A stretch of DNA of 64,000 nucleotides from Spiroplasma endosymbiont of 'Nebria riversi' (GTDB taxonomy: Bacteria; Bacillota_I; Bacilli_A; Mycoplasmatales; Nriv7): positions 868,001 through 932,000 of the forward strand of contig NZ_CP065193.1 of the NCBI RefSeq assembly GCF_018831625.1. The letters are read 5' to 3'. The notes beneath the pieces were generated by a model. It was given only the letters and a program-made list of their open reading frames with translations, made no database searches and was not told where the DNA came from. This document shows, in pieces, positions 1 to 64,000 of the stretch. Position numbers and translations under genes: made by a program. How positions within the stretch are numbered: the stretch's first letter is position 1; each line of letters starts with the position of its first letter.

Positions 1-806
1 TTTTTTGGATTTGAAAAATCTAAATATCAAAGTTTATTCGTATTATATTCCAGAATGAAAGCCGTTGTGCTTGAAATAATAGTAATTGCATTGTTTGCAT
101 TTTTACCCAAGTCAGTTCAAACAGGGTTATATGGATTTGAAAAATCTAAATATCAAAGTTTTTGAGTATTTTTTTCCATAATAAAAGTTATAGCACTAGA
201 AACATGACCATATCAAGGAGGATTCATAATATTTTTTCCTAAGTCAACCCATCTCCTGCTAACTGGCTTTGTTACATCCAAATAATAAAGCCCATTGGTA
301 TCTTTTTCTAAAATAATAAAAACTGTATTTGACATTTGAGCAGGACCAAAAGTTACTTTTTTACCTAAGTCAGTTCAAACAGGGTTATATGGATTTGAAA
401 AATCTAAATATCAAAGTTCATCAGTTTTAAATTCTTGAACAATAACAATTGTATTTAAAACTTTAATAGTTGACCCACTTTGTTTTCCTAAGTCAACCCA
501 TCTTTCGCTAGCCGGCTTTGTTACATCCAAATAATAAAGTTGTTGATTATTTGTGAAAACAATAATAATTGTATTTGATATTACTGTTGTTAAACCCCCG
601 AATGTTTTTTCTAGATCAGTTCAAATTGGTGTAATTTCAATTTTATTTTGATAACTATCAATTATTATTGGTTTATTTTTGCTTCTTTTGTATCTTTGTA
701 AATAATTAATTTCATTTTTTGTTAAAACTGGAGCATTTCCAACAAGCCCTGTCATTCCGCTTCCTGTTATTGTTATAGTTCCTAAGCCCCCTAATATTTT
801 TTTCAT
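1..806 (-). CDS. Secreted repeat (propeller-like) surface protein, 3' end beyond window
   Basis: Read with TGA as Trp, the frame is open from the ATG at 806 to the window edge. The protein starts with the leader MKKILGGLGTITITGSG and then GLVGNAP, which resembles a signal peptide without a lipobox cysteine. The body is built of units of about 40-45 residues that alternate LYYLDVTKP...RWVDLGK with LWYLDFSNPYNPVWTDLGK. Each unit starts with a hydrophobic strand such as TVFIILEKDTN, so a beta-propeller fold is plausible (inference). Upstream lies an AAGGA ribosome site about 11 bases before the ATG. The leader and 5' flank are shared with the genes at 27757, 31818 and 51659. No catalytic motif is visible; a surface or adhesion role is inferred. 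Confidence 0.6.
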
Positions 807-910
807 TAATATCAAATCCTTTTCACAAATTTTTACTAATTAATAAAAATTTAATAAACAATCAACATCCTTTCTCTAAATATGAGCCTAGAATCTTTCT
901 TACTTTGGAA
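807..910 (-). promoter_or_regulatory. Conserved 5' region of the surface-protein family
   Basis: The sequence before the ATG (minus strand) includes a GGAATC-like block, GAAAGGATGTTGATTG, an AAATTTTTA stretch and AAAGGATTTGATATTA. Closely similar blocks precede the genes at 29733, 32190 and, in part, 51659. It probably holds the promoter and leader; no convincing -35/-10 pair was fixed. From 911 to about 1117 nothing else is recognised. Confidence 0.4.
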
Positions 911-1150
911 TCTCCTTATACACCAACAAACAAAAATTTCTACTTTTTCAGGTCATTAAATATGAAAAAATTTAATAACAATTTTATATTTAATTCTTGA
1001 TATCCTTATTTTTTATCATAAAGTTAAGATTATTTTGTTCTAGCGAATTTTATTAAATAAATATGAATAAAATTACTATAATCATTCAAACGAATTTATA
1101 AAATAACAATAAATTTTTAGAAAAACATTTATCTTTAAAAAAGAAAAATA

Positions 1151-1180
1151 AGTTAACTAAATTTAACTTAGTTAAAATTA
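1151..1180 (+). promoter_or_regulatory. Inverted repeat in the transposase leader
   Basis: TTAACTAA and TTAGTTAA flank a short spacer about 25 bases before the ATG. The A2 copy has a T:A to A:T swap on both arms, so pairing is kept. That fits an RNA hairpin affecting translation; the function is inferred. Confidence 0.4.
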
Positions 1181-1202
1181 CTACCAAGAAAGGTAATTTA
1201 TT

Positions 1203-2587
1203 ATGTTAAAAATTAATAATAATGTAAAAACCTTAGAAAACAAGCATTGGTTCAGTTTATTTACAACCCATAAAAATATGTACACTAACAAATGTGAACA
1301 ACTAGCTAATGAATATGAAAAATTAGATGAATACTTATATAAATATCATTATCGGTTAAAACAAGGTTATAAAGTAGTTCATTTTGCTTTAAGAACAATT
1401 ATTACAATTTTTGGTGAAGTTACTTTTAAACGACGCCGATATAAATATTGAAATCAAAAATCAGGTAAATTTGAATACGTATGTTTGGTAGATAAAGAAA
1501 TTGGTCTATTATCCAAACAACGCATTTATTTTGATGTTCAATTTAAATTTTTAAGTCTTTTGGGCGATGGTAAACGGTATCGCGATGTTTTAGATGCTCT
1601 AAATCATTGTTATATTTCAAAAGGTAGCATTTCAAATATTTTAAATAAATACGATATTGCTGAATATTTTCAACTAGCAGAAAAAGAAACTAAAACTAGA
1701 ATTGATGTCAAAAATAAGGATTTATATATTCAACTAGATGAGACATTTTTAGCGACATTAGATCAGAAAGTTAAACAAGACCAAAGAATTCGTTTAGTTA
1801 CTTTTCATACCGGACATAAAGAAAAAAATTACAAAAATGCTCGTAGAGAATTAGAAAACAAACGAGGTCGTTTTCTAATGTTAAAAGTTGGTAAACGAAT
1901 AAATACAATGGATTATCGTGATTTATTAATTAAGGAATTACAAAAACATTATGTGAATATTAATTATGACATAATAATTGTTTGTGGCGAAGGCGCTACT
2001 TGAATTAGAGAAATTGCCAATAGTTTTGGTAATGTTAGATATATTTTAGATGGTTATCATGCTATTAAAAAATTAAAACAAACTGCATTTAATATTATTT
2101 TTGAAAATCGTAAAGTAACACTAAATAGTTGAATTAAATTATATAAGGTTGGAAAAATGATCAAGAATTAATCAAAAATATTCGTAATGTTGCTAAAAAT
2201 GAATTAAATAAAGATATTAAAATAAATTTAAGAAAGGCTAGTAATTATTTCAGTAATAATAAGCATGGTATTTATAATCAAAATTTAGAATGAAATATTG
2301 GTCGTAGCATTGAAAGTGATGTGTCACATTTGGTAAAAAAACAATTAGGATATGGGGCGAAAATATATAATCATAAGAATTTAAATAACTTATTACATTT
2401 AAGAATGGCAAATTTAAACAAATTAAATGTATTACATTACATTAATAAAAATATTAATTCAGAAATAGAAATCAGAAAAGAAATATATAAAAATTCATTA
2501 TGAAATAAATATAATAATAAAAATGATGATAGTTGAATTAACTATAAAGGTAATGCTGTAACAAATAAATATAATAGATTTAAGTAA
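1203..2587 (+). pseudogene. ISLre2-family (UPF0236, Mbov_0401-like) transposase, frameshifted
   Basis: The reading frame starts MLKINNNVKTLENKHWF after an AAGAAAGG ribosome site. It contains the family blocks GEVTFKRRRYKY, QLDETFL, FHTGHKEKNYKN, and a later WIREIANSFGNVRYILDGYH that carries the conserved DGYHA stretch. The usual product is about 460 residues. Near 2155 this copy has two extra bases relative to the copy at 59190, which shifts the frame; the last 140 or so codons continue in another frame to the TAA at 2585-2587. TGA codons at 1449, 2001 and 2501 are tryptophan and do not break it. The known role of the family is DNA transposition; this copy should be inactive unless it is complemented. 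Confidence 0.8.
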
Positions 2588-2722
2588 GTAAAAATATTAG
2601 TTAAAATTTAATAAAATTAATAATTTTTCATTGTGTAAAAATTCAATAATATGATAAAATGGTAATGAATAAAAATGACAATAACAAGAAAGGTATGGTT
2701 AGTTTAGTAATTAAATAATATA
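2588..2722 (+). promoter_or_regulatory. Element A right-end segment with outward promoter-like block
   Basis: It holds TTGTGT, then about 17 bases, then a TATGATAAAAT block, followed by GACAATAACAAGAAAGG. The same segment recurs at 4581, 13534, 32407 (minus) and 49705 (minus). The spacing fits a sigma-70-type promoter reading out of the element. Confidence 0.45.
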
Positions 2723-2735
2723 ATTGGCTGATTGC

Positions 2736-3106
2736 TTTACTTCTGATATGCAAAAATTATATTTTTTAGTAGCAAAACAAACAAATTCTACTTTATGTGT
2801 AACTAAAACAACAATTAATCCTGAAGCTAGTTATCGTAACTTAAATAAAATCAGTAAATTACAATCTAGTCTTAAAGAAGCCTTAATTCATTATCATGGT
2901 TTAGGTTTTACTAATATTCAAAATTATTTAAATCTCTGAAAATGAAAATACCAACATAAGGGTTTAACTCCAAACCAACAAACAGCGGTATTATATTTTA
3001 ATGTATAAAAAATTAAAGTAAAAATAGTAATTTTACATAAAAGCCTTTTAAAATTATCAAGTTGATGATTTTTTTTATTTTATCAAGAGTTTTCGACAAA
3101 ATTAAA
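2736..3106 (+). mobile_element. IS1595-like element B1, 3' remnant
   Basis: It holds the last part of the B transposase and the right inverted end (TATCAAGAGTTTTCGACAAA at 3081). The 5' two thirds are missing, replaced by the A right end. The coding remnant (about 2736-3008) matches the C-terminus of the intact copy at 59771: LYFLVAKQTNSTLCVTKTT to TAVLYFNV. Confidence 0.75.
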
Positions 3107-3130
3107 ATTATTTTATAATTTATCATCCCT

Positions 3131-3388
3131 TTTTAAAAAAAAAGAAAAAATAATCATTTACTATAAATTATTTCAATATTCAAATTAAGTATATATTTAT
3201 TATGTAGATTTTTGTTGTAAAAAATTATTTTAATGTTGGTTTTATAACCTTTTATTAAGATTATGTTTATTAATATTAAATATTTTGTTTTATTACTTAT
3301 TTTTCAAATAAAAAGGTAATCAATTTTTAGTTGTTTTTCTTTCAAAATTATTTATACCTTTTCCTACCCAACAAAACTTTATGCGTCC
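3131..3388 (+). repeat. Element C, copy lacking its left terminus
   Basis: It matches the 282-bp unit of 38484-38765 from the TTTTTAAAAAAA tract to the terminal CAAAACTTTATGCGTCC, but the GGTCGCG end is missing. It is non-coding. It is followed by about 50 bases resembling the A right end, then element B2. Confidence 0.65.
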
Positions 3389-3440
3389 AAAATAAAATTA
3401 ATAAATATTAGTTAAAATTTAATAAAATTAATAATTTTAT

Positions 3441-4580
3441 TTTAATTTTGTCGAAAACTCTTGATATTTATTGAATATACTTAATTTTAGGTATATTTTT
3501 AATATGATAGAGGTGGATAATAATTATGGAAAAAATAATTCAAGAACTAGTAAATACTTTAACAGATGATCAATTTTTAGAATTTTATGAAAAAGTCAAA
3601 AAACAAGCAGAATTAATAAAAAAACAAAAACGTTTAAATGAAATTGATCAAAAATTTAGAGCACAAGGTATTAAATGCCCTAAATGTGAATCTTACCATT
3701 GCGTTAAAAATGGACATAATTCAGAAGGAAAAAAAATATTTATGTAAAAATTGCCGTGCAAGTTTTGACGCTTTTCGTAATCATTTTATTTATTGAAGTC
3801 ATTTAAATTATGAACAATGAAATTTATTGATTCAAATTTCATTGCTGGGGCAATCTAGTAAAACAATTTCTCGTTTTATTAAAATTACATTAAAAACTGC
3901 TTGATATAATCGTCAAAAATTAATGAAATCAAAACAATTAGAAAGTACCCAATTAAAATTTAAAAAATTATCTGGTAAAATACACATCGATGAAACTTTT
4001 ATTAAAGAAATTCATAAAAGAAATTTCAAACATAAAACTGATCCACGAAGAATTCACCTTGACCCATTCGCAACTAATACTAAATGCTGTATTCAAATGG
4101 CAGTTGATAATAATAACAATATTTATGTTAAATCCACAAACACCAAACGTTTACAAAAACAATGAGTTATTGAAAATATGAACAAAGAATTAATTAACCA
4201 AAATTCAATTATTACTTCTGATATGAAAAAATTATATTTTTTAGTAGCAAAATAAACAAATTCTACTTTATGTGTAACTAAAACAACAATTAATCCTGAA
4301 GCTAGTTATCGTAACTTAAATAAAATCAGTAAATTACAATCTAGTCTTAAAGAAGCCTTAATTCATTATCATGGTTTAGGTTTTACTAATATTCAAAATT
4401 ATTTAAATCTCTGAAAATGAAAATACCAACATAAGAGTTTAACTCCAAACCAACAAACAGCGGTATTATATTTTAATGTATAAAAAATTAAAGTAAAAAT
4501 AGTAATTTTACATAAAAGCCTTTTAAAATTATCAAGTTGATGATTTTTTTATTTTATCAAGATTTTTCGACAAAATTAAA
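3441..4580 (+). mobile_element. IS1595-like element B2, both ends present
   Basis: Inverted ends of about 26 bp: TTTTAATTTTGTCGAAAACT at 3441 and its complement ending at 4580, with one base missing in the right copy. The length is about 1.14 kb, like the other full copies. It carries one transposase gene, broken here. Confidence 0.75.
3526..4483 (+). pseudogene. IS1/IS1595-type transposase, frameshift plus stop
   Basis: It begins MEKIIQELVNTLTDDQF after a GAGGTGG ribosome site. An N-terminal zinc-binding module follows (CPKCESYHC, with a second CKNC pair in the next frame), then the DDE core with IHIDETFIKEIHK. Two bases are missing in the A-tract near 3730 compared with the intact copy at 59771-60730, and a CAA codon has become TAA near 4252. 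The intact family length is 319 residues. The role is transposition; this copy is dead. Confidence 0.8.
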
Positions 4581-4736
4581 AAATTTTTATTGTGTAAAAA
4601 TTTAATAATATGATATAATGGTAATGAATGAAAATGACAATAACAAGAAAGGCAGGGTTAGTTTAGTAATTAAATAATATAATTAGTTGATTGTTTTAAT
4701 TCTTCAAAATAATACCTAAGAAAAATAAACGCGGCC
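4581..4736 (+). promoter_or_regulatory. Element A right end upstream of ffh, with promoter-like block
   Basis: It carries TTGTGT, an 18-base spacer and TATAAT (about 4591-4620), reading toward ffh. It ends with CCTAAGAAAAATAAACGCGG, the terminal motif shared with element C. It may supply or add to ffh transcription (inference). Confidence 0.5.
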
Positions 4737-4821
4737 CTCTTGTATGATATCTATAAATTTTTTATTACATATGATATAACTATTAGCGAAGTTAAAATTT
4801 ATAAATAAATGGGGTATAAAA

Positions 4822-6162
4822 ATGTTTACTGATTTTCTGGCGAATCGTATTACTAAAGCTATTAAGAAGAATATTAAGAAATCAACTTTAACAGAACAAA
4901 ATATGGAAGCTACTTTAAGTGAAATTAAACTTGCTTTATTAGAGGCTGATGTTAATTTTAATGTGGTAAAAGAATTTGTTAATAATGTTCGTGATCTTGC
5001 AAATGGAGAGTTTATTCTTGAAGGTTTAAAGCCTGAACAAATGTTAATTAAAATTGTTCATAATGAGTTAATTCGTATTATGGGACATAAAGAACATTTA
5101 TTGAATCTTAATAAACGACCAACAGTTATTATGATAGTGGGGCTACAAGGAAGTGGAAAAACAACCACAATAGCTAAGTTAGCAAATTTATTACGAAAAA
5201 AGTATCATAAGAATTCTTTGTTAGTTGCTTGTGATGTGTATCGGCCAGCAGCCATTGAGCAGTTAAAATCGTTAGGTAAGCAATTAGACATTCCTGTATT
5301 TTCATTGGATGATGAAAAAGATGTTGTTAAAATTGCTAACAATGCTCTTAATTATGCAATGGAAAATAAGTTTGATGTTGTTATTGTTGATACAGCAGGA
5401 AGATTGCATATTGATAGCGTATTAATGGATGAATTATCTAATTTAAAACAAAATATTAATCCCCAAGAAATTCTTATTGTTGTTGATGCGATGACAGGAC
5501 AAGAAATAATTAATGTTACTGAACGATTTCATCAATATCTTAATTTAACAGGAACAATTCTTTCTAAATTAGATGGTGATGCTCGTGGTGGAGCGGCACT
5601 TTCTATTAGTCATTTAACTAAAATTCCGATTATTTTTGCTGGTACAGGAGAAAAGGTTGAAGCATTAGATATTTTTTATCCCGAAAGAATGGCTGACCGA
5701 ATTTTAGGGATGGGCGATGTTCAAAGTTTATTTGAAAAAGCCCAAGATGTTGTTGATGAAAGATCAATTCAGAAAACAATGAATCGAATGATGATGGGAC
5801 AATTTGATTTAGATGATTTAGCTAATCAAATGAAACAAATGTCAAAGATGGGTAAACTTTCAGGAATAATTAAAATGATGCCCGGGGTTAATAATCTTAG
5901 TGATGCCAAAATTGAAGGCGCTGAAAGTAAACTATTAGTTACAAGAGCATTATTAGATTCAATGACTAAAAAAGAACGAAGAGATCCACGACTTTTAAAA
6001 CATTTAAAAAGAAAAAATCGGATTATTAAAGGTTCGGGACGAAATGAAAAAGAATTTAATAATTTAATAAATCAATTTGAAAAAGCTAAAAAAAGTGTTG
6101 ATGCAATGGCAAAACAAATTAAATCAGGAAGAATGCCAGATTTTAGTAAGTTTAAAAGATAA
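4822..6162 (+). CDS. ffh: Signal recognition particle protein Ffh
   Basis: The protein has 446 residues, the usual Ffh length. It is the GTPase that binds 4.5S RNA and emerging signal sequences and docks with FtsY at the membrane. The N-terminal helical bundle spans about 1-95. The NG GTPase domain shows GLQGSGKTTT (P-loop), DVYRPAA, DTAGRLH, LSKLDGDARGG (NKxD-like) and GTGEK. The C-terminal M domain is methionine-rich, with MMMGQFDLDDL and MMPGV followed by basic helices. The start ATG has a weak GGGG ribosome site 9 bases upstream. The gene is monocistronic here, with an IS-derived promoter-like segment in front and a strong terminator behind. It looks intact and functional. Confidence 0.97.
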   Translation: MFTDFLANRITKAIKKNIKKSTLTEQNMEATLSEIKLALLEADVNFNVVKEFVNNVRDLANGEFILEGLKPEQMLIKIVHNELIRIMGHKEHLLNLNKRPTVIMIVGLQGSGKTTTIAKLANLLRKKYHKNSLLVACDVYRPAAIEQLKSLGKQLDIPVFSLDDEKDVVKIANNALNYAMENKFDVVIVDTAGRLHIDSVLMDELSNLKQNINPQEILIVVDAMTGQEIINVTERFHQYLNLTGTILSKLDGDARGGAALSISHLTKIPIIFAGTGEKVEALDIFYPERMADRILGMGDVQSLFEKAQDVVDERSIQKTMNRMMMGQFDLDDLANQMKQMSKMGKLSGIIKMMPGVNNLSDAKIEGAESKLLVTRALLDSMTKKERRDPRLLKHLKRKNRIIKGSGRNEKEFNNLINQFEKAKKSVDAMAKQIKSGRMPDFSKFKR

Positions 6163-6204
6163 AGAATTTCTAATCCTTAGTTAAGAATTAGAAATTCTTT
6201 TATT
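6161..6204 (+). terminator. Rho-independent terminator after ffh
   Basis: AAAGAATTTCTAAT pairs with ATTAGAAATTCTTT across a 12-base loop and is followed by a T-rich run. It overlaps the ffh stop codon. Confidence 0.85.
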
Positions 6205-6225
6205 TTTATTTATTTTATGTCACGA

Positions 6226-7008
6226 TTATCTTTTTGAAAGTAAGTATTTTAAAATTTCCGAAGATAAATTAGCACCACTAAGATTATTTAGTATAGTGCG
6301 TCCTTGATAAATTAAATCTGTCATTGAACCATTATATTTGGATGTAATCCCAAAACTAAATCCTCAATGTGGTAATGTTGTCGATTTTTTTTCATTACCT
6401 CATGCGTTATATGTTTTAGGATTTATTGTTAAGATAAATTCATTATTTTGATTTGTTTTATCTAATTTAAAGGCACAAGGGTTAACTAAATCCATTGGTG
6501 AATTCATTACAGGTTTACCAACAAAAATATATTGAGCGTATTCTTTATACATTGCTATTCATTTATCAGCTTGTTGTTGTCTTCAATCGCTTTTACTTTC
6601 TAGGTAAGGCGTGAAAACTAACTTGGTAATAAATAAAAATTTTATTTCGTTTCATCATAGTTGTTTTGTTATGGATTTATTGCGAAATCTTGGTGGCATT
6701 TCATTGCCATTAGTATAATATAGAAAATCACTTTTTTCTTTATTTAATATGGGATATTTATCTACGGTGCTATTAAAAGTTAAGTAATGATTAGAGCAAA
6801 AAGCATTACCTTTTTGATAATCTAATCGGATTATTTATGTAGTTTTTGTTACGGGTGATCATTCATTAAATGATGCTTGGGCGCTATCCGCTATCAATTG
6901 GTTTAATATATTTGGCTGCTTGCTCCAAATTAATATTTAAGTTTTTCTTAAATTTAAAAGTTAATTGATTACTTTCTTCATTGTTTAATCACCCTTTAGT
7001 ATCAATAT
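6226..7008 (-). pseudogene. Conserved hypothetical protein, decayed and 5'-truncated
   Basis: On the minus strand with TGA as Trp, recognisable coding sequence runs from the element C boundary to the TAA at 6226. Segments include a stretch starting GWLNNEESNQLTFKFKKNL, then AQASFNEWSPVTKT, then a long open part starting DYQKGNAFCSNHYLTF and ending LSSEILKYLLSKR. The segments lie in different frames (break near 6880) with an in-frame TAA near 6835. The start is cut off by the repeat at 7009. I do not recognise the family. The spacing and Trp/Tyr-rich content look like a real former protein. It converges on ffh. Confidence 0.5.
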
Positions 7009-7290
7009 GGACGCATAAAGTTTTGTTAGGTGGGTAAAGATTTGAATAATTTTAAAAGAAAAGTAATTACAATTTAATTATCATTTTATTTTAAAAATAA
7101 GTAATAAAGCAAAATATTTAATATTAACAAACATAATTTTAATAAAAGGTTATAAAAACAACATTAAAATAATTTTTTACAACAAAAATCATACATAGGA
7201 TATATATACTTAATTTGCATATTGAAATAATTTATAGTAAATGATTATTTTTTCTTTTTTTAAAAATACCTAAGAAAACTAAACGCGACC
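7009..7290 (-). repeat. Element C, complete 282-bp copy
   Basis: Starts GGACGCATAAAGTTTTGTTA and ends CTAAGAAAACTAAACGCGAC; the two ends are an imperfect inverted repeat of about 22 bases (16 matches by eye). No ORF. It is the reverse complement of 38484-38765 and the same length, so it looks like a MITE-type unit. Confidence 0.7.
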
Positions 7291-7402
7291 TCGTTTTATA
7301 AAGGATTGTTCCATATTGAGTTGGATGGGTTACAATAAGTTGGACCATATTTATATGGACTTTTAAATAAAATAAAATTATTAAGAAAGTAGGAAGATAA
7401 AA

Positions 7403-7645
7403 ATGGCGAAAAACTCATATTCAAATGAATTTAAAAAACAAATTGTCACGCTTTATCAAAATGGAAAAAGCATTGTTGAAATTATTAAAGAATACGGAAT
7501 TTCAAAATCAGCCATATATCAGTGAATTGAAAATTTTAATAATTTTGGGTCATTCAAAGTGCAAGATAATAGCACTGTCAAAGAAAATGAATTAATTTAC
7601 TTGCGAAAAAAAACCAACAATTACGAATGTAAAATGACATTTTAA
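7403..7645 (+). pseudogene. IS3 OrfA (helix-turn-helix), truncated by frameshift
   Basis: It starts [15 protein letters not shown] and continues with the helix-turn-helix region [19 protein letters not shown]. The intact D OrfA is 91 residues (see 14792). One A is missing near 7610, so the C-terminal coiled-coil segment that normally ends ALIIGKK is lost. A GAA-to-TAA change nearby would also end the original frame. Confidence 0.75.
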
Positions 7646-7709
7646 AGCAAGCAGCACTGATAATTGGCAAAAAATAGGAATTATTAACAATAATAAAGAA
7701 AAATATTCC

Positions 7710-8513
7710 GTGCTAAAAATGTGTCAAATATTAAAAATAGCAAAATCAACATATTATTATCAAACTAATAATTGTGTTAAGTATGATATTAATAATTATG
7801 AATAAGAAGTTATCAGTGCATTTAATAAAAGTCGTAAAATTTATGGTGCTCGTAAAATTAAAGCTGTTTTAATGAGAAAAGATATTATCTTATCACGTCG
7901 AAAAATCAGATTCCTTATGATCAAAAATAATTTGGTTTCTAAATACACCAAATTAAAATATCGTAATCATAAAACAATGGTTAATAATGACCAAATTAGT
8001 AATGTTTTAAATCGTCAATTTAATAACAAAAAACCTAATGAAGTTGTTGTTAGTGATTTAACATATGTGGAAGTTGAAGGAAAATGACATTATATTTGTT
8101 TATTAATTGACTTGTTTAATCGAGAAATAATTGGCTATAGTGCCGAACCAAACAAAACCGCTGAACTATTTCAACAAGCTTTTCATAAAATAACACGACC
8201 ATTAAATAAAATAACTTTATTTCATACTGATCGTGGTAATGAGTTCAAAAATAAAATCATTGATGAAATTTTAATAACCTTTAATATTAAAAGATCATTG
8301 AGTGCGAAGGGTTGTCCTTATGACAATGCTGTGGTGGCCGAAACAACTTACAAAACTTTTAAAACGGAATTTATCAAGGGTAAAAAATTTGAAAATTTAA
8401 CACAATTAAAATGCGAATTATTTGATTTTGTTAATTGATACAATAATCTTAGAATACATGGCAGTTTAAATTATTTAACGCCTGTTGAATTTAGAAAATG
8501 ACAGTCTACATAA
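7710..8513 (+). pseudogene. IS3 OrfB transposase with internal stop
   Basis: Starts with GTG, giving VLKMCQILKIAKSTYYY, then the HTH_21-like part (NKSRKIYGARKIKAVL) and the rve integrase core. The DDE residues are visible in SDLTYVEV, FHTDRGNEF and AETTYKTFKTE. The TAA at 7803-7805 replaces a GAA codon of the other copies. There is an in-frame extra GTG codon (NAVVAE instead of NAVAE), shared only with the copy at 9591-10394. TGA codons are Trp. Confidence 0.8.
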
Positions 8514-8583
8514 AAAGTGTCCAAAAAAGGGTTGCCATATCAAAAGCTCCTAATTCAAAAAACAATAACGCAGATAAAAAATA

Positions 8584-8745
8584 ATGTTTTGAAAAATTAT
8601 CACGGGATTCTTAGAACTGTTTGTTCCGATAGAAAAAATGCCTGCACAAGTTGCGTTTATTGCCGGATTAATTATTATCATCACGTTTCTTTTCACACTA
8701 ATTTCAATTATGTATTTACCAATAAAAATGATTTTTGGGAGATAA
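8584..8745 (+). CDS. Plectrovirus small membrane protein (53 aa)
   Basis: It starts MFWKIITGFLELFVPIEKMP, followed by a single hydrophobic span of about 22 residues and the tail MIFGR. It is homologous in position and pattern to 21733-21882 (P1) and almost identical to 57087-57248 (P4). The ATG overlaps the stop of the preceding phage gene remnant (TAATG). The role is unknown; small membrane proteins of this kind are typical of filamentous phage assembly (family-level inference). Confidence 0.7.
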
Positions 8746-8748
8746 AAA

Positions 8749-8979
8749 ATGACAATAAATTTAAAGGAATTTAATTGAGAACAAATTAAACAAACTTTCT
8801 GAGATTTATTTATTCAAATTACAACTATTCCGGACCATATTAGTGGCGGCAAAGAAATTGATTTAACCCAAGAAACACTTTGACTTTTAATAACGAACAT
8901 TGCCTTTTGATTCTTAACAGCGATTATGGTGTGATTTATTCTAATGCTACTTTGGAAAACCATATCAGTATTTAGATAG
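8749..8979 (+). CDS. Plectrovirus 76-aa membrane protein
   Basis: It starts MTINLKEFNWEQIKQTFW and has an amphipathic N-terminus (DLFIQITTIP...GGKEIDL), then a hydrophobic span around ANIAFWF-like residues and the end LLWKTISVFR. Counterparts lie at 21888-22118 and 56853-57083. The start is three bases after the previous stop, so the genes are cotranscribed. The role is unknown; a minor virion or assembly protein is plausible. Confidence 0.7.
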
Positions 8980-8990
8980 AGGCAAAATTA

Positions 8991-9125
8991 ATGTCAAGAA
9001 GTTACATCGTGATGCATTCACAAAGAAATTCAAAATTAATTAGGAAAAAATACAATCGCGTTAAGGTTAATCGCGGTTTTAACAAATTTAAGAAAAACTT
9101 TGAATGTAAATGATGAATGTTTTAA
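8991..9125 (+). CDS. Plectrovirus Arg/Lys-rich 44-aa protein
   Basis: It begins MSRSYIVMHSQRNSK and continues with a highly basic stretch (RKKYNRVKVNRGFNKFKK), then ends ECKWWMF with TGA as Trp. The basic content suggests nucleic-acid binding, such as DNA compaction in the virion (inference). The P4 homologue at 56707 has an early stop and the P1 homologue at 21401 is cut to 11 residues, so P0 holds the best copy here. Confidence 0.6.
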
Positions 9126-9144
9126 AAAGAAAGGGGGTGATTGT

Positions 9145-9387
9145 ATGTTTGAAACTTTCTTAACAGAAGCACCAGCAGTAACAAAGATAACAGCTAGTGA
9201 CGCAATGACTAAATTATGAAATGCGATTATAACAGCGTTTACTAAAATGTGAGAAATTATTGCTGTTAATATGCCACAAGTCGGTAACTTCTTTGCTGGC
9301 TACCGAATCTTTATTTTTCCATTTATTTTGGTAATATTCTTTATTCGCTTTAAAATGTTTGAAAAATTACTTGGATCAGTGTGCTAA
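9145..9387 (+). CDS. Plectrovirus major coat protein
   Basis: 80 residues preceded by the strongest ribosome site of the cluster (AAAGGGGGTGAT). The N-terminus is MFETFLTEAPAVTKITASDA, then an amphipathic helix, a membrane span (IFIFPFILVIFFIRF) and a short basic tail. This fits a filamentous-phage major coat protein: amphipathic, hydrophobic and C-terminal basic segments. Homologues are at 22134 and 56445. It sits directly upstream of Zot, as expected for SpV1-type phages. Confidence 0.8.
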
Positions 9388-9411
9388 CAAAAAAATAAAG
9401 TGAGGTGCAAG

Positions 9412-9562
9412 ATGAAATTTTGCAAATGAATAATAGAAAAAAATAATCATTTTATTGAATTGAATCGCACCTCATTTTTAATTTTATGACATTGAGGAGC
9501 AATTTGATACGTTTATAACGGTTATTTTAAAAACATTGGGGGCTACTTATTTTTAGCAGGTT
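9412..9562 (+). pseudogene. Zot-like ATPase, N-terminal fragment cut by IS3 copy D2
   Basis: MKFCKWIIEKNNHFIELN to the first membrane span; it nearly matches the first 50 codons of 55434-56420. The rest of the gene, including the P-loop, is absent because D2 begins at 9563. Confidence 0.8.
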
Positions 9563-9590
9563 GGTATGGCAACCCTTTTTTGGACACTTT

Positions 9591-10394
9591 TTATGTAGAC
9601 TGTCGTTTTCTTAAATTCAACAGGCGTTAAATAATTTAAACTGCCATGTATTCTAAGATTATTGTATCAATTAACAAAATCAAATAATTCGCATTTTAAT
9701 TGTGTTAAATTTTCAAATTTTTTACCCTTGATAAATTCCGTTTTAAAAGTTTTGTAAGTTGTTTCGGCCACCACAGCATTGTCATAAGGACAACCCTTCG
9801 CACTCAATGATCTTTTAATATTAAAGGTTATTAAAATTTCATCAATGATTTTATTTTTGAACTCATTACCACAATCAGTATGAAATAAAGTTATTTTATT
9901 TAATGGTCGTGTTATTTTATGAAAAGCTTGTTGAACTAGTTCAGCGGTTTTTTTGGTCTGACACTATAGCCAATTATTTCTCGATTAAACAAGTCAATTA
10001 ATAAACAAATATAATGTCATTTTCCTCCAACTCGCACATATGTTAAATCACTAATAACAACTTCATTAGGTTTTTTGTTATTAAATTGACGATTTAAAAC
10101 ATTACTAATTTGGTCATTATTAACCATTGTTTTATGATTACGATATTTTAATTTGGTGTATTTAGAAACCAAATTATTTTTGATCATAAGGAATCTGATT
10201 TTTCGACGTGATAAGATAATATCTTTTCTCATTAAAACAGCTTTAATTTTACGAGCACCATAAATTTTACGACTTTTATTAAATGCACTGATAACTTCTT
10301 CTTCATAATTATTAACATCATACTTAAAACAATTATTAGTTTGATAATAATATGTTGATTTTGCTATTTTTAATATTTGACACATTTTTAGCAC
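9591..10394 (-). pseudogene. IS3 OrfB transposase, two frameshifts
   Basis: Open from VLKMCQILKIAKSTYYY to SDLTYVRVGGK and beyond (TGA as Trp). A base is missing in the T-tract near 9950 and one is added near 9613, so the DDE core is interrupted. The catalytic blocks FHTDxGNEF and AETTYKTFKTE are still readable in the shifted frame. Full length would be about 267 residues. Confidence 0.75.
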
Positions 10395-10426
10395 GGGATG
10401 TTTTTCTTTATTATTGTTAATAATTC

Positions 10427-10702
10427 CTATTTTTTGCCAATTATCAGTGCTGCTTGCTTTAAAATGTCATTTTCCATTCGTAATTGTTGGTTTTCTTTTC
10501 GCAAGTAAATTAATTCATTTTCTTCGACAGTGCGATTATCTTGCACTTTAAATGACCCAAAATTATTAAAATTTTCAATTCACTGATATACGGCTGATTT
10601 TGAAATTTCGTATTCTTTAATAATTTCAACAATGCTTTTTCCGTTTTGATAAAGCATGACAATTTGTTTTTTAAATTCATTTGAATATGAGTTTTTCGCC
10701 GT
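10427..10702 (-). pseudogene. IS3 OrfA with lost start codon
   Basis: The 91-codon frame is open throughout, but the ATG of other copies is ACG here (complement at 10700-10702). The helix-turn-helix and the C-terminal leucine-rich helix are otherwise kept. OrfB normally needs OrfA or an OrfAB fusion, so loss of the start should silence the element. Confidence 0.7.
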
Positions 10703-10786
10703 TTTTATCTTCCTACTTTCTTAATAATTTTATTTTATTTGAAAGTCCACATAAATATGGTCCAACTTATTGTAACCTATCCAGAA

Positions 10787-10832
10787 TCTGCAATTCTTGT
10801 GATAAAAACGGTTTTTAATTTTGAAAGAAACG
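10787..10832 (+). other. Duplicated tail of the zinc-ribbon gene at 18391
   Basis: About 45 bases resemble 18457-18502 (VICNSCDKNGF stop and the following TTTTGAAAG). The 5' part is cut off by IS D2, so this is a gene fragment. The next 100 bases (10833-10937) hold nothing I recognise. Confidence 0.5.
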
Positions 10833-10937
10833 ACAAATTATAAAATATGTCGCTGATGCTTGCATATTAAAAACTTAGGAAATCACGATGGTTGCGTTCA
10901 AAAATGTATAAATTAATTTCCCTTTAATTTATTTTCT

Positions 10938-11363
10938 TTATATTTTTTCTGCAATTAGAAGACTAATAGTTATATTTTTGTATAAATTTATATTCATTTT
11001 ATCTTTTGTTAAAACCAAAAGATCAATTTTAATATCCTTTTTTTCTTTTAGACTTATATGATTTTCATTTCAAAAGACATCTTTAAAAATAAAACTTATA
11101 TGATTTTCATTTATTGCACTATCAATTTCTTTAATTTTTTTTGTAATTTCTGGTAGTAATATTTTATTTAATTCTTCTTGAGTAACATTAGATGGATTTT
11201 TTACAAATATGCTATTTATCTTAATTTTAGTATTAGTTAGTGACTCATTAGTTGGTTTTGGTTGTTCTATTGATTTTGTTAATTTATCACCACAAGAAAT
11301 AATTAAAATTGTTCATATTACTATAAAATTAGTCATTCCTAAAATTGATAATATTTTTTTCAT
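10938..11363 (-). CDS. Putative lipoprotein (141 aa)
   Basis: MKKILSILGMTNFIVIW is followed by a hydrophobic stretch ending IISC, a mollicute-style lipobox with the lipid-modified Cys around residue 24. The mature part is polar and Lys/Glu/Asn-rich and includes NPSNVTQEELNKILLPEI, similar to the DPTKVTKEELKTALLPEI stretch in the lipoprotein at 11753, so the two are paralogues. It has two TGA-encoded Trp residues. An outer-surface protein of unknown function. It is transcribed in the same direction as 11753 with a 390-base gap. Confidence 0.7.
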
Positions 11364-11752
11364 AGCTTAAATAACTTCTTTATAAGTTAAAAATTAACAA
11401 TTCCTGAACCAATAATTAATATTTTTTTCACCCTAACATTCCTTCTTTCCTTACCAAATAATTTAATATTTTAAAAACATTTTTATTTTAATATAAAATA
11501 AAGTGAAAAATTCTTTTTTTTCTAGACATTATTACATAATTAAATTTAATCATTATTAATTTATCATTTTAAGATTTTTAATTTTTTATACTCTTAACTA
11601 ACAACTTTTATTTAAATAAATTCCTCTCTAAGATATAAAAAATCCAACTAAAAAATTTGCTACTAATCAAAGTAATAAAAAGAAAGGTCTTTTATATTAT
11701 AACCCTTCTTTCTAAGAATAAATCAAAATTTACAATCCTTATTTATATTTAA
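11364..11752. other. Intergenic region between two lipoprotein genes
   Basis: Very AT-rich. On the minus strand it holds the probable promoter and ribosome site (AAGAAAGGAATG-like) of the 10938 gene. A weak inverted repeat (AAGAAAGG with CCCTTCTT, about 11680-11712) may end transcription of the 11753 gene. Nothing else seen. Confidence 0.4.
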
Positions 11753-12574
11753 CTAATTTTTTAATGCCATCGGTAATTTAAAATTATTTAAATTTATATT
11801 TGGAGCAAACACTAAAACTGGTAGCATACTACTTATAAATTTAAAACTAATATTAAACTTTGTTAATATTTTTTCAGAAGATAAATCAAGGGGAAAATTT
11901 AGATTTTCTATTTCAAATTCTTTGATTAATATATATTTTTTATTTACAGCATTAGGAAATCCAGAATTTAATTTTTCTAATGCTTTTAAAATTTCTGGCA
12001 ATAATGCTGTTTTTAATTCTTCTTTAGTAACTTTTGTTGGATCGTTAGCAATTATTTTTTGAGGAGATTCAATTGATATAATTTTAACATTTGTATAAAA
12101 CCCTCTTTTAATATTTATTATTATTTCGGCATTGTTGTTATTATTATTTTTCTCACTAACTTTTGCTTTAATATTAATATTTGTTTCATTTCTTATGTCA
12201 ACTGGAAAATTTTGACTAAAATCAACGATAAAATCATTTTCAGTTAAAGAATTATCATTTTCTTTTAAAAGTTCTAAAACTGCCCTTTTTACTTTTTCAC
12301 TAATGTCTGTTTCAAGAATTGACTGTTTTGTTAAAAATTCATCATTAGATGTTTCATCTAATAATATTTTTTTTTGACTAATTTTACTTAGATCAAATTT
12401 GAAGTTATTAGGATTAGAATCACCTAATGTCAGGTCACCATAAATTGTTTCTTCTGCTGATTTTGGTTTAGCAATTGGGTTAATTTTAGCTCTGCTACTA
12501 CCACAACTAACAACTGAAATTAATCCAATGGCAACCAAACTTACTGCACCTAATAAATTTAATATTTTTTTCAA
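11753..12574 (-). CDS. Putative lipoprotein (273 aa)
   Basis: I place the start at the TTG at 12574, because AAGGAG lies 9 bases before it and the protein then begins LKKILNLLGAVSLVAIGLI with lipobox VVSC. A longer in-frame start at 12661 has no ribosome site. The mature region shows two similar alpha/beta-like segments: DISEKVKRAVLELLKE...FIVDFSQNFPVD and DPTKVTKEELKTALLPEI...ILIKEFEIENLNFP. This pattern recurs in Spiroplasma lipoproteins of unknown function. Asn/Lys-rich. Paralogue of the 10938 protein. Surface-exposed by inference. Confidence 0.75.
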   Translation of the reverse strand: MKKILNLLGAVSLVAIGLISVVSCGSSRAKINPIAKPKSAEETIYGDLTLGDSNPNNFKFDLSKISQKKILLDETSNDEFLTKQSILETDISEKVKRAVLELLKENDNSLTENDFIVDFSQNFPVDIRNETNINIKAKVSEKNNNNNNAEIIINIKRGFYTNVKIISIESPQKIIANDPTKVTKEELKTALLPEILKALEKLNSGFPNAVNKKYILIKEFEIENLNFPLDLSSEKILTKFNISFKFISSMLPVLVFAPNINLNNFKLPMALKN

Positions 12575-12815
12575 TCTTGTATACTCCTTTTTACTTGTTA
12601 TTAATATATTGACATTTATATGTGCAAAGATATTTAAATTAATACAAAGCAAATTAAACAATAAAAATTCCTTTCTCCAAATTTTAATCCATAATATTCT
12701 TGGTTTGGAATTTAATTATAAAACATTTCTCAAACTTTTGCTAAAAATAATTTTTCTTGACCGGTGTCCAAAATATGTAAATATTATAAGATTATCAATT
12801 TTTCATATTAAATTT

Positions 12816-12846
12816 AAAGGTAACAATTAAACTAACTGTTACCTTT
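12816..12846. terminator. Stable hairpin AAAGGTAACA...TGTTACCTTT
   Basis: Ten perfectly paired bases with an 11-base loop. It lies upstream of the lipoprotein start at 12574, so it more likely ends a transcript entering from the right or once belonged to a lost gene. From 12847 to 12962 nothing is recognised. Confidence 0.55.
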
Positions 12847-12962
12847 CAAGAAAATCTTTTTATTTATTATAACGGTTCAAAACCTTCAGGATAAATATAC
12901 AACCTAATAAAGAAATATAATCCCTTTCCTTGATCGAGCTTAATCATATTTATAAAAAAACT

Positions 12963-13325
12963 TTTTAATTTTGTCGAAAACTCTTGATAAAATAAAAAAA
13001 ATCATCAACTTGATAATTTTAAAAGGCTTTTATGTAAAATTACTATTTTTACTTTAATTTTTTATACATTAAAATATAATACCGCTGTTTGTTGGTTTGG
13101 AGTTAAGCCCTTATGTTGGTATTTTCATTTTCAGAGATTTAAATAATTTTGAATATTAGTAAAACCTAAACCATGATAATGAATTAAGGCTTCTTTAAGA
13201 CTAGATTGTAATTTACTGATTTTATTTAAGTTACGATAACTAGCTTCAGGATTAATTGTTGTTTTAGTTACACATAAAGTAGAATTTGTTTGTTTTACTA
13301 CTAAAAAATATAATTTTTTCATATC
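12963..13325 (-). mobile_element. IS1595-like element B3, 3' remnant
   Basis: The inverted end (TTTTAATTTTGTCGAAAACT) is at 12963 and the transposase C-terminus is at 13071-13325 (minus). It stops abruptly near 13325 next to element C. The remnant reads KLYFLVVKQTNSTLCV to TAVLYFNV. It is similar to B1 in extent. Confidence 0.7.
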
Positions 13326-13330
13326 AGAAA

Positions 13331-13530
13331 TAATAAAACAAAATATTTAATATTAACAAACATAATTTTAATAAAAGGTTATAAAAACAACATTAAAATA
13401 ATTTTTTACAACAAAAATCATACATAGGATATATATACTTAATTTGCATATTGAAATAATTTATAAATAATTTATAGTAAATGATTATTTTTTCTTTTTT
13501 TAAAAATACCTAAGAAAACTAAACGCGACC
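13331..13530 (-). repeat. Element C, 5'-deleted copy
   Basis: It matches the last 200 bases of 7009-7290, including the terminal CTAAGAAAACTAAACGCGAC, plus a 13-base tandem duplication (AATAATTTATAA). The GGACGCAT end is missing, replaced by B3. Confidence 0.65.
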
Positions 13531-13533
13531 ATG

Positions 13534-13692
13534 TTAATAATTTTTATTGTGTAAAAATTCAATAATATGATAAAATGGTAACGAATAAAAATGACAATAA
13601 CAAGAAAGGTATGATTAGTTTAGTAATTAAATAATATAATTAGCTGATTGTTTTACTTCTTCAAAGCAATACCTAACAAAACTAAACGCGAC
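13534..13692 (+). repeat. Element A right-end copy
   Basis: Same 159-base segment as 4581-4736 and 2588-2722. It includes the TTGTGT promoter-like block and the terminal ACTAAACGCGACC motif. It stands alone without a transposase, directly after element C. Confidence 0.6.
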
Positions 13693-13733
13693 CTAGTTAT
13701 CATATATATAACAAGAAAATAATAACTTTATGT

Positions 13734-13765
13734 TATAATGGTTTTGATTTTATTTTTATAGAGGT
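13734..13765 (+). promoter_or_regulatory. TATAAT box and ribosome site of the CPGC lipoprotein
   Basis: TATAAT at 13734-13739 is followed about 22 bases later by GAGGTG before the ATG at 13773. No clear -35 was identified. Confidence 0.55.
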
Positions 13766-13772
13766 GAATTAA

Positions 13773-14417
13773 ATGCAATTTAAAAAAATATTGAATATTA
13801 AAAGCAGTTTTATTTTAACAATATTACCTATAATATCTGTTGCTGCGTGTAATAGCAATTATGATGAAATAATATTAAAAATTAAAAATAAAGAAACATT
13901 TATTGGTTATATTGGATCAGAAAATTGTCCAGGATGTCAAACATTATCAAAACAATGAGATCTTTGAATGCAAGAAAAAGATTGAGACAAAGATATTTTG
14001 GATTTAAAAGATGAAAATTTAAAAATTAATCGATATGATTTTGTTAGTGATTATGACTTTAAAGGTGCTAATGATAATACTTGAAATAAAACTTTTTTTG
14101 AAACTAAGTGAGTTAAGAATACTTTTGAATGATTAAAAAAATCACAAAAAAACTTATGAGCAACCAACGAAAATATTAAGAACGGCTTTGAACCAGATTA
14201 TCTCCCTGGAAATGGTATTCCCATAATATTTTTTGTTAAAAATGGTGAATATCGCTGATTTATTAATAAATGAGGTGACGCTGTTGATGGTATTGATGAT
14301 ATGTTAACTAGCAACAGCGACTTTAAGCAAAAACCAGCATATAATCGTAGTACTTTAACACGACTAGTTCGTGACTTTATAATTAATGATTTTAAATATT
14401 TTTATACATTAAATTAA
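13773..14417 (+). CDS. Lipoprotein with thioredoxin-like CPGC motif
   Basis: 214 residues. The leader MQFKKILNIKSSFILTILP ends in VAAC, a lipobox with Cys at about residue 26. Soon after comes IGYIGSENCPGCQTLSKQW, the typical beta strand-CxxC-helix of a thioredoxin fold; the following region is Trp-rich (nine or more TGA-coded Trp). GNGIPIIFFVKNGEYRWFI resembles the cis-Pro strand of thioredoxins. This suggests a membrane-anchored disulfide reductase or isomerase at the cell surface (inference). A TATAAT box lies at 13734 with a GAGGTG ribosome site; a strong terminator follows. It seems complete. Confidence 0.75.
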
Positions 14418-14420
14418 ACA

Positions 14421-14450
14421 AAAAGCTGGTAATTCAATTACCAGCTTTTT
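14421..14450. terminator. Bidirectional terminator between CPGC lipoprotein and trmL
   Basis: AAAAGCTGGTAATT pairs with AATTACCAGCTTTT, with a T run on either strand. It serves both convergent genes. Confidence 0.85.
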
Positions 14451-14791
14451 AATTTTGTAAATAATCTTTACCTTTCTGAATTTCATTTAAAGATAAATCT
14501 AAATAATCTAATTGCCGTAAAACCTCATAACTTACAGTACAAACAACATTAGCAACATTAATACTGCGAGTATTAATACTCATTAGTAAACGAAAACATT
14601 GATTCAAATACTCTTGTAATATCGTTTTTGGAATACCCAATGATTCTTTACCAAATACTAAATATATTAGTGTTTCACTTTTTGTAAAATCAATGGCACT
14701 AGGTGGTTTTTGGATAGATTACAATAAGTTGGACCATATTTATGTGGACTTTTAAATAAAATAAAATTATTAAGAAAGTATGAAGATAAAA

Positions 14792-15067
14792 ATGGCGAAA
14801 AACTCATATTCAAATGAATTTAAAAAACAAATTGTCATGCTTTATCAAAACGGAAAAAGCATTGTTGAAATTATTAAAGAATATGGAATTTCAAAATCAG
14901 CCGTATATCAGTGAATTGAAAATTTTAATAATTTTGGGTCATTTAAAGTGCAAGATAATTGTACTGTCGAAGAAAATAAATTAATTTACTTGCGAAAAGA
15001 AAACCAACAATTACGAATGGAAAATGACATTTTAAAGCAAGCAGCACTGATAATTGGCAAAAAATAG
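14792..15067 (+). CDS. IS3 OrfA (91 aa), intact
   Basis: [20 protein letters not shown] with the helix-turn-helix [19 protein letters not shown] and a C-terminal leucine-zipper-like helix ending ALIIGKK. It is the reference full-length OrfA of this family in the window. In IS3 elements OrfA binds the ends and can inhibit transposition; with OrfB deleted it could act only as a regulator. Confidence 0.75.
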
Positions 15068-15102
15068 GAATTATTAACAATAATAAAGAAAAATATCCCG
15101 CG

Positions 15103-15373
15103 CTAAAAATGTGTCAAATATTAAAAATAGCAAAATCAACATATTATTATCAAACTAATAATTGTGTTAAGTATGATACGTATGACAATGCTGTGGCTGA
15201 AACAACTTACAAAACTTTTAAAACGGAATTTTATCAAGGGTAAAAAATTTGAAAATTTAACACAATTAAAATGCGAATTATTTGATTTTGTTAATTGATA
15301 CAATAATCGTAGAATACATGACAGTTTAAATTATTTAACGCCTGTTGAATTTAGAAAATGACAGTCTACATAA
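15103..15373 (+). pseudogene. IS3 OrfB remnant
   Basis: The first 25 codons (LKMCQILKIAKSTYYYQTNN) join directly to the last quarter (YDNAVAETTYKTFKTE), skipping the middle. A further extra T near 15230 shifts the end. The first two catalytic Asp regions are deleted. Confidence 0.8.
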
Positions 15374-15681
15374 AAAGTGTCCAAAAAAGGGTTGCCATAC
15401 AATTTTGACCATATATTGTGGAAAAAAATAAGTTAGCATGAGGATTTTTACTAAGAAAACTATTTCAATCTGCATAACTTTCATATTGTAAAAATTCAAA
15501 ATAGTTAGCAGATGACCGGATAATAAAACGATCATCTAAAAATAACCCTAATGGTTCAATTAAATGCAGTTTAGCATTAATAGCAACACAAGTTTGCATA
15601 ATCGAACCGACATTACCAACAATTTCTGGTTCATATAAAACAATGTTAATTTTAGTATTCATTATTATCTTCCTTATTTAT

Positions 15682-16272
15682 TCAATTAAACATCTTTTGG
15701 ATTGCTATGGCACGATGTGATATTTGATTTTTTTCTTGTGCTGTTATTTCACCTAGCGTTTTTTTATATTCTGGTAAATAAAATATTGCATCATAACCAA
15801 AACCATAATTACCTTGGCGTTCACTATGAATTAAACCATTTAACGAACCGACAAACACTTTTTCAATATTTTTAGTAACATCAACAAAAGCAAGAGCACA
15901 AACATAGCGACAATATCGGAATTTAATATTCATCATCTTTTCTAAAATAACATTAGACGCTTGCACAAAACCATCAGTAGTATCCATCCAACGCGCCGAA
16001 TAAATTCCCGGAAAATTATCTAATGCTAATATTTCTAATCCAGAATCATCACCTAAGACTGGTTTTTGTAATAATTCGCTTAAAGTTCTTGCCTTAATTA
16101 AAGCATTTTCAATAAATGTTGCTCCTGTTTCTTCAATGTCTTCAAATTTCACAGTACCCAGAAACTGCTTAATGTCTAAAAGTGTCTTTACATCGTATTT
16201 TTGCCCTAATATGTTTTGAAATTCTTCTAACTTATTAGCATTAGTAGTTGCTAAAAATAATTGTTTTATCAT
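15682..16272 (-). CDS. rdgB: XTP/dITP pyrophosphatase (RdgB/HAM1)
   Basis: 196 residues, normal for RdgB. It hydrolyses ITP, dITP and XTP to monophosphates to keep deaminated purines out of nucleic acids. Visible motifs are LATTNANKLEEF near the N-terminus (substrate loop), GATFIENALIKA, VLGDDSGLEI with metal-binding Asp, GNYGFGYDAIF (nucleobase pocket) and the C-terminal SHRA. The start ATG overlaps the stop of the upstream cobO-like gene by one base (TAATG), so translation is coupled. trmL follows 20 bases downstream. It appears intact. Confidence 0.93.
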   Translation of the reverse strand: MIKQLFLATTNANKLEEFQNILGQKYDVKTLLDIKQFLGTVKFEDIEETGATFIENALIKARTLSELLQKPVLGDDSGLEILALDNFPGIYSARWMDTTDGFVQASNVILEKMMNIKFRYCRYVCALAFVDVTKNIEKVFVGSLNGLIHSERQGNYGFGYDAIFYLPEYKKTLGEITAQEKNQISHRAIAIQKMFN

Positions 16273-16809
16273 TAATACTCAATACCCTTCCGAGCCCAAA
16301 TACTCTTTTCTGAATAATGTCTTTTTGGTGTTACCTCATTAATTAAATCAGCAATTGATTGTAATTTTTCTGGACAATATGTTCCTAAAAGGGCAACTTC
16401 AATATTCTTAGCTTTATTTTCTAATACTAACACTAATTCATCTTCATAAATTAATTGATTTTGTAAACAGCCTAAAATCTCATCAACGACAATTAAATCA
16501 ATATTAGAATTTTTTAAAGTTGCTACTAAAACTTCAAGACCTTTTCTCGTTTCAACTTTTAATTCTTGTTTTTCTTCATCATTCATTTCTCAAAAAAATT
16601 TTTTTTGATGAATGATAAAAATCAAGAATTGTTAAATTAGTATGCTTTTCAAAAAATATTAATTCACCTGTGGGACGATTTTTTAAAAAAAGAAAATATA
16701 CTACATTTCAATCATTTTCTAATGCTCTAATTGTCATTCCATTTAAAATACTAGTTTTACCTTTACCTTCACCACAGTAAATATGAAGATATCCTTGTTC
16801 TTGATTCAT
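16272..16809 (-). pseudogene. CobO/BtuR-like ATP:corrinoid adenosyltransferase, frameshift in A/T tract
   Basis: The N-terminal part from ATG 16809 reads MNQEQGYLHIYCGEGKGKTS, with the P-loop GEGKGKT typical of CobO/BtuR. The frame continues to an A8T7 tract near 16600. There the frame must shift by one for the remaining 104 codons (NDEEKQELKVETRKGLEVL, LIVVDEILGCL with the Walker-B-like DE, then LLGTYCPEKL). Either the gene is broken, the tract is slippery, or the assembly is off by one base. The substrate in Spiroplasma is unknown; several genomes carry this gene without cobalamin synthesis. First gene of the operon with rdgB and trmL. Confidence 0.7.
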
Positions 16810-16885
16810 TACTTAACCTCCAGATAATATAATATATTTATTCATTGTCATTATATAATAAAATTAATTACTTGGGAGGTATGAT

Positions 16886-17692
16886 ATGAAAATAAATTGA
16901 ACTAAAGCAAAATTAACAAAACATGGTTTAACAAATATTAATTATTCTTATTTAGATTATATTATTCGCAAATCACAACTATTTTGTGATATTTTCTTAG
17001 ACCGTAAAACTGAACAACTAGTTTTACCATTAGTTAAAAATATTAATGTTCCGGTTATTGATTATTTTCAAAATAATAAATATTTCTTTTATGTTACTAA
17101 ACATATTAAAGATGCTTTAAATTTAACGCAAATTAAAATAACTCCTTCATTAGTTAAGAAAATTGCTCATCTTATTAAAGATTTACATCAAATAGAAATT
17201 CCTACAACTATTAAAACTTGAAACTGAAAATCACAATTAGAACTATTTAAAGGAATTGTAAATACTTCCCAACAAAATTTAACTAGTGATGAACAAAAAA
17301 TAATTAATTTTTTTACTAACTATGAACCCCAAGAATTAAAACTTTGCCATAATGACTTAGTTCCTGGCAATATTTTAATTACTAAGCAACAAATTTATAT
17401 TATTGACTATGAATATGCAATGAAAAATGACCCCTTATTTGATATTGCTTCTTTTATTAGCGAAACTATTTATCGTAATAACAATTTAATTAATCATTTT
17501 TTACACGAATTTAGTTTAACAATAACTGATGTTAAAACGATTTGATGATGAATTCAATATCAAAACCTAATCTGATGCTATTGAGCCAATTACCTATGAG
17601 AACAAACTTCATCATCAATCTATCAAGAAATATTAAATGATAAATACGAAGAGTTACAAAAAGGTTGAACAAATGACTTATTATTTATTTAG
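16886..17692 (+). CDS. Choline kinase/aminoglycoside phosphotransferase-family protein
   Basis: 268 residues. GGGAGG lies 6-11 bases before the ATG. The kinase C-lobe signature is clear: LCHNDLVPGNIL (Brenner HxDxxxxN, catalytic Asp) followed by IYIIDYEYA (metal-binding Asp). KNINVPVIDYFQNN and KIAHLIKDLHQ fit the N-lobe. This pattern is seen in LicA-type choline kinases, ethanolamine kinases and small APH proteins. In a wall-less cell that takes up host lipids a choline or ethanolamine kinase is plausible (inference). Divergent from the cobO-like operon; convergent with the membrane protein at 17696 (three-base gap). Confidence 0.8.
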
Positions 17693-17695
17693 TTA

Positions 17696-18112
17696 TTATT
17701 TTTTATAAAAATAATTTGTAATTGTCATCACAATAATTGTCGTCACTAAAGTTCCTAAAATAGCTAATGAGATTGCAATAATAAAGCGTCAAAAAACTGA
17801 TAACAATCATAAACTAGTTAAATATAACACAACAAATTCTAACATCACAATAATACTATAAATAAACTGTTCTCGTTGATGATAACCACATAAAAAACAA
17901 ACTAATGTTGTAATAAAAGCATATAGTAGCATTCCCATTCCAATTAAAAACATATATCCAAAAGCAATACTATCTTTAAAATTCAATTTTAATAAATTTA
18001 ATTGTGGATCTAAAAGTAATCAAATCATCAACCCCGGGATTAGTGCTTGCCACAAAACAAAAAAAATACTTCTTAACTTATTATCACCTCGTATCTTTTC
18101 ATTACTTAACAT
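17696..18112 (-). CDS. Integral membrane protein, unknown
   Basis: 138 residues starting MLSNEKIRGDNKLRSIFFVL. Four hydrophobic spans are visible: around ALIPGLMIWLLL, FGYMFLIGMGMLLYAF, IIVMLEFVVLYL and FWRFIIAISLAIL-GTLVTTIIVM. It has a short basic C-terminus (NYFYKK). No known motif. It is followed in its own direction by the phosphotransferase gene tail to tail. A small hydrophobic membrane protein of unknown role. Confidence 0.65.
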
Positions 18113-18147
18113 CACTATTCCCGTCACCCTTATAAATTATACAACAA

Positions 18148-18175
18148 AAAACTAGACTTTTAGAAGTCTAGTTTT
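18148..18175. terminator. Hairpin AAACTAGACTT...AAGTCTAGTTT
   Basis: Perfect 11-bp stem with a four-base TTAG loop and T run on the plus strand. It lies between the membrane-protein start and tRNA-Gly (both minus), so it probably terminates the tRNA transcript. Confidence 0.75.
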
Positions 18176-18185
18176 ATTTATCTAA

Positions 18186-18259
18186 TGGAGCGAGTGATGG
18201 GAATCGAACCCACACAATCAGCTTGGAAGGCTGAAGTTCTACCATTAAACTACACTCGC
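18186..18259 (-). tRNA. tRNA-Gly (anticodon TCC)
   Basis: On the minus strand, acceptor GCGAGTG pairs with CACTCGC. The D arm holds TTTAATGGTAGAA, and the anticodon stem TCAGC/GCTGA encloses loop CTTCCAA with anticodon TCC. The T arm contains GGTTCGATTCC. CCA is encoded (18186-18188). It reads GGA and, by wobble, other Gly codons. Confidence 0.95.
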
Positions 18260-18326
18260 ATAATGTAAGTTCATTAAAAAATATATCACATTTAAAAATA
18301 AGAAGCAATAAGTTTTACTAAAAAGG

Positions 18327-18369
18327 TTGTAGAAACCATATACATATGACAAGATTTTGGTTTCTACAA
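18327..18369 (+). other. Perfect 11-bp inverted repeat upstream of the zinc-ribbon gene
   Basis: TTGTAGAAACC at 18327-18337 and GGTTTCTACAA at 18359-18369 enclose 21 bases containing CATATACATATG. It is not followed by a T run, so it is less likely a terminator. It may be an RNA stem in the leader of 18391, or an operator. Confidence 0.5.
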
Positions 18370-18390
18370 ACTTTTAGGGGATGTATTCTT

Positions 18391-18492
18391 TTGGCAGTAA
18401 TATTTTGTATCGAATGCGATAGCGAAAGTTATGTTGTTGGTAATAAAAATGCAGTTGTAATCTGTAATTCTTGTGACAAAAATGGCTTTTAA
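18391..18492 (+). CDS. 33-34-residue zinc-ribbon mini-protein
   Basis: A TTG start preceded by TAGGGG gives MAVIFCIECDSESYVVG, then NKNAVVICNSCDKNGF and a stop. Two CxxC pairs (C-I-E-C and C-N-S-C) are spaced like a zinc ribbon such as ribosomal protein L33, but it is shorter than L33. It ends three bases before the helicase start codon, so the two were probably one operon. A truncated duplicate of its last codons lies at 10787. Confidence 0.5.
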   Translation: MAVIFCIECDSESYVVGNKNAVVICNSCDKNGF

Positions 18493-18495
18493 ATT

Positions 18496-20421
18496 TTGAA
18501 AGAAGTTATAAATTTAAAACATTTAAACGAAAAGCAAAGATTAGCTGTTTTAAGTAGTGAAGGCACTAATAGAATTATAGCTGGTGCAGGAAGTGGCAAA
18601 ACAAGAGTTATTATTTATAAAATTGCTCATTTAATTCATAATTTGGCCATTAATAGTAGTCAAATTTTAGCGGTAACTTTTACTAATAAGGCAACTAATG
18701 AAATGAAAAGTCGATTAAATGAATTGGTTGATAATGATGAATCTAAACATATATGAATCCATACATATCATGCTTTTTGTGTTAGGGTTTTAAGAAGAAA
18801 TATTATGGTTTTAGGATATACAAAAAATTTTATTATCATTGATACTGTTGATAAAATTAATATTTTAAAAAATATTAGTAAAAATAAGCAATATAATTTT
18901 GATAATAATGAAATTAAAAAAGTTAGTAGTATGATTTCTTATTTAAAGAATAACCAATTATCTTATTCTGATGTTATTAACAACGCCTTTTATTATGAAT
19001 ATAAGCAACAATGATTAGAAATTTATAAGATTTATTTACAATATTTGTCTAAAAATAATATGGTTGATTTTGATGATTTATTAATATTAACTTTGAAATT
19101 ATTTTCTCAGCATTCAGAAGTACTACAAAAGTGACAGAAACGATTTTCTTATGTTTTGGTTGATGAATTTCAAGACACTAATGAATTATAGTTTCAATTA
19201 ATTAATTATTTAGTAAAAATACATCAAAATATTACTGTTGTTGGCGACCCTGACCAAACAATTTATTCTTTTCGAGGGGCAAAAGCAAGATTAATTTTAG
19301 ATTTTAATAACTATTTTCCTAATGCGAAAACTTTTATTTTTAATCAAAATTATCGTTCAATACAAAATATTTTAGATGTTGCAAATATTCTTATTAGTTA
19401 TAATCATTCACGAAGTGCTAAAGATTTATTTACAATGAATAACCGAGGTAACAAGATAAAACTATATTGTGGTAATACTAGTATTTGCGAGGCTAATTGG
19501 GTAATTAAAGAAATTAAAAAGTTAGTTGAAAAAAATATTTTATTAAAAAATATTTTAATTCTTTATCGCGCTAATCATCTTTCTCATCATTTAGAATAGG
19601 CATTAATTAATAATTATATTAATTATCGTATTTATGGTACTTTTAAGTTTTTTGAAAGAAAAGAAATTAAGGATGTTTTAGCTTACTTAAAAACTTTAGT
19701 TTATGGTGATGAATTATCAATAATACGAATTTTGAATTTAATTAAAGGCGTGGGAATAACAACAATTAACAATTTAATTGAACAATCACAAAATAGCGGG
19801 CAATCGCTTTTAAAATATTTAATGATAAATGTTTCTAGTTTAAAACCATCAATAGTTAAATTAGTTACATATTTAAAAGTTTGAAAAGAAAAACTAAAGT
19901 CATATAAAAAAATAACTTATTTAGCACAAGATTTTTTAAAAAATGGTACTTACTTACAACAATTAGCAGGTGGTTTTGAAGAATAACGCTTAGAAAATGT
20001 TAAACAATTATTTAATCATATGGAAAATTATGATTTGCAAAATTCTGATTCATTACAAGGGGTGGAATTATTACAACATTATTTACAAGAAGTTAGTTTA
20101 TATGTTGATCAAGATGAAAATTCTGTTGTTCAAGATAGAGTTAGTTTGATAACAATTCATAATGCTAAAGGGTTAGAATATGATTTTGTATTTATTATTG
20201 GTTTAAACGAAGGTATTTTTCCTAATACTTTAAGTATTGAAGATGGAATTACTGCCATTGAAGAAGAACGAAGAGTTTTATATGTTGCGATTACAAGAGC
20301 AAAAAAAGGATTATTTTTAAGCTATAGTAAAGGATTTTCTTATATAGCTAATAATTATTGTTTACCTTCAAGATTTATTGCAGAAATTGATACTAGTTTA
20401 TTAGAAATTAAATTTAATTAA
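18496..20421 (+). pseudogene. UvrD/PcrA-type superfamily I DNA helicase with three in-frame stops
   Basis: A TTG start three bases after the zinc-ribbon stop gives MKEVINLKHLNEKQRLAVL. Helicase motifs in order are RIIAGAGSGKTRVI (I), AVTFTNKATNEM (Ia), HTYHAFC (Ib), VLVDEFQDTNEL (II), VVGDPDQTIYSFRGA (III), QNYRS (IV), VSLITIHNAKGLEYDFVFI (V) and RRVLYVAITRAKKGL (VI). The frame never shifts, but TAG at 19189, TAG at 19597 and TAA at 19984 interrupt it. Each sits where Gln fits the family, so each looks like a C-to-T change. Length without stops would be 641 residues, shorter than PcrA (about 720). It is either a decayed paralogue or a pseudogenised pcrA. Confidence 0.85.
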
Positions 20422-20558
20422 CAGGACTTTTAAATTTTGTGAAAAGCTATTAAAAGCTTAATATTTATAAATATATTAGATGTGGAAAATTTATATGAAT
20501 AACTAAATCCAAACAAGTTTTAAAAATGAAAGAAAAAAATTAAAGGAGTTAAAAAATA

Positions 20559-20840
20559 ATGTTTAAGATTAAATTAGTTAGTATAAAAAGAAAAGTATTT
20601 AAAAACAAAGATTGTTCTGTGATGTCAGGTTACTCTGACGAATTTTTGCGGTATGAAAATGATTTATTTGAGCCTACTGGTGAACAAAAAGCTTTATGAA
20701 TTGATGATAACAATCTAGAACAACAAGAAATTTATAAGTTGTTAAAAGAAAATGTTAAATCATTTTTTAGTTGTGAATTAACTTTTGATAAAAATCCTAA
20801 AATAGTTAATTTGCAAAAAATTGAATTATCAAAAAATTAA
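20559..20840 (+). CDS. Plectrovirus 93-aa protein, unknown
   Basis: MFKIKLVSIKRKVFKNKDCS begins after AAAGGAGTT. The rest is mixed charge (FLRYENDLFEPTGEQKALWI, then EIYKLLKENVKSFFSCELTF) without membrane spans. It sits just before the GC-rich stem-loop region, so a replication or regulation role is conceivable (inference). From 20422 to 20558, between the helicase stop and this gene, I see only AT-rich leader sequence. Confidence 0.6.
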
Positions 20841-20867
20841 AAAAACTTGTTCAATTAATTGGTAATC

Positions 20868-20950
20868 ATTTTTGGTCTGCGCGAAGCGGTGCGGAAGGCG
20901 TATGCCCCGCCCGCTAGCTGTTTAGTCGGCGAAGCCGACTATTACTTGAT
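20868..20950 (+). other. GC-rich stem-loop region, candidate phage origin or packaging signal
   Basis: In a genome around three quarters AT, this stretch is mostly G and C. It includes AGTCGGCGAAGCCGACT, a 7-bp GC stem with a GAA loop, and TGCGCGAAGCGGTGCGGAAG followed by CGTATGCCCCGCCCGC. Single-stranded phages keep such structures in their main intergenic region for replication initiation or packaging. It is not seen in P0, P2, P3 or P4 as present here. Confidence 0.6.
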
Positions 20951-20993
20951 TAAATAACACAACTGGCAAAAATCTAAAATTGGAGCATAAAAT

Positions 20994-21388
20994 ATGAATT
21001 TACAACCTCAAAATCCGACTGATTTTTATATGAAAACCATTTATTACGGTCAATATATTCGCAATATTGTTATGCCTTTAGAACGCATTAAAGCAAATAC
21101 TCGTACTGCTAGCGGTTTAAAATCAAGGCTTATCAATTATCATATAACTGTCAAAATCCCATTACTAGAAAACAAGTATTTACCGATACTTTGAATAATA
21201 TTGTTAATCGAACTGTAAATTCTGAATTTGTAAAATACTTAAAATCAGCAGTTAACAAATTTAAAACTAAAATGTGCGGAGTAATCTATGAATTTAAAAA
21301 TATCAATTATGTAGAATTCGAAAGTGAAAATTATGCTTCGTTAGAAAGTTTAAGGTTTAGAAATCAATTAAGAAAAATGAAACACTAG
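20994..21388 (+). pseudogene. Plectrovirus basic protein, frameshifted
   Basis: The first part reads MNLQPQNPTDFYMKTIYYGQ and continues to about codon 50. The second part continues in another frame as QNPITRKQVFTDTLNNIVN and ends RNQLRKMKH. The shift lies near 21150. The reassembled protein (about 130 residues) is basic, with no membrane span; it may be a replication or DNA-binding protein of the phage, but I do not recognise a family. GGAG lies before the ATG. Confidence 0.55.
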
Positions 21389-21400
21389 GAGTTAATAAGT

Positions 21401-21436
21401 ATGTCTCGTAGTTATATCGTTATGCATTCACTATAA
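21401..21436 (+). pseudogene. Truncated Arg-rich phage ORF
   Basis: MSRSYIVMHSL and a stop. The first ten residues are those of the 44-aa protein at 8991; the basic remainder is gone. From 21437 to 21510 there is only a short leftover frame (MKILVNLKDKN) and the ribosome site of the next gene. Confidence 0.6.
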
Positions 21437-21510
21437 AACCTGGGAGTTTAAAAATGAAAATATTAGTTAATTTAAAAGATAAAAATTAGAAACTTAAGGA
21501 GAAAAGAAAG

Positions 21511-21723
21511 ATGAGTATATTTGGACTAGTATTTTTTACGATTTTAACATTATTACTAGCATATTATATTGCAGTTAATATTTATCGGTTTTTTAAAGAT
21601 AAAAAGAAATATGGTAGTGAAGCAAAGCAGTTGCCAAAAGATTTTACTTATTCACAACGAATATTTATTGCAAAGTTTAAGCGAAATTTATTAGAACAAG
21701 ATGAAAAAGAAATTAAAAAGTAG
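21511..21723 (+). CDS. Plectrovirus 70-aa single-span membrane protein
   Basis: MSIFGLVFFTILTLLLAYYI forms an N-terminal membrane span, followed by a basic cytoplasmic tail (YRFFKDKKKYGSEAKQLPKD, then QRIFIAKFKRNLLEQDEKEIKK). Homologue of 57248-57469 in P4, which has the same architecture. P5 carries the start of another copy (62651). The GGAG ribosome site is at the usual spacing. Probable assembly or morphogenesis protein (inference). Confidence 0.65.
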   Translation: MSIFGLVFFTILTLLLAYYIAVNIYRFFKDKKKYGSEAKQLPKDFTYSQRIFIAKFKRNLLEQDEKEIKK

Positions 21724-21732
21724 GTTTAGAAA

Positions 21733-21882
21733 ATGTTTAAAAAAATAATTGTTGAGTTAATTGAATTAATTTATCCGACTGCCGATTTACCGCCTCAAGT
21801 TGTATTTTTGTTTTCAATTTTAATAATTGTAATGCTGTTCTCTGCCATTATTTTTCTACTCTTTTGACCTTTTAAGCGGTAA
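21733..21882 (+). CDS. Plectrovirus 49-aa membrane protein
   Basis: MFKKIIVELIELIYPTADLP then PQVVFLFSILIIVMLFSAII and LLFWPFKR. A polar N-terminal helix and one strong membrane span. Same layout as 8584-8745. Separated by five bases from the next gene. Confidence 0.65.
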
Positions 21883-21887
21883 TTATT

Positions 21888-22118
21888 ATGTTTTTAGTTG
21901 CTTGAAAAGATTTAGATTGAGAAATGACAAAATTGTATTTTTGGGATTTATTTATTCAAATTAAAGTTATTCCAGCGTGAGTTTCTGGTAAAGAAATTGA
22001 TTTAATGAAAGAACCACTTTGACTTTTAATAGCAAATATTGCCTTTTGAATGGTATTAGTATTCATTGTCTTATTTATGGTTATTTTATTTTATAAGGTT
22101 AAATCATATTTTGTTTAG
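21888..22118 (+). CDS. Plectrovirus 76-aa membrane protein
   Basis: MFLVAWKDLDWEMTKLYFWD, then LFIQIKVIPAWVSGKEIDLM and a hydrophobic span (LWLLIANIAFWMVLVFIVLF). It aligns well with 8749-8979 and 56853-57083, including the FIQI..IP..GKEIxL core. Rich in TGA-encoded Trp. Function unknown. Confidence 0.65.
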
Positions 22119-22133
22119 AAAGGGGGTGATTAT

Positions 22134-22376
22134 ATGTTAATAAATTTCTTAGTAGGAGAAAATACATCAGGAGCAATTACTGGTGAACAAGCGGTTACTA
22201 ACTTATGAAAAGCATTAATTAAAGCATTTGGTAATATTTGGACTGATATTATTGGTGGTAATATGCCAAATGTCGTTAATTTTTTTGCTACATATTGAGT
22301 TTTCTTGCTTGGCGTGATTATTGGTTTATTTTTAATCGCTTTCAAAATGTTTGAAAAATTAATGCCTGGCAGATAG
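22134..22376 (+). CDS. Plectrovirus major coat protein
   Basis: 80 residues after a strong AGAAAGGGGGTGAT ribosome site. N-terminus MLINFLVGENTSGAITGEQA, amphipathic helix (VTNLWKALIKAFGNIWTDII), then a membrane span (WVFLLGVIIGLFLIAFKMF) and basic tail. Same length and layout as 9145 and 56445, but the N-terminal half differs a good deal, showing that P1 belongs to a different lineage from P0/P4. Confidence 0.8.
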
Positions 22377-22407
22377 TAATAAAAATAAAGAAAGTGTGAT
22401 TTAAGTG

Positions 22408-23397
22408 ATGCTATTGTTTAAGAAAATAAATTTAAGATTATATGATTTTGTCGGTTTAAATCGCACTTTATTTATTATTGCGTGATTCTATGGTGCGATT
22501 TTGCATTATTATAATCCTCAGAGTTGACGAATGTTAGTTGATATTATTTATTTATTAATTGCTTTGTATATTTTGTATACTAAAATTTCTCATTTCTTTG
22601 CTCGTCTTAGTTTTATTAATTTCTTATTAAATTCACCCTTAAATTTAATAATTGGTGCCTTAGGGACTGGGAAAAACGCTTTAATGGTTTTAGCTCCTTA
22701 CTTATTAAGCGATTGAAAAATGATTTCTACTTCTCCGATTACCAATAAACAAATGCTTTCATTAGGACATATGTCGCTTTTAGATTATAACTATCCGATA
22801 TTAGAAGAAAAGCATTTGCTGTTATGAGATGAAACCAACTTATTTTTAGAAGGAACGGATTATAAAGAAAATGATAGAGTAACTCAAGGTTTACAAGAAT
22901 ATTTTGCTTCAGCACGGCAATTTACCCATATCGTATTAGCGGGCGGGCAACGAGCCGAACATATATGAGTTAAAGTTCGCGATATTGCGAATTCAATAAT
23001 TGTTGGCATTAGAAAAAAACCGGTTAGTATTTTTCGTTCTTATTTGCAAGTTATTTACGGTACTTTTAAATCGGTAAGCGAATACGAGCAATGACGTTTA
23101 ACTCTGATTAATGCTAAAAATGATAAAAAAGGTCGCAAAATCAAGTATCGTAGCGTTCCGGAATTAAACATTTATTTCTTTAAATTGAAAATTCCGATGT
23201 CAATTTTAAATCTTTACGATAATAAATATTTATCATTCTTGCGTGAATTAAGTAATCGTGCTTTGAATGATAATTATCAACATAAATTTTGAAATGATAA
23301 TGTAATGGATATTGAAGCATTAGAATATTTAAAAATGGAAAAATTCAGTAAGATACTTACTAAGTTAAAAAATAATCTGAAGAAGAAAAACAAGTAA
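22408..23397 (+). CDS. Zot-like assembly ATPase of plectrovirus
   Basis: 329 residues. Two N-terminal membrane spans (LFIIAWFYGAILHYY and MLVDIIYLLIALYILY), then the P-loop LIIGALGTGKNALM, a Walker-B-like LLLWDETNLFLEG, and TRP-like sensor region HIVLAGGQRAEHIWVKVRDI. This is the pI/Zot family that drives filamentous-phage extrusion at the membrane. Basic C-terminal tail (LKKKNK). It aligns along its whole length with the P4 protein at 55434-56420. Intact. Confidence 0.9.
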
Positions 23398-23410
23398 AGG
23401 AGTTTAAAAA

Positions 23411-23737
23411 ATGGAAAACTTAGAAAAAATGGCTAGTTTGATTGGCGATATGTTTTATAAAGTTTTTGATTTAATTTGAACTTTAACCATTCCTGGAACA
23501 GATATTCGCATTATTATTTTTCCACTAATTATGCTTGTGATAAATCTTGTAATTGGTGGCATTTTAGGTATTCATATTGAACGACCAAAAGTTGGTTTTT
23601 GTAAAAAATATCGAAAATCAGTTGCTAATTGAGGAACTAAGAAAAAATCATCTAGTGGTCCGATTAAGAAATTTAGTGGTAATAGCCCTAAAAACAGACC
23701 GTGAGTTAACCAACACGGACGGCGAATAAAAAGGTAG
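23411..23737 (+). CDS. Plectrovirus 108-aa membrane protein with basic tail
   Basis: MENLEKMASLIGDMFYKVFD, LIWTLTIPGTDIRIIIFPLI and one clear membrane span (MLVINLVIGGILGIHI). A strongly basic Ser/Lys/Arg-rich C-terminal half follows (KKYRKSVANWGTKKKSS). The first 40 residues match the first part of the P4 protein at 55068-55430, which lacks the basic half. Probably a minor virion or assembly protein. Overlapping regulation with Zot (13-base gap, AAAGGAG). Confidence 0.65.
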
Positions 23738-23747
23738 GTTTTAGAAA

Positions 23748-24002
23748 ATGTTTAAATTAATAATATTATTTATTCTTGTTTCTGTTTTTTCTATTTTTGC
23801 TTTAGGTGATTTTTTAGGTTTATGAGCATATGTGCGTGAAGGTTTAGAATATTTTAATAAAGTTTTATCAAAAAATATTAAAATTTTAGATTTGTTTAAA
23901 CCAATGATAAGGTTATTTTCTCAACATCCGATTTTCCAAATCTTAGGAACGATTTGTATTTTATCAACAATATATTTAATTTTAAGAGGACCTACTAAAT
24001 AA
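23748..24002 (+). CDS. Plectrovirus 84-aa membrane protein
   Basis: N-terminal signal-like span (MFKLIILFILVSVFSIFALG), a central amphipathic part (AYVREGLEYFNKVLSK), then KILDLFKPMIRLFSQHPIFQ and a second span. Its C-terminal half matches the C-terminal half of the P4 fusion at 55068-55430. Ten bases separate it from the preceding gene. Likely minor coat or assembly protein. Confidence 0.65.
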
Positions 24003-24027
24003 AAAATATTTTAAAAGGAGTTAAAAA

Positions 24028-24411
24028 ATGAAAAAGTTAAAGAAAATATTAAGTATTAAATGATTTAAAAGCGTTTTAGGTTTTATGGATTTTTTTATTA
24101 TATTTCATACTGTTATGGTTGTAATTTGAGTGTTTTTAACAAGAATTAGAACTAATATAGATGGATTTTTTAAAGATTTTATATTATTTGATTTTCAAAA
24201 TGTATTTCTTAAAGTGTATTTTTGATTATTAATGATTTATTTGTTAATAATTGCTATTAAGTTATTTATTAGGGGTTATTACTTTAATAAAGTTTTTAGA
24301 AAGCATCAAACGCAAGATGTTAATTGTGAATGTCCAAAACATAATCATTATAAATTTTCTGATGCTTTTAAAGCGATAAAAAATAGTTTTAAGACGTGAT
24401 GAAATGCATAA
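24028..24411 (+). CDS. Plectrovirus 127-aa membrane protein
   Basis: MKKLKKILSIKWFKSVLGFM, two membrane spans (FFIIFHTVMVVIWVFL and VYFWLLMIYLLIIAIKLF), then a Cys/His-containing cytoplasmic part (CECPKHNHYKF) and SFKTWWNA. The ribosome site is AAAAGGAG. Positional counterpart of the decayed genes at 54400-55044. The end overlaps the ORF1 start by eight bases. Confidence 0.65.
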
Positions 24412-25998
24412 GATTATTTCTTGATTTATTATAATGTTTATTAGTTTGGTGCCATTAGGGGCTTTCTTTGATACAAAACAACCATCAAAACATAATATAG
24501 AACAATCCTTTATGAAGCGAGAAAAACGAGCAACTAATACTAGTCAATGTGGCAATAGTTGCGAATTAGAATTTTCTAATATTTATAATAGTTTTTTAAT
24601 TCCCAGCAAAATTGGCGGAAACCAGAGAAAGATAACGAGCAACCGTTACCTACGGAAATAAATAAAAATGATGGTGAGTATGATTATACTCAGTTTCAAG
24701 ATAAATTAGATTATTTGATGATACAACGCCGAGATTTTGATAAATTTAATTATAGTTATTTATATTGAGTTCCGATTTTTAATTTCTTTGATGATAATTT
24801 TAAATATATGAGTGAAATTTCAATTAAATTAAATGGTTTTAAACAAAATAGTAAATTTAGTTTAAGTCGCAAAAATTCATATCCGCCTGGTTTCATTGAA
24901 AAAGTTATTTTTAGAAAACTTTCCTTTTCTATTTTTGGTGATGTTATTACTATAAAAACTGAGCACGGTAGTATTGTGGGCAATAATGAGTTTTTAGAAA
25001 ATGGTAAATCACTTTGAAAATCTGGCTCGCGAACAAGTTTTGGAGAAGATTTTATTAATACCTTTTTTGGACAAGTTAATTATTATGATAATACCTTCCA
25101 TTTTTTACGATATGATGACAAATTAAAAGTTGATTTTAAAGATTTTGTGCTTTATTATCAAAAAGATTTAACTATTAGTTTTATTAATGAATTATTTAAC
25201 AAAATTTATAAAGTTTTAGGTGAGTTTTTTGTATAATTCTTTTATGCGAGTTTTGATATGGATGCTTCTACTTATGTAGAATTAGATTACAAAGGGACGC
25301 AACAAATTCCTAAAAATGTTTTACAAACGGGCTTTTTCTATCGCTCCTTAATTACTTTTTATCCTAAACAATATTTAATTAATTTTGATTCAACAATAGA
25401 AAATAGTAAGAATATGATTTTTCGTTCGTATTTTTTTGTGAAAGATAAACAAATTGCTAATGATTTTAAAACTGGTAAAAGTTCTTATCAAATAGATTTT
25501 AATGTGTTAAAAGCATATGATAACCAATTATGAAATGCTACTAGTAATAAACTGCATTTTTACAACGCCAAAGTTGATGTGATGTATGGAATTAATATTT
25601 TTGCGCTAACTTTTCCGCTATATAAAAAACAAAGTGAAAGCACTGAATATCATTATTCTTTATAAGATTTTAATATTTTGAATTCAACAGCTTTTATTGG
25701 TGGCGGAATAAGTGGCAATATGGATGACTTAATTCCGGCGCCCAACTGTTCTTATTGAGGTTTATTTAGTGCGATATCTTGTGGTATTCAACACGCCTCT
25801 GTTAGTGTGCTAAATTGATTACTTGGTCTTTCTGGAATTAATCTTTTAATTCGCCCTATTGCTGACATTGCTAAAACAACGATTAATTTTACTAAAACTG
25901 CCTTTCCGGTGTTTGAAGTCATTCCGGCATTTCAGATGTTATTTGAATTTGTAGTGCCGTTAGCAATCTTATTAATGATATTAAAAAAGTTCTCTTAA
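24404..25998 (+). pseudogene. Plectrovirus ORF1 (attachment-type protein), deletion plus two stops
   Basis: Starts MHKIISWFIIMFISLVPLGA (signal peptide), then NIEQSFMKREKRATN, a basic cleavage-like site, then the N-terminal domain begins (LEFSNIYNSFLIPSKIGG). A deletion near 24620 removes most of that domain and shifts the frame. The middle domain continues (EKDNEQPLPTEI, QFQDKLDYLMIQRRDFDKF, KNMIFRSYFFVKDKQIAN). Stops at 25234 (CAA to TAA) and 25663 (TAC to TAA) follow. The C-terminal membrane anchor remains (FEFVVPLAILLMILKKFS). The layout of signal peptide, external domains and C-terminal anchor is that of a pIII-like adsorption protein (inference from architecture). Confidence 0.75.
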
Positions 25999-26051
25999 AT
26001 ATTGCCAATATTTTTTATAATATAATTCCTTTGAAAGGAGGATTTTTATTT

Positions 26052-26465
26052 ATGTGAAAATTTTTATCAGCTTTAAATTTAGTATGTATAATGTTTATTT
26101 CTGGGTGTAATAAAAATAGCAATGATTTAAAAAAATATGATTTAGAATTTTCTAATATTTATAATAGTTTTTTAATTCCCAGCAAAATTGGCGGTGGGGC
26201 TAAAATTAAATTTCAAGATAACATCGATTTACCACTTGAAATTAAAAAAACTCGCATTTTTAGTTTATCTCTTGGTAATAAAAATAAAGATTGAATTAAT
26301 TTTTATAAAAATAATGGTGTTAAAAAAACTTACGATGATTTTAGTTATTTAGATTTAGATTTTGGTTATGAGATTTCTGAGATAATTAATGTTAAGATAA
26401 CATTTACTAAATCAATAGGATTATCTTATAGTATAACTTCCTTCTCTGCCAAGATGCCTCATTAA
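26052..26465 (+). CDS. Phage-encoded lipoprotein resembling the ORF1 N-domain
   Basis: 137 residues. MWKFLSALNLVCIMFISGCN has the lipobox ISGC. The mature start, YDLEFSNIYNSFLIPSKIGG, is the same as the surviving start of the ORF1 N-domain in this prophage. It ends SITSFSAKMPH, like the domain end ITSFSAEMP in P3 ORF1. So the lipoprotein is a membrane-anchored copy of the attachment domain. AAAGGAGG ribosome site; promoter-like TATAAT at about 26019 (ATAATATAATTCC). It may block superinfection by occupying the receptor or binding virions (inference). Confidence 0.7.
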
Positions 26466-26540
26466 TTAGCAATTTTAATAAATATGTTTGAAAATCGTAT
26501 TAAAAAATACGATTTTCTTAATTTAAGGAGTTTAAAAAAA

Positions 26541-27641
26541 ATGAAATATATTATTTCCCAAGCTGATTTAGCAGATTTAAAAGCAAAAGTACAAAGCTGA
26601 TTAATTGCTAATTGCCGTAATCCTTATTACTATAAAACTAAAAAACGCATTACTGCCTATTTAAATTTATGTACTTATTTCTATATTGAAGAAACTACTT
26701 TAACAAAACTTATTAAAAAATATTTTAAGGGTGCAACAAAAACTTTTTATCGTTGGGCACAAAAAATTATGACTGCTTATTATTCTGACAATTTAAATTT
26801 GTTATTGTTTAAAACTACAAAGCCACAAAATCTTAATTATCAATATAGTTTAAATTCTCGCAAAAAAGTATGTGATTTATATTTTGATTACAAAAATCTT
26901 CAAGCCGGTGGAATGTGGTCTTTATTTAATAATTTAAAAATCGGTTTTCACGATGTTGAAAATTCAAAAATTCCAAAAAATATCAAAACTTTTTATCGCT
27001 GAATTAAATCTGACTTTCGTTGGAAAGAATTAAAACAGCAAATCAAACAAACAAACCTCCATTTTAAGCGTTATGACGTCTCCGAGATTGATATTTTACA
27101 AATGGATGCCAAAATAATTACTACATTAAATTTTCCGGTTGATAAAAAATATTACATTTATGATTTCATTGACGAAATAACGCGGATAGTATTTGGTTAT
27201 GTTTATGATAGTTTAGGAACCAATAACGCAATTAATGCCCTGCAAAGAGCAATGAAAGATTTTAGCGCGCTTGGCATAACAATTAAACGCCTTCGTACTG
27301 ATAATGCCCCTGAATTTACTACTACTAATTGAAGCAATAAAAAAACATACAAAGTAAAAGAAAGGCCTTTTACAACCTTTCTTTCAAAAAATGGAATTGT
27401 TCACGAAACCACGCCGATTCGCTCGCCACAATCAAATGGCAAAATTGAACGATTCCATCAACATTATACCAAATTATTTTATGCTAAGGATAAAAAACTA
27501 AATCAAAATGAAATTCAACATTTCTTAAATCAATATTATTACTATTACAACTTTGAACGTCGTCATTTATCTTTAAACACTAAAACTCCATTTCAAGCCT
27601 TGAAACATTTTTTTTATTTTGTCAAAATAAAAAACCAGTAA
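26541..27641 (+). CDS. Plectrovirus DDE transposase (SpV1 ORF3-type)
   Basis: 366 residues, intact with TGA as Trp. N-terminal Tyr-rich region (NPYYYKTKKRITAYLNLCTY) then a helix-turn-helix-like part. The rve/DDE core shows LQMDAKIIT, YDFIDEITRIVFGY, RLRTDNAPEF and SPQSNGKIERFHQHY. SpV1 phages are known to carry an IS30-like transposase gene thought to allow integration. The last codons (FYFVKIKNQ) differ from P2 and P3, so the stop codon is supplied by flanking chromosomal DNA. Only intact transposase among the prophages here. Confidence 0.85.
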
Positions 27642-27661
27642 TTTTAATTAATTACTGGTTT
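27632..27661. terminator. Hairpin AAACCAGTAATT...AATTACTGGTTT shared with 53709
   Basis: Stem of 12 bp followed by T/A-rich runs. It lies between the convergent P1 transposase and the surface-protein gene at 27757. The same hairpin with flanks follows the paralogous gene at 51659, so it belongs to the surface gene. Confidence 0.8.
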
Positions 27662-27756
27662 GAATATTTTTTTATTTTTCACAAAAAATTAAATTTGTTG
27701 TTCTTGTTCCAATTAAACTGATTGCTCCTAAAAAATAAATATTTTTTAATAAAACC

Positions 27757-29733
27757 TTATACTATGGTAGTAACTGCATTTGTTCTTACTGGCCCTTCTA
27801 TTTCTGATGAAAAAAATGCTTCACCATTAAATGTTATTTTATCATTGTTTTTATCTATAGTAATTTCACTTGGTAATACACCATGATTTTGTAAAATTTG
27901 CATTACTTCTGTAATTGGTAATGTAACTATTTGTTCTTTATTACTATCATCAATTATTTTAGAAGTAATTGTTCCCATAATTTTTTGCTTTAAATTTAAT
28001 ATAATTTCAGATTTAACTATTCTTACTGAATAATTAATTTTTAATTTTTCGTTGGGATTAAGTTCAAATTTATCAGCGGATTCCTTAAAAATACTTAAAA
28101 TCATTTCTTGTTCTTGCTTATTTGTGTTTGATAAATCAAATTCATTTGATAATACATTAATAATTTCAGAATTTTTATTATTTATATTTGTAAAATCTGT
28201 TAATTTCATTTCATCATCAGAATTTATGCTTCAACCATTTAATTTATTTTCTTGTTTTGTTTTAGTTAATCCTGTTGTAATTTGAAATACTAATTTTGAT
28301 TTTGAATTATATTCACAAGCAGGTACATTAAATGATCTTATATCCGGAGTTTTATTGGTAATTTCTCTATCAGAACATATATTTTTAGGAACATTAGATC
28401 ATAAAAATGAATTTTCTTTTTTTGTTATTTCATTATTTGAAAAATTTAAATTATTAATATCAATATAATTTATTTCTTTAAATTTTACATTAGAATTTTT
28501 GTTAGCGTCTTTATATTTAAAGAAAATTGCTTTCTTAATTAATTCGCTTAAATCAATAGAACTAGCTTCATCTTTATTTTTAATTTTATAATTAACAGTA
28601 ACTTCACCAAAATATTTACCATTATCTTTTGCTTTAATTGTAGCCGATGTATCTGTTTTATTAATAATTTCTAATTGTGATATATCTAAATCAGGATTTA
28701 AATAATTTAATTCATTTAAAATAATTTCATCATTAATAATGTTATTAACCCTTAAATTATTTATTTGAATAATAATATTTAAAAGCATTTTAGTTTTAGT
28801 TATCGCAAATACATTACCACTTTTTTGTTCAATTATAATAGAAATAACTGTTTCATTTATTCCATTAATTTTAATTAAATTTGATGAAGGTCTTGATTTA
28901 AAATATAATCCATCATCTGTTGCAAAATAAGTAGCGCCTGCAACTGTAGAAGCAACGTTTCTGTCATGGATTGCAATATCATTAACTTGACCTTTTATTT
29001 CGATAATTTCTATAGCATCATAATTGTTTGGTTTATCTTCAATCAAATAAACTTTTTTATTTGCAGATATTGCGTAAGCTTCTCCTGTTGATTGAGAAAT
29101 TATAATGCGATTAACCTTGTTATTTATTCCATTAATTTTAATTAAGTTTGATGAAGGTCTTGATTTAAAATATAATCCATCATCTGTTGCAAAATAAGTA
29201 GCACCGGCAACTGTAGACTTAATATTTCTGTCATGGATTGCAATATCATTAACTTGACCTTTTATTTCGATAATTTCTATAGCATCATAATTGTTTGGTT
29301 TATCTTCAATCAAATAAACTTTTTTATTTGCAGATATTGCGTAAGCTTCTCCTGTTGATTGAGAAATTATAATGCGATTAACCTTGTTATTTATTCCATT
29401 AATTTTAATTAAGTTTGATGAAGGTCTTGATTTAAAATATAATCCATCATCTGTTGCAAAATAAGTAGCACCGGCAACTGTAGAAGCAACGTTTCTGTCA
29501 TGGATTGCAATATCATTAACTTGACCTTTTATTTCGCTAATTTCTATAGCATCATAATTGTTTGGTTTATCTTCAATCAAATAAACTTTTTTATCTAAAT
29601 TTTTTAAATTATTTGTTTTTAAATAATTGATTTCACTTTTTGCTGAAGTTGGAGCGTTTCCGATGATTCCCGACATTCCGCTTCCTGCTATTGTTATAGT
29701 TCCTAAGATTCCTAGTAATTTTTTTATTAACAT
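27757..29733 (-). CDS. Secreted surface protein with three 89-residue tandem repeats
   Basis: 658 residues with TGA as Trp. Leader LIKKLLGILGTITIAGSGMS then GIIGNAP (no lipobox Cys). Residues about 45-330 are three near-identical repeats with VYLIEDKPNNYDAIEI, GQVNDIAIHDRN, GATYFATDDGLYFKSRPSSN and RIIISQSTGEAYAIS, a pattern of short strands typical of propeller or kelch-like folds. The C-terminal part has duplicated alpha/beta modules (NLRVNNIINDEIILNELNYL; LTDFTNINNKNSEIINVLS). In most paralogues the initiator is the ATG that reads ATA here, so the ATG six bases upstream (29733) is used. A surface antigen or adhesin by inference. Confidence 0.7.
28862..29660 (-). repeat. Three tandem 267-bp coding repeats
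   Basis: Equivalent points (TCCATTAATTTTAATTAA) recur at about 28862, 29129 and 29396, a spacing of exactly 267 bases (89 codons). Copies differ at very few bases, such as ACTGTAGACTTAATATT versus ACTGTAGAAGCAACGTT, so the array is recently expanded and could gain or lose units by recombination. Confidence 0.85.
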
Positions 29734-29830
29734 CAAATTCCTTTCATAAATTTTATTAATCAGTAAAAATTTATCGAATAATCAACATCCTTTCTCCAAA
29801 AACTAATCTGCAATTTCTTTATCCTGGAAT
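29734..29830 (-). promoter_or_regulatory. Conserved 5' region of the surface-protein family
   Basis: It contains GAAAGGAATTTGATG at the start codon, AAATTTTTACTGATT, GAAAGGATGTTGATTATTCG and CCAGGATAAAG. The same string of blocks occurs before 806, 32190 and partly before 51659. A promoter and leader are likely within it. Confidence 0.45.
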
Positions 29831-29883
29831 TTCATTATAAATTATTTTTAAAAATTTTCTTGTGTTTGTCATAAGTCTGTGGT

Positions 29884-30249
29884 TTTTTACAAATAAACTG
29901 CATTTTTATAACGCTAAAGTTGATGTGAGGTATGGAATTAATCTTTATTGGTGGCTGAATAAGTGGCAACATGAATGATTTAATTCCGACGCCTAATTGT
30001 TCTTATTGGGGATTATTTAGTGCTATATCTTGTGGTATTCAGCATGCTTCTGTTAGCGTGTTAAATTGATTACTTGGTCTTTCTGGGATTAATCTTTTAA
30101 TTCGCCCCATTGCCGATATTGCTAAAACGACGATTAATTTTACCAAAACCGCTTTTCCAGTGTTTGAAGTTATTCCAGCATTTCAGATGTTATTTGAATT
30201 TGTAGTGTCATTAGCAATCTTATTAATGATATTAAAAAAGTTCTCTTAA
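29884..30249 (+). pseudogene. Plectrovirus ORF1, C-terminal remnant
   Basis: It begins with NKLHFYNAKVDV, jumps over a small deletion near 29942, and continues FIGGWISGNMNDLIP then NCSYWGLFSAISCGIQHASV to the hydrophobic end FVVSLAILLMILKKFS. It is equivalent to the last 140 residues of the P1 copy and carries no start. Confidence 0.75.
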
Positions 30250-30302
30250 ATATTGCCATTATTTTTTATAATATAATTCCTTTAAAAGGAGGATTTTTCT
30301 TT

Positions 30303-30764
30303 ATGCGAAAATTTTTATCAGCTTTAAATTTAGTATGTATAATGTTTATTTTTGGATGTAGTAAAAATAGCAATGATTTAAAAACATATAAATTACAATT
30401 TTATAAAATTGGTAAAAGTGCTTGAGTAATTAGTGGTTATGGTCAGGGTTCATATCATTTAGAAATTGATGCTACTGATTTAAAGATTTCTAGTGATTTT
30501 GATATTCAACTAGGTAATGGCGATTTTGTTCAAAGGCCAGCCCTTCAATTATTTGTTGACAAAGATAGTGCTGGTTATAATCAAATTAATAACTTTTATC
30601 GTTCTAATGGTTCTTATAAGTCCAAGCCTTTTAAAGAATTTTATTTTATTGATAATTTAATTAATTTTAAAGTATTTCTTAATAAAAAAGTTCCACAAGG
30701 TCTTAACACGAAAATGTTTCATATCACTTCATTCTCAGCAGAAGTACCTAATAAAAAAAATTAG
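30303..30764 (+). CDS. Phage-encoded lipoprotein, divergent mature part
   Basis: 153 residues. The leader MRKFLSALNLVCIMFIFGCS matches the P1 lipoprotein leader, with lipobox IFGC. The mature part differs: KNSNDLKTYKLQFYKIGKSA, then DLKISSDFDIQLGNGDFVQR, ending FHITSFSAEVPNKKN. The shared ends (YxLxF at the start, ITSFSAE at the end) show the same domain family with a diverged middle. AAAGGAGG ribosome site. No intact ORF1 remains in P2 to pair with it. Confidence 0.65.
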
Positions 30765-30836
30765 TAATTTAATAAATATTTTTGAAAATCGTATTTTTGT
30801 AATGCGATTTTCTTAATTTAAGGAGTTTAAAAAAAA

Positions 30837-31743
30837 TGAAATATATTATTATGCAACGAAAACCTTTTATCGTTGGGCAGAAAAAATTATGGCCGCTTAT
30901 TATTCTGACAATTTAGATTTGTTATTGTTTAAAACTAAAAAACCACAAAATCTTAATTATCAATATAGTTTAAATTCTCGTGAAAAGGTATGTGATTTAT
31001 ATTTTGATTACAAAAATTTTCAAGCTGGCGGAATGTGGTCTTTATTTAACAATTTAAAAATCGGTTTTCACGATATTAAAAATTCAGAAGTTCCGAAAAA
31101 CATCAAAACTTTTTATCGTTGAATTAAATCTGACCCTCGCTGAAAAGAATTAAAACAACAAATCAAACAAACAAAACGCCATTTTAAGCGTTATGAAGTT
31201 TCTGAGATTGGTCTTTTACAAATGGATGCCAAAATTATTACCACATCAAATTTTCCGGTTGATAAAAAATATTATATTTATGATTTCATTGACGAAATAA
31301 TACGCATAGTATTTGGTTATGTTTATGATAGTTTAGGAGCTAACAATGCTATTAACGCTGTGCAAAGAGCAATGAAAGATTTTAGCGAACTTGGCATAAC
31401 AATTAAACGCCTTCGTACTGATAATGCTCCGGAATTTACCACTACTAATTGAAGCAATAAAAAAGCATATAAAGTAAAAGAAAGGCCTTTTACAACCTTT
31501 CTTTCAAAAAGCGGAATTGTTCACGAGACGACGCCAATTCGTTCACCACAATCAAATGGCAAAATTGAACGACTCCACCAACATTATAGCAAATTATTTT
31601 ATGCTAAGGACAAAAAATTAAATCAAAATGAACTTCAACATTATTTAAACAAATATTATTACTTTTACAATTTTGAACGCCGTCATTCACCTTTAAACAC
31701 TAAAACTCCATTTCAAACATTACAAAAACTTTTAATAAAATAA
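30837..31743 (+). pseudogene. Plectrovirus transposase with N-terminal deletion
   Basis: MKYII joins directly to MQRKPF in the wrong frame, so about 190 bases of the 5' region are deleted. From 30889 (AAYYSDNLDLLLFK) the frame is open to the end, with LQMDAKIIT, RLRTDNAPEF and NGKIERLHQHY all present. It ends FQTLQKLLIK. A shorter protein from the internal ATG at 30889 would keep the DDE core but lack the DNA-binding part. Confidence 0.75.
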
Positions 31744-31817
31744 TTTGTAAACTTTTAAACAAGCTGTTAGTGTTGTGTTTTATTAAACTATTTGTTGCTA
31801 TAGTATGTTAAATATTT

Positions 31818-32190
31818 TTATTGTCTTGTAACATAGTTAAGTTCCCCGCTACTTCTCATAACTATATCTAAACCAACATTACTAGGAAGAAAATTATAAC
31901 AATTATTAATATTTTCAATTTTATTTAATAAAATATTAAAAATTTTATTATTATAATCATTCCCATTGACTCTGTCATCTCTATGCATCATGGAAACAAA
32001 ATTTTTTAAATATTCATTAAATTTTTTCGAACTTAAATTATCATATATAGTAGCTCACGATTCTTTTTTAATTTTTATAAAAAGTAATGTTTTATAATGT
32101 GTAGCTCCTCATTGATAATCAATGCCTTCTACATTTTTTACATAACCTTTATTTTGCCCACACCTTTTATCTCGTAAGTAATTTTTTCAT
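31818..32190 (-). pseudogene. Surface-protein family member, decayed
   Basis: The ATG at 32190 starts MKKLLTR and soon stops. In another frame a clear protein follows: GYVKNVEGIDYQWGATHYKT, FIKIKKESWATIYDNLSSKK, NEYLKNFVSMMHRDDRVNG and SNVGLDIVMRSSGELNYVTR. The leader and secretory signal of the family are mostly deleted. Its upstream region matches that of 806 and 29733. Like the other members it lies tail to tail with a prophage (P2). Confidence 0.5.
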
Positions 32191-32340
32191 ATTAATCAAA
32201 TCCCTTGCGTGAATTTTTACTAATTAATAAAATTTACCGAATAATCAACAACCTTTCTCCAAAAATTAATCTACAGTCTCTTTGCCTTGGAATCTAATTA
32301 TAAACCATTTTAAAAAATTTCTTGCATTATTTTATAATTT
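32191..32340 (-). promoter_or_regulatory. Conserved 5' region of the surface-protein family
   Basis: Same blocks as 29734-29830 (AAATTTTATTAATTAGT, GGTTGTTGATTATTCGG, CCAAGGCAAAG). Retained in front of a decayed gene. Confidence 0.4.
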
Positions 32341-32364
32341 ATCATTCCTTTTTTAAAAAAATGC

Positions 32365-32393
32365 TTGTACTTGTCATAAGTCTGTGGTATAAT
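32365..32393 (+). promoter_or_regulatory. Promoter: TTGTAC - 17 bp - TATAAT
   Basis: The spacer TTGTCATAAGTCTGTGG is the same as in the block at 49659-49687 (minus), which has TTGTGT and TATATT. A third copy lies at 29863-29884 without a -10. It reads into the element A right end; the gene it served is not evident. Confidence 0.6.
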
Positions 32394-32406
32394 ACATTTT
32401 ACTAAA

Positions 32407-32570
32407 AAGGTCGCGTTTAGTTTTCTTAGTTATTGCTTAGAAGAAATAAAGCAATCAGCTAATTATATTATTTAATTACTAAACTAACCCTGCCTTTCTT
32501 GTTATTGTCATTTTTATTTGTTTTCATTTTTTCATATTATTGAATTTTTACACAACAAAAAATTTTTAAT
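32407..32570 (-). repeat. Element A right-end copy, reversed
   Basis: GGTCGCGTTTAGTTTTCTTA is at its left; the TTGTGT promoter-like block is at its right, pointing left. No transposase is attached; element B sequence starts at 32571. Confidence 0.6.
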
Positions 32571-32778
32571 TTTGTAGAAAACTCTTGATATTTATTGAAT
32601 ATACTTAATTTTAGGTATATTTTTAATATGATAGAGGTGGACAATAATTATGGAAAAAATAATTCAAGAACTAGTAAATACTTTAACAGATGATCAATTT
32701 TTAGAATTTTATGAAAAAGTCAAACAACAAGCAGAATTAATAAAAAAACAAAAACGTTTAAATGAAATTGATCAAAAA
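32571..32778 (+). mobile_element. IS1595-like element B7, 5' fragment
   Basis: Left inverted end, GAGGTGG ribosome site and the first 43 codons of the transposase (MEKIIQELVNTLTDDQF from 32650). Then it merges into IS3 sequence at ATCAAAAATAA, present in both. Confidence 0.75.
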
Positions 32779-33413
32779 TAATTTGGTTTCTAAATACACC
32801 AAATTATTTTTGATCATAAGGAATCTGATTTTTCGACGTGATAAGATAATATTTTTTCTCATTAAAACAGCTTTAATTTTACGAGCACCATAAATTTTAC
32901 GACTTTTATTAAATGCACTGATAACTTCTTCTTCATAATTATTAACATCATACTTAACACAATTATTAGTTTGATAATAATATGTTGATTTTGCTATTTT
33001 TAATATTTGACACATTTTTAGCACGGAATATTTTTCTTTATTATTGTTAATAACTCCTATTTTTTGCCAATTATCAGTGCTGCTTGCTTTAAAATGTCAT
33101 TTTCCATTCGTAATTGTTGGTTTTCTTTTCGCAAGTAAATTAATTCATTTTCTTCGACAGTGCGATTATCTTACACTTTAAATGACCCAAAATTATTAAA
33201 ATTTTCAATTCACTGAGTATACGGCTGATTTTGAAATTCCGTATTCTTTAATAATTTCAACAATGCTTTTTCCGTTTTGATAAAGCATGACAATTTTTTT
33301 TAAATTCATTTGAATATGAGTTTTTCCCCATTTTTATTTTCCTACTTTCTTAATAATTTTATTTTATTTGAAAGTCCACATAAATATGGTCCAACTTATT
33401 GTAACCTATCCAA
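32776..33413 (-). mobile_element. IS3-family element D4, partial, with fold-back junction
   Basis: It contains the start of orfB (LKMCQILKIAKSTYYY and on to LMIKNNLV) and a damaged orfA (extra base in the helix-turn-helix, bases lost near 33296). The outer end is intact at 33413. At its left, about 37 bases of plus-strand IS3 sequence are joined head-on to the minus-strand sequence, making an inverted repeat around 32770-32818. Confidence 0.75.
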
Positions 33414-33589
33414 ACTTTGATATAATATTATTCAAGAAAAGAAATAGTAAAGGATAATTTGATGATAAGAATAGCAAAATTTGTAATCAAAAAAGAAATT
33501 TTATTAAAAAACTATATTACAATATTTATTAAGTAGTAAAATTGATATATTAAAACTAATAATTATATAAGAGATTTGAGGCTATTTAA
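33414..33589 (+). other. Leader region of the decayed pncB
   Basis: TTTGATATAATATT at the left could be a promoter. A 24-codon frame (33462-33536, MIRIAKFVIKKEILLKNYIT) has an AAAGGA ribosome site but no recognisable homologue; it may be a gene remnant. Confidence 0.35.
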
Positions 33590-34643
33590 ATGACAAAATT
33601 TAAATTTGATGTTCGTATTAAAGAAGGTTATTATAGTGCGATTTATTTTTTAAAAACCCAAAAAATTCTTAAAAAGTATTTTCCTAATAATATTGTTACG
33701 ATGCAATTTTTTCAAAGACAAGATAATGTTATGCTTTGCGTTATTGATGAAGTTGAGGCATTATTGAAAGAATTTGTAAGGCCATTAGAAAAAATATCTG
33801 TTTATGCTTTAAATGAGGATGATATTATTAAAGCTAATATTCCGGTTTTAAAAATAACAGGTCCTTATCATTTATTTGGTTACTTAGAAGGAATTATTGA
33901 TGGCATTTTAGCAAGAAGAAGTAGTGTTGCCACTAATTGTAATGAGATTTTAAAAGTTAGTAATGATAAACCAATCATCTTCATGTTTGATCGTAATGAT
34001 GACTATGTTAATCAACAAGGTGATGGGTATGCTGCATATATTGCTGGTATGAAATCACAAGTTACGAGAGCACAAACTTGAATGATGGAATAATCAAGAA
34101 ATATTGGTTGGGACAATGACCCACGCTTTAATTCATGGTTTTAATGGCGATATTATTAAATCTTTAGAGCTTATAGTGAATTATTTCCTAATGATAAGTT
34201 GAGTAGCATTAGTTGATTTTGATAATGATGTTATTAATACTAGTTTAAAAGTATGTCGTCATTTTCAAAATCGTCTTAGTGCTGCTCGGGTTGATACTAG
34301 CATTAGTTTAGTTGATAAATATTTTACTATTAAAGAAAATCAAGAGAAATATTATAATGAAAATATTATGGGTATAAATCCAATTTTAATTAAGGCTTTA
34401 AGAAAAGCAATGGATGATAAAGATTTTAATAATGTAAAAATTATTTTTAGTTCTGGATTTGATAAAGCGAAGATTAGTTGATTTGTTAGTGATAATAACC
34501 CCGTAGATTTTTATGGTGCGGGAGCGACTATTGGTAAGTTTGATATTCATTTTACTGGTGATTTAGTGCAATTAAATAATAAAAATTTTGCTAAAGTTGG
34601 TCGTGAAAATATTGAAAATGATAAGTTAGTACAAAAAATCTAA
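33590..34643 (+). pseudogene. pncB: Nicotinate phosphoribosyltransferase, decayed
   Basis: MTKFKFDVRIKEGYYSAIYF starts a recognisable PncB, with NIVTMQFFQRQD, KITGPYHLFGYLEGIIDGIL and ARRSSVAT. A CAA codon has become TAA at about 34092. Base losses near 34107 and 34170 and a gain near 34200 shift the frame repeatedly. Later pieces are clear: LVDFDNDVINTSLKV, NVKIIFSSGFD and VDFYGAGATIGKFDI (phosphate-binding region). The intact enzyme makes nicotinate mononucleotide for NAD. Since nadD appears intact at 44883, another NAD precursor route or another pncB must exist if this call is right. Confidence 0.8.
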
Positions 34644-34699
34644 TTTTGATTATGTTATAATTTAAAAGAACGCATACTTCTTTTAAAAGGAGGGTCATA

Positions 34700-35086
34700 A
34701 TGAATACTAATGATTTTAAAATTAAATATGGATTAAATGGTCCATTATCAAAACTTTATGAAGAAAATAGTCATCAGCAAAAAATTGCAGAGTCAAAAAT
34801 TGCTGAAAATCGTCGTAAACAAAGAAATTGATGAATGCAACAAAAGCAAGTATATGGTTATGAACCAACAGAGATTATTTCACCAATTACAGGTTCTAAT
34901 GCTAAGAAAGAAAGTATTGCTAGTGATAAACCAAAAGATTTCTCATTAGTAAATAATACTTATAGTATTATACCACAATCATTAGTTAGAACAACAAAGA
35001 CCTATAGTTCAATTGAAGAATATGTTAATGAGCATGTTCAGCAAGAAATTATTAATCGTAAAATTCAAAAATATCAAGATTTTTAA
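34700..35086 (+). CDS. Conserved Spiroplasma hypothetical protein (128 aa)
   Basis: MNTNDFKIKYGLNGPLSKLY after an AAAGGAGG ribosome site. The first half is charged and helical (HQQKIAESKIAENRRKQRNW), the middle is low-complexity with PTEIISPITGSN, and the end is acidic/helical (EEYVNEHVQQEIINRKIQ). No membrane span and no known motif. 22 bases upstream of the 35108 gene, so probably cotranscribed. Shares no visible motif with it except a Ser/Asn-rich disordered character. Confidence 0.6.
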
Positions 35087-35107
35087 ATATATGTTGAAGG
35101 AAGAAAT

Positions 35108-35341
35108 ATGACAAGAAATGTTAATCCAATTCCAATTGATTTTATTAATCGAAAAAGTGATAACAGTGTTAATTTAGCAACTAGTGATGCACATTATGAT
35201 GATACTAGTTATATTCGGGCGCAAAGTTATGTTAATCGTTTTAATGATATTCATCAACGCGCCAGTAAATTTTATGATCAACAGCAAGTTACTGAAAAAA
35301 ATCGGAGCATTATTAATTTAATTGATGAGAAACAAAAATAA
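35108..35341 (+). CDS. Conserved hypothetical protein (77 aa)
   Basis: MTRNVNPIPIDFINRKSDNS, then a polar, Tyr/Gln-rich stretch (DDTSYIRAQSYVNRFNDIHQ) and a helical end (NRSIINLIDEKQK). AAGGAAG ribosome site. No recognised domain. It sits between the 34700 gene and the tyrS remnant. Confidence 0.5.
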   Translation: MTRNVNPIPIDFINRKSDNSVNLATSDAHYDDTSYIRAQSYVNRFNDIHQRASKFYDQQQVTEKNRSIINLIDEKQK

Positions 35342-35359
35342 GAGAAAGAATGGTAAGAA

Positions 35360-35791
35360 ATGGAATTTTTATAAGAATTGCAAGCTCGAGGACTTTTAAA
35401 ACAAGTTTACTAATAGTGAAAAAATAAAACAGGCTAAGAATAGTAATGCTAGTGTTTATTGCGGTATTGATCCAACAGCAACATCATTGCATGCGGGACA
35501 TTTAGTACAAATTGTTTTATTATATCGCTTTTCATTAGCGGGTCTTAAACCGCTTGCTGTTATTGGTGGGGCGACGGCAATGATTGGTGATCCGAGTTTT
35601 AAAGTTGAAGAAAGAAAATTATTAGATGCTAAAACAGTAAAATTAAATAGTTATGCGTTTGCTTTACAATTAGATAAATTATTAGATCATAATATTAAAG
35701 TTTTAAATAATGATGATTGAATATCAAAATTAAATTTAATTGATTATTTAAGAGATTTGGGGAAAGAGTTTACGATTAATTATATGCTTGA
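35360..35791 (+). pseudogene. tyrS: Tyrosyl-tRNA synthetase, 5' fragment only
   Basis: The ATG is followed by a TAA at codon 5, then [11 protein letters not shown]. After a frame shift come [20 protein letters not shown] and [11 protein letters not shown], which is the HIGH-type motif of TyrRS (HAGHL), plus [15 protein letters not shown]. Coding ends at INYMLDG, where IS3 copy D5 begins. The KMSKS and tRNA-binding parts are missing and do not resume after the IS. TyrRS is essential, so a second copy must lie elsewhere. Confidence 0.85.
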
Positions 35792-35872
35792 TGGATAGGT
35801 TACAATAAGTTGGATCATATTTATGTGGATTTTCAAATAAAATAAAATTATTAAGAAAGCAGGAAGATAAAA

Positions 35873-36148
35873 ATGGGGAAAAACTCATATTCAAATGAAT
35901 TTAAAAAACAAATTGTCATGCTTTATCAAAACGGAAAAAGCATTGTTGAAATTATTAAAGAATACGGGGTTTCAAAATCAGCCGTATATCAGTAAATTGA
36001 AAATTTTAATAATTTAGGGTCATTTAAAGTGCAAGATAATCGCGCTGTCGAAGAAAATGAATTAATTTACTTGCGAAAAGAAAACCAACAATTACGAATG
36101 GAAAATGACATTTTAAAGCAAGCAGAACTGATAATTGGCAAAAAATAG
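35873..36148 (+). pseudogene. IS3 OrfA with internal TAA
   Basis: [21 protein letters not shown] Trp codon (TGA in the other copies) reads TAA at 35993, within the helix-turn-helix (AVYQ-stop). The rest of the 91-codon frame is intact. Confidence 0.75.
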
Positions 36149-36180
36149 GAATTATTAACAATAATAAAGAAAAATATTCC

Positions 36181-36981
36181 GTGCTAAAAATGTGTCAAAT
36201 ATTAAAAATAGCAAAATCAACATATTATTATCAAACTAATAATTGTGTTAATTATGATGTTAATAATTATGAAGAAGAAATTATCAGTGCATTTAATAAA
36301 AGTCGTAAAATTTATGGTGCCCGTAAAATTAAAGCTGTTTCAATGAGAAAAGATATTATCTTATCACGTCGAAAAACCAGATTCCTTATGATCAAAAATA
36401 ATTTGGTTTCTAAATACACCAAATTAAAATATCATAATCATAAAAAAATGATTAATAATGACCAAATTAGTAATGTTTTAAATCGTCAATTTAATAACAA
36501 AAAACCTAATGAAGTCGTTGTTAGTGATTTAACATATGTGCAAGTTGGAGGAAAATGACATTATATTTGTTTATTAATTGAATTGTTTAATCGAGAAACA
36601 ATTGGCTATAGTGCCGGACCAAACAAAACCGCTGAACTAGTTCAACAAGCTTTTCATAAAATAACACGACCATTAAATAAAATAACTTTATTTCATACTG
36701 ATCGTGGTAATGAGTTCAAAAATAAAATCATTGATGAAATTTTAATAACCTTTAATATTAAAAGATCATTGAGTGTGAAGGGTTGTCCTTATGACAATGC
36801 TGTGGCTGAAACAACTTACAAAACTTTTAAAACGGAAATTATCAAGGGTAAAAAATTTTAAAATTTAACACAATTAAAATGCGAATTATTTGATTTTGTT
36901 AATTGATACAATAATCTTAGAATACATGGCAGTTTAAATTATTTAACGCCTGTTGAATTTAGAAAATGACAGTCTACATAA
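36181..36981 (+). pseudogene. IS3 OrfB transposase with late stop
   Basis: GTG start, VLKMCQILKIAKSTYYY. All three catalytic regions are present in frame: SDLTYVQV, FHTDRGNEF and AETTYKTFKTE. A GAA-to-TAA change at 36859 then removes the last 40 residues (NLTQLKCELFDFVNWYN...). The DDE triad is before the stop, so a truncated but possibly partly active product could be made. Confidence 0.75.
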
Positions 36982-37062
36982 AAAGTGTCCAAAAAAGGGT
37001 AGCCATACCAGTTTATAATTGATTAATAAACAAAATAGAGATTTTTGTGAGGTGTAAAATTA

Positions 37063-37896
37063 ATGAAGCAATACATTATCTTAGTGGACTCAGCAACTGG
37101 TTATGATGAAGAAAAAGCAAAAGAACATAATATGGCATTTGTCCCTTTAATGATAAATGTTAACAATAAAACTATTGCTGACAATAATAAAGAAATTACT
37201 ATTGATAAATTTTATAAAATTTTAGAAACTGAACCAATTAAAACCAGTCAAACGCCACCAGGAATTTTAAAAGAAAAATGAGATGAACTACTACAAGAAT
37301 ATGAACAAATTCTTTTCTTTCCGATTTCTTCGCATTTATCGGGACAATATCAAAGTGCAATATTACTAGCTCAAGATAATGCTTATAAAGACAAAGTCTA
37401 TATAATTGATAGCGAAGCAGTTGGCGACATTAATAAAGAAATGATTAACCGCGCAGAACTATTTTTACAAGAACGACCTATTAATGAATTACAAGGTTTT
37501 ATTGATGAACAGAAAACAAAATATTGTGCCTTCATTCTTCCATATCAATTAGATACATTGGTTCGTGGGGGCAGAATTAGCAGTTCTGCTGCTACCCTAG
37601 CTAATTTATTGAAAATTAAACCAATCCTAGAATTTAATGGTTTTATTGATAAATTTGATAAAACCAGAACATTTAAAAAAGCAATTAAAGAGGTTTTAAA
37701 AGAAATCAAAAAGCGCTATGACAGTGCTGGCGAATTAACAATTATGCATTCATTATGTGATATGGAATTAAAAGAAGAAGTAATTAAAATCATTACTAAA
37801 GAAAAATTTACAATTAAGCATATGAGTTTAATATCTAATGTTATTGCTGCTCACACCGGATACAATACATTTGTACTTGTATATTGAATAAAGTAA
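37063..37896 (+). CDS. DegV-family fatty-acid-binding protein
   Basis: 277 residues, typical DegV length. MKQYIILVDSATGYDEEKAK has the DegV start (VDSA). Then come IKTSQTPPG with the Ser/Thr-loop that contacts the lipid carboxylate, ILFFPISSHLSGQYQSA, VYIIDSEAV and TLVRGGRISSSAATLANLLKIKPIL. DegV proteins bind fatty acids and, as FakB, present them to FakA kinase for phosphorylation, which fits a cell importing host fatty acids. GAGGTG precedes the ATG. Intact, followed 11 bases on by a second, broken degV. Confidence 0.92.
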
Positions 37897-37907
37897 AGGA
37901 TAAAAAA

Positions 37908-38483
37908 ATGTCCAACACAAATAAGAAAATTGCTGTTATTGTTGACTCATCTAGCAACCTTGATCCTACAACCCTAAAAGAAAAGAATATTAATATCATT
38001 GCTTTATTAATAAGTTTTGAAGATAGAACTGAAATTGAAGATACCACTAGTGATATTAAAAAATCTAATTTTTATGCTCGTGTTAAAAATGGTGAATATA
38101 CTAAAACTAGTCAATCATCACCGGGAAAACTAATGAGCTTATGGCGAAAACTATTAGCTGAAGGAAATGATGAAATTATCTTTATTCCGATTGCTAAAGG
38201 ATTATCTGGTCAATACCAAAATGTTTATATGCTATCATAAGAAAATGAATTTAAAAACCGCGTTCATATTATTGATACTAACGGTGTGCCGCTACATTTA
38301 ATAGTACATTAGCAATTAAAGCTAGTGAAATTGTAGCTAATGGTGGCAACATTAATGATATTAATAAAATGGTAACCCAAGTTAAAAAAATAGTTTAATT
38401 TACATTATCCCTGAAGATATCTCGCGACTTTCTAAAGGCGGCCGTGCTAAATCTGTTGTTCGCTTCCCTAATAAGTTTAATCC
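37908..38483 (+). pseudogene. Second DegV-family gene, stops and truncation
   Basis: MSNTNKKIAVIVDSSSNLDP, TKTSQSSPGKLMSLWRKLLA, EIIFIPIAKGLSGQYQNVYM. TAA at about 38237, then frame changes. Late pieces (SRLSKGGRAKSVV) correspond to the RGGRI region of the intact paralogue. Element C at 38484 cuts off the C-terminus. In tandem with the intact degV, so a duplicated FakB-type pair of which one has died. Confidence 0.85.
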
Positions 38484-38765
38484 GGTCGCGTTTAGTTTTC
38501 TTAGGTATTTTTAAAAAAAGAAAAAATAATCATTTACTATAAATTATTTCAATATGCAAATTAAGTATATATATCCTATGTATGATTTTTGTTGTAAAAA
38601 ATTATTTTAATGTTGTTTTTATAACCTTTTATTAAAATTATGTTTGTTAATATTAAATATTTTGTTTTATTACTTATTTTTAAAATAAAATGATAATTAA
38701 ATTGTAATTACTTTTCTTTTAAAATTATTCAAATCTTTATCCACCTAACAAAACTTTATGCGTCC
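38484..38765 (+). repeat. Element C, complete 282-bp copy
   Basis: GGTCGCGTTTAGTTTTCTTA at the left and CAAAACTTTATGCGTCC at the right, imperfectly inverted. Inserted between the dead degV2 and P3 ORF1; both neighbours are truncated at its edges. No coding capacity. Confidence 0.7.
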
Positions 38766-40500
38766 ATAAAACAAAAACGAGCCACCAATCCCGGTCGATA
38801 TGGTAAAAGTTGTTAGTTGGAGTTTGCTGAGATTTTAAATAGTTCTTTTGTTAATACAAGTGTTAGTAACTATTTAACGGGTTGATTACAAATTAATAGT
38901 GTTAAAAATCAATTACCCTCTGATACTGGATATTCTGATTTCTATATTGTTTATAACGACGGTAAGGGTAATATTATTTCTAGTGTTTTTGATTTTTATA
39001 AAAAAAATGGAGTTTTAAAAAATAAAACTTATAGTATTGATAAAATCGTTAATGTTAAAATAACAATTGCTAGTATTCCTGGTTTTAATTCAGATAATTT
39101 TTGAATAACTTCATTTTCGGCGGAAATGCCTTCTTTACCACAAAAAGATAACGAACAACCATTGCCTACGGAAATAACTGAAAAGGATGGTGAATATCAG
39201 TATAATCAGTTTCAAGATAAACTTGATTATTTAATGATACAACGGCGAGATTTTGATAAATTTAATTATAGTTATTTATATTGAATACCCATTTTTAATT
39301 TCTTTGATAATAATTTTAAATATATTAGTGAAATGTCAATTGAATTAAATGGTTTTAAACAAAATAGTAAATTTACTTTAATTCGTAGTTTTGAACCTGA
39401 AAACTCGTTATATTTTTTTGGTAGCTTAGAATTTTCTAGTTTTAGCGATGTTTTTAGAATTGAAATTTCTTTAGGAATGGTTACTTTTTATTTGAATGAT
39501 GAACAATTAATTAAGTTTATTTTACTTGATTGTTGAACTGAAGATTTTATTAATGTTTTTTTTAGACAAATTAATTATTATGGTAATACTTTTTATTTTT
39601 TACGCTATGATAACAAATTAAAGACTGATTTTAAATATTTTATGTTTTTTTATTTAAAGGATTTATCGAATCAGTATTATTTCAGTTTATTTGATAAAAT
39701 TTATAAAGTTTTAGGTGGTTTTTTTACACAATTCTTTTATGCGGGTTTTGATATGGATGCTTCTACTTATGTAGGATTAAGTTATAAAGGAATGTAAGAA
39801 ATTCCTAAAAATGTTTTACAAACGGGGTTTTTCTATCGCTCATTAATTACTTTTTATCCCAAACAGTATTTAATTAACTTTGGTTCAACAATCGAAAATA
39901 GTAAGAATATGATTTTCCGTTCTTATTTCTTTGTTAAAGATAAACAAATTGCCAATGGTTTTAATATTGGTGAAAGTTCTTATCAAATAGATTTTAATGT
40001 GTTAAAAGCCTATGATAACCAATTATGGAATGTTACTAATAATAAATTGCATTTTTATAATGCTAAAGTCGATGTGATGTATGGAATTAATATTTTTACG
40101 CTAACTTTTCCGCTATATAAAAAGAAAAATGAAAGCACTGAATATCAGTATTATTTATACGATTTTAACATTTTGAATTCAACAGCTTTTATTGGTGGCG
40201 GAATAAGTGGTAATATGCATGAATGATGACTTAATCCCAACACCTAACTGTTCTTATTGAGGTTTATTTAGTGCAATATCGTGTGGTATTCAGCACGCTT
40301 CTGTTAGCATGTTAAATTGATTACTTGGTCTTTCAGGGATTAATCTTTTAATTCGCCCCATTTCGGATATTGCCAAAACAACAATTAATTTTACGAAAAC
40401 TGCCTTTCCGGTGTTTGAAGTTATTCCTGCATTTCAGATGTTATTTGAATTTGTAGTGCCATTAGCAATCTTACTAATGATATTAAAAAAGTTCTCTTAA
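38766..40500 (+). pseudogene. Plectrovirus ORF1 (attachment-type), 5'-truncated with stops
   Basis: It begins within KQKRATNPGRYGKSC, the basic site seen as MKREKRATN in P1, then TAG at 38814. The N-domain is complete here: LEFAEILNSSFVNTSVSNYL to ITSFSAEMPSLPQ. The middle domain follows (EQPLPTEI, FQDKLDYLMIQRRDFDKF, QFFYAGFDMDASTYVG). TAA at 39795 replaces Gln, and a four-base insertion near 40220 shifts the frame before the C-terminal anchor (FEFVVPLAILLMILKKFS). It shows the most complete domain order of ORF1 in the window: signal, basic linker, N-domain, middle domain, Gly-rich hinge, C-terminal anchor. Confidence 0.8.
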
Positions 40501-40553
40501 ATATTGCCATTATTTTTTATAATATAATTCCTTTGAAAGGAGAATTTTTGTTA

Positions 40554-40604
40554 TGTGAAAATTTTTATAAGCTTTAAATTTATTATGTGTAATATAGTTT
40601 TTTT
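40554..40604 (+). pseudogene. Relic start of the usual phage lipoprotein
   Basis: MWKFL, TAA, ALNLLCVI: the leader seen intact at 26052. It has the AAAGGAG ribosome site and upstream TATAAT of the P1 and P2 genes but stops at once. The functional lipoprotein starts 67 bases later with its own ribosome site. Confidence 0.7.
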
Positions 40605-40620
40605 GAAAGGAGAAGTTTTG

Positions 40621-41037
40621 ATGTATAAAAAATTTTTAATTGCGTTAAGTTTAGCAAATATAATGTTAGTTTCTGCGTGTAATTCTACTAATAGTAAAAT
40701 TGAAAAAAAATATAATTTGGAGTTTGCCGAGATTTTAAATAGTTCTTTTGTTAATACAAGTGTTAGTAACTATTTAACGGGTTGATTACAAATTAATAGT
40801 GTTAAAAATCAATTACCCTCTGATACTGGATATTCTGATTTCTATATTGTTTATAACAATGGTAATGGTAATATTATTTCTAGTGTTTTTGATTTTTATA
40901 AAAAAAATGGATTTTTAAAAAATAAAACTTATAGTATTGATAAAATCGTTAATGTTAAAATAACAATTGCTAGTATTCCTGGTTCTAATTCAGGTAATTT
41001 TTGAATAACTTCATTTTCGATGGAAATGCCTCATTAA
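40621..41037 (+). CDS. Phage-encoded lipoprotein nearly identical to the ORF1 N-domain
   Basis: 138 residues. MYKKFLIALSLANIMLVSAC has lipobox VSAC. From YNLEFAEILNSSFVNTSVSN to ITSFSMEMPH it is almost the same as ORF1 residues encoded at 38817-39130; I count about nine base differences in some 315. So the lipoprotein and the attachment-protein domain of this phage are a matched pair. Strong AAAGGAGAAG ribosome site. A membrane-anchored decoy or receptor blocker for superinfection exclusion is a reasonable hypothesis, not shown. Confidence 0.75.
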
Positions 41038-41111
41038 TTTAGTAATTTAATAAATATTTTTGAAAATCGTATTTTTTGTAATGCGATTTTCTTAATTTAA
41101 GGAGTTTAAAA

Positions 41112-42186
41112 ATGAAATATATTATTTCTCAAGCCGATTTAAAAGCAAAAGCACAAAGTTGATTAAGTGCTAATTGTCGTAATCCTTATTACTATAAAAC
41201 TAAAAAACGCATTACTGCCTATTTAAATTTATGTACTTATTTCTATATTGAAGAAATTACTTTAACAAAACTTATTAAAAAATATTTTAAGAATGCAACG
41301 AAAACCTTTTATCGTTGGGCAGAAAAAATTATGACCGCTTATTATTCTGACAATTTAGATTTGTTATTGTTTAAAACCACAAAACCACAAAACCTTAATT
41401 ATCAATATAGTTTAAATTCTCGCGAAAAAGTATGTGATTTATATTTTGATTACAAAAATCTTCAAGCTGGCGGAATGTGGTCTTTATTTAATAATTTAAA
41501 AATCGGTTCTCACGATATTAAAAATTCAGAAATTCCTAAAAATATCAAAACTTTTTATCGTTGAATTAAATCTGACCCTCGTTGAAAAGAATTAAAACAG
41601 CAAATCAAACAAACTAAACGCCATTTTAAGCGTTATGAAGTATTCTGATATCGGTCTTTTACAAATGGATGCCAAAATCATTACTACATCAAATTTTCCG
41701 GTTGATAAAAAATATTACATTTATGATTTCATTGACGAAATGACACGCATAGTATTTGGTTATGTTTATTATAGTTTAGGAACTAACAATGCTCTTAATG
41801 CCATGCAAATAGCAATGAAAGATTTTGGCGAACTTGGCATAACCATTAAACGCCTTCGTACTGACGACGCTCCTGAATTTACTACTACTAACTGAAGTAA
41901 TAAAAAATCTTACAAAGTAAAAGAAAGGTCTTTTACAACCTTTCTTTCAAGGAACGGAATTGTTCACGAAACCACACCGATTCGTTCGCCACAAAGTAAC
42001 GGTAAAATCGAGCGGTTTCATCAACATTATACCAAATTATTTTATTCCAAGGATAAAAAATTAAATCAAAATGAACTTCAACATTATTTAAACAAATATT
42101 ATTACTTTTATAATTTTGAACGCCATCATTCATCTTTAAACAGTAAAACGCCTTTTCAAAAATTGCAAAAATTTTTAACAAAGTAG
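41112..42186 (+). pseudogene. Plectrovirus transposase with single frameshift
   Basis: MKYIISQADLKAKAQSWLSA to RHFKRYEVF is open, then one added base near 41645 shifts the frame. The DDE core continues: LQMDAKIIT, RLRTDDAPEF (Asn to Asp change) and NGKIERFHQHY, ending FQKLQKFLTK. The N-terminus lacks three codons relative to P1. Confidence 0.8.
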
Positions 42187-42288
42187 TTTCTAGAAGTTTG
42201 AATAATTATTTTTTATAAAATATTTAACTTATTGTTCCAATCGCTATTAAATTAAATATTTCTAGAATTGAAAGTATTTTTTTTAATT
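42187..42288. other. Short gap between P3 transposase and the surface gene
   Basis: AT-rich. No clear hairpin equal to those at 27632 or 53709 was seen. Confidence 0.3.
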
Positions 42289-42909
42289 TTAATTATTTAC
42301 AATTTTAGCAAAATCTATTTCTAAAACAGTTGTTAAGTGTCTATTATTAGTTCCGGCACTATAAAGATAACTATAAACATAAATATTTAATTTTAATTCT
42401 TTATTATTTTCAATTCATAACCCTATTTCAATATCACAATCAACATCATATGAAGCAAATCAATATTGATTTGCTTTAACTAAAGTTCTTCAATATGCTT
42501 TATCACTATTATTGTTATGATTTATATCGATATTATTTAAATTAATTTTAATATCTCTAAATTTATCTTTCCCTACATTACCAAAAGTTTCTGGTGAATT
42601 TTCTTCTCCATAAGTATTAATTATAATGTAAAGATATTTTTCTATAAATGAATTTCAATCAGAAGCATATTTAGTAAAATCTACTATATTTAATGTTTTC
42701 TTATCATTAAACTTTAAAGTATAACTTCAACTAGTATCTCCAGTTCTACTATAATAATAATCATATTTTACGATTATATCATTATTAGCTTCTACTAAAT
42801 AAGGATTTGTTGCTCGTTTTTCTCGTTTCATAAAAGATTGTTCTATTTTTCTTGGGGCATTGTCAACAATTCCTGTCGTTCCACGCCCCGCTATTGTTAT
42901 TGTTCCTAA
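42289..42909 (-). pseudogene. Secreted surface protein with phage-like basic linker, start removed by IS3
   Basis: About 206 residues remain. It starts in the family leader (LGTITIAGRGTTGIVDNAP); the first codons are lost to the IS3 fragment at 42911. It then reads IEQSFMKREKRATNPYLVEA, the same linker as phage ORF1 at 24404 (IEQSFMKREKRATN). The body is Tyr/Trp-rich: VKYDYYYSRTGDTSWSYTLK, YASDWNSFIEKYLYIIINTY, FRDIKINLNNIDIN and LWIENNKELKLNIYVYSYLY. It ends EIDFAKIVNN. The frame is open throughout. Probable secreted, proteolytically matured surface protein before disruption. Confidence 0.65.
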
Positions 42910-42910
42910 G

Positions 42911-43483
42911 TGGATGGGTTACAATAAGTTGGACCATATTTATGTGGACTTTCAAATAAAATAAAATCATTGATGAAATTTTAAAAGTGCTTAAAATTTC
43001 ATCAATGATTTTATTTTTGAACTCATTACCACGATCAGTATGAAATAAAGTTATTTTATTTAATGGTCGTGTTATTTTATGAAAAGCTTGTTGAACTAGT
43101 TTAGCGGTTTTGTTTGGTCTGGCGCTATAGCCAATTATTTCTCGATGAAACATGGTATGGCAACCCTTTTTTGGACACTTTTTATGTAGACTGTCATTTT
43201 CTAAATTCAACAGGCGTTAAATAATTTAAACTGCCATGTGCTCTAAGATTATTGTATCAATTAACAAAATCAAATAATTCGCATTTTAATTGTGTTAAAT
43301 TTTCAAATTTTTTACCCTTGATAAATTCCGTTTTAAAAGTTTTGTAAGTTGTTTCAGCCACAGCATTGTCATAAGGACAACCCTTCGCACTCAATGATCT
43401 TTTAATTTTAAAAGTGCTTAAAATTTCATCAATGATTTTATTTTTGAACTCATTACCACGATCAGTATGAAATAAATTTATTT
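42911..43483 (-). mobile_element. Two IS3 (D) fragments, one with fold-back junction
   Basis: 42911-42966 is the outer end in plus orientation; it turns back on itself at AAAATCATTGATGAAATTTT/AAAATTTCATCAATGATTTT (42962-43013) into minus-strand OrfB sequence (FHTDRGNEF to GYSARPNKT). At 43155 a second fragment begins with the right end of D (minus) and OrfB C-terminus (43257-43493: FHTDRGNEF, KGCPYDNAVAETTYKTFK). It is cut by element B4. Confidence 0.75.
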
Positions 43484-44529
43484 TTTTATACATTAAAATA
43501 TAATACCGCTGTTTGTTGGTTTGGAGTTAAACCCTTATGTTGGTATTTTCATTTTCAGAGATTTAAATAATTTTGAATATTAGTAAAACCTAAACCATGA
43601 TAATGAATTAAGGCTTCTTTAAGACTAGATTGTAATTTACTAATTTTATTTAAGTTATGATAAATAGCTTCAGGATTAATTGTTGTTTTAGTTACACATA
43701 AAGTAGAATTTGTTTGTTTTGCTACTAAAAAATATAATTTTTGCATATCAGAAGTAATAATTGAATTTTGGTTAATTAATTCTTTGTTCATATTTTCAAT
43801 AACTCATTTTTTTGTAAACGTTTGGTGTTTGTGGATTTAACATAAATATTGTTATTATTATCAACTACCATTTGAATACAGCATTTAGTATTAGTTGCGA
43901 ATGGGTCAAGGTGAATTCTTCGTGGATCAGTTTTATGTTTGAAATTTCCTTTATGAATTTCTTTAATAAATGTTTCATCGATTTGGATTTTACCAGATAA
44001 TTTTTTAAATTTTAATTGGGTATCTTCTAATTGTTTTGATTTCATTAATTTTTGACGATTATATCAAGCAGTTTTTAATGTAGTTTTAATAAAACGAGAA
44101 ATTTTTTTACTAGATTGTCCCGGTAATGAAATTTGAATCAATAAATTTCATTGTTCATAATTTAAATGACTTCAATAAATAAAATGATTACGAAAAGCGT
44201 CAAAACTTGCACGGCAATTTTTACATAAATATTTTTGTTTTCCTTCTGAATTATGTCCATTTTTAAAGCAATGGTAAGATTCACATTTAGGGCATTTAAT
44301 ACCATGTGCTCTAAATTTTTGATCAATTTCATTTAAACGTTTTTGTTTTTTTATTAATTCTGCTTGTTGTTTGACTTTTTCATAAAATTCTAAAAATTGA
44401 TCATCTGTTAAAGTATTTACTAGTTCTTGAATTATTTTTTCCATAATTATTGTCCACCTCTATCATATTAAAAATATACCTAAAATTAAGTATATTCATA
44501 AATATCAAGAGTTTTCTACAAAATTAAAA
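43481..44529 (-). mobile_element. IS1595-like element B4, left end missing
   Basis: Right inverted end at about 44503-44529 (TATCAAGAGTTTTCTACAAA). The left end is truncated just after the transposase stop by the IS3 fragment. Confidence 0.75.
43486..44444 (-). pseudogene. IS1595-type transposase, one-base frameshift
   Basis: MEKIIQELVNTLTDDQFLEF, zinc module (CPKCESYHCF, CKNCRASF), DDE block KIQIDETFIKEIHKG. A single base is missing in the T-tract near 43808, so KSTNTKRLQKN runs out of frame 17 codons before MNKELINQNS. Otherwise the gene is complete to TAVLYFNV. Confidence 0.8.
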
Positions 44530-44858
44530 AGTTATTTTATTTAATGGTCGTGGTAATGAGTTTAAAAATAAAATCATTGATGAAATTTTAATAACCTTTA
44601 ATATTAAAAGATCATTGAGTGCGAAGGGTTGTCCTTATGACAATGCTGTGGTTGAAACAACTTACAAAACTTTTAAAACGGAATTTATCAAGGGTAAAAA
44701 ATTTGAAAATTTAACACAATTAAAATGCGAATTATTTGATTTTGTTAATTGATACAATAATCTTAGAATACATGGCAGTTTAAATTATTTAACGCCTGTT
44801 GAATTTAGAAAAATGACAGTCTACATAAAAAGTGCCCAAAAAAGGGTCGCCACACCAT
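44530..44858 (+). mobile_element. IS3 (D) 3' fragment with inverted junction
   Basis: Opens with minus-strand D sequence (AAGTTATTTTATTTAATGG), switches at TCGTG to plus-strand sequence (GTAATGAGTTTAAAAATAAA), and runs to the right end. OrfB C-terminal part: NEFKNKIIDEILITFNIK to PVEFRK. No start. Confidence 0.75.
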
Positions 44859-44882
44859 AATTATATAATTAGCTATCATAAT

Positions 44883-45971
44883 TTAAAAAAATTTTTTATA
44901 AACTTTTTCAATTTCTTGACCAATATTATCAATACCATTTTTATTAACTACTTCTAAATAATGATAATAAAAAATTTTTTTAAAAGCTTCATCAAGATTA
45001 GTAAATGCTAATTTTCGTAAATTATCAATATGAGGATAATTTCTTTCAAAAGAAATTTTATCAGCAATAAAAATAATTTTATCTAAATTACTCATTGTAA
45101 CAGCAGCAGTAGTATGATTACTAATTGCTAATAAAATCTCTTTATCATTAAAACCTAAATGATGTTCTAAATATAATCCTCCTGTTTTTGAATGTCAAGT
45201 TGGTATGGGTTCACTTAAAAATTGTGGTAAATACTGTTGTAAATATTGCTGATGTTGAGCATCTTCTCATTGTTTGGTTATATCGTGATAAACGCCTGCT
45301 ATTTCGGCTTTTAAACAATTAACTTGATAATGACCCGCTAATTGTTTTGCCACTGCTCCTACATTTAAACAATGAAGATAACGAGTTTTATCCATATGTA
45401 ATAACAAACGATCAGCAATATAAAGTAAATTATCATTAATATATGCTAAAACTTTAGAATCAATTGTTGTTATCATTCCTTGGCGAATTTTAGTTGAACT
45501 AATATTAGCAAAAAGTGGTTGTAAAATAACTTTATTATATGATTGTAATATCTTTTCATTTAAAAGATATTCTGCTCTTTGAGCAATAACAAAAATAACT
45601 TTAGTTTTTAAAATCGCAATATTATGTCAGCGATGCAAATTATTAGCTTGATCAGAACCAACAATAATATAATATTGATGATTAAAACCATATTTTTCTT
45701 GTAAAGATATTACCGTATCAATCGTATAGGAAATGCCTTGACGATCTGCCTCACAAGTTTCTAACTTCATTCAAGGATATTTACTAATGACAAGATTAAT
45801 CATTTTAATCCGATGAAGAGAATTAGTTAATTGTCGTTTTTTTAAAGGTGAACAATATGCAGGAACAATTAAAAGCATATCAGCTTTTAATTGTTCATAA
45901 GCTTGAAGCATAATTTCTTTATGTTGGTTATGAATAGGATCAAAACTCCCGCCAAAAATAATAATTTTCAT
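44883..45971 (-). CDS. nadD: Nicotinate-nucleotide adenylyltransferase fused to HD phosphohydrolase (NadD-YqeK)
   Basis: 362 residues, one frame with TGA as Trp. N-terminal NadD (about 1-190): KIIIFGGSFDPIHNQH (nucleotidyltransferase (T/H)xxH), MLLIVPAYCSPLKKR, YYIIVGSDQANNLHRWH and ISSTKIRQG (ISSTxIR signature). C-terminal HD domain (about 195-360): TRYLHCLNVGAVAKQLAGHY, AGVYHDITKQW (HD), FIADKISFERNYP. This is the NadD-YqeK arrangement found in mollicutes. NadD makes deamido-NAD; YqeK-type HD proteins hydrolyse Ap4A. Follows yqeH by 15 bases, matching the Bacillus yqeH-nadD-yqeK order. Confidence 0.92.
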
Positions 45972-45986
45972 CTTATTCCTTTCTGA

Positions 45987-47041
45987 TTATACTATTGGTT
46001 TAATAATTTGATAATCACAATTTTCTGGTAATAGCAACCTCAATTTTTGCTTTCGAGCTTTAAATGAAATTCATCTATAATCATAAATTTGAATGCCAAT
46101 TTTTTCTTCATCATCTTTAGAAATTTTAATTTGATGTTCAACCATTTTAGTATTTGGTTTTAAAAGTAAAATTTGTTGCTTTCAAATTCACGAACAATTT
46201 TCAATCTTACTACGATGTAAAACTAATTTATTAGAACCATAAAAATGAAATGATGTTGCTAACCCTTCAATAAATGAAAATTGAAATAATCCCACAATAG
46301 TTATTATTTGTCCATATTCCAATTGATAAGTTTTACTTTTAATTTTTGATTCAAAATTTAAATTACGATAAGCATTACTATTTAAATAATAATTTAATTC
46401 ATTGCTATTAGCAAATCCTGGAGTATCACAAAAATATAAGTAGTCACGATAAGCAATAGCAATTAGATTCATTGTTGTATTAGGAAAATAACTTATTAAT
46501 GGTAATTTACGAGGAAACTGTTGTTGTAATGATAATATCTTATTAATTAATGAACTTTTACCAACATTAGTTTTTCCAATTCAATAAATATCAGTTTGCT
46601 GTTTTTTTAAAAATTCAACAAATTCATCAATAAAATAATTTTTTGTATTACTAATAAGAATAATATCAATTGGTTCTAGTCCAATTAATGTTATTTGTTT
46701 TCTAACTCAATCTTTAAGTTTATTAAAAGCAATATATTGCATTATGGTATCAATTTTATTAATTATTAGATAGAATCTTAAATTCTTTAATTGATAATGA
46801 TACTGCCAAAAAAGTCCATTATGTTAATAACATAAAAAACTACCCCATCATTATTTTTAATCTTCATAAATAAATCATCATAATTATAATTAACATTATT
46901 AACATTTACTAATTCATTATAATGTTTAATCCGAAAACATCACCAACAATAAAAATGAGAATTATTTTGAAGTTTTGCAATGTAACCAGCTTGTAAATTA
47001 TTATTAGATTGTAATTCTGAACCACACCCATAACATATCAT
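45987..47041 (-). pseudogene. yqeH: Ribosome-biogenesis GTPase YqeH, one-base frameshift
   Basis: MICYGCGSELQSNNNLQAGY is the zinc-finger start (CxGC...CWWC). Then VVFYVINIMDFFGS. At a T6 tract near 46835 one base must be restored to continue QYHYQLKNLRFYLIINKIDT (NKxD G4 motif). Later DIYWIGKTNVGKSSLINKIL (P-loop; circularly permuted order G4 before G1) and YFCDTPGF (G3). YqeH helps assemble the 30S subunit. The break is a single homopolymer change, so either a fresh mutation or a sequence error. First gene before nadD. Confidence 0.8.
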
Positions 47042-47059
47042 CGCGATCATTTTAACGAT

Positions 47060-47836
47060 TTAAAAAATTATTAAAGGTTCAGAATTATTTCAAGGAGTTT
47101 CTAAAATTTTAATTATATTAGCAAATTTAGGATGATAAAGAATACTACACAAACTATCAAACCCTAAATTACCATAACCAATATTCTCGTGGTGGTCTTT
47201 ATGGGAACCTTTAATATTTTTAAAATCATTAAGATGAATAACAAATAATTTATCCAAACCAATTATCTTATCAAATTCTTCAATAACTTGTTCTAAATTA
47301 TTAACTAAATCATAACCCGCATCATTCAAATGACAAGTATCCCGACAAACACCAACTAAATATGAATATTTAACACCCCGAATAATTGTTTGTAATTGCA
47401 AAAAGTTAATTCCTAATTCACTACCTTTACCTGACATTGTTTCTGAAGCAATTTTAATATTTTGATTAGGTTCCAACACCACTTCCGGGATGCAATACGA
47501 TATATTTAGCACCAATTGCTAAAGAACGATTGATTTCTGTTTTTAAAAACTCCTTAGCTAGCAGATAAGTATTAGGATTAATATTATTAGCTAAATTAAT
47601 AATATAGGGTGCATGAATAATAACATTATTAATATCTAAATCATGGTTTTCTAATCCTCGTTTAAATTCATCAATTTTTAACTGGTCTAAGGGTTTTTTT
47701 CTTATATTTTGAGGCGCTCCCATATAAAAAACATCACGGCATTAGTTCGATAACTAATAGCCTCATTTAATGCTCCTGCTGGATAATCAGGATTTTTCAT
47801 TGATACACGACAACCTAATATTAATTTATTTTTCAT
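47060..47836 (-). pseudogene. nfo: Endonuclease IV, frameshift and internal deletion
   Basis: MKNKLILGCRVSMKNPDYPA starts the TIM barrel. Two extra T's near 47725 shift the frame. GAPQNIRKKPLDQLKIDEFK, VIIHAPYIINLANNINPNTY and KYIVLHPGSGVGT follow. About 25 expected residues are missing before NQNIKIASETMSGKGSELGI, with another frame change near 47475. CRDTCHLNDAGYDLVN, VIHLNDFKNIKGSHKDHHEN (metal ligands His/Asp) and ending NNSEPLIIF are in order. Endonuclease IV cleaves abasic sites in DNA; this copy should be inactive. Next upstream gene before yqeH in the same direction. Confidence 0.85.
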
Positions 47837-47910
47837 CAACATAATCACCTTTATATTTTAAGTTATATGCAAATTATACTATAAATTATTTTCTTATCTT
47901 ACATAAAGTA

Positions 47911-48213
47911 GGTCGCGTTTAGTTTTCTTAGGTATTTTTAAAAAAAGAAAAAATAATCATTTACTATAAATTATTTCAATATGCAAATTAAGTATATATT
48001 TCTTATGTAGATTTTTGTTGTAAAAAATTATTTTAATGTTGGTTTTATAAGCACTTTACTTAGGTTTTATAACCTTTTATTAAGATTATGTTTATTAATA
48101 TTAAATATTTTGTTTTATTACTTATTTTTCAAATAAAAAGGTAATCAATTTTTAGTTGTTTTTCTTTCAAAATTATTTAAACCCTTCCCTACCTAACAAA
48201 ACTTTATGTGTCC
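47911..48213 (+). repeat. Element C, complete copy with small internal duplication (303 bp)
   Basis: Same ends as 38484-38765 (GGTCGCGTTTAGTTTTCTTA ... ACTTTATGTGTCC). An extra block of about 20 bases (GCACTTTACTTAGGTTTTAT) near 48050 repeats neighbouring sequence. It separates nfo from the helicase gene. Confidence 0.65.
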
Positions 48214-48228
48214 TAAGAGCGAATAACC

Positions 48229-49509
48229 TTACTTCTTAAAACTTTTCTTACGATATTTTTGAATAACTTTTTTAACTTCTTCTTTTCTTTGTTTTTTATA
48301 ACCTGGTTTAATTGGTTGAGAATGATACTTGGAGATAACTTTTTGTAAATCATTTAATGACGCTTGGGGAATATTTTTAATAACCTTCTTTGCTGGTTTC
48401 TTAATTTTTTCATTTCATAATGTAAAATTAATTCCCTTTTTAGTTAAATATGCGATCCCCTCTTCATCTGACGAATCATAAAATAAATAAGAATATCCAT
48501 GATATTTTCCTCTACCTGTTCTTCCTGCGCGATGAAAATAATATGTTAAATCATACGGTAAATTTAATGAAATAACATGTGAAACTCCAGGTAAATCAAT
48601 ACCTCTTGAAGCAATATCGGAGCAAACAACAAATTTAAATTCAAGATTATTAATTCGTTTTAGCATTTTAATGCGTTCACGCGATTTTAAACTACTATGA
48701 ATTTGTCCGACTTTAATATTTTGTTCTTGTAACAAATCAAGAACTTGGTCCATATCTTCTTTTTTATTAACAAAAATTAAACATAAAAATGGATCAACTG
48801 TTGTTAAAAGATTTTTCAAAATTTCAATCCGATTACGATATCGGGTTTTAACTAAAAAATGTTCAATATTTGTTTGAATTTTATAATCACTTAAATTAAA
48901 AATTGTCGTATTTTTTAAATATTTCTTTAAAAAATTTTGTAATTCATTATTAATAGTTGCTGAAAATACCATAAATTGTGTATTTGAAGCAAGTTTCGAT
49001 AATAAAAAATCTACTTCATTAACAAAATCTAAATCAAAAACCATATCTACTTCATCCAAAACAACCATCTTACTAGTAGTTAAAGCTAACGCTTGTTCAT
49101 CAATCATTCGCTTTAATCTTGTTGGTGTTCCAATAACTAAATGCGGATAATTAGTATTAAACTTTTGCTTTTGTTGCTCTAAATCTTGACCACCAATTAA
49201 ATTAGCAATTTTCAAATTAGGATTACTTTTAATAAATTTTTGAATAACATTATATATTTGTATCGCTAACTCTCTTGTTGGTACGATTATAATCGCTTGC
49301 GTCTTGTTAATTGTTGGATTAATTTTACTTAAAACTGCTAATAAATAACCAACAGTTTTTCCGGTTCCTGTATTGGCACTAACAATAACATTTCGCCCCT
49401 TAACCATTAAAGGCAACATCTTCTTTTGAATATTTGTTGGAGCAACAAATTTTAATGAATCAATTGTTGCTAACACTTCATTACTTAAACCAATATCTTG
49501 AAATCTCAT
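48229..49509 (-). CDS. DEAD-box ATP-dependent RNA helicase
   Basis: 426 residues, one frame with TGA as Trp. MRFQDIGLSNEVLATIDSLK (Q-motif region), VSANTGTGKTVGYLL (I), IIVPTRELAIQI (Ia), VIGTPTRLKRM (Ib), MVVLDEVDMVF (II, DEVD), FSATINNELQ (III), LIFVNKKEDMDQVLD (IV), VCSDIASRGIDLPGVSHV (V) and YYFHRAGRTGRGKYHGYS (VI). The tail is Lys-rich (KPGYKKQRKEEVKKVIQKYR) and may bind RNA. Roles in the family are ribosome assembly or mRNA turnover. A promoter TTGTGT-17-TATATT lies at 49659-49687. Appears intact. Confidence 0.93.
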
Positions 49510-49658
49510 TATTACCGCCTCTAAATAGTTTTAATAAAAACTATTATTTTTTTTCAAATCAAAAGTAATTATAACACAAAATAAAAGCGCAGAGAATTTA
49601 CTCTACCTATCGTTCATTAGGAAATCACAATATATTTTTATAAACTAATTAACTATGT

Positions 49659-49687
49659 AATATACCACAGACTTATGACAAACACAA
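49659..49687 (-). promoter_or_regulatory. Promoter: TTGTGT - 17 bp - TATATT, upstream of the helicase
   Basis: Spacer TTGTCATAAGTCTGTGG is identical to that at 32371-32387. About 150 bases before the helicase ATG, with an unremarkable A/T-rich leader (49510-49658) between. Confidence 0.55.
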
Positions 49688-49704
49688 GAGGGTTTTTAAA
49701 AAGG

Positions 49705-51360
49705 GTTGCGTTTAGTTTTCTTAGTTATTGCTTTGAAGAAGTAAAACAATCAGCTAATTATATTATTTAATTACTAAACTAACCCTGCCTTTCTTGTTAT
49801 TGTCATTTTATTCGTTATGATTTTATCATATTATTGAATTTTTACACAATAAAAATTATTAATTATTATTAAATTTTCACTAATTATCTAAATTTATGTT
49901 TTCTATATTTATTCGTATATACAATAATACCTTTATTAATTCAACTATCATCATTTTTCTTATTATATTTATTTCATAATGAAGTTTTATATATTTCTTT
50001 TCTGATTTCTATTTCTTAATTAATATTTTCATTAATATAATGTAATACATTTAATTTGTTTAAATTTGCCATTCTTAAATGTAATAGATTATTTAAATTA
50101 TTATGATTATATATTTTTGCTTCACACCCTAATTGTTGTTTTACCAAACGCGATACATCACTTTTAATGCTACAACCGATATTTTATTCTAAATTTTGAT
50201 GATGAATACCATGTTTATTATTACTGAAATAATTACTCGCCTTTCTTAAATTTATTTTAATATCTTTATTTAATTCATTTTTAGCAATATTACGAATGTT
50301 TTTGATTAATTATTGACGATTTCCATCCTTATATAATTTAATTCAACTATTTAGTGTTACTTTACGATTTTCAAAAATAATATTAAATGCAGCTTGTTTT
50401 AATTTTTTAATAGCATGATAACCATCTAAAATATATCTAACATTATCAAAACTATTGGTAATTCCTCTAATTCAAGTATCACCATCGCCACAAATAATTA
50501 TTTTGTCATAATTAATATTTACATAATTTTTTTGTAATTCCTTAATTAATAAATCACGATAATCCATCGTATTTATTCGTTTGCCAACTTTTAAAATTAG
50601 AAAATGACCTCGTTTGTTTTCTAATTCTCTACGAGCATTTTTGTATTTTTTTTCTTTATGTCCGGTATGAAAAGTAACTAAATGAATTCTTTGGTCTTGT
50701 TTAACTTTATGATCTAATGTCGCTAAAAAGGTCTCATCTAGTTGAATATATAAATCCTTATTTTTGACATTAATTCTAGTTTTAGTTTCTTTTTCTGCTA
50801 GTTGAAAATATTCGGCAATATCGTATTTATTTAAAATATTTGAAATACTACCTTTTTAAATATAACAATGATTTAGAGCATCTAAAACATCGCGATAGCG
50901 TTTGCCGCCACCCAGAAGACTTAAAACTTTAAATTGGACATCAAAATAAATGCGTTGTTTGGGCAATAAACCAATTTCTTTATCTAGTAAACATACATAT
51001 TCAAATTTACCTGATTTTTGATTTCAATATTTATATCGGCGTCGTTTAAAAGTAACATTACCAAAAATTGTAATAATTGTTCTTAAAGCAAAATGAACTA
51101 CTTTATAACCTTGTTTTAACCGATAATGATATTTATATAAGTATTCATCTAATTTCTCATATTCGTTAGCTAATTGTTTACATTTATTGGTGTACATATT
51201 TTTATGGGTTGTAAATAAACTAAATCAATGCTTATTTTCAGCGTTTTTTAAATTATTATTAATTTCTAACATAAAAATCGCCTTTCCTGGTAGTAATTTT
51301 AACAAAGTTAAATTTTGTTAGTTTATTTTTCTTTTTTAAAGGTAAATATTTTTCTAGAAG
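49705..51360 (-). mobile_element. IS element A2, ISLre2/UPF0236-like, both ends present
   Basis: Right end (GTTGCGTTTAGTTTTCTTAG) at 49705 and left end near 51360 (TTTCTAGAA). Best full-length copy of family A, about 1.65 kb, but its transposase is dead. Confidence 0.7.
49884..51272 (-). pseudogene. ISLre2-family transposase with four stops
   Basis: 463 codons in one frame: MLEINNNLKNAENKHWFSLF to KYRKHKFR. TAA codons interrupt it near 50855 (TCA to TAA), 50312 (GAA to TAA), 50185 (Trp codon to TAA) and 50019 (TCA to TAA). No frameshift, unlike A1. The 50019 stop is also present in A3 (near 59502), so A2 and A3 share ancestry. Blocks QLDETFL, FHTGHKEKKYKN and ILDGYHAIKKLKQ are intact. Confidence 0.8.
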
Positions 51361-51658
51361 TAGTATTTAATATTTTAGATTTGGTATATAACCTTTAATT
51401 TTATCTACTATTTTGATAATATTATTTCCTAGGTGAAGTACAAATGTTAGATAAATACAAAGATAAAAATGAATTTTATAGTTTAGTAGGCTAAAATGTT
51501 ATAGTTATGTACCAAGTCTTTTGAAAAAATGATAGAAATTCTTATTTGATGATTTATAATTAATTTGTATTAATTAAATTGTAAAAATTTAAGAAATAGT
51601 TGGGTGATCTATAAAAATTTATTAATTAGTAAAAATTCATGAAAGGAATTTGATTAAT
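51361..51658 (+). other. Leader region of the 51659 gene
   Basis: The last 60 bases (AAATTTATTAATTAGTAAAA...AAAGGAATTTGATTAAT) match the leaders of the surface-protein family. Further left a 16-codon leftover frame (51444-51494, MLDKYKDKNEFYSLVG) is not recognised. Confidence 0.4.
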
Positions 51659-53612
51659 ATGAAAAAATTACTTAGTTTATTAAGCACAATAACAATGGCC
51701 GGAAGCGGAATGTTAGGAATTGTCGGAAACGCTCCAACTTCAGAAAAAAGTGAAATCAGTTATTTAAAAACAAGAACTTGAGAATAATAAAAAAATAAGT
51801 AAATTTAAAAGAAATATTAATAATTTAAATTTAATAAATTCTTATTTTATTAATAAAGATAATTTTAATGTTAGACAAATTAATGAAATAACAAGATCAT
51901 TTAATCATATTGCTATTTTTTCAAATACTGTTGGTACAACCGTAGCTAATAGTCTTTATTTTGCAACAAACGATGGCCTTTATTTTATGGGAGCAGATTG
52001 AAGAGTCCAAAAAATAAATGGTATAAATGAAGCAGTTATTTTTTTTACAATTTCACCAATAAGTGGTAATGCATTTGCAATAACTAAAACAGGAAAATCT
52101 TATTTTATTAGTAATACACCTGGTGATTATGGTGCTAGAAAAATTATTGAAATATCAGGATTTATTAATTCTATATCTGTTTATCAAAATGATATTTCTG
52201 ATAGCGTAAAAGCTAATAGTCTTTATTTCGCAACAGATGATGGCCTTTATTTTATGCATGATGATAATTCATGAAAACCACATAAAATAAATGGTATAAA
52301 TGAAGCAGTTAGTTCTATTATAATTGAACAAAAAAGTGGTAATGCATTCGCAATAACTAAAACAGGAAAATCTTATTTTATTAATAAAGATAATTTTAAT
52401 GTTAGACAAATTAATGAAATAACAATATCAGTTAATCATATTGCTATTTTTTCAAATACTGTTGGTACAACCATAGCTAATAGTCTTTATTTTGCAACAA
52501 ACGATGGCCTTTATTTTATGGGAGCAGATTGAATTATTATAATTGAACAAAAAAGTGGTAATGTATTTGCAATAACTAAAAATAAAATGCTTTTAAATAT
52601 TATTCAAATAAATAATTTAAGGTTTAATAACATTATTAATGATGAAATTATTTTAAATGAATTAAATTATTTAAATCCTGATTTAGATATATCACAGTTA
52701 GAAATTATTAATAAAACAGAGACATCAGTTACAATTAAAATAAAAGACAATGGTAAATATTTTGGTGAAGTTACTGTTAATTATAAAATTAAAAATAAAG
52801 AAGAAATTAATGCTATTAATTTAAATGAATTAATTAAAAAAGCATCATTTTTTAAATTTCGAGATGAAAATCCAAATTTAATATTTAAAGAAACAAATTA
52901 TGTTGATACTAATAATTTAAATTTTTCAGATATTGAAATAACAAAAAAAAGAAAATTCATTTTCATGATCTAATGTTCCTAAAAATGTATGTTCCGATAG
53001 AGAAATTGCCAATAAAAATCCAAATACAAGATCATTTAATGTACCTGCTTGTGAATATAATTCAAAATCAAAATTAGTATTTCAAATTACAACAGGATTA
53101 ACTAAAACAAAACAAGAAAATAAATTAAATGGTTGAAACATAAATTATGATGATGAAATGAAATTAACAGATTTTACAAATATAAATAATAAAAATTCTG
53201 AAATCATTAATGTATTATCAAATGAATTTGATTTATCAAACACAAATAAACAAGAACAAGAAATGATTTTAAGTATTTTTAAAAGGAACCCGCTGATAAA
53301 TTTGAACTTAACCCGAATGAAAAATTAAAAATTACTTATCCAGTAATAATAATTCAATCTGAAATTATATTAAATTTAAAACAAAAAATTACAGGAAATA
53401 TTACTGCCAAAATAATTGATGATAACAATAAAGAACAAATAGTTACATTATCAATTACAGAAGTAATGCAAATTTTAAAAAAATATAGTTTATTACCCAA
53501 TGAAATTACTATAGATAAAAACAATGATAAAATAACATTTAACGGTGAAGCATTTTTTTCATCATAAAGAGAAGGGCCGGTGAGAACAAATACAGTTACT
53601 ACTATAGTATAA
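51659..53612 (+). pseudogene. Surface repeat protein, paralogue of 27757, multiple frameshifts
   Basis: Leader MKKLLSLLSTITMAGSGMLG then NAPTSEKSEISYLKT. One extra base in an A-tract near 51767 shifts the frame. The repeat region follows: SLYFATNDGLYFMGADW, KINGINEAV, SGNAFAITKTGKSYFI, repeated about three times at roughly 90 residues per unit. The C-terminal modules match 27757 (NDEIILNELNYLNPDLDISQ; LTDFTNINNKNSEIINVLSN). Further shifts in an A8 tract near 52945 and an added AA near 53282, plus TAA near 53566. Ends TVTTIV. Convergent with P4. Confidence 0.75.
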
Positions 53613-53708
53613 GGTTTTATAAAAACGATATTAGCTATTTAGAATAATAACTTTAATTGAAACAAGCACAACAAGTTTAAATTTCTTATAAAAACAAGAA
53701 AAATATTC

Positions 53709-53738
53709 AAACCAGTAATTAATTAAAATTACTGGTTT
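53709..53738. terminator. Hairpin AAACCAGTAATT...AATTACTGGTTT
   Basis: Same stem as 27632-27661, about 100 bases after the surface-gene stop, followed by T-rich sequence. 53739-53866 holds nothing else I recognise. Confidence 0.8.
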
Positions 53739-53866
53739 CTTATTTTGTTAAAATAGAAAAAATGAAAAAGTTGTTTAGTTATTTAAGGGTATTGTCATAA
53801 TGAAAAACCATCTTTCTTATAAAGAAATCTTAACATTTTATATATTTTTATTAATTAAATAATGAA

Positions 53867-54382
53867 TTAATTGTTGTCTTTTTTTGTATTAAATTTTTTA
53901 ATATGAAATTTGTTTGAACCGGGATAACTATATTCTTGTATTGTTATTTTTACATCTTTAATTTTTTTAGCAGTATAAAAATATTCAATATTTGTTTTTT
54001 GAAAATCTTTATCAAAAAATTCTCTTTCTTCTGGGGTGCTGTTTTCTTTTTTATAATTATAAATTTCTTTAATTTCTTTAAATACCGTTTCATTGGTAAA
54101 GACAGCAAACCCTCTGGTATTTTCTCCATAATTTTTTATTTCCAAAGGTAATTGCTCTTTTACTGAGTCAATATTAATATATACTGGGTCATCGCCTTTT
54201 TTATACAATGATTGTAAATAACTGTTATTTATTTCTGAAAATTTTAAGTCATATTTTTTATATTGAGTTTCTCTTTTATTTCTAACTGGTTGCACTGCCG
54301 TTTTCTCGTTGTTAATGTTTTGAGGAATGGTAAAAATGTTATTGAAACTAATAATTAATACGGTAAATATTTTCATAAACAT
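53867..54382 (-). CDS. Plectrovirus ORF1, signal peptide and N-domain only
   Basis: 171 residues from the ATG at 54382 (AAGGAG 8 bases upstream). MFMKIFTVLIISFNNIFTIP signal peptide, then a basic linker (QPVRNKRETQYKK), then the N-domain: YDLKFSEINNSYLQSLYKKG, PVYINIDSVKEQLPLEIKNY and KDVKITIQEYSYPGSNKFHI, ending TKKDNN. Compared with P3 ORF1, the middle domain and C-terminal anchor are lost, so a soluble secreted domain would be made. No lipobox Cys, so it is not the lipoprotein paralogue. The N-domain sequence differs from P1, P2 and P3, showing diversification. Confidence 0.65.
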   Translation of the reverse strand: MFMKIFTVLIISFNNIFTIPQNINNEKTAVQPVRNKRETQYKKYDLKFSEINNSYLQSLYKKGDDPVYINIDSVKEQLPLEIKNYGENTRGFAVFTNETVFKEIKEIYNYKKENSTPEEREFFDKDFQKTNIEYFYTAKKIKDVKITIQEYSYPGSNKFHIKKFNTKKDNN

Positions 54383-54399
54383 TTTTATCACTCCTTTTT

Positions 54400-55044
54400 A
54401 AAATATTTTATTTTTCATTGTTTTTTTAGTTTTGATTTTTTTAATAAGTCATTCAATACCACAATTTATAATTACAGCTATTGTCATGCACATATATATC
54501 TAAATACCCTAGTATCATAAGTGAAATTAATGCTTCAAATTTTTCATATAATAATTTCAAATCATTAATTTCCAATTTTAAAAATGAAATGAAAAAGATA
54601 TTAATCATAAAAATGTAAGATACAATTCTCCATCAATATTTTTTTAAAGAATTAATTAATTTGTTTCATTTCATTTTTCAAAGCTCTTTTTGCTTTAATT
54701 TTTTGAATAATAAAGCGGATTAATTTTTCAAATTTAATTGCAAAATATATTGCCCTGCCTCATCAAAAAACAAATATTCCTGCGAGCATAATACCACTAT
54801 TGAACTTGACAAAGAAATCAACCATCTATTTATTCATAAAATCATTAAATTCAGCACTTGTTCCGGTTATTCATTTAGTATCGATTACTGTTAATGCACA
54901 AGTTAATAAACTTATAAAGATGAAAATAATACTTAATGATACTTTTAACAACTGTTTTTTAAAATAATTTTTAATCCTTAATTTTAATGGCATTTTTTCT
55001 TTTGAATTATCTTTTTTAAATAATTTTATTAAAATCTTTTTCAT
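54400..55044 (-). pseudogene. Plectrovirus membrane protein(s), decayed
   Basis: MKKILIKLFKKDNSKEKMPL, then a span (VSLSIIFIFISLLTCALTV), then TAG near 54829. A second part restarts MVDFFVKFNSGIMLAGIFVF and ends KAKRALKNEMKQIN. A third part (SLKKYWWRIVSYIFMINIFF) continues in another frame. It occupies the place of the 127-aa gene at 24028 in P1. Ribosome site AAAGGAG before 55044. Confidence 0.55.
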
Positions 55045-55067
55045 TTTAATTCTCCTTTCATATTTTT

Positions 55068-55430
55068 TTATCGTCCTTTAATCACAATAAATAAGGCAAT
55101 AAGTACACAAGTAATGCCAAGAATGGTAAAAATTGGGTGTTGCGAAAATGTTCGTGCCATTGGTTTAAATAGTTCTAAAATTGTTAAATTACTAGTAATA
55201 AATTTTTGAAAATTGGTAAGGCCTTTGCTAATATAGTTTGTTAAAGTTTCAAAATGACTACCAGCCAATAATCCAAGAATAATTGCCATAAGAAATTCTA
55301 CAGCCTGCGTTAAGAATAAAGGAAATATTAGTTGAATTTTTTTTCCTGGTACTTCTAAACTTCAAATTAAGTCAAAGACTTTATAAAGCATTTGGGCGAG
55401 AAAGTCGGCCATTTTTGCGAGATTTTCCAT
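55068..55430 (-). CDS. Plectrovirus 120-aa membrane protein, fusion-like
   Basis: MENLAKMADFLAQMLYKVFD, LIWSLEVPGKKIQLIFPLFL matches the N-terminus of the P1 protein at 23411. From TNFQKFITSNLTILELFKPM, ARTFSQHPIFTILGITC and a final span to IKGR, it matches the C-terminus of the P1 protein at 23748. So one gene here corresponds to the outer halves of two adjacent P1 genes. At least two membrane spans. Four bases before the Zot stop region, same operon. Confidence 0.7.
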
Positions 55431-55433
55431 TTT

Positions 55434-56420
55434 TTATTGTTCCTTTTCTTTCATTTTTCTTAAAAATTTGCTAAATTTATCCATTTTTAAGTATTCCAAA
55501 TCTTCTAAATCAATTGCTATGTCGGCATAGTATTTATCTTTATAGTCGGGAGTTACTTTTGAATTTAAGTAATCTCTTAAAAATGCTAAGTAAAGAGAAT
55601 TGTGGGTGTTAAGTATTGGTAGAGGAATTTTTAGTTTAAAAAAATAAATATCAAGTTCAGGAATATCACGATATTTAATGTGACGACCTTTTTTACTATT
55701 TTTAGCATCAATTAAGGTGTTTCGTCAGCGTTCATATTCTTCAATGCTCGTAAAGGTGCCATAGATGACTTTTAAGTAGGGACGAAAAATATTAACTGGT
55801 TTTTTACGAATTCCCACAATCACATTATTAGCAATATCACGAACTTTAACTAAAATATGTTTATCTCTTTGACCGCTAGCAATCACAATATGACCAAAAT
55901 GGCGCGCCAGAGCAAAATACTCTTGAATACCAGTTTCTTCATTTTTGGTATTATTTTTTTCTCAATCAGTTCCTTCTAAAAATAAGTTGGTTTCATCTCA
56001 CAAAAGTAAGGTTTTGTCTGGCAATACTGGATAATCAAAGTCTAACAATCCCATATGCCCTAAACTTAATTTTTGGGTTTCTAGTAATGGAAATGTTGAT
56101 GCGATATGATATTTTTTCTTTTTTAGTAATTTTGATGCGTATACTAGAAAAGCGGTTTTTCCAGTTCCTAATGAACCAATAACAATATTTAATGGTGAGT
56201 TTTTTAAGAAGTTAATAACTTTGTTAATTTGTGTTAAATTACCGATTTTAAAAATAAAAATTAAAATACAACCTGCTAAAAATAAATAGCTTACAATGTT
56301 CTTAAAATAACCGTTGTAAATATATCAAATTGCTCCGCAATGTCATAAAATTAAAAATGAGGTGCGATTCAATTCAATAAAATGGTTATTTTTTTCTATT
56401 ATTCATTTGCAAAATTTCAT
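55434..56420 (-). CDS. Zot-like assembly ATPase of plectrovirus
   Basis: 328 residues. N-terminal spans (SFLILWHCGAIWYIYN; SYLFLAGCILIFIF), P-loop NIVIGSLGTGKTAFLV, Walker-B-like LLLWDETNLFLEGTDW, and HIVIASGQRDKHILVKVRDI. The C-terminus (LEYLKMDKFSKFLRKMKEKE) is basic. Length and motifs match the P1 Zot. Intact. The N-terminal 50 residues are nearly those of the P0 fragment at 9412. Confidence 0.9.
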
Positions 56421-56444
56421 CTTGCGCCTCACTTTATTTTTTTG

Positions 56445-56687
56445 TTAGCGGACCGCTCCAAGTAATTTTTCAAACATTTTAAAGCAAATAAAGAATATTG
56501 CCAAAATAAATGGAAAAATGAATATTCAGTAATCAGCAAAGAAGCTACCGACTTGTGGCATATTAACAGCAATAATTTCCCACATTTTAGCAAACGCTGT
56601 TATAATCGCATTTCATAATTTAGTCATTGCGTCACTAGCTGTTATCTTTGTTACTGCTGGTGCTTCTGTTAAGAAAGTTCCAATCAT
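56445..56687 (-). CDS. Plectrovirus major coat protein
   Basis: 80 residues, MIGTFLTEAPAVTKITASDA, amphipathic middle (MTKLWNAIITAFAKMWEIIA), membrane span (WIFIFPFILAIFFICF) and basic tail. Nearly the same as P0 (9145). GAAAGGGGGTGAT ribosome site. Confidence 0.8.
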
Positions 56688-56706
56688 ATAATCACCCCCT
56701 TTCTTT

Positions 56707-56841
56707 TTAAAACATTCATCATTTATATTCAAAGTTTTTCTTAAATTTGTTAAAACCACGATTAACCTTAACGCGATTGTATTTTTTCCTAATTAATTTT
56801 GAATTTCTTTGGGAATGCATCACGATTTAACTTCTTGACAT
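56707..56841 (-). pseudogene. Plectrovirus Arg-rich ORF with early stop
   Basis: MSRS then TAA (a Tyr codon in P0), then IVMHSQRNSKLIRKKYNRVK and on to KWWMF. An internal ATG (MHSQRN) could restart translation of the basic region. Confidence 0.7.
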
Positions 56842-56852
56842 TAATTTTGCCT

Positions 56853-57083
56853 CTATCTAAATACTGATATGGTTTTTCAAAGTAGCATTAAAATAAATCA
56901 CACCATAATCGCTGTTAAGAATCAAAAAGCAATGTTTGCTATTAAAAGTCAAAGTGGTGCTTCGGTTAATTTAATTTCTTTACCACCAGTAATGTGAGCC
57001 GGAATAGTTGTAATTTGAATAAATAAATCTCAGAAAGTTTGTTTAATTTGTTCTCAATTAAATTCTTTTAAGTTTATTGTCAT
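56853..57083 (-). CDS. Plectrovirus 76-aa membrane protein
   Basis: MTINLKEFNWEQIKQTFWDL, FIQITTIPAHITGGKEIKLT, membrane span and LLWKTISVFR. Nearly identical to 8749-8979 in P0 except for the GGKEI region. Function unknown. Confidence 0.7.
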
Positions 57084-57086
57084 TTT

Positions 57087-57248
57087 TTATCTCCCAAAAA
57101 TCATTTTTATTGGTAAATACATAATTGAAATTAGTGTGAAAAGAAAATTAATGATAATAATTAATCCGGCAATAAACGCAACTTGTGCAGGCATTTTTTC
57201 TATCGGAATAAACAGCTCTAAGAATTCCGTGATAATTTCTCAAAACAT
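57087..57248 (-). CDS. Plectrovirus 53-aa membrane protein
   Basis: MFWEIITEFLELFIPIEKMP, one membrane span (VAFIAGLIIIINFLFTL), end MIFGR. Almost the same as 8584-8745. Its ATG overlaps the stop of the preceding gene (TAATG), so translation is coupled. Confidence 0.7.
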
Positions 57249-57469
57249 TACTTTTTACCAGCGCTATTGTTTTTTGAATTAGGAGCTTTAATTCATTCTT
57301 CAAAGCGAGCAATAAATACTTTTCCGTCTTTTGTAAAATTACCAGAATTATTTTTAATGGCATTTTTATATTTAATTCGCATTTTTATTTTGGCATAAAT
57401 TTTATAAGCAAAATATGCCGATAGCATTATGCTGATAATTATAAATATTAGTCCAATCGCGATATTCAT
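57248..57469 (-). CDS. Plectrovirus 73-aa single-span membrane protein
   Basis: MNIAIGLIFIIISIMLSAYF (membrane span), then a basic stretch (AYKIYAKIKMRIKYKNAIKN) and FTKDGKVFIARFEEWIKAPN. Counterpart of 21511-21723 in P1, sharing span-Tyr-basic-FIAxF order. The P0 remnant at 8541 is its 3' end. Confidence 0.65.
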
Positions 57470-57471
57470 TT

Positions 57472-57795
57472 TTAAGCTCCTTTAAAATAGTTATAATTTA
57501 TATCTTTTTTGTTGTTTTTTTTGGCAATGAAGAAGCCGAATAATTCTTGCCCCTTAATTAATTTGATTTCATTTTCTTTTTGATTAATTGAGATTACTTG
57601 ATACTCACTATCTTTAATTATTCCAATGCAAATTGAATTCTCATATTGTCCTTTATAAACAAATCGCTTTGCAAACCAAATGCCGATTTGTTCATTAAAT
57701 CACGGAATTTTTGGGGCTTTAATAAAAATTGCGTTTTGTGTTTCTTTTAAGAGATATTTTTTATTATTTAAGAAAATGTTTTCAATGTTTTTCAT
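57472..57795 (-). CDS. Plectrovirus 107-aa protein, possible ssDNA-binding
   Basis: MKNIENIFLNNKKYLLKETQ, IPWFNEQIGIWFAKRFVYKG, IKDSEYQVISINQKENEIKL and ELFGFFIAKKNNKKDINYNY. No membrane span; alternating beta-type hydrophobic and basic residues, small size and position upstream of the coat genes resemble the ssDNA-binding proteins of filamentous phages. That is an inference from layout only. GAAAGGTAG before the ATG. Confidence 0.5.
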
Positions 57796-58161
57796 AGTAA
57801 ACTACCTTTCTTATAAATAAACTAAGTTATATTAACTAAGTTGTTAGTTAACTTAGTTTTTTAAACACTTATATATCGCAGATTTAAGTGTTTAACAAGC
57901 TTTGTTAGTAAATTTTGTTTTTTAATTAGATAAAAATTTTAATAATTTTAAACTTAGCATATCCCCTATATAGAAATTTCTACACTTTAACATCCGCATC
58001 CTGCCCTTGGAACTAATTTAATAGCGTGTATATTTTTAGGAAATCCACCCATTCATTTTTTTATTGCAAAACGAAACAAATTGCTATAGCTAATAGGGTG
58101 TTATCTATTAACTGGTAAACTTCTTTTGGTTATGGCGACCACCCACAATTTATCGTGTTTT
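57796..58161 (-). other. P4 upstream region with stem-loops and a coding relic
   Basis: AAACACTTA...TTAAGTGTTT (about 57862-57893) forms a hairpin; AACTAAGTT/AACTTAGTT repeats surround 57820-57862. On the minus strand about 58115-57985 reads HPISYSNLFRFAIKKWMGGF then PKNIHAIKLVPRAGCGC and a stop, the end of an unknown protein, perhaps a phage replication gene. The rest is AT-rich. Confidence 0.4.
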
Positions 58162-58844
58162 AATACATACCAACATTATTAACCATTGTTTTATGATTAC
58201 GATATTTTAATTTGGTGTATTTAGAAACCAAATTATTTTTGATCATAAGGAATCTGATTTTTCGACGTGATAAGATCATATCTTTTCTCATTAAAACAGC
58301 TTTAATTTTACGAGCACCATAAATTTTACGACTTTTATTAAATGCACTGATAACTTCTTCTTCATAATTATTAATATCGTACTTAACACAATTATTAGTT
58401 TGATAATAATATGTTGATTTTGCTATTTTTAATATTTGACACATTTTTAGCACGGAATATTTTTCTTTATTATTGTTAATTAATTCCTATTTTTTGCCAA
58501 TTATCAGTGCTGCTTGCTTTAAAATGTCATTTTCCATTCGTAATTGTCGGTTTTCTTTTCGCAAGTAAATTAATTCATTTTTTTCGACAGTGCGATTATC
58601 TTGCACTTTAAATTACCCAAAATTATTAAAATTTTCAATTCACTGAATATACGGCTGATTTTGAAATTCCGTATTCTTTAATAATTTCAACAATGCTTTT
58701 TCCGTTTTGATAAAGCATGACAATTTGTTTTTTAAATTCATTTGAATACGAGTTTTTCCTCATTTTTATCTTCCTACTTTCTTAATAATTTTATTTTATT
58801 TGAAAGTCCACATAAATATGGTCCAACTTATTGTAACCTATCCA
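58162..58844 (-). mobile_element. IS3-family element D9, partial
   Basis: Outer end at 58844 (complement of TGGATAGGTTACAATAAGTT). orfA (about 58495-58766) has an added base within the helix-turn-helix and a TCA-to-TAA change. orfB is cut after NLVSKYTKLKYRNHKTMVNN at 58162 by P4 flank sequence. Adjoins A3 without a gap. Confidence 0.75.
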
Positions 58845-59636
58845 TTTCATACTGGACATAAAGAAAAAAATTATAAAAATACTCGTAGAGAACCAGAAAA
58901 CAAACAAGGTCATTTTATAATGTTAAAAGTTGGTAAACGAATAAATACGATGGATTATCGTGATTTATTAATTAAAGAATTACAAAAACATTATGTAAAT
59001 ATTAATTATGACAAAATAATTATTTGTGGCAATGGCGATACTTGAATTAGAGAAATTGCCAATAGTTTCGGTAATGTTAGATATATTTTAGATGGTTATC
59101 ACGCTATTAAAAAGTTAAAACAAACTGCATTTAATATTATTTTTGAAAATCGTAAAGTAACACTAAATAGTTGAATTAAATTATATAAGGATGGAAATCA
59201 TCAAGAATTAATCAAAAACATTCGTAGTAGTTTTGCTAAAAATGAATTAAATAAAGATATTAAAACAAATTTAAGAAAGGCGAGTAATTATTTCATTAAT
59301 AATAAACAAGGTATTCATAATCAAAATTTAGAATGAAATATCGGCTGTAGCATTGAAAGTGATGTATCGCATTTGGTAAAACAACAATTAGGATGTGGAA
59401 CAAAAATATATAATCATAAGAATTTAAATAATCTATTACATTTAAGAATGGCAAATTTAAACAAATTAAATGTATTACATTATATTAATGAAAATATTAA
59501 TTAAGAAATAGAAATCAGAAAAGAAATATATAAAACTTCATTATGAAATAAATATAATAAGAAAAATGATGATAGTTGAATTAATAAAGGTATTATTGCA
59601 TATACGAATAAATATAGAAAACATAAATTTAGATAA
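58845..59636 (+). pseudogene. ISLre2-family transposase A3, 5'-truncated
   Basis: The frame begins inside FHTGHKEKNYKNTRREPENK and is open, apart from one TAA near 59502, to KYRKHKFR and TAA at 59634. Blocks NINYDKIIICGNGDTWIREI and ILDGYHAIKKLKQTAFN are intact; the region shifted in A1 is normal here. The N-terminal 210 residues are missing, replaced by IS3 D9; the right end is cut by element B5. Confidence 0.8.
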
Positions 59637-59671
59637 TTAGTGAAAATTTAATAATAATTAATAATTTTTTG

Positions 59672-60813
59672 TTTTAATTTTGTAGAAAACTCTTGATAAA
59701 ATAAAAAAAATCATCAACTTGATAATTTTAAAAGGCTTTTATGTAAAATTACTATTTTTACTTTAATTTTTTATACATTAAAATATAATACCGCTGTTTG
59801 TTGGTTTGGAGTTAAACCCTTATGTTGGTATTTTCATTTTCAGAGATTTAAATAATTTTGAATATTAGTAAAACCTAAAACATGATAATGAATTAAGGCT
59901 TCTTTAAGACTAGATTGTAATTTACTGATTTTATTTAAGTTACGATAACTAGCTCCAGGATTAATTGTTGTTTTAGTTACACATAAAGTAGAATTTGTTT
60001 GTTTTGCTACTAAAAAATATAATTTTTGCATATCAGAAGTAATAATTGAATTTTGGTTAATTAATTCTTTGTTCATATTTTCAATAACTCATTGTTTTTG
60101 TAAACGTTTGGTGTTTGTGGATTTAACATAAATATTGTTATTATTATCAACTGCCATTTTAATACAGCATTTAGTATTAGTTGCGAATGGATCAAGGTAA
60201 ATTCTTCGTGGATCAGTTTTATGTTTGAAATTTCCTTTATAAATTTCTTTAATAAATGTTTCATCGATTTGGATTTTACCAGATAATTTTTTAAATTTTA
60301 ATTGGGTATTTTCTAATTGTTTTGATTTCATTAATTTTTGACGATTATATCAATAAGTTTTTAATGTAGTTTTAATAAAACGAGAAATTGTTTTACTAGA
60401 TTGCCCCAGCAATGAAATTTGAATCAATAAATTTCATTGTTCATAATTTAAATGACTTCAATAAATAAAATAATTACGGAAAGCACCAAAACTTGCGCGG
60501 CAATTTTTACATAAATATTTTTGTTTTCCTTCTGAATTATGTCCATTTTTAACGCGATGGTAAGATTCACATTTAGGGCATTTAATACCTTGTGCTCTAA
60601 ATTTTTGATCAATTTCATTTAAACGTTTTTGTTTTTTTATTAATTCTGCTTTTTGTTTGACTTTCTCATAAAATTCTAAAAATTGATCATCTGTTAAAGT
60701 ATTTACTAGTTCTTGAATTATTTTTTCCATAATTATTATCCACCTCTATCACATTAAAAATATACCTAAAATTAATTATATTCAATAAATATCAAGAGTT
60801 TTCTACAAAATTA
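59672..60813 (-). mobile_element. IS1595-like element B5, complete
   Basis: Inverted ends TTTTAATTTTGTAGAAAACT at 59672 and its complement at 60790-60813. One intact transposase gene. Inserted between A3 and a surface-gene fragment. Confidence 0.85.
59771..60730 (-). CDS. IS1/IS1595-type transposase, intact
   Basis: 319 residues, one frame with TGA as Trp; the only uninterrupted copy of family B here. MEKIIQELVNTLTDDQFLEF, a helical region, the zinc module CPKCESYH...CKNCRASF (first pair CPKC; the Cys before VKNG in some copies is Arg here), YWSHLNYEQWNLLIQISLLG, then the DDE part: KIQIDETFIKEIYKG (first Asp), CIKMAVDNNNNIYV and the later Glu-containing helix (LQSSLKEALIHYHVLGFTN). GAGGTGG ribosome site. 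It could be active and act on the defective copies in trans. Confidence 0.8.
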
Positions 60814-61224
60814 ATAGGTTCTTTTAATAATAGTTTATATGTTGGTGTTAATTATGGAACAAGTAGCAGTAAACTCTTTAAAGAAAGTACAATCGGTAAT
60901 TTTACTGAATTAATTAATTTTGATAAAAATATTAATGATATGATTTTTGTTAACTTGTTCGCAGGAATTAGAAATTTAGTATTTTATAATAATAATTTTT
61001 ATGCTAGTAATTTTGCTGGTGTTATATTTAAAATTAATCTTAATGGTAGTTTTTATGAATTTGATAATTTTAATAGCAATTTAATTATAATATTAGAAGT
61101 AGTGGATGATTATCTGTATGCATTGACAACGGCAGCGCCATTTTTCTTTACAGCGAAAGAAAATAATAAATTAAGTTTAGCGGAAAATGTTCTTAATAAG
61201 TTTTGAAAAACAAAATTAATTTAA
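60814..61224 (+). pseudogene. Propeller-like surface-gene fragment between two B elements
   Basis: Open frame from the B5 edge: GSFNNSLYVGVNYGTSSSKL, FKESTIGNFTELINFDKNIN, DMIFVNLFAGIRNLVFYNNN, IFKINLNGSFYEFDNFNSNL and DDYLYALTTAAPFFFTAKEN, ending VLNKFWKTKLI. Short strand pairs ending in YxF or LYAL recall kelch or propeller blades. The 5' part is lost to B5. No leader seen. Confidence 0.55.
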
Positions 61225-61251
61225 AATTTGTAATATTAATTTTCGTGTCAT

Positions 61252-62396
61252 TTTTAATTTTGTAGAAAACTTTTGATAAAATAAAAAAAATCATCAACTT
61301 GATAATTTTAAAAGGCTTTTATGTAAAATTACTATTTTTAATTTAATTTTTTATACATTAAAATATAATACCGCTGTTTGTTGGTTTGGAGTTAAACCCT
61401 TATGTTGGTATTTTCATTTTCAGAGATTTAAATAATTTTGAATATTAGTAAAACTTAAACCATGATAATGAATTAAGGCTTCTTTAAGACTAGATTGTAA
61501 TTTACTGATTTTATTTAAGTTACGATAACTAGCTTCAGGATTAATTGTTGTTTTAGTTACACATAAAGTAGAATTTGTTTGTTTTGCTACTAAAAAATAT
61601 AATTTTTGCATATCAGAAGTAATAATTGAATTTTGGTTAATTAATTCTTTGTTCATATTTTCAATAACTCATTGTTTTTGTAAATGTTTGGTGTTTGTGG
61701 ATTTAACATAAATATTGTTATTATTATCAACTGCCATTTGAATACAGCATTTAGTATTAGTTGCGAATGGGTCAAGGTGAATTCTTCGTGGATCAGTTTT
61801 ATGTTTGAAATTCCCTTTATGAATTTCTTTAATAAATGTTTCATCGATTTGGATTTTACCAGATAATTTTTTAAATTTTAATTGGGTATTTTCTAATTGT
61901 TTTGATCTCATTAATTTTTGACGATTATATCAATAAGTTTTTAATGTAGTTTTAATAAAACGAGAAATTGTTTTACTAGATTGCCCCGGCAATGAAATTT
62001 GAATCAATAAATTTCATTGTTCATAATTTAAATGACTTCAATAAATAAAATAATTACGGAAAGCACCAAAACTTGCGCGGCAATTTTTACATAAATATTT
62101 TTGTTTTCCTTCTGAATTATGTCCATTTTTAACGCAATGGCAAGATTCACATTTAGGGCATTAAATACCTTGTGCTCTAAATTTTTGATCAATTTCATTT
62201 AAACGTTTTTGTTTTTTTATTAATTCTGCTTTTTGTTTGACTTTCTCATAAAATTCTAAAAATTGATCATCTGTTAAAGTATTTACTAGTTCTTGAATTA
62301 TTTTTTCCATAATTATTATCCACCTCTATCATATTAAAAATATACCTAAAATTAAGTATATTCAATAAATATCAAGATTTTTCTACAAAATTAAAA
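61252..62396 (-). mobile_element. IS1595-like element B6, both ends present
   Basis: Inverted ends at 61252-61278 and 62370-62396. Close relative of B5, 450 bases away in the same orientation, so the two could recombine and delete the segment between. Confidence 0.85.
61351..62310 (-). pseudogene. IS1595-type transposase with one stop
   Basis: Same 320-codon frame as 59771-60730, but the Lys of GIKCPKC is TAA (AAA to TAA, near 62163), just before the zinc module. Everything after it is open, including KIQIDETFIKEIHKG. A single base change would restore it. Confidence 0.8.
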
Positions 62397-62444
62397 CAAT
62401 TTTTTGATTTGGTGTAGTAAAAAAATAGTTTTGGAGTTTTAGAA

Positions 62445-62621
62445 ATGAAAATGTGAGTTAGCGGGGGCGAACCACCTAAAAATTATTGTCGAAAGTTTAT
62501 ATATTCTATTAATAAAAAAACTGGATTAGAACAAAAAATTTGAGCGTCTAAATCTGCAGTTGAATCTGTTAGAACTGATTTAGTCGGTGATAATTGACTT
62601 TGTGTTGATATTGCATATTAA
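62445..62621 (+). CDS. Plectrovirus 58-aa protein, unknown
   Basis: MKMWVSGGEPPKNYCRKFIY, SINKKTGLEQKIWASKSAVE, then VRTDLVGDNWLCVDIAY. TTGGAG ribosome site. No membrane span; two Cys and several Trp coded by TGA. It lies where P1 has only the leftover MKILVNLKDKN (21454), so this may be the original gene of that position. Function unknown. Confidence 0.5.
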
Positions 62622-62650
62622 AAGATTAGAAAATTAAGGAGAAAAGAAAG

Positions 62651-62699
62651 ATGAGTATATTTGGATTAGTATTTTTTACAATTTTAACATTATTATTAG
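62651..62699 (+). pseudogene. Start of the 70-aa phage membrane protein, cut by IS3
   Basis: MSIFGLVFFTILTLLL, identical to the start of 21511, then D10 begins. Confidence 0.75.
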
Positions 62700-62728
62700 T
62701 GGTATGGCAACCCTTTTTTGGACACTTT

Positions 62729-63529
62729 TTATGTAGACTGTCATTTTCTAAATTCAACAGGCGTTAAATAATTTAAACTGCCATGTATTCTACGATTATT
62801 GTATCAATTAACAAAATCAAATAATTCGCATTTTAATTGTGTTAAATTTTCAAATTCTTTACCCTTGATAAATTCCGTTTTAAAAGTTTTGTAAGTTGTT
62901 TCAGCCACAGCATTGTCATAAGGATAACCCTTCGCATTCAATGATCTTTTAATATTAAAGGTTATTAAAATTTCATCAATGATTTTATTTTTGAACTCAT
63001 TACCACGATCAGTATGAAATAAAGTTATTTTATTTAATGGTCGTGTTATTTTATGAAAAGCTTGTTGAACTAGTTCAGCGGTTTTGTTTGGTCAGACACT
63101 ATAGCCAATTATTTATCGATTAAACAAGTCAATTAATAAACAAATATAATGTCATTTTCCTCCAACTTGCACATATGTTAAATCACTAACAACAACTTCA
63201 TTAGGTTTTTTGTTATTAAATTGACGATTTAAAACATTACTAATTTGGTTATTATTAACCATTGTTTTATGATTATGATATTTTAATTTGGTGTATTTAG
63301 AAACCAAATTATTTTTGATCATAAGGAATCTGATTTTTCGACGTGATAAGATAATATCTTTTCTCATTAAAACAGCTTTAATTTTACGAGCACCATAAAT
63401 TTTACGACTTTTATTAAATGCACTGATAACTTCTTCTTCATAATTATTAACATCATACTTAACACAATTATTAGTTTGATAATAATATGTTGATTTTGCT
63501 ATTTTTAATATTTGACACATTTTTAGCAC
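62729..63529 (-). pseudogene. IS3 OrfB transposase with one stop
   Basis: VLKMCQILKIAKSTYYY to VEFRKWQST in one frame. A GAA codon (R-E-I-I-G-Y) is TAA near 63115, directly after the first catalytic region SDLTYVQV. FHTDRGNEF and AETTYKTFKTE follow intact. Only one mutation from an intact OrfB. Confidence 0.8.
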
Positions 63530-63561
63530 GGAATATTTTTCTTTATTATTGTTAATAATTC

Positions 63562-63834
63562 CTATTTTTTGCCAATTATCAGTGCTGCCTGCTTTAAAAT
63601 GTCATTTCCCATTCGTAATTGTTGGTTTTCTTTTCGCAAGTAAATTAATTCATTTTCTTCGACAGTGCGATTATCTTGCACTTTAAATGACCCAAAATTA
63701 TTAAAATTTTCAATTCACTGATATACGGCTGATTTCGAAAACCCGTATTCTTTAATAATTTCAACAATGCTTTTTCCGTTTTGATAAAGCATTGTTGAAA
63801 TTATTAAATTCATTTGAATATGAGTTTTTCCCAT
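63562..63834 (-). CDS. IS3 OrfA with altered N-terminus (90 aa)
   Basis: [20 protein letters not shown] replaces the usual [20 protein letters not shown]. One base lost after the ATG is balanced by a local replacement at 63791-63806, so the frame is regained before the helix-turn-helix ([19 protein letters not shown]). The C-terminal helix to IIGKK is intact. DNA binding may be kept. Confidence 0.65.
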
Positions 63835-63915
63835 TTTTATCTTCCTACTTTCTTAATAATTTTATTTTATTTGAAAGTCCAAATAAGTATAGTCCAACTT
63901 ATTGTAACCTATCCA

Positions 63916-64000
63916 ATTTTCAATTTTTTCACAAACAACTAAACTATTTGTACTTGTTTCAATTAAAGTTATTGTTCTGAATAGCTAATATCGTTTTTAT
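63916..64000 (-). pseudogene. Surface-gene fragment at window end
   Basis: Minus strand reads ITLIETSTNSLVVCEKIENW, like the strand units of the protein at 1-806 (for example TFIMEKNTQKLWYLDF). The 85 bases also resemble 53622-53680, after the 51659 gene. Cut by D10 on one side and the window edge on the other. Confidence 0.4.

What the first reader, a model, noticed from the sequence alone, without database searches (positions are those of the whole stretch)
38766..41037. Phage lipoprotein is a near-identical twin of the attachment-protein N-domain (P3)
The lipoprotein at 40621 and the N-terminal domain of ORF1 (38817-39130) differ at about nine bases in some 315. One is tethered to the host membrane by a lipid, the other sits behind a signal peptide and basic linker in a C-terminally anchored phage protein. 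A self-matching lipoprotein could bind the receptor or newly made virions and exclude related phages, or promote release. I know of no description of this pairing in plectroviruses.
Basis: partly seen in the sequence, partly recalled or inferred. Interest (0 to 1): 0.88.

Follow-up and report, generated by a model that had tools for sequence, protein, structure and literature searches.

The report
Phage attachment domain copied as lipoprotein
Rod-shaped Spiroplasma phages carry, just after the gene for their presumed host-attachment protein, a small membrane-anchored lipoprotein that is little more than an exact copy of that protein's most variable domain, and in 86 of 91 phages tested the two copies are the same type, which suggests a self-matched system that shuts related phages out of an occupied cell.

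Summary
In the window, 306 of 315 bases match between the ORF1 N-domain (38817-39131) and the lipoprotein (40717-41031). ORF1 is a broken pseudogene here. The lipoprotein is intact.

Across five genomes of this bacterial lineage, 37 of 38 prophages carry the same domain type in ORF1 and lipoprotein (own-pair identity 0.86-0.99; about 0.30 to other prophages; 16 types; chance 3).

The classical Spiroplasma citri-type plectroviruses (SpV1-C74, SpV1-R8A2B, SkV1) have the same design with a different cassette family. Their lipoprotein gene is not annotated as a CDS, lies on the opposite strand, and its cassette shows no detectable homology to the window's. There 49 of 53 pairs match (median identity 0.99 against 0.22; 35 types; chance 1.9).

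Cassettes move between phage backbones, yet both copies change in lockstep. Best explanation: the lipoprotein is the phage's own receptor-binding domain, tethered to the host surface to mask the receptor (type-specific superinfection exclusion). Matching and anatomy are shown; receptor binding and exclusion are inferred. GenBank records mark the duplicated DNA in two phages only as bare repeats, and I found no description of a matched lipoprotein. SVTS2 and SVGII3 lack it.

The parts
40621..41037 (+). Lipoprotein gene (138 aa): leader with lipobox (Cys codon 40678-40680), short linker, cassette copy, stop
   Evidence: intact ORF in table 4; best hit
40717..41031 (+). Cassette copy inside the lipoprotein (L copy)
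   Evidence: 97.1% nt identity to 38817-39131; type 8
40605..40612 (+). Ribosome-binding site (GAAAGGAG) of the lipoprotein gene
   Evidence: read directly from sequence
38817..39131 (+). Cassette copy in ORF1 (O copy, N-domain)
   Evidence: HMM hit; type 8
38769..38816 (+). Remnant of ORF1 basic linker (KRATNPGRYGKSC) ending in an in-frame TAG; upstream signal peptide lost at a repeat junction
   Evidence: compare intact ORF1s
39132..40500 (+). ORF1 body and C-terminal membrane segment, pseudogene (TAA 39795-39797, frame break about 40207-40247)
41112..42186 (+). Downstream ORF3-type transposase remnant (frameshifted)
   Evidence: the intact copy at 26541-27638 hits integrase core families
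24401..25995 (+). Second prophage copy (w25): broken ORF1; its cassette is deleted after the first 24 residues (24557-24628)
26055..26465 (+). Lipoprotein of prophage w25 (type 2), intact
30306..30764 (+). Lipoprotein of prophage w30 (type 3), intact; ORF1 N-terminal part deleted
53867..54391 (-). ORF1-like N-terminus (signal peptide, basic motif RNKRETQYK, diverged cassette 53882-54256) of another plectrovirus relic

Best explanation
The lipoprotein is a lipid-anchored, stand-alone copy of the host-recognition cassette of the phage's ORF1 protein. Made by an infected or lysogenic cell and displayed on the outer face of its single membrane, it occupies the receptor (or entry site) used by that cassette type. 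Virions with the same cassette, including the cell's own progeny, then cannot adsorb again: type-specific superinfection exclusion by receptor masking. Because it works only if both copies match, a phage that gains a new cassette must also change the lipoprotein. Copying of the cassette between the two loci, plus selection, keeps them identical while types diversify. SHOWN: pairing, type matching, lockstep change, intact lipoprotein frames, anchor + linker + cassette anatomy, recurrence with a cassette of no detectable homology in opposite gene orientation. INFERRED: ORF1 is the adsorption protein, the cassette binds the receptor, the lipoprotein is surface-exposed and blocks infection.
For: Type matching in 37/38 prophages of the window lineage (permutation mean 3.1, max 11 of 20,000) and 49/53 of the citri lineage (mean 1.9, max 9). 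Own-pair identity 0.86-0.99 against about 0.30, and median 0.99 against 0.22. Cassette lengths match within pairs (rho 0.99). The lipoprotein contains nothing but leader, linker and cassette. Cassettes are hypervariable (16 and 35 types) inside an otherwise conserved ORF1, as expected of a host-recognition region. Cassette type is uncoupled from the ORF1 body, yet both copies switch together, even between backbones only about 71% identical. When a type drifts between species both copies drift equally (0.73/0.73, 0.85/0.85, 0.88/0.88). The two lineages share the design with cassettes that are not detectably homologous (hhalign probability 0.1%) and opposite lipoprotein gene orientation. Purifying selection is present (omega about 0.6). 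Lipoproteins are intact in most loci where ORF1 is dead. Precedents: the phage T5 lipoprotein Llp blocks the T5 receptor FhuA (PMC9586334); filamentous Pf4 uses structural proteins including pIII for exclusion (PMC11436027). Integration of SVTS2 DNA is associated with resistance of S. citri to SVTS2 (Sha et al. 1995, as cited in PMC8140453).
Against: No functional data. ORF1's role as attachment protein is not demonstrated here (Pfam DUF3688, function unknown, for the citri lineage; no family for the window lineage). Prophage types within a genome are not clearly over-dispersed as exclusion would predict: window lineage P=0.68, citri lineage P=0.011 only after removing near-identical duplicates. 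The isolate SpV1-R8A2B carries a mismatched pair, while S. citri R8-A2 holds an intact orphan lipoprotein of its ORF1 type. The resistance-associated phage SVTS2 lacks the lipoprotein. Small phage genes ORF5/ORF9 are also well preserved in decayed prophages, so lipoprotein retention is not unique.
Confidence: 0.55

Rival explanations
1. Self-recognition: the cassette binds itself, so the lipoprotein captures virions of its own type at the cell surface (decoy, tether for release, or kin receptor) rather than masking a host receptor.
For: The partners are near-identical in about 50 types, which is what homotypic binding with type specificity would need; the exact sequence match rather than mere functional match fits.
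Against: Would require homophilic binding to be maintained in dozens of very different cassette sequences and in two cassette families with no detectable homology. No structural relative supports it.
Confidence: 0.15
2. Recombination by-product: gene conversion between two nearby copies keeps them identical and matching itself has no function.
For: The DNA itself is homogenised (dS 0.067 and 0.043). Shared conserved edges flank the variable core, especially in the citri lineage. One locus (L136) has a perfect 1,115-nt inverted repeat replacing the lipoprotein leader, showing that the repeats recombine.
Against: Does not explain why the second copy is nearly always an intact lipoprotein in two lineages with opposite gene orientation and different cassettes, or omega <1. 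A conversion-only model gives no reason to keep the leader, and mismatched intermediates are rare (5 of 91).
Confidence: 0.15
3. Silent-cassette archive: the lipoprotein stores an alternative attachment domain used to switch ORF1 specificity (shufflon or tail-fibre-inversion-like).
For: Inverted arrangement, conserved cassette edges and a recombinant locus (L136) in the citri lineage; mismatched pairs exist (L137, L158, L178, R8A2B).
Against: In 86 of 91 cases the stored copy equals the active one, so it stores no new information. The window lineage has direct repeats, whose recombination would delete ORF1. No invertase gene is annotated in the phage records read.
Confidence: 0.07
4. The lipoprotein is an assembly or export partner of ORF1, or a surface adhesin serving the bacterium in its arthropod host, and matching reflects that need.
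For: Lipoproteins are common Spiroplasma surface antigens; the SVGII3 record marks an adhesin P89 pseudogene downstream of its ORF1.
Against: Type specificity is not needed for an assembly role. Lipoproteins stay intact where ORF1 is dead, so they are not merely its partner. Adhesin service would not require matching the ORF1 of the same phage.
Confidence: 0.08

Closest known systems
SpV1-C74, SpV1-R8A2B and SkV1-CR2-3x (Vespertiliovirus, Plectroviridae)
   Same: ORF1 followed by a lipoprotein carrying an ORF1 cassette copy. SkV1 and C74 pairs match at 97.6% and 95.5% nt. Same gene order ORF2-ORF5-ORF9-ORF1-ORF3.
   Different: Lipoprotein is on the opposite strand, convergent with ORF1. The cassette family is not detectably homologous and lies around residues 180-270 of ORF1 rather than 60-165. 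It is not annotated as a CDS; two records mark only a repeat. R8A2B's pair is mismatched and C74's lipoprotein is frameshifted in the record.
Phage T5 Llp
   Same: Phage-encoded lipoprotein that inactivates the phage's own receptor to exclude superinfection (PMC9586334).
   Different: Per the paper, Llp is periplasmic, acts from inside on the FhuA plug and reshapes the loops allosterically; it is described as a separate small lipoprotein, not as a copy of the receptor-binding protein pb5. Here the lipoprotein is a copy of the (presumed) binding domain and would act outside a wall-less cell.
Superinfection exclusion by filamentous-phage structural proteins (Pf4 pVII/pVIII/pIII; M13/fd pIII N-domains, the latter from general knowledge)
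   Same: A virion protein made in the infected cell blocks further infection.
   Different: There the virion protein itself acts; here a dedicated second gene carries only the recognition cassette with its own membrane anchor.
Retroviral receptor interference by Env-derived proteins (suppressyn, Refrex-1, Fv4; from general knowledge)
   Same: A stand-alone copy of the virus's own receptor-binding domain blocks the receptor.
   Different: Those are domesticated single relics in animals; here it is part of the phage genome, tracked cassette by cassette in dozens of types.

Membership tests
Plectroviridae (window phage) | Homologous ORF2 (Zot-like assembly ATPase) | tested here: met
   window 22405-23394 matches ORF2 of SkV1, SVGII3, SVTS2, C74 and R8A2B at 27-31% identity, E down to 2e-18
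Plectroviridae (window phage) | Gene order small coat-like ORF - ORF2 - ORF5 - ORF9 - ORF1 - transposase | tested here: met
   window 22119-27638 against C74 and R8A2B annotation
Vespertiliovirus / Pfam DUF3688 (Spiroplasma phage ORF1-like) | ORF1 belongs to PF12461 | tested here: not met
   C74 and R8A2B ORF1 hit PF12461 at E<1e-250; the window-lineage ORF1 has no hit up to E=1. It is a separate plectrovirus lineage.
Bacterial lipoprotein | Leader with lipobox ending in Cys | tested here: met
   MYKKFLIALSLANIMLVSAC here; comparable leaders in nearly all lipoproteins of both lineages. Lipidation itself not tested.
Superinfection-exclusion lipoprotein (Llp-like) | Blocks infection by the same phage | not testable with these tools
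   needs an infection assay
Superinfection-exclusion lipoprotein (Llp-like) | Sequence homology to a known exclusion protein | tested here: not met
   no Pfam, PHROG or NCBIfam family. Works-like claim only.
Invertible or silent-cassette diversification system | Stored cassette differs from the expressed one; recombinase nearby | tested here: not met
   stored copy equals expressed copy in 86/91 pairs; no invertase annotated

The most novel reading that the evidence does not exclude
Plectroviruses carry a type-matching immunity system made from their own attachment domain: the recognition cassette is duplicated as a surface lipoprotein, and the two copies evolve in concert through dozens of types that are swapped between phages, so every phage excludes exactly its own type. 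The system arose at least twice with unrelated cassettes, or is so old that homology has been lost.
Probability: 0.5. Interest if true: 0.9.

Novelty: new variant of a known kind. Interest (0 to 1): 0.85.

Why it matters
It turns decades-old observations (very many integrated plectrovirus copies in Spiroplasma, resistance associated with integrated viral DNA in S. citri, an unexplained repeat marked in two phage records) into a concrete, testable mechanism. If exclusion is confirmed, each Spiroplasma genome holds a readable list of phage types it is protected from, and the cassettes become tools for finding the unknown receptors of these phages. It would also be a clear phage counterpart of receptor interference by viral Env fragments, with built-in concerted evolution in about 50 allele types.

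Tried and rejected
Chance similarity: rejected (E=1e-153; permutations). Simple recent duplication in one prophage: rejected, since the pairing is general in two lineages. Pseudogene remnant rather than gene: rejected, lipoprotein frames are intact in most copies (12/14, 8/8, 5/6, 6/6 and 7/7, which may undercount broken copies because it requires a readable leader). Known protein family: none for the window lineage in Pfam, PHROGs or NCBIfam. Fold relatives: none significant in PDB for either cassette model (best E=0.055, Cdc13 OB fold, probability 0.85; nothing useful); the models are of moderate confidence (pLDDT 72.6 and 78.4). Homology between the two cassette families: not detected. Over-dispersion of types within genomes as a signature of exclusion: inconclusive. 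Selective retention of lipoprotein against ORF1 in decayed prophages: real against ORF1 but shared with ORF5/ORF9, so not discriminating. IMG/VR scans: nothing for the window lineage and one partial citri-lineage locus, not followed. GTDB-contig scan: no window-lineage relatives, S. phoeniceum copies for the citri lineage.

Full report
WHAT IS THERE. The window comes from a Spiroplasma-like mollicute (TGA read as Trp; window = bases 868001-932000 of a 1.41-Mb contig in a 1.44-Mb assembly). It contains several degraded plectrovirus prophages. ORF1 itself is dead in this copy: in-frame TAG directly before the domain, TAA at 39795, a further frame break, and its 5' end lost at the edge of a repeat that occurs elsewhere in the window. 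The lipoprotein gene (40621-41037) is intact, with a ribosome site and a lipobox.

THE PHAGE. ORF2 of the better-preserved copy (22405-23394) matches ORF2 of all five annotated Spiroplasma plectroviruses (27-31% identity, E down to 2e-18), and the order coat-like ORF, ORF2, ORF5, ORF9, ORF1, transposase is that of SpV1-C74. ORF1 of the window lineage is not in Pfam DUF3688, unlike SpV1 ORF1, so this is a separate plectrovirus lineage. Intact ORF1s are about 620 aa: signal peptide, a conserved basic motif (KREKRATNPSQCG), the variable domain at residues 60-165, then a well-conserved body and a C-terminal hydrophobic end.

TEST OF PAIRING, WINDOW LINEAGE. I searched the window's genome and four others of the genus, fetched the regions and extracted every copy of the domain with an iterated HMM. 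In 38 prophages both copies could be compared. Identity of a lipoprotein to the ORF1 domain of its own prophage is 0.86-0.99 in 37 of them, against a median of about 0.30 to the ORF1 domains of the others. The domains fall into 16 well-separated types plus one short fragment and one outlier (between-type median 0.31, maximum 0.60). 37 of 38 prophages carry the same type twice, where shuffling gives 3.1 on average and never more than 11 in 20,000 trials. Lengths of the two copies range from 102 to 125 residues and agree within pairs (rho 0.99). In the core of the domain only 4.2% of positions differ between the two copies; fixed differences sit at the edges, where each copy joins its own leader or linker.

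TEST OF PAIRING, CITRI LINEAGE. The three Vespertiliovirus genome sequences in the phage collection also have a lipoprotein directly downstream of ORF1, not annotated as a CDS in these records, on the opposite strand. Its cassette corresponds to ORF1 residues of about 180-270. In C74 and SkV1 the duplicated stretch is recorded only as 'inverted' or 'repeat_region'. Of 53 pairs, 49 match in type; median identity of the cassette core is 0.99 to the own ORF1 and 0.22 to others; there are 35 types among 60 lipoproteins; shuffling gives 1.9 and at most 9 matches (a stricter anchored subset gave 25 of 27). The exceptions are L137, L158, L178 and the laboratory phage SpV1-R8A2B itself. SVTS2 and SVGII3, from other plectrovirus genera, have no such twin.

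HOW THE TWO COPIES EVOLVE. Within pairs the DNA is nearly identical: dS 0.067 and dN 0.039 in the window lineage, dS 0.043 and dN 0.027 in the citri lineage, so the copies are homogenised recently at DNA level, with mild purifying selection on the protein. The ORF1 body is usually about 91% identical in DNA whatever the cassette type, and in 17 of 28 prophages the closest body belongs to a different cassette type. Cassettes are therefore exchanged between phages, but at two separate places at once. The clearest cases are S. citri/G172 (L131/L177) and S. citri/G175 (L140/L190): cassettes 91-95% identical in both places on ORF1 bodies only 71-72% identical. When the same type differs between species, both copies differ by the same amount (0.73 and 0.73; 0.76 and 0.76; 0.85 and 0.85; 0.88 and 0.88) while each phage keeps its own two copies nearly identical. 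Conserved sequences at the cassette edges, shared by both copies, would let homologous recombination copy a cassette from one place to the other. Locus L136 shows that such recombination happens: a perfect 1,115-nt inverted repeat has replaced the lipoprotein leader by the ORF1 N-terminus.

WHAT THE LIPOPROTEIN IS MADE OF. In both lineages it is a lipoprotein leader, a linker and the cassette, with only a few residues added at the end. Models of two lipoproteins show a small folded domain of mixed strand and helix after a disordered N-terminal segment (mean pLDDT 72.6 and 78.4); no solved structure matches significantly. The two cassette families are not detectably homologous to each other (hhalign probability 0.1%), so the same design has been reached with different material and opposite gene orientation, or is too old for homology to be seen.

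MECHANISM. A hypervariable cassette in a surface protein of a phage is most simply its host-recognition domain (inference; ORF1's function has not been shown). Spiroplasma has no wall or outer membrane, so a lipoprotein is exposed on the cell surface (established knowledge of Mollicutes). A lipid-anchored copy of the recognition domain should occupy the receptor that the matching virion needs, which explains why the copy must be of the same type and why nothing but anchor, linker and cassette is retained. I put this at 0.55. Rivals are self-recognition (0.15), recombination without function (0.15), an assembly or adhesin role (0.08) and a silent archive (0.07). Gene conversion is probably the means by which copies are kept alike even if exclusion is the reason.

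CHECKS THAT DID NOT DECIDE. If exclusion works, types should rarely repeat within a genome. After removing near-identical duplicates this holds in the citri lineage (1 pair against 5.5 expected, P=0.011; the removal itself favours the result) but not in the window lineage (16 against 15.2). In decayed prophages the lipoprotein is usually intact where ORF1 is broken, but small genes ORF5 and ORF9 are also well preserved. SpV1-R8A2B has a mismatched pair and C74's lipoprotein is frameshifted in its record; S. citri R8-A2 holds an intact orphan lipoprotein of R8A2B's ORF1 type. With so few isolates this is only suggestive either way.

COMPARISON WITH WHAT IS KNOWN. T5 Llp is a phage lipoprotein that inactivates the phage's receptor, acting from the periplasmic side (PMC9586334). 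Filamentous Pf4 uses structural proteins, including pIII, for exclusion (PMC11436027). Resistance of S. [quoted passage not shown] 1995, cited in PMC8140453), but SVTS2 lacks this lipoprotein, so that case needs another explanation. Searches of the held open-access library found no description of a matched lipoprotein in plectroviruses; older subscription papers on SpV1 were not available.

VERDICT. I rate it a new variant of superinfection exclusion, with the possibility that it is a distinct type-matching principle.

Noticed in passing
L098 3039-3440 (-), L100 3277-3695 (-), L222 3499-3978 (-): Lipoprotein genes in the reference sequences of SpV1-R8A2B, SpV1-C74 (frameshifted in the record) and SkV1-CR2-3x that are not annotated as CDS there.
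   Followed up: yes
L136 (S. citri R8-A2T chromosome 1301500-1305400): Perfect 1,115-nt inverted repeat in which an ORF1 N-terminus plus cassette replaces the lipoprotein leader: a recombination product between the two cassette copies.
   Followed up: partly
window 53867-56759 (-): Relic of another plectrovirus (coat-like ORF, ORF2, ORF5/9-like) whose ORF1 N-terminus has a signal peptide, a basic motif RNKRETQYK and a diverged version of the cassette, then stops.
   Followed up: partly
window 42289-42831 (-): ORF starting MKREKRATNPYLVEANND: the conserved basic motif of plectrovirus ORF1 linkers occurs in front of an unrelated secreted-looking protein; it may be a processing or export signal.
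   Followed up: no
L223 (SVGII3) 6699-7637: The record marks a P89 adhesin pseudogene downstream of ORF1, the slot where other plectroviruses have the lipoprotein.
   Followed up: no
L046 about 2427 and 3452; HMM hits in L056, L064, L093 ORF1: Second, partial copies of the cassette domain, some inside the same ORF1 reading frame, suggesting tandem domain duplication or rearrangement.
   Followed up: no
window 38501-38768, 7006-7273, 3130-3392, 13328-13513, 47928-48216: A repeat of about 268 bp occurs five times in the window and forms the left junction of the broken ORF1.
   Followed up: no
window 37045-38500: DegV-type gene followed by a second, frame-broken DegV-like copy just upstream of the prophage remnant.
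   Followed up: no

What the first reader, a model, noticed from the sequence alone, without database searches (positions are those of the whole stretch)
42700..42909. Host surface protein and phage attachment protein share the linker IEQSFMKREKRATN
Protein 42289 has the host-family leader followed by IEQSFMKREKRATN; phage ORF1 at 24404 has the same 14 residues after its own signal peptide, with nearly identical codons. The KREKRA core looks like a protease-processing site. Either gene fragments have been exchanged between phage and host, or both use the same maturation route.
Basis: partly seen in the sequence, partly recalled or inferred. Interest (0 to 1): 0.72.

Follow-up and report, generated by a model that had tools for sequence, protein, structure and literature searches.

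The report
Phage cargo gene borrowed processing-site linker
In an insect-type Spiroplasma, the supposed host surface gene is really a cargo gene riding in a rod-shaped phage; it carries a short stretch copied from the phage's own attachment protein, centred on an R-x-K-R motif found in almost every exported protein of this kind that has no lipid anchor, and probably the place where these proteins are cut loose in a bacterium that lacks the usual signal-cutting enzyme.

Summary
The 14 residues are encoded at 24497-24538 (+) and 42805-42846 (-), with 3 differences in 42 bases.
(1) The 42289 ORF is the 5'-truncated remnant of a cargo gene carried by plectroviruses. Intact copies in two related genomes sit behind the phage transposase on the opposite strand. 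All 37 non-redundant leader-family genes with phage genes within reach have that orientation.
(2) Its linker was copied from ORF1. The 45-bp block is about 90% identical to ORF1 copies, the flanks are at chance level, and the Arg codons are CGA/CGA as in ORF1 (0 of 47 ordinary leaders).
(3) R-x-K-R looks like a shared signal reached independently. It occurs in 48 of 64 cargo-type leaders found by signal peptide alone, in 27/27 type A and 12/13 type B ORF1s, and in 0 of 36 lipoprotein twins carrying such domains.
The five genomes have lipoprotein signal peptidase but no detectable signal peptidase I. Best reading (cleavage inferred, not shown): R-x-K-R is the cut that frees exported non-lipoproteins; the protease is unknown.
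Side find: each phage carries a lipoprotein duplicating its own ORF1 variable domain.

The parts
24404..24661 (+). N-terminal part of plectrovirus ORF1 (attachment-type protein): signal peptide, linker, start of variable domain; frame broken after 85 aa
24497..24538 (+). linker IEQSFMKREKRATN in ORF1 with R-x-K-R site
26052..26465 (+). phage lipoprotein (lipobox ISGC) whose body repeats the variable domain of the same phage's ORF1; no R-x-K-R
26484..27641 (+). phage transposase (rve; a close relative is 52-55% identical to ORF3 of SpV1-C74 / SkV1)
27757..29799 (-). another leader-family cargo ORF in the same slot (leader MKKLLGILGTITIAG-type, repeat body; linker without R-x-K-R)
40555..41037 (+). 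lipoprotein of the second phage remnant
41112..42186 (+). transposase of the second phage remnant (two frames), convergent with the cargo gene
42289..42918 (-). cargo gene remnant: truncated leader, ORF1-type linker, body PYLVEANND...FAKIVNN; 5' end missing
42805..42846 (-). linker IEQSFMKREKRATN in the cargo gene; part of a 45-bp block shared with ORF1
42785..43210 (-). IS-type transposase fragment (rve) adjoining the point where the cargo leader is lost
53867..54382 (-). type B phage ORF1 N-terminus with its own unrelated signal peptide and VRNKR site
1..806 (-). further leader-family ORF (runs off the window) with LQRYKR site

Best explanation
Gene 42289 is a decayed cargo gene of a plectrovirus, not a host gene. 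The phages carry, behind their transposase and on the opposite strand, an exchangeable gene for an exported protein with a stock leader (MKKLLGILGTITIAGSG..). Most such leaders end in an R-x-K-R site 35-54 residues in; in this one family the site was replaced by a 45-bp piece of the phage's own ORF1 linker. Shown: location, orientation, piecewise descent of the linker, and recurrence of R-x-K-R in three unrelated leaders but not in lipidated twins of the ORF1 domains. Inferred: R-x-K-R is a processing site. After Sec export the uncleaved signal stays as an N-terminal membrane anchor; a protease cuts after R-x-K-R, releasing cargo proteins to the outside and freeing the N-terminal variable domain of ORF1. 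Lipoproteins do not need the site because lipoprotein signal peptidase handles them. The cutting enzyme is unknown; it could be a spiroplasma protease of an unrecognised kind or a protease of the insect.
For: Phage slot: a full phage unit in G002 with the intact ortholog between transposase and next phage copy; 37/37 non-redundant leader genes convergent with phage genes, sign-test p about 7e-12; tandem array G002 818-864 kb with different cargo in different copies and one empty slot; the isolated phage SVGII3 carries a leader-family gene ('P89 pseudogene') behind ORF1. Linker transfer: 45-bp block and codons. Signal: 48/64 leaders chosen by signal peptide only, against 1/245 downstream segments and 1.7% expected from shuffles, P2 always Lys; type A ORF1 27/27, type B 12/13, lipoprotein twins 0/23 and 0/13; leader-family members with a lipobox lack it. 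Machinery: no sigpep_I_bact even at E 10, control found in 14/14 genomes; no PF10502; LspA in 5/5; S. mirum reported to have signal peptidase II but no I (PMC9666726); S. citri has no counterpart of the phytoplasma S24-S26 peptidase yet processes exported proteins (PMC4392738).
Against: No protein evidence of cleavage. No protease of the kind that usually cuts R-x-K-R was found: Peptidase_S8 and Trypsin_2 absent in all five genomes, and only a few families were tested. In S. citri a fusion to the ScARP3d signal peptide gave a size fitting signal-peptide removal (PMC4392738), so some signal cleavage by another route probably exists; the adhesin on the sHy plasmid has no R-x-K-R. ORF1 of the five characterised plectroviruses has no R-x-K-R, so it is not needed for plectrovirus attachment in general. 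The leader family is homologous, so its 48 cases are not independent. About a quarter of leaders lack the exact motif.
Confidence: 0.62

Rival explanations
1. R-x-K-R is cut by a protease of the arthropod host (furin-like), so cargo proteins are activated or released only inside the insect, and ORF1 is trimmed incidentally or for infection in the haemolymph.
For: The motif is the textbook furin/kexin consensus R-X-K/R-R (established knowledge) with Lys at P2 in 48/48 and mostly polar or small residues after it; no bacterial S8 or trypsin-type protease was found; spiroplasmas live in arthropods.
Against: Phage ORF1 acts on the spiroplasma cell, and two unrelated ORF1 types keep the site; phages infecting in culture would not be exposed to host furin. 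The link with absence of a lipid anchor (0/36 twins) points to a bacterial export problem.
Confidence: 0.22
2. No cleavage: the motif is a basic patch kept for membrane association, translocation or folding, and the shared linker is simply a product of recombination within the phage.
For: Basic clusters near signal anchors can act by charge (general knowledge); the ORF1-to-cargo transfer needs no functional reason.
Against: Spacing and identity are strict: Lys at P2 in 48/48, and relaxing the first residue to K or R adds only one case; lipoproteins on the same membrane lack it; independent codon solutions in ORF1 and leaders.
Confidence: 0.13
3. One reading: a host surface-protein gene and the phage have exchanged fragments.
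For: Shared 42-base stretch; leader-family genes also occur on Spiroplasma plasmids, and 11 of 48 leaders had no phage gene within reach downstream, so some members may be resident genes.
Against: Orthologs of this gene lie inside phage units or next to phage genes in several genomes; all orientable cases are convergent with the phage operon.
Confidence: 0.03

Closest known systems
Plectroviridae, genera Vespertiliovirus (SpV1-C74, SkV1), Suturavirus (SVTS2), Virgulavirus (SVGII3)
   Same: Gene order ATPase-like ORF2, small ORFs, ORF1, then transposase; transposase 52-55% identical to C74/SkV1 ORF3; ORF2-like protein about 28-33% identical. C74 and SkV1 records mark repeats inside and behind ORF1. 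SVGII3 carries a leader-family gene behind ORF1.
   Different: The phages here have both a rolling-circle Rep-like gene and a transposase, an ORF1 with R-x-K-R that the known ones lack, a full lipoprotein twin of the ORF1 variable domain, and an opposite-strand cargo slot.
Furin/kexin-type proprotein sites (R-X-K/R-R)
   Same: Same residue pattern between signal peptide and functional domain.
   Different: Found in bacterial and phage proteins; no kexin-type protease detected in the genomes.
Phage morons / lysogenic conversion genes
   Same: Optional, exchangeable, own orientation, exported products.
   Different: Stock leader plus processing-like site shared by unrelated bodies, in a filamentous-type ssDNA phage.
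Superinfection-exclusion lipoproteins of phages (T5 Llp type)
   Same: Small phage lipoprotein likely shown on the host cell.
   Different: Its body is a near copy of the same phage's own ORF1 variable domain (88-97% in 12/12 pairs); blocking function untested.

Membership tests
Plectrovirus cargo gene (as opposed to host gene) | lies between phage genes of one unit in several independent copies | tested here: met
   L092 unit and tandem array; 37/37 orientation
Plectrovirus cargo gene (as opposed to host gene) | packaged in virions / expressed from the phage | not testable with these tools
   no virion sequence or expression data
Plectroviridae | ORF2/ATPase-like, ORF1 and ORF3 transposase homologs in the family order | tested here: met
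   ORF2 and ORF3 by similarity, ORF1 by position
Furin/kexin-type processing site | R-X-K/R-R at a conserved place between signal peptide and body | tested here: met
Furin/kexin-type processing site | cleaved after the last Arg | not testable with these tools
   needs proteomics
Furin/kexin-type processing site | a subtilisin/kexin-family protease in the same organism | tested here: not met
   Peptidase_S8 0/5 genomes, controls 7/14; a host protease remains possible
Signal peptidase I substrates | signal peptidase I encoded in the genome | tested here: not met
   TIGR02227 0/5 at E<=10, controls 14/14; PF10502 0/5
Lipoproteins | lipobox Cys after the signal peptide in ORF1 or the 42289-type cargo | tested here: not met
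   no Cys at the signal end; the ORF1 twins do have one
Superinfection-exclusion lipoprotein (ORF1 twin) | phage lipoprotein blocking adsorption of the same phage | not testable with these tools
   only cognate sequence identity tested

The most novel reading that the evidence does not exclude
Spiroplasmas, which lack signal peptidase I, free their exported non-lipoproteins by a dedicated cut at R-x-K-R made by a protease not yet recognised in bacteria; phages use the same signal for their attachment protein and for a standard cargo slot that ships exported effectors between symbionts.
Probability: 0.35. Interest if true: 0.87.

Novelty: new variant of a known kind. Interest (0 to 1): 0.7.

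Why it matters
How mollicutes without signal peptidase I release exported proteins, including insect-active effectors of male-killing and protective spiroplasmas, is an open question. A fixed four-residue site, present in non-lipidated and absent from lipidated versions of the same domains, turns it into a direct test and allows mature N-termini to be predicted. The cargo slot matters too: a survey of Spiroplasma toxins with a general prophage finder concluded that phages do not explain toxin distribution (PMC10232968), but these short single-stranded-DNA phage units with one exported-protein gene each may be missed by such tools (inference).

Tried and rejected
Chance similarity: rejected. 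Body of the cargo protein as a known family: no Pfam match above cut-off, no PHROG match, no relation to the ORF1 variable domain by profile comparison. Structure of the cargo protein: mean pLDDT 53, fold search not interpretable. Lipoprotein model: pLDDT 69, best PDB match Z 4.4, not above background. Family-level search added no genomes beyond the genus. No paper found on R-X-K-R in Spiroplasma or on SpV1 superinfection in the held library; subscription literature was not searchable. Candidate proteases tested and not found: Peptidase_S8, Trypsin_2; other families not tested.

Full report
Observation. Read with code 4, ORF1 (24404-24661 +) and the minus-strand ORF 42289-42918 both contain IEQSFMKREKRATN, at 24497-24538 and 42805-42846, with 3 of 42 bases different. 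Both genes are broken in the window. ORF1 is split into frames. The minus-strand gene has lost its start: only LGTITIAG.. onward is left, and an rve-type transposase fragment adjoins.

Relatives. The window is part of a 1.44-Mb genome (G000); four further genomes of the genus are held. Two (G002, G004) carry the intact gene, MKKLLGIIGTITIAGSGMTGIVGNAPRKIEQSFMKREKRATSPYLVE.., 213 residues. G004 has a more distant, interrupted relative with the same linker (L042/L046), G001 a decayed copy, and G000 two more copies that have lost leader and linker. The ORF1 linker is found in all five genomes, 12-20 matches per genome.

It is a phage cargo gene. In G002 a complete unit of about 9.5 kb runs from small left-end genes through a rolling-circle Rep-like gene, coat-like and ATPase-like genes, ORF1, a lipoprotein and a transposase, and then the 42289-type gene on the opposite strand; the next phage copy follows. 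G002 818-864 kb is a tandem array of such units. Copies 1, 2, 3 and 5 have cargo genes of 213, 417, 417 and 123 residues in the same slot, and copy 4 has none. I then took 60 regions around leader-family genes from all five genomes. Wherever phage genes were found within reach downstream, the leader gene is convergent with them: 37 of 37 non-redundant cases; 11 had no phage gene in reach. The published phage SVGII3 has a leader-family gene, annotated as a P89 pseudogene, behind its ORF1. The leader also occurs on Spiroplasma plasmids and in S. poulsonii and a S. phoeniceum assembly, so it is a common export leader that the phages use, not exclusively theirs.

The linker was copied from ORF1. 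Against 31 distinct ORF1 stretches the block from ATAGAACAAT to CCT is 40-42/45 identical to the nearest copies; the sequence on either side is at chance level. ORF1 writes R-x-K-R as CGA-x-AAA-CGA in 30 of 31 cases. Ordinary leaders write mostly AGA..AGA or AGA..CGA, never CGA..CGA in 47; the hybrid genes have CGA..CGA. ORF1 to cargo is the simplest direction, since only one cargo family has the block. The same comparison suggests that ordinary leaders and ORF1 reached R-x-K-R with different codons, i.e. independently.

R-x-K-R as a signal. A profile of the signal peptide alone (26 residues) picked 64 non-redundant leader proteins; 48 have R-x-K-R at residues 25-75. The expectation from shuffled linkers is 1.7%, and downstream segments of the same proteins have it in 1 of 245. 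The middle residue varies (N, Q, S, E, V...), the distance from the start varies (35-54), but Lys at P2 does not. The members with a lipobox lack it. Type A phage ORF1, with an unrelated signal peptide, has it in 27/27; a second phage type with a third unrelated signal peptide (MFMKIFTVLIISFNNIF..) has it in 12/13, one copy of which is in the window at 53867-54382. The phages also encode, behind ORF1, lipoproteins that repeat the ORF1 variable domain; these lack the motif in 23/23 (type A) and 13/13 (type B) cases. The same domain is thus displayed in two ways, and only the non-lipidated version has the site. Copies are related, so these counts are descriptive rather than independent trials.

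Machinery. Lipoprotein signal peptidase is present in 5/5 genomes. Signal peptidase I is not detected with TIGR02227 at E 10 (controls 14/14) or PF10502. The literature agrees: S. mirum has signal peptidase II but not I (PMC9666726), and S. citri lacks a counterpart of the phytoplasma S24-S26 peptidase but still processes exported proteins, apparently differently from the phytoplasma (PMC4392738). Subtilisin/kexin-type and trypsin-type proteases were not found.

Mechanism. Shown: location, orientation, linker descent, motif distribution, absence of a detectable usual peptidase. Inferred: the signal peptide remains as an N-terminal anchor after Sec export, and a cut after R-x-K-R releases cargo proteins and frees the ORF1 variable domain, which sits directly behind the site. 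Whether a spiroplasma enzyme or an insect furin-like enzyme cuts is open; its presence in phage ORF1 favours the former. A cleavage-free role (basic patch) is possible but fits the strict pattern less well. PMC4392738 also indicates that at least one S. citri adhesin leader is removed, so R-x-K-R need not be the only route.

Cognate lipoproteins. For 12 type A phages the ORF1 variable domain is 88-97% identical to the lipoprotein of the same phage and ranks first in 12/12; median non-cognate scores are 20-37 bits against 162-213 for cognate pairs. Two type B pairs behave alike. SpV1-C74 and SkV1 records mark repeats in the corresponding positions. The obvious hypothesis, not tested, is a host-displayed copy of the binding domain that blocks superinfection by the same phage.

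Verdict. Observation confirmed; interpretation partly supported, with host and phage roles corrected. The exact 14-residue sharing is an ordinary recombination product; what it points to, a conserved processing-like site in a bacterium without detectable signal peptidase I and a cargo slot in plectroviruses, is of real interest.

Noticed in passing
window 24404-24661 / 26052-26465; L092, L093, L094, L096, L130, L132, L133, L134, L136, L142, L144, L154: Each phage has a lipoprotein behind ORF1 that is 88-97% identical to its own ORF1 variable domain while differing strongly between phages (12/12 cognate best). Candidate superinfection-exclusion decoy.
   Followed up: yes
L092, L262, L263 (G002 818-864 kb): Tandem array of five plectrovirus units with different cargo genes in one slot and one empty slot: a natural record of cargo exchange.
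   Followed up: partly
window 53867-54382 (-): A second phage type (type B) with unrelated ORF1 signal peptide; its window copy has a variable domain reminiscent of the type A style (KYDLKFSEINNSY), suggesting domain swapping between phage types.
   Followed up: no
L050, L016, L017, L103, L167: Some leader-family ORFs contain long masked (N) stretches withheld by the operators, so the nature of those cargo bodies cannot be told here.
   Followed up: no
L044/L135 (G002) and L195 (sNten plasmid pSNTEN_2): The 417-aa phage cargo protein and a plasmid protein of another Spiroplasma share the start of the body (DFYxKEQIEFFNN.FFYKFNI.Y) behind R-x-K-R: cargo bodies appear to move between phages and plasmids.
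   Followed up: no
L054, L171-L183: Many cargo proteins of type B phages are beta-propeller/PQQ-like repeat proteins (Pfam PQQ_2 in the one scanned) behind a KRQKRSNN site.
   Followed up: partly
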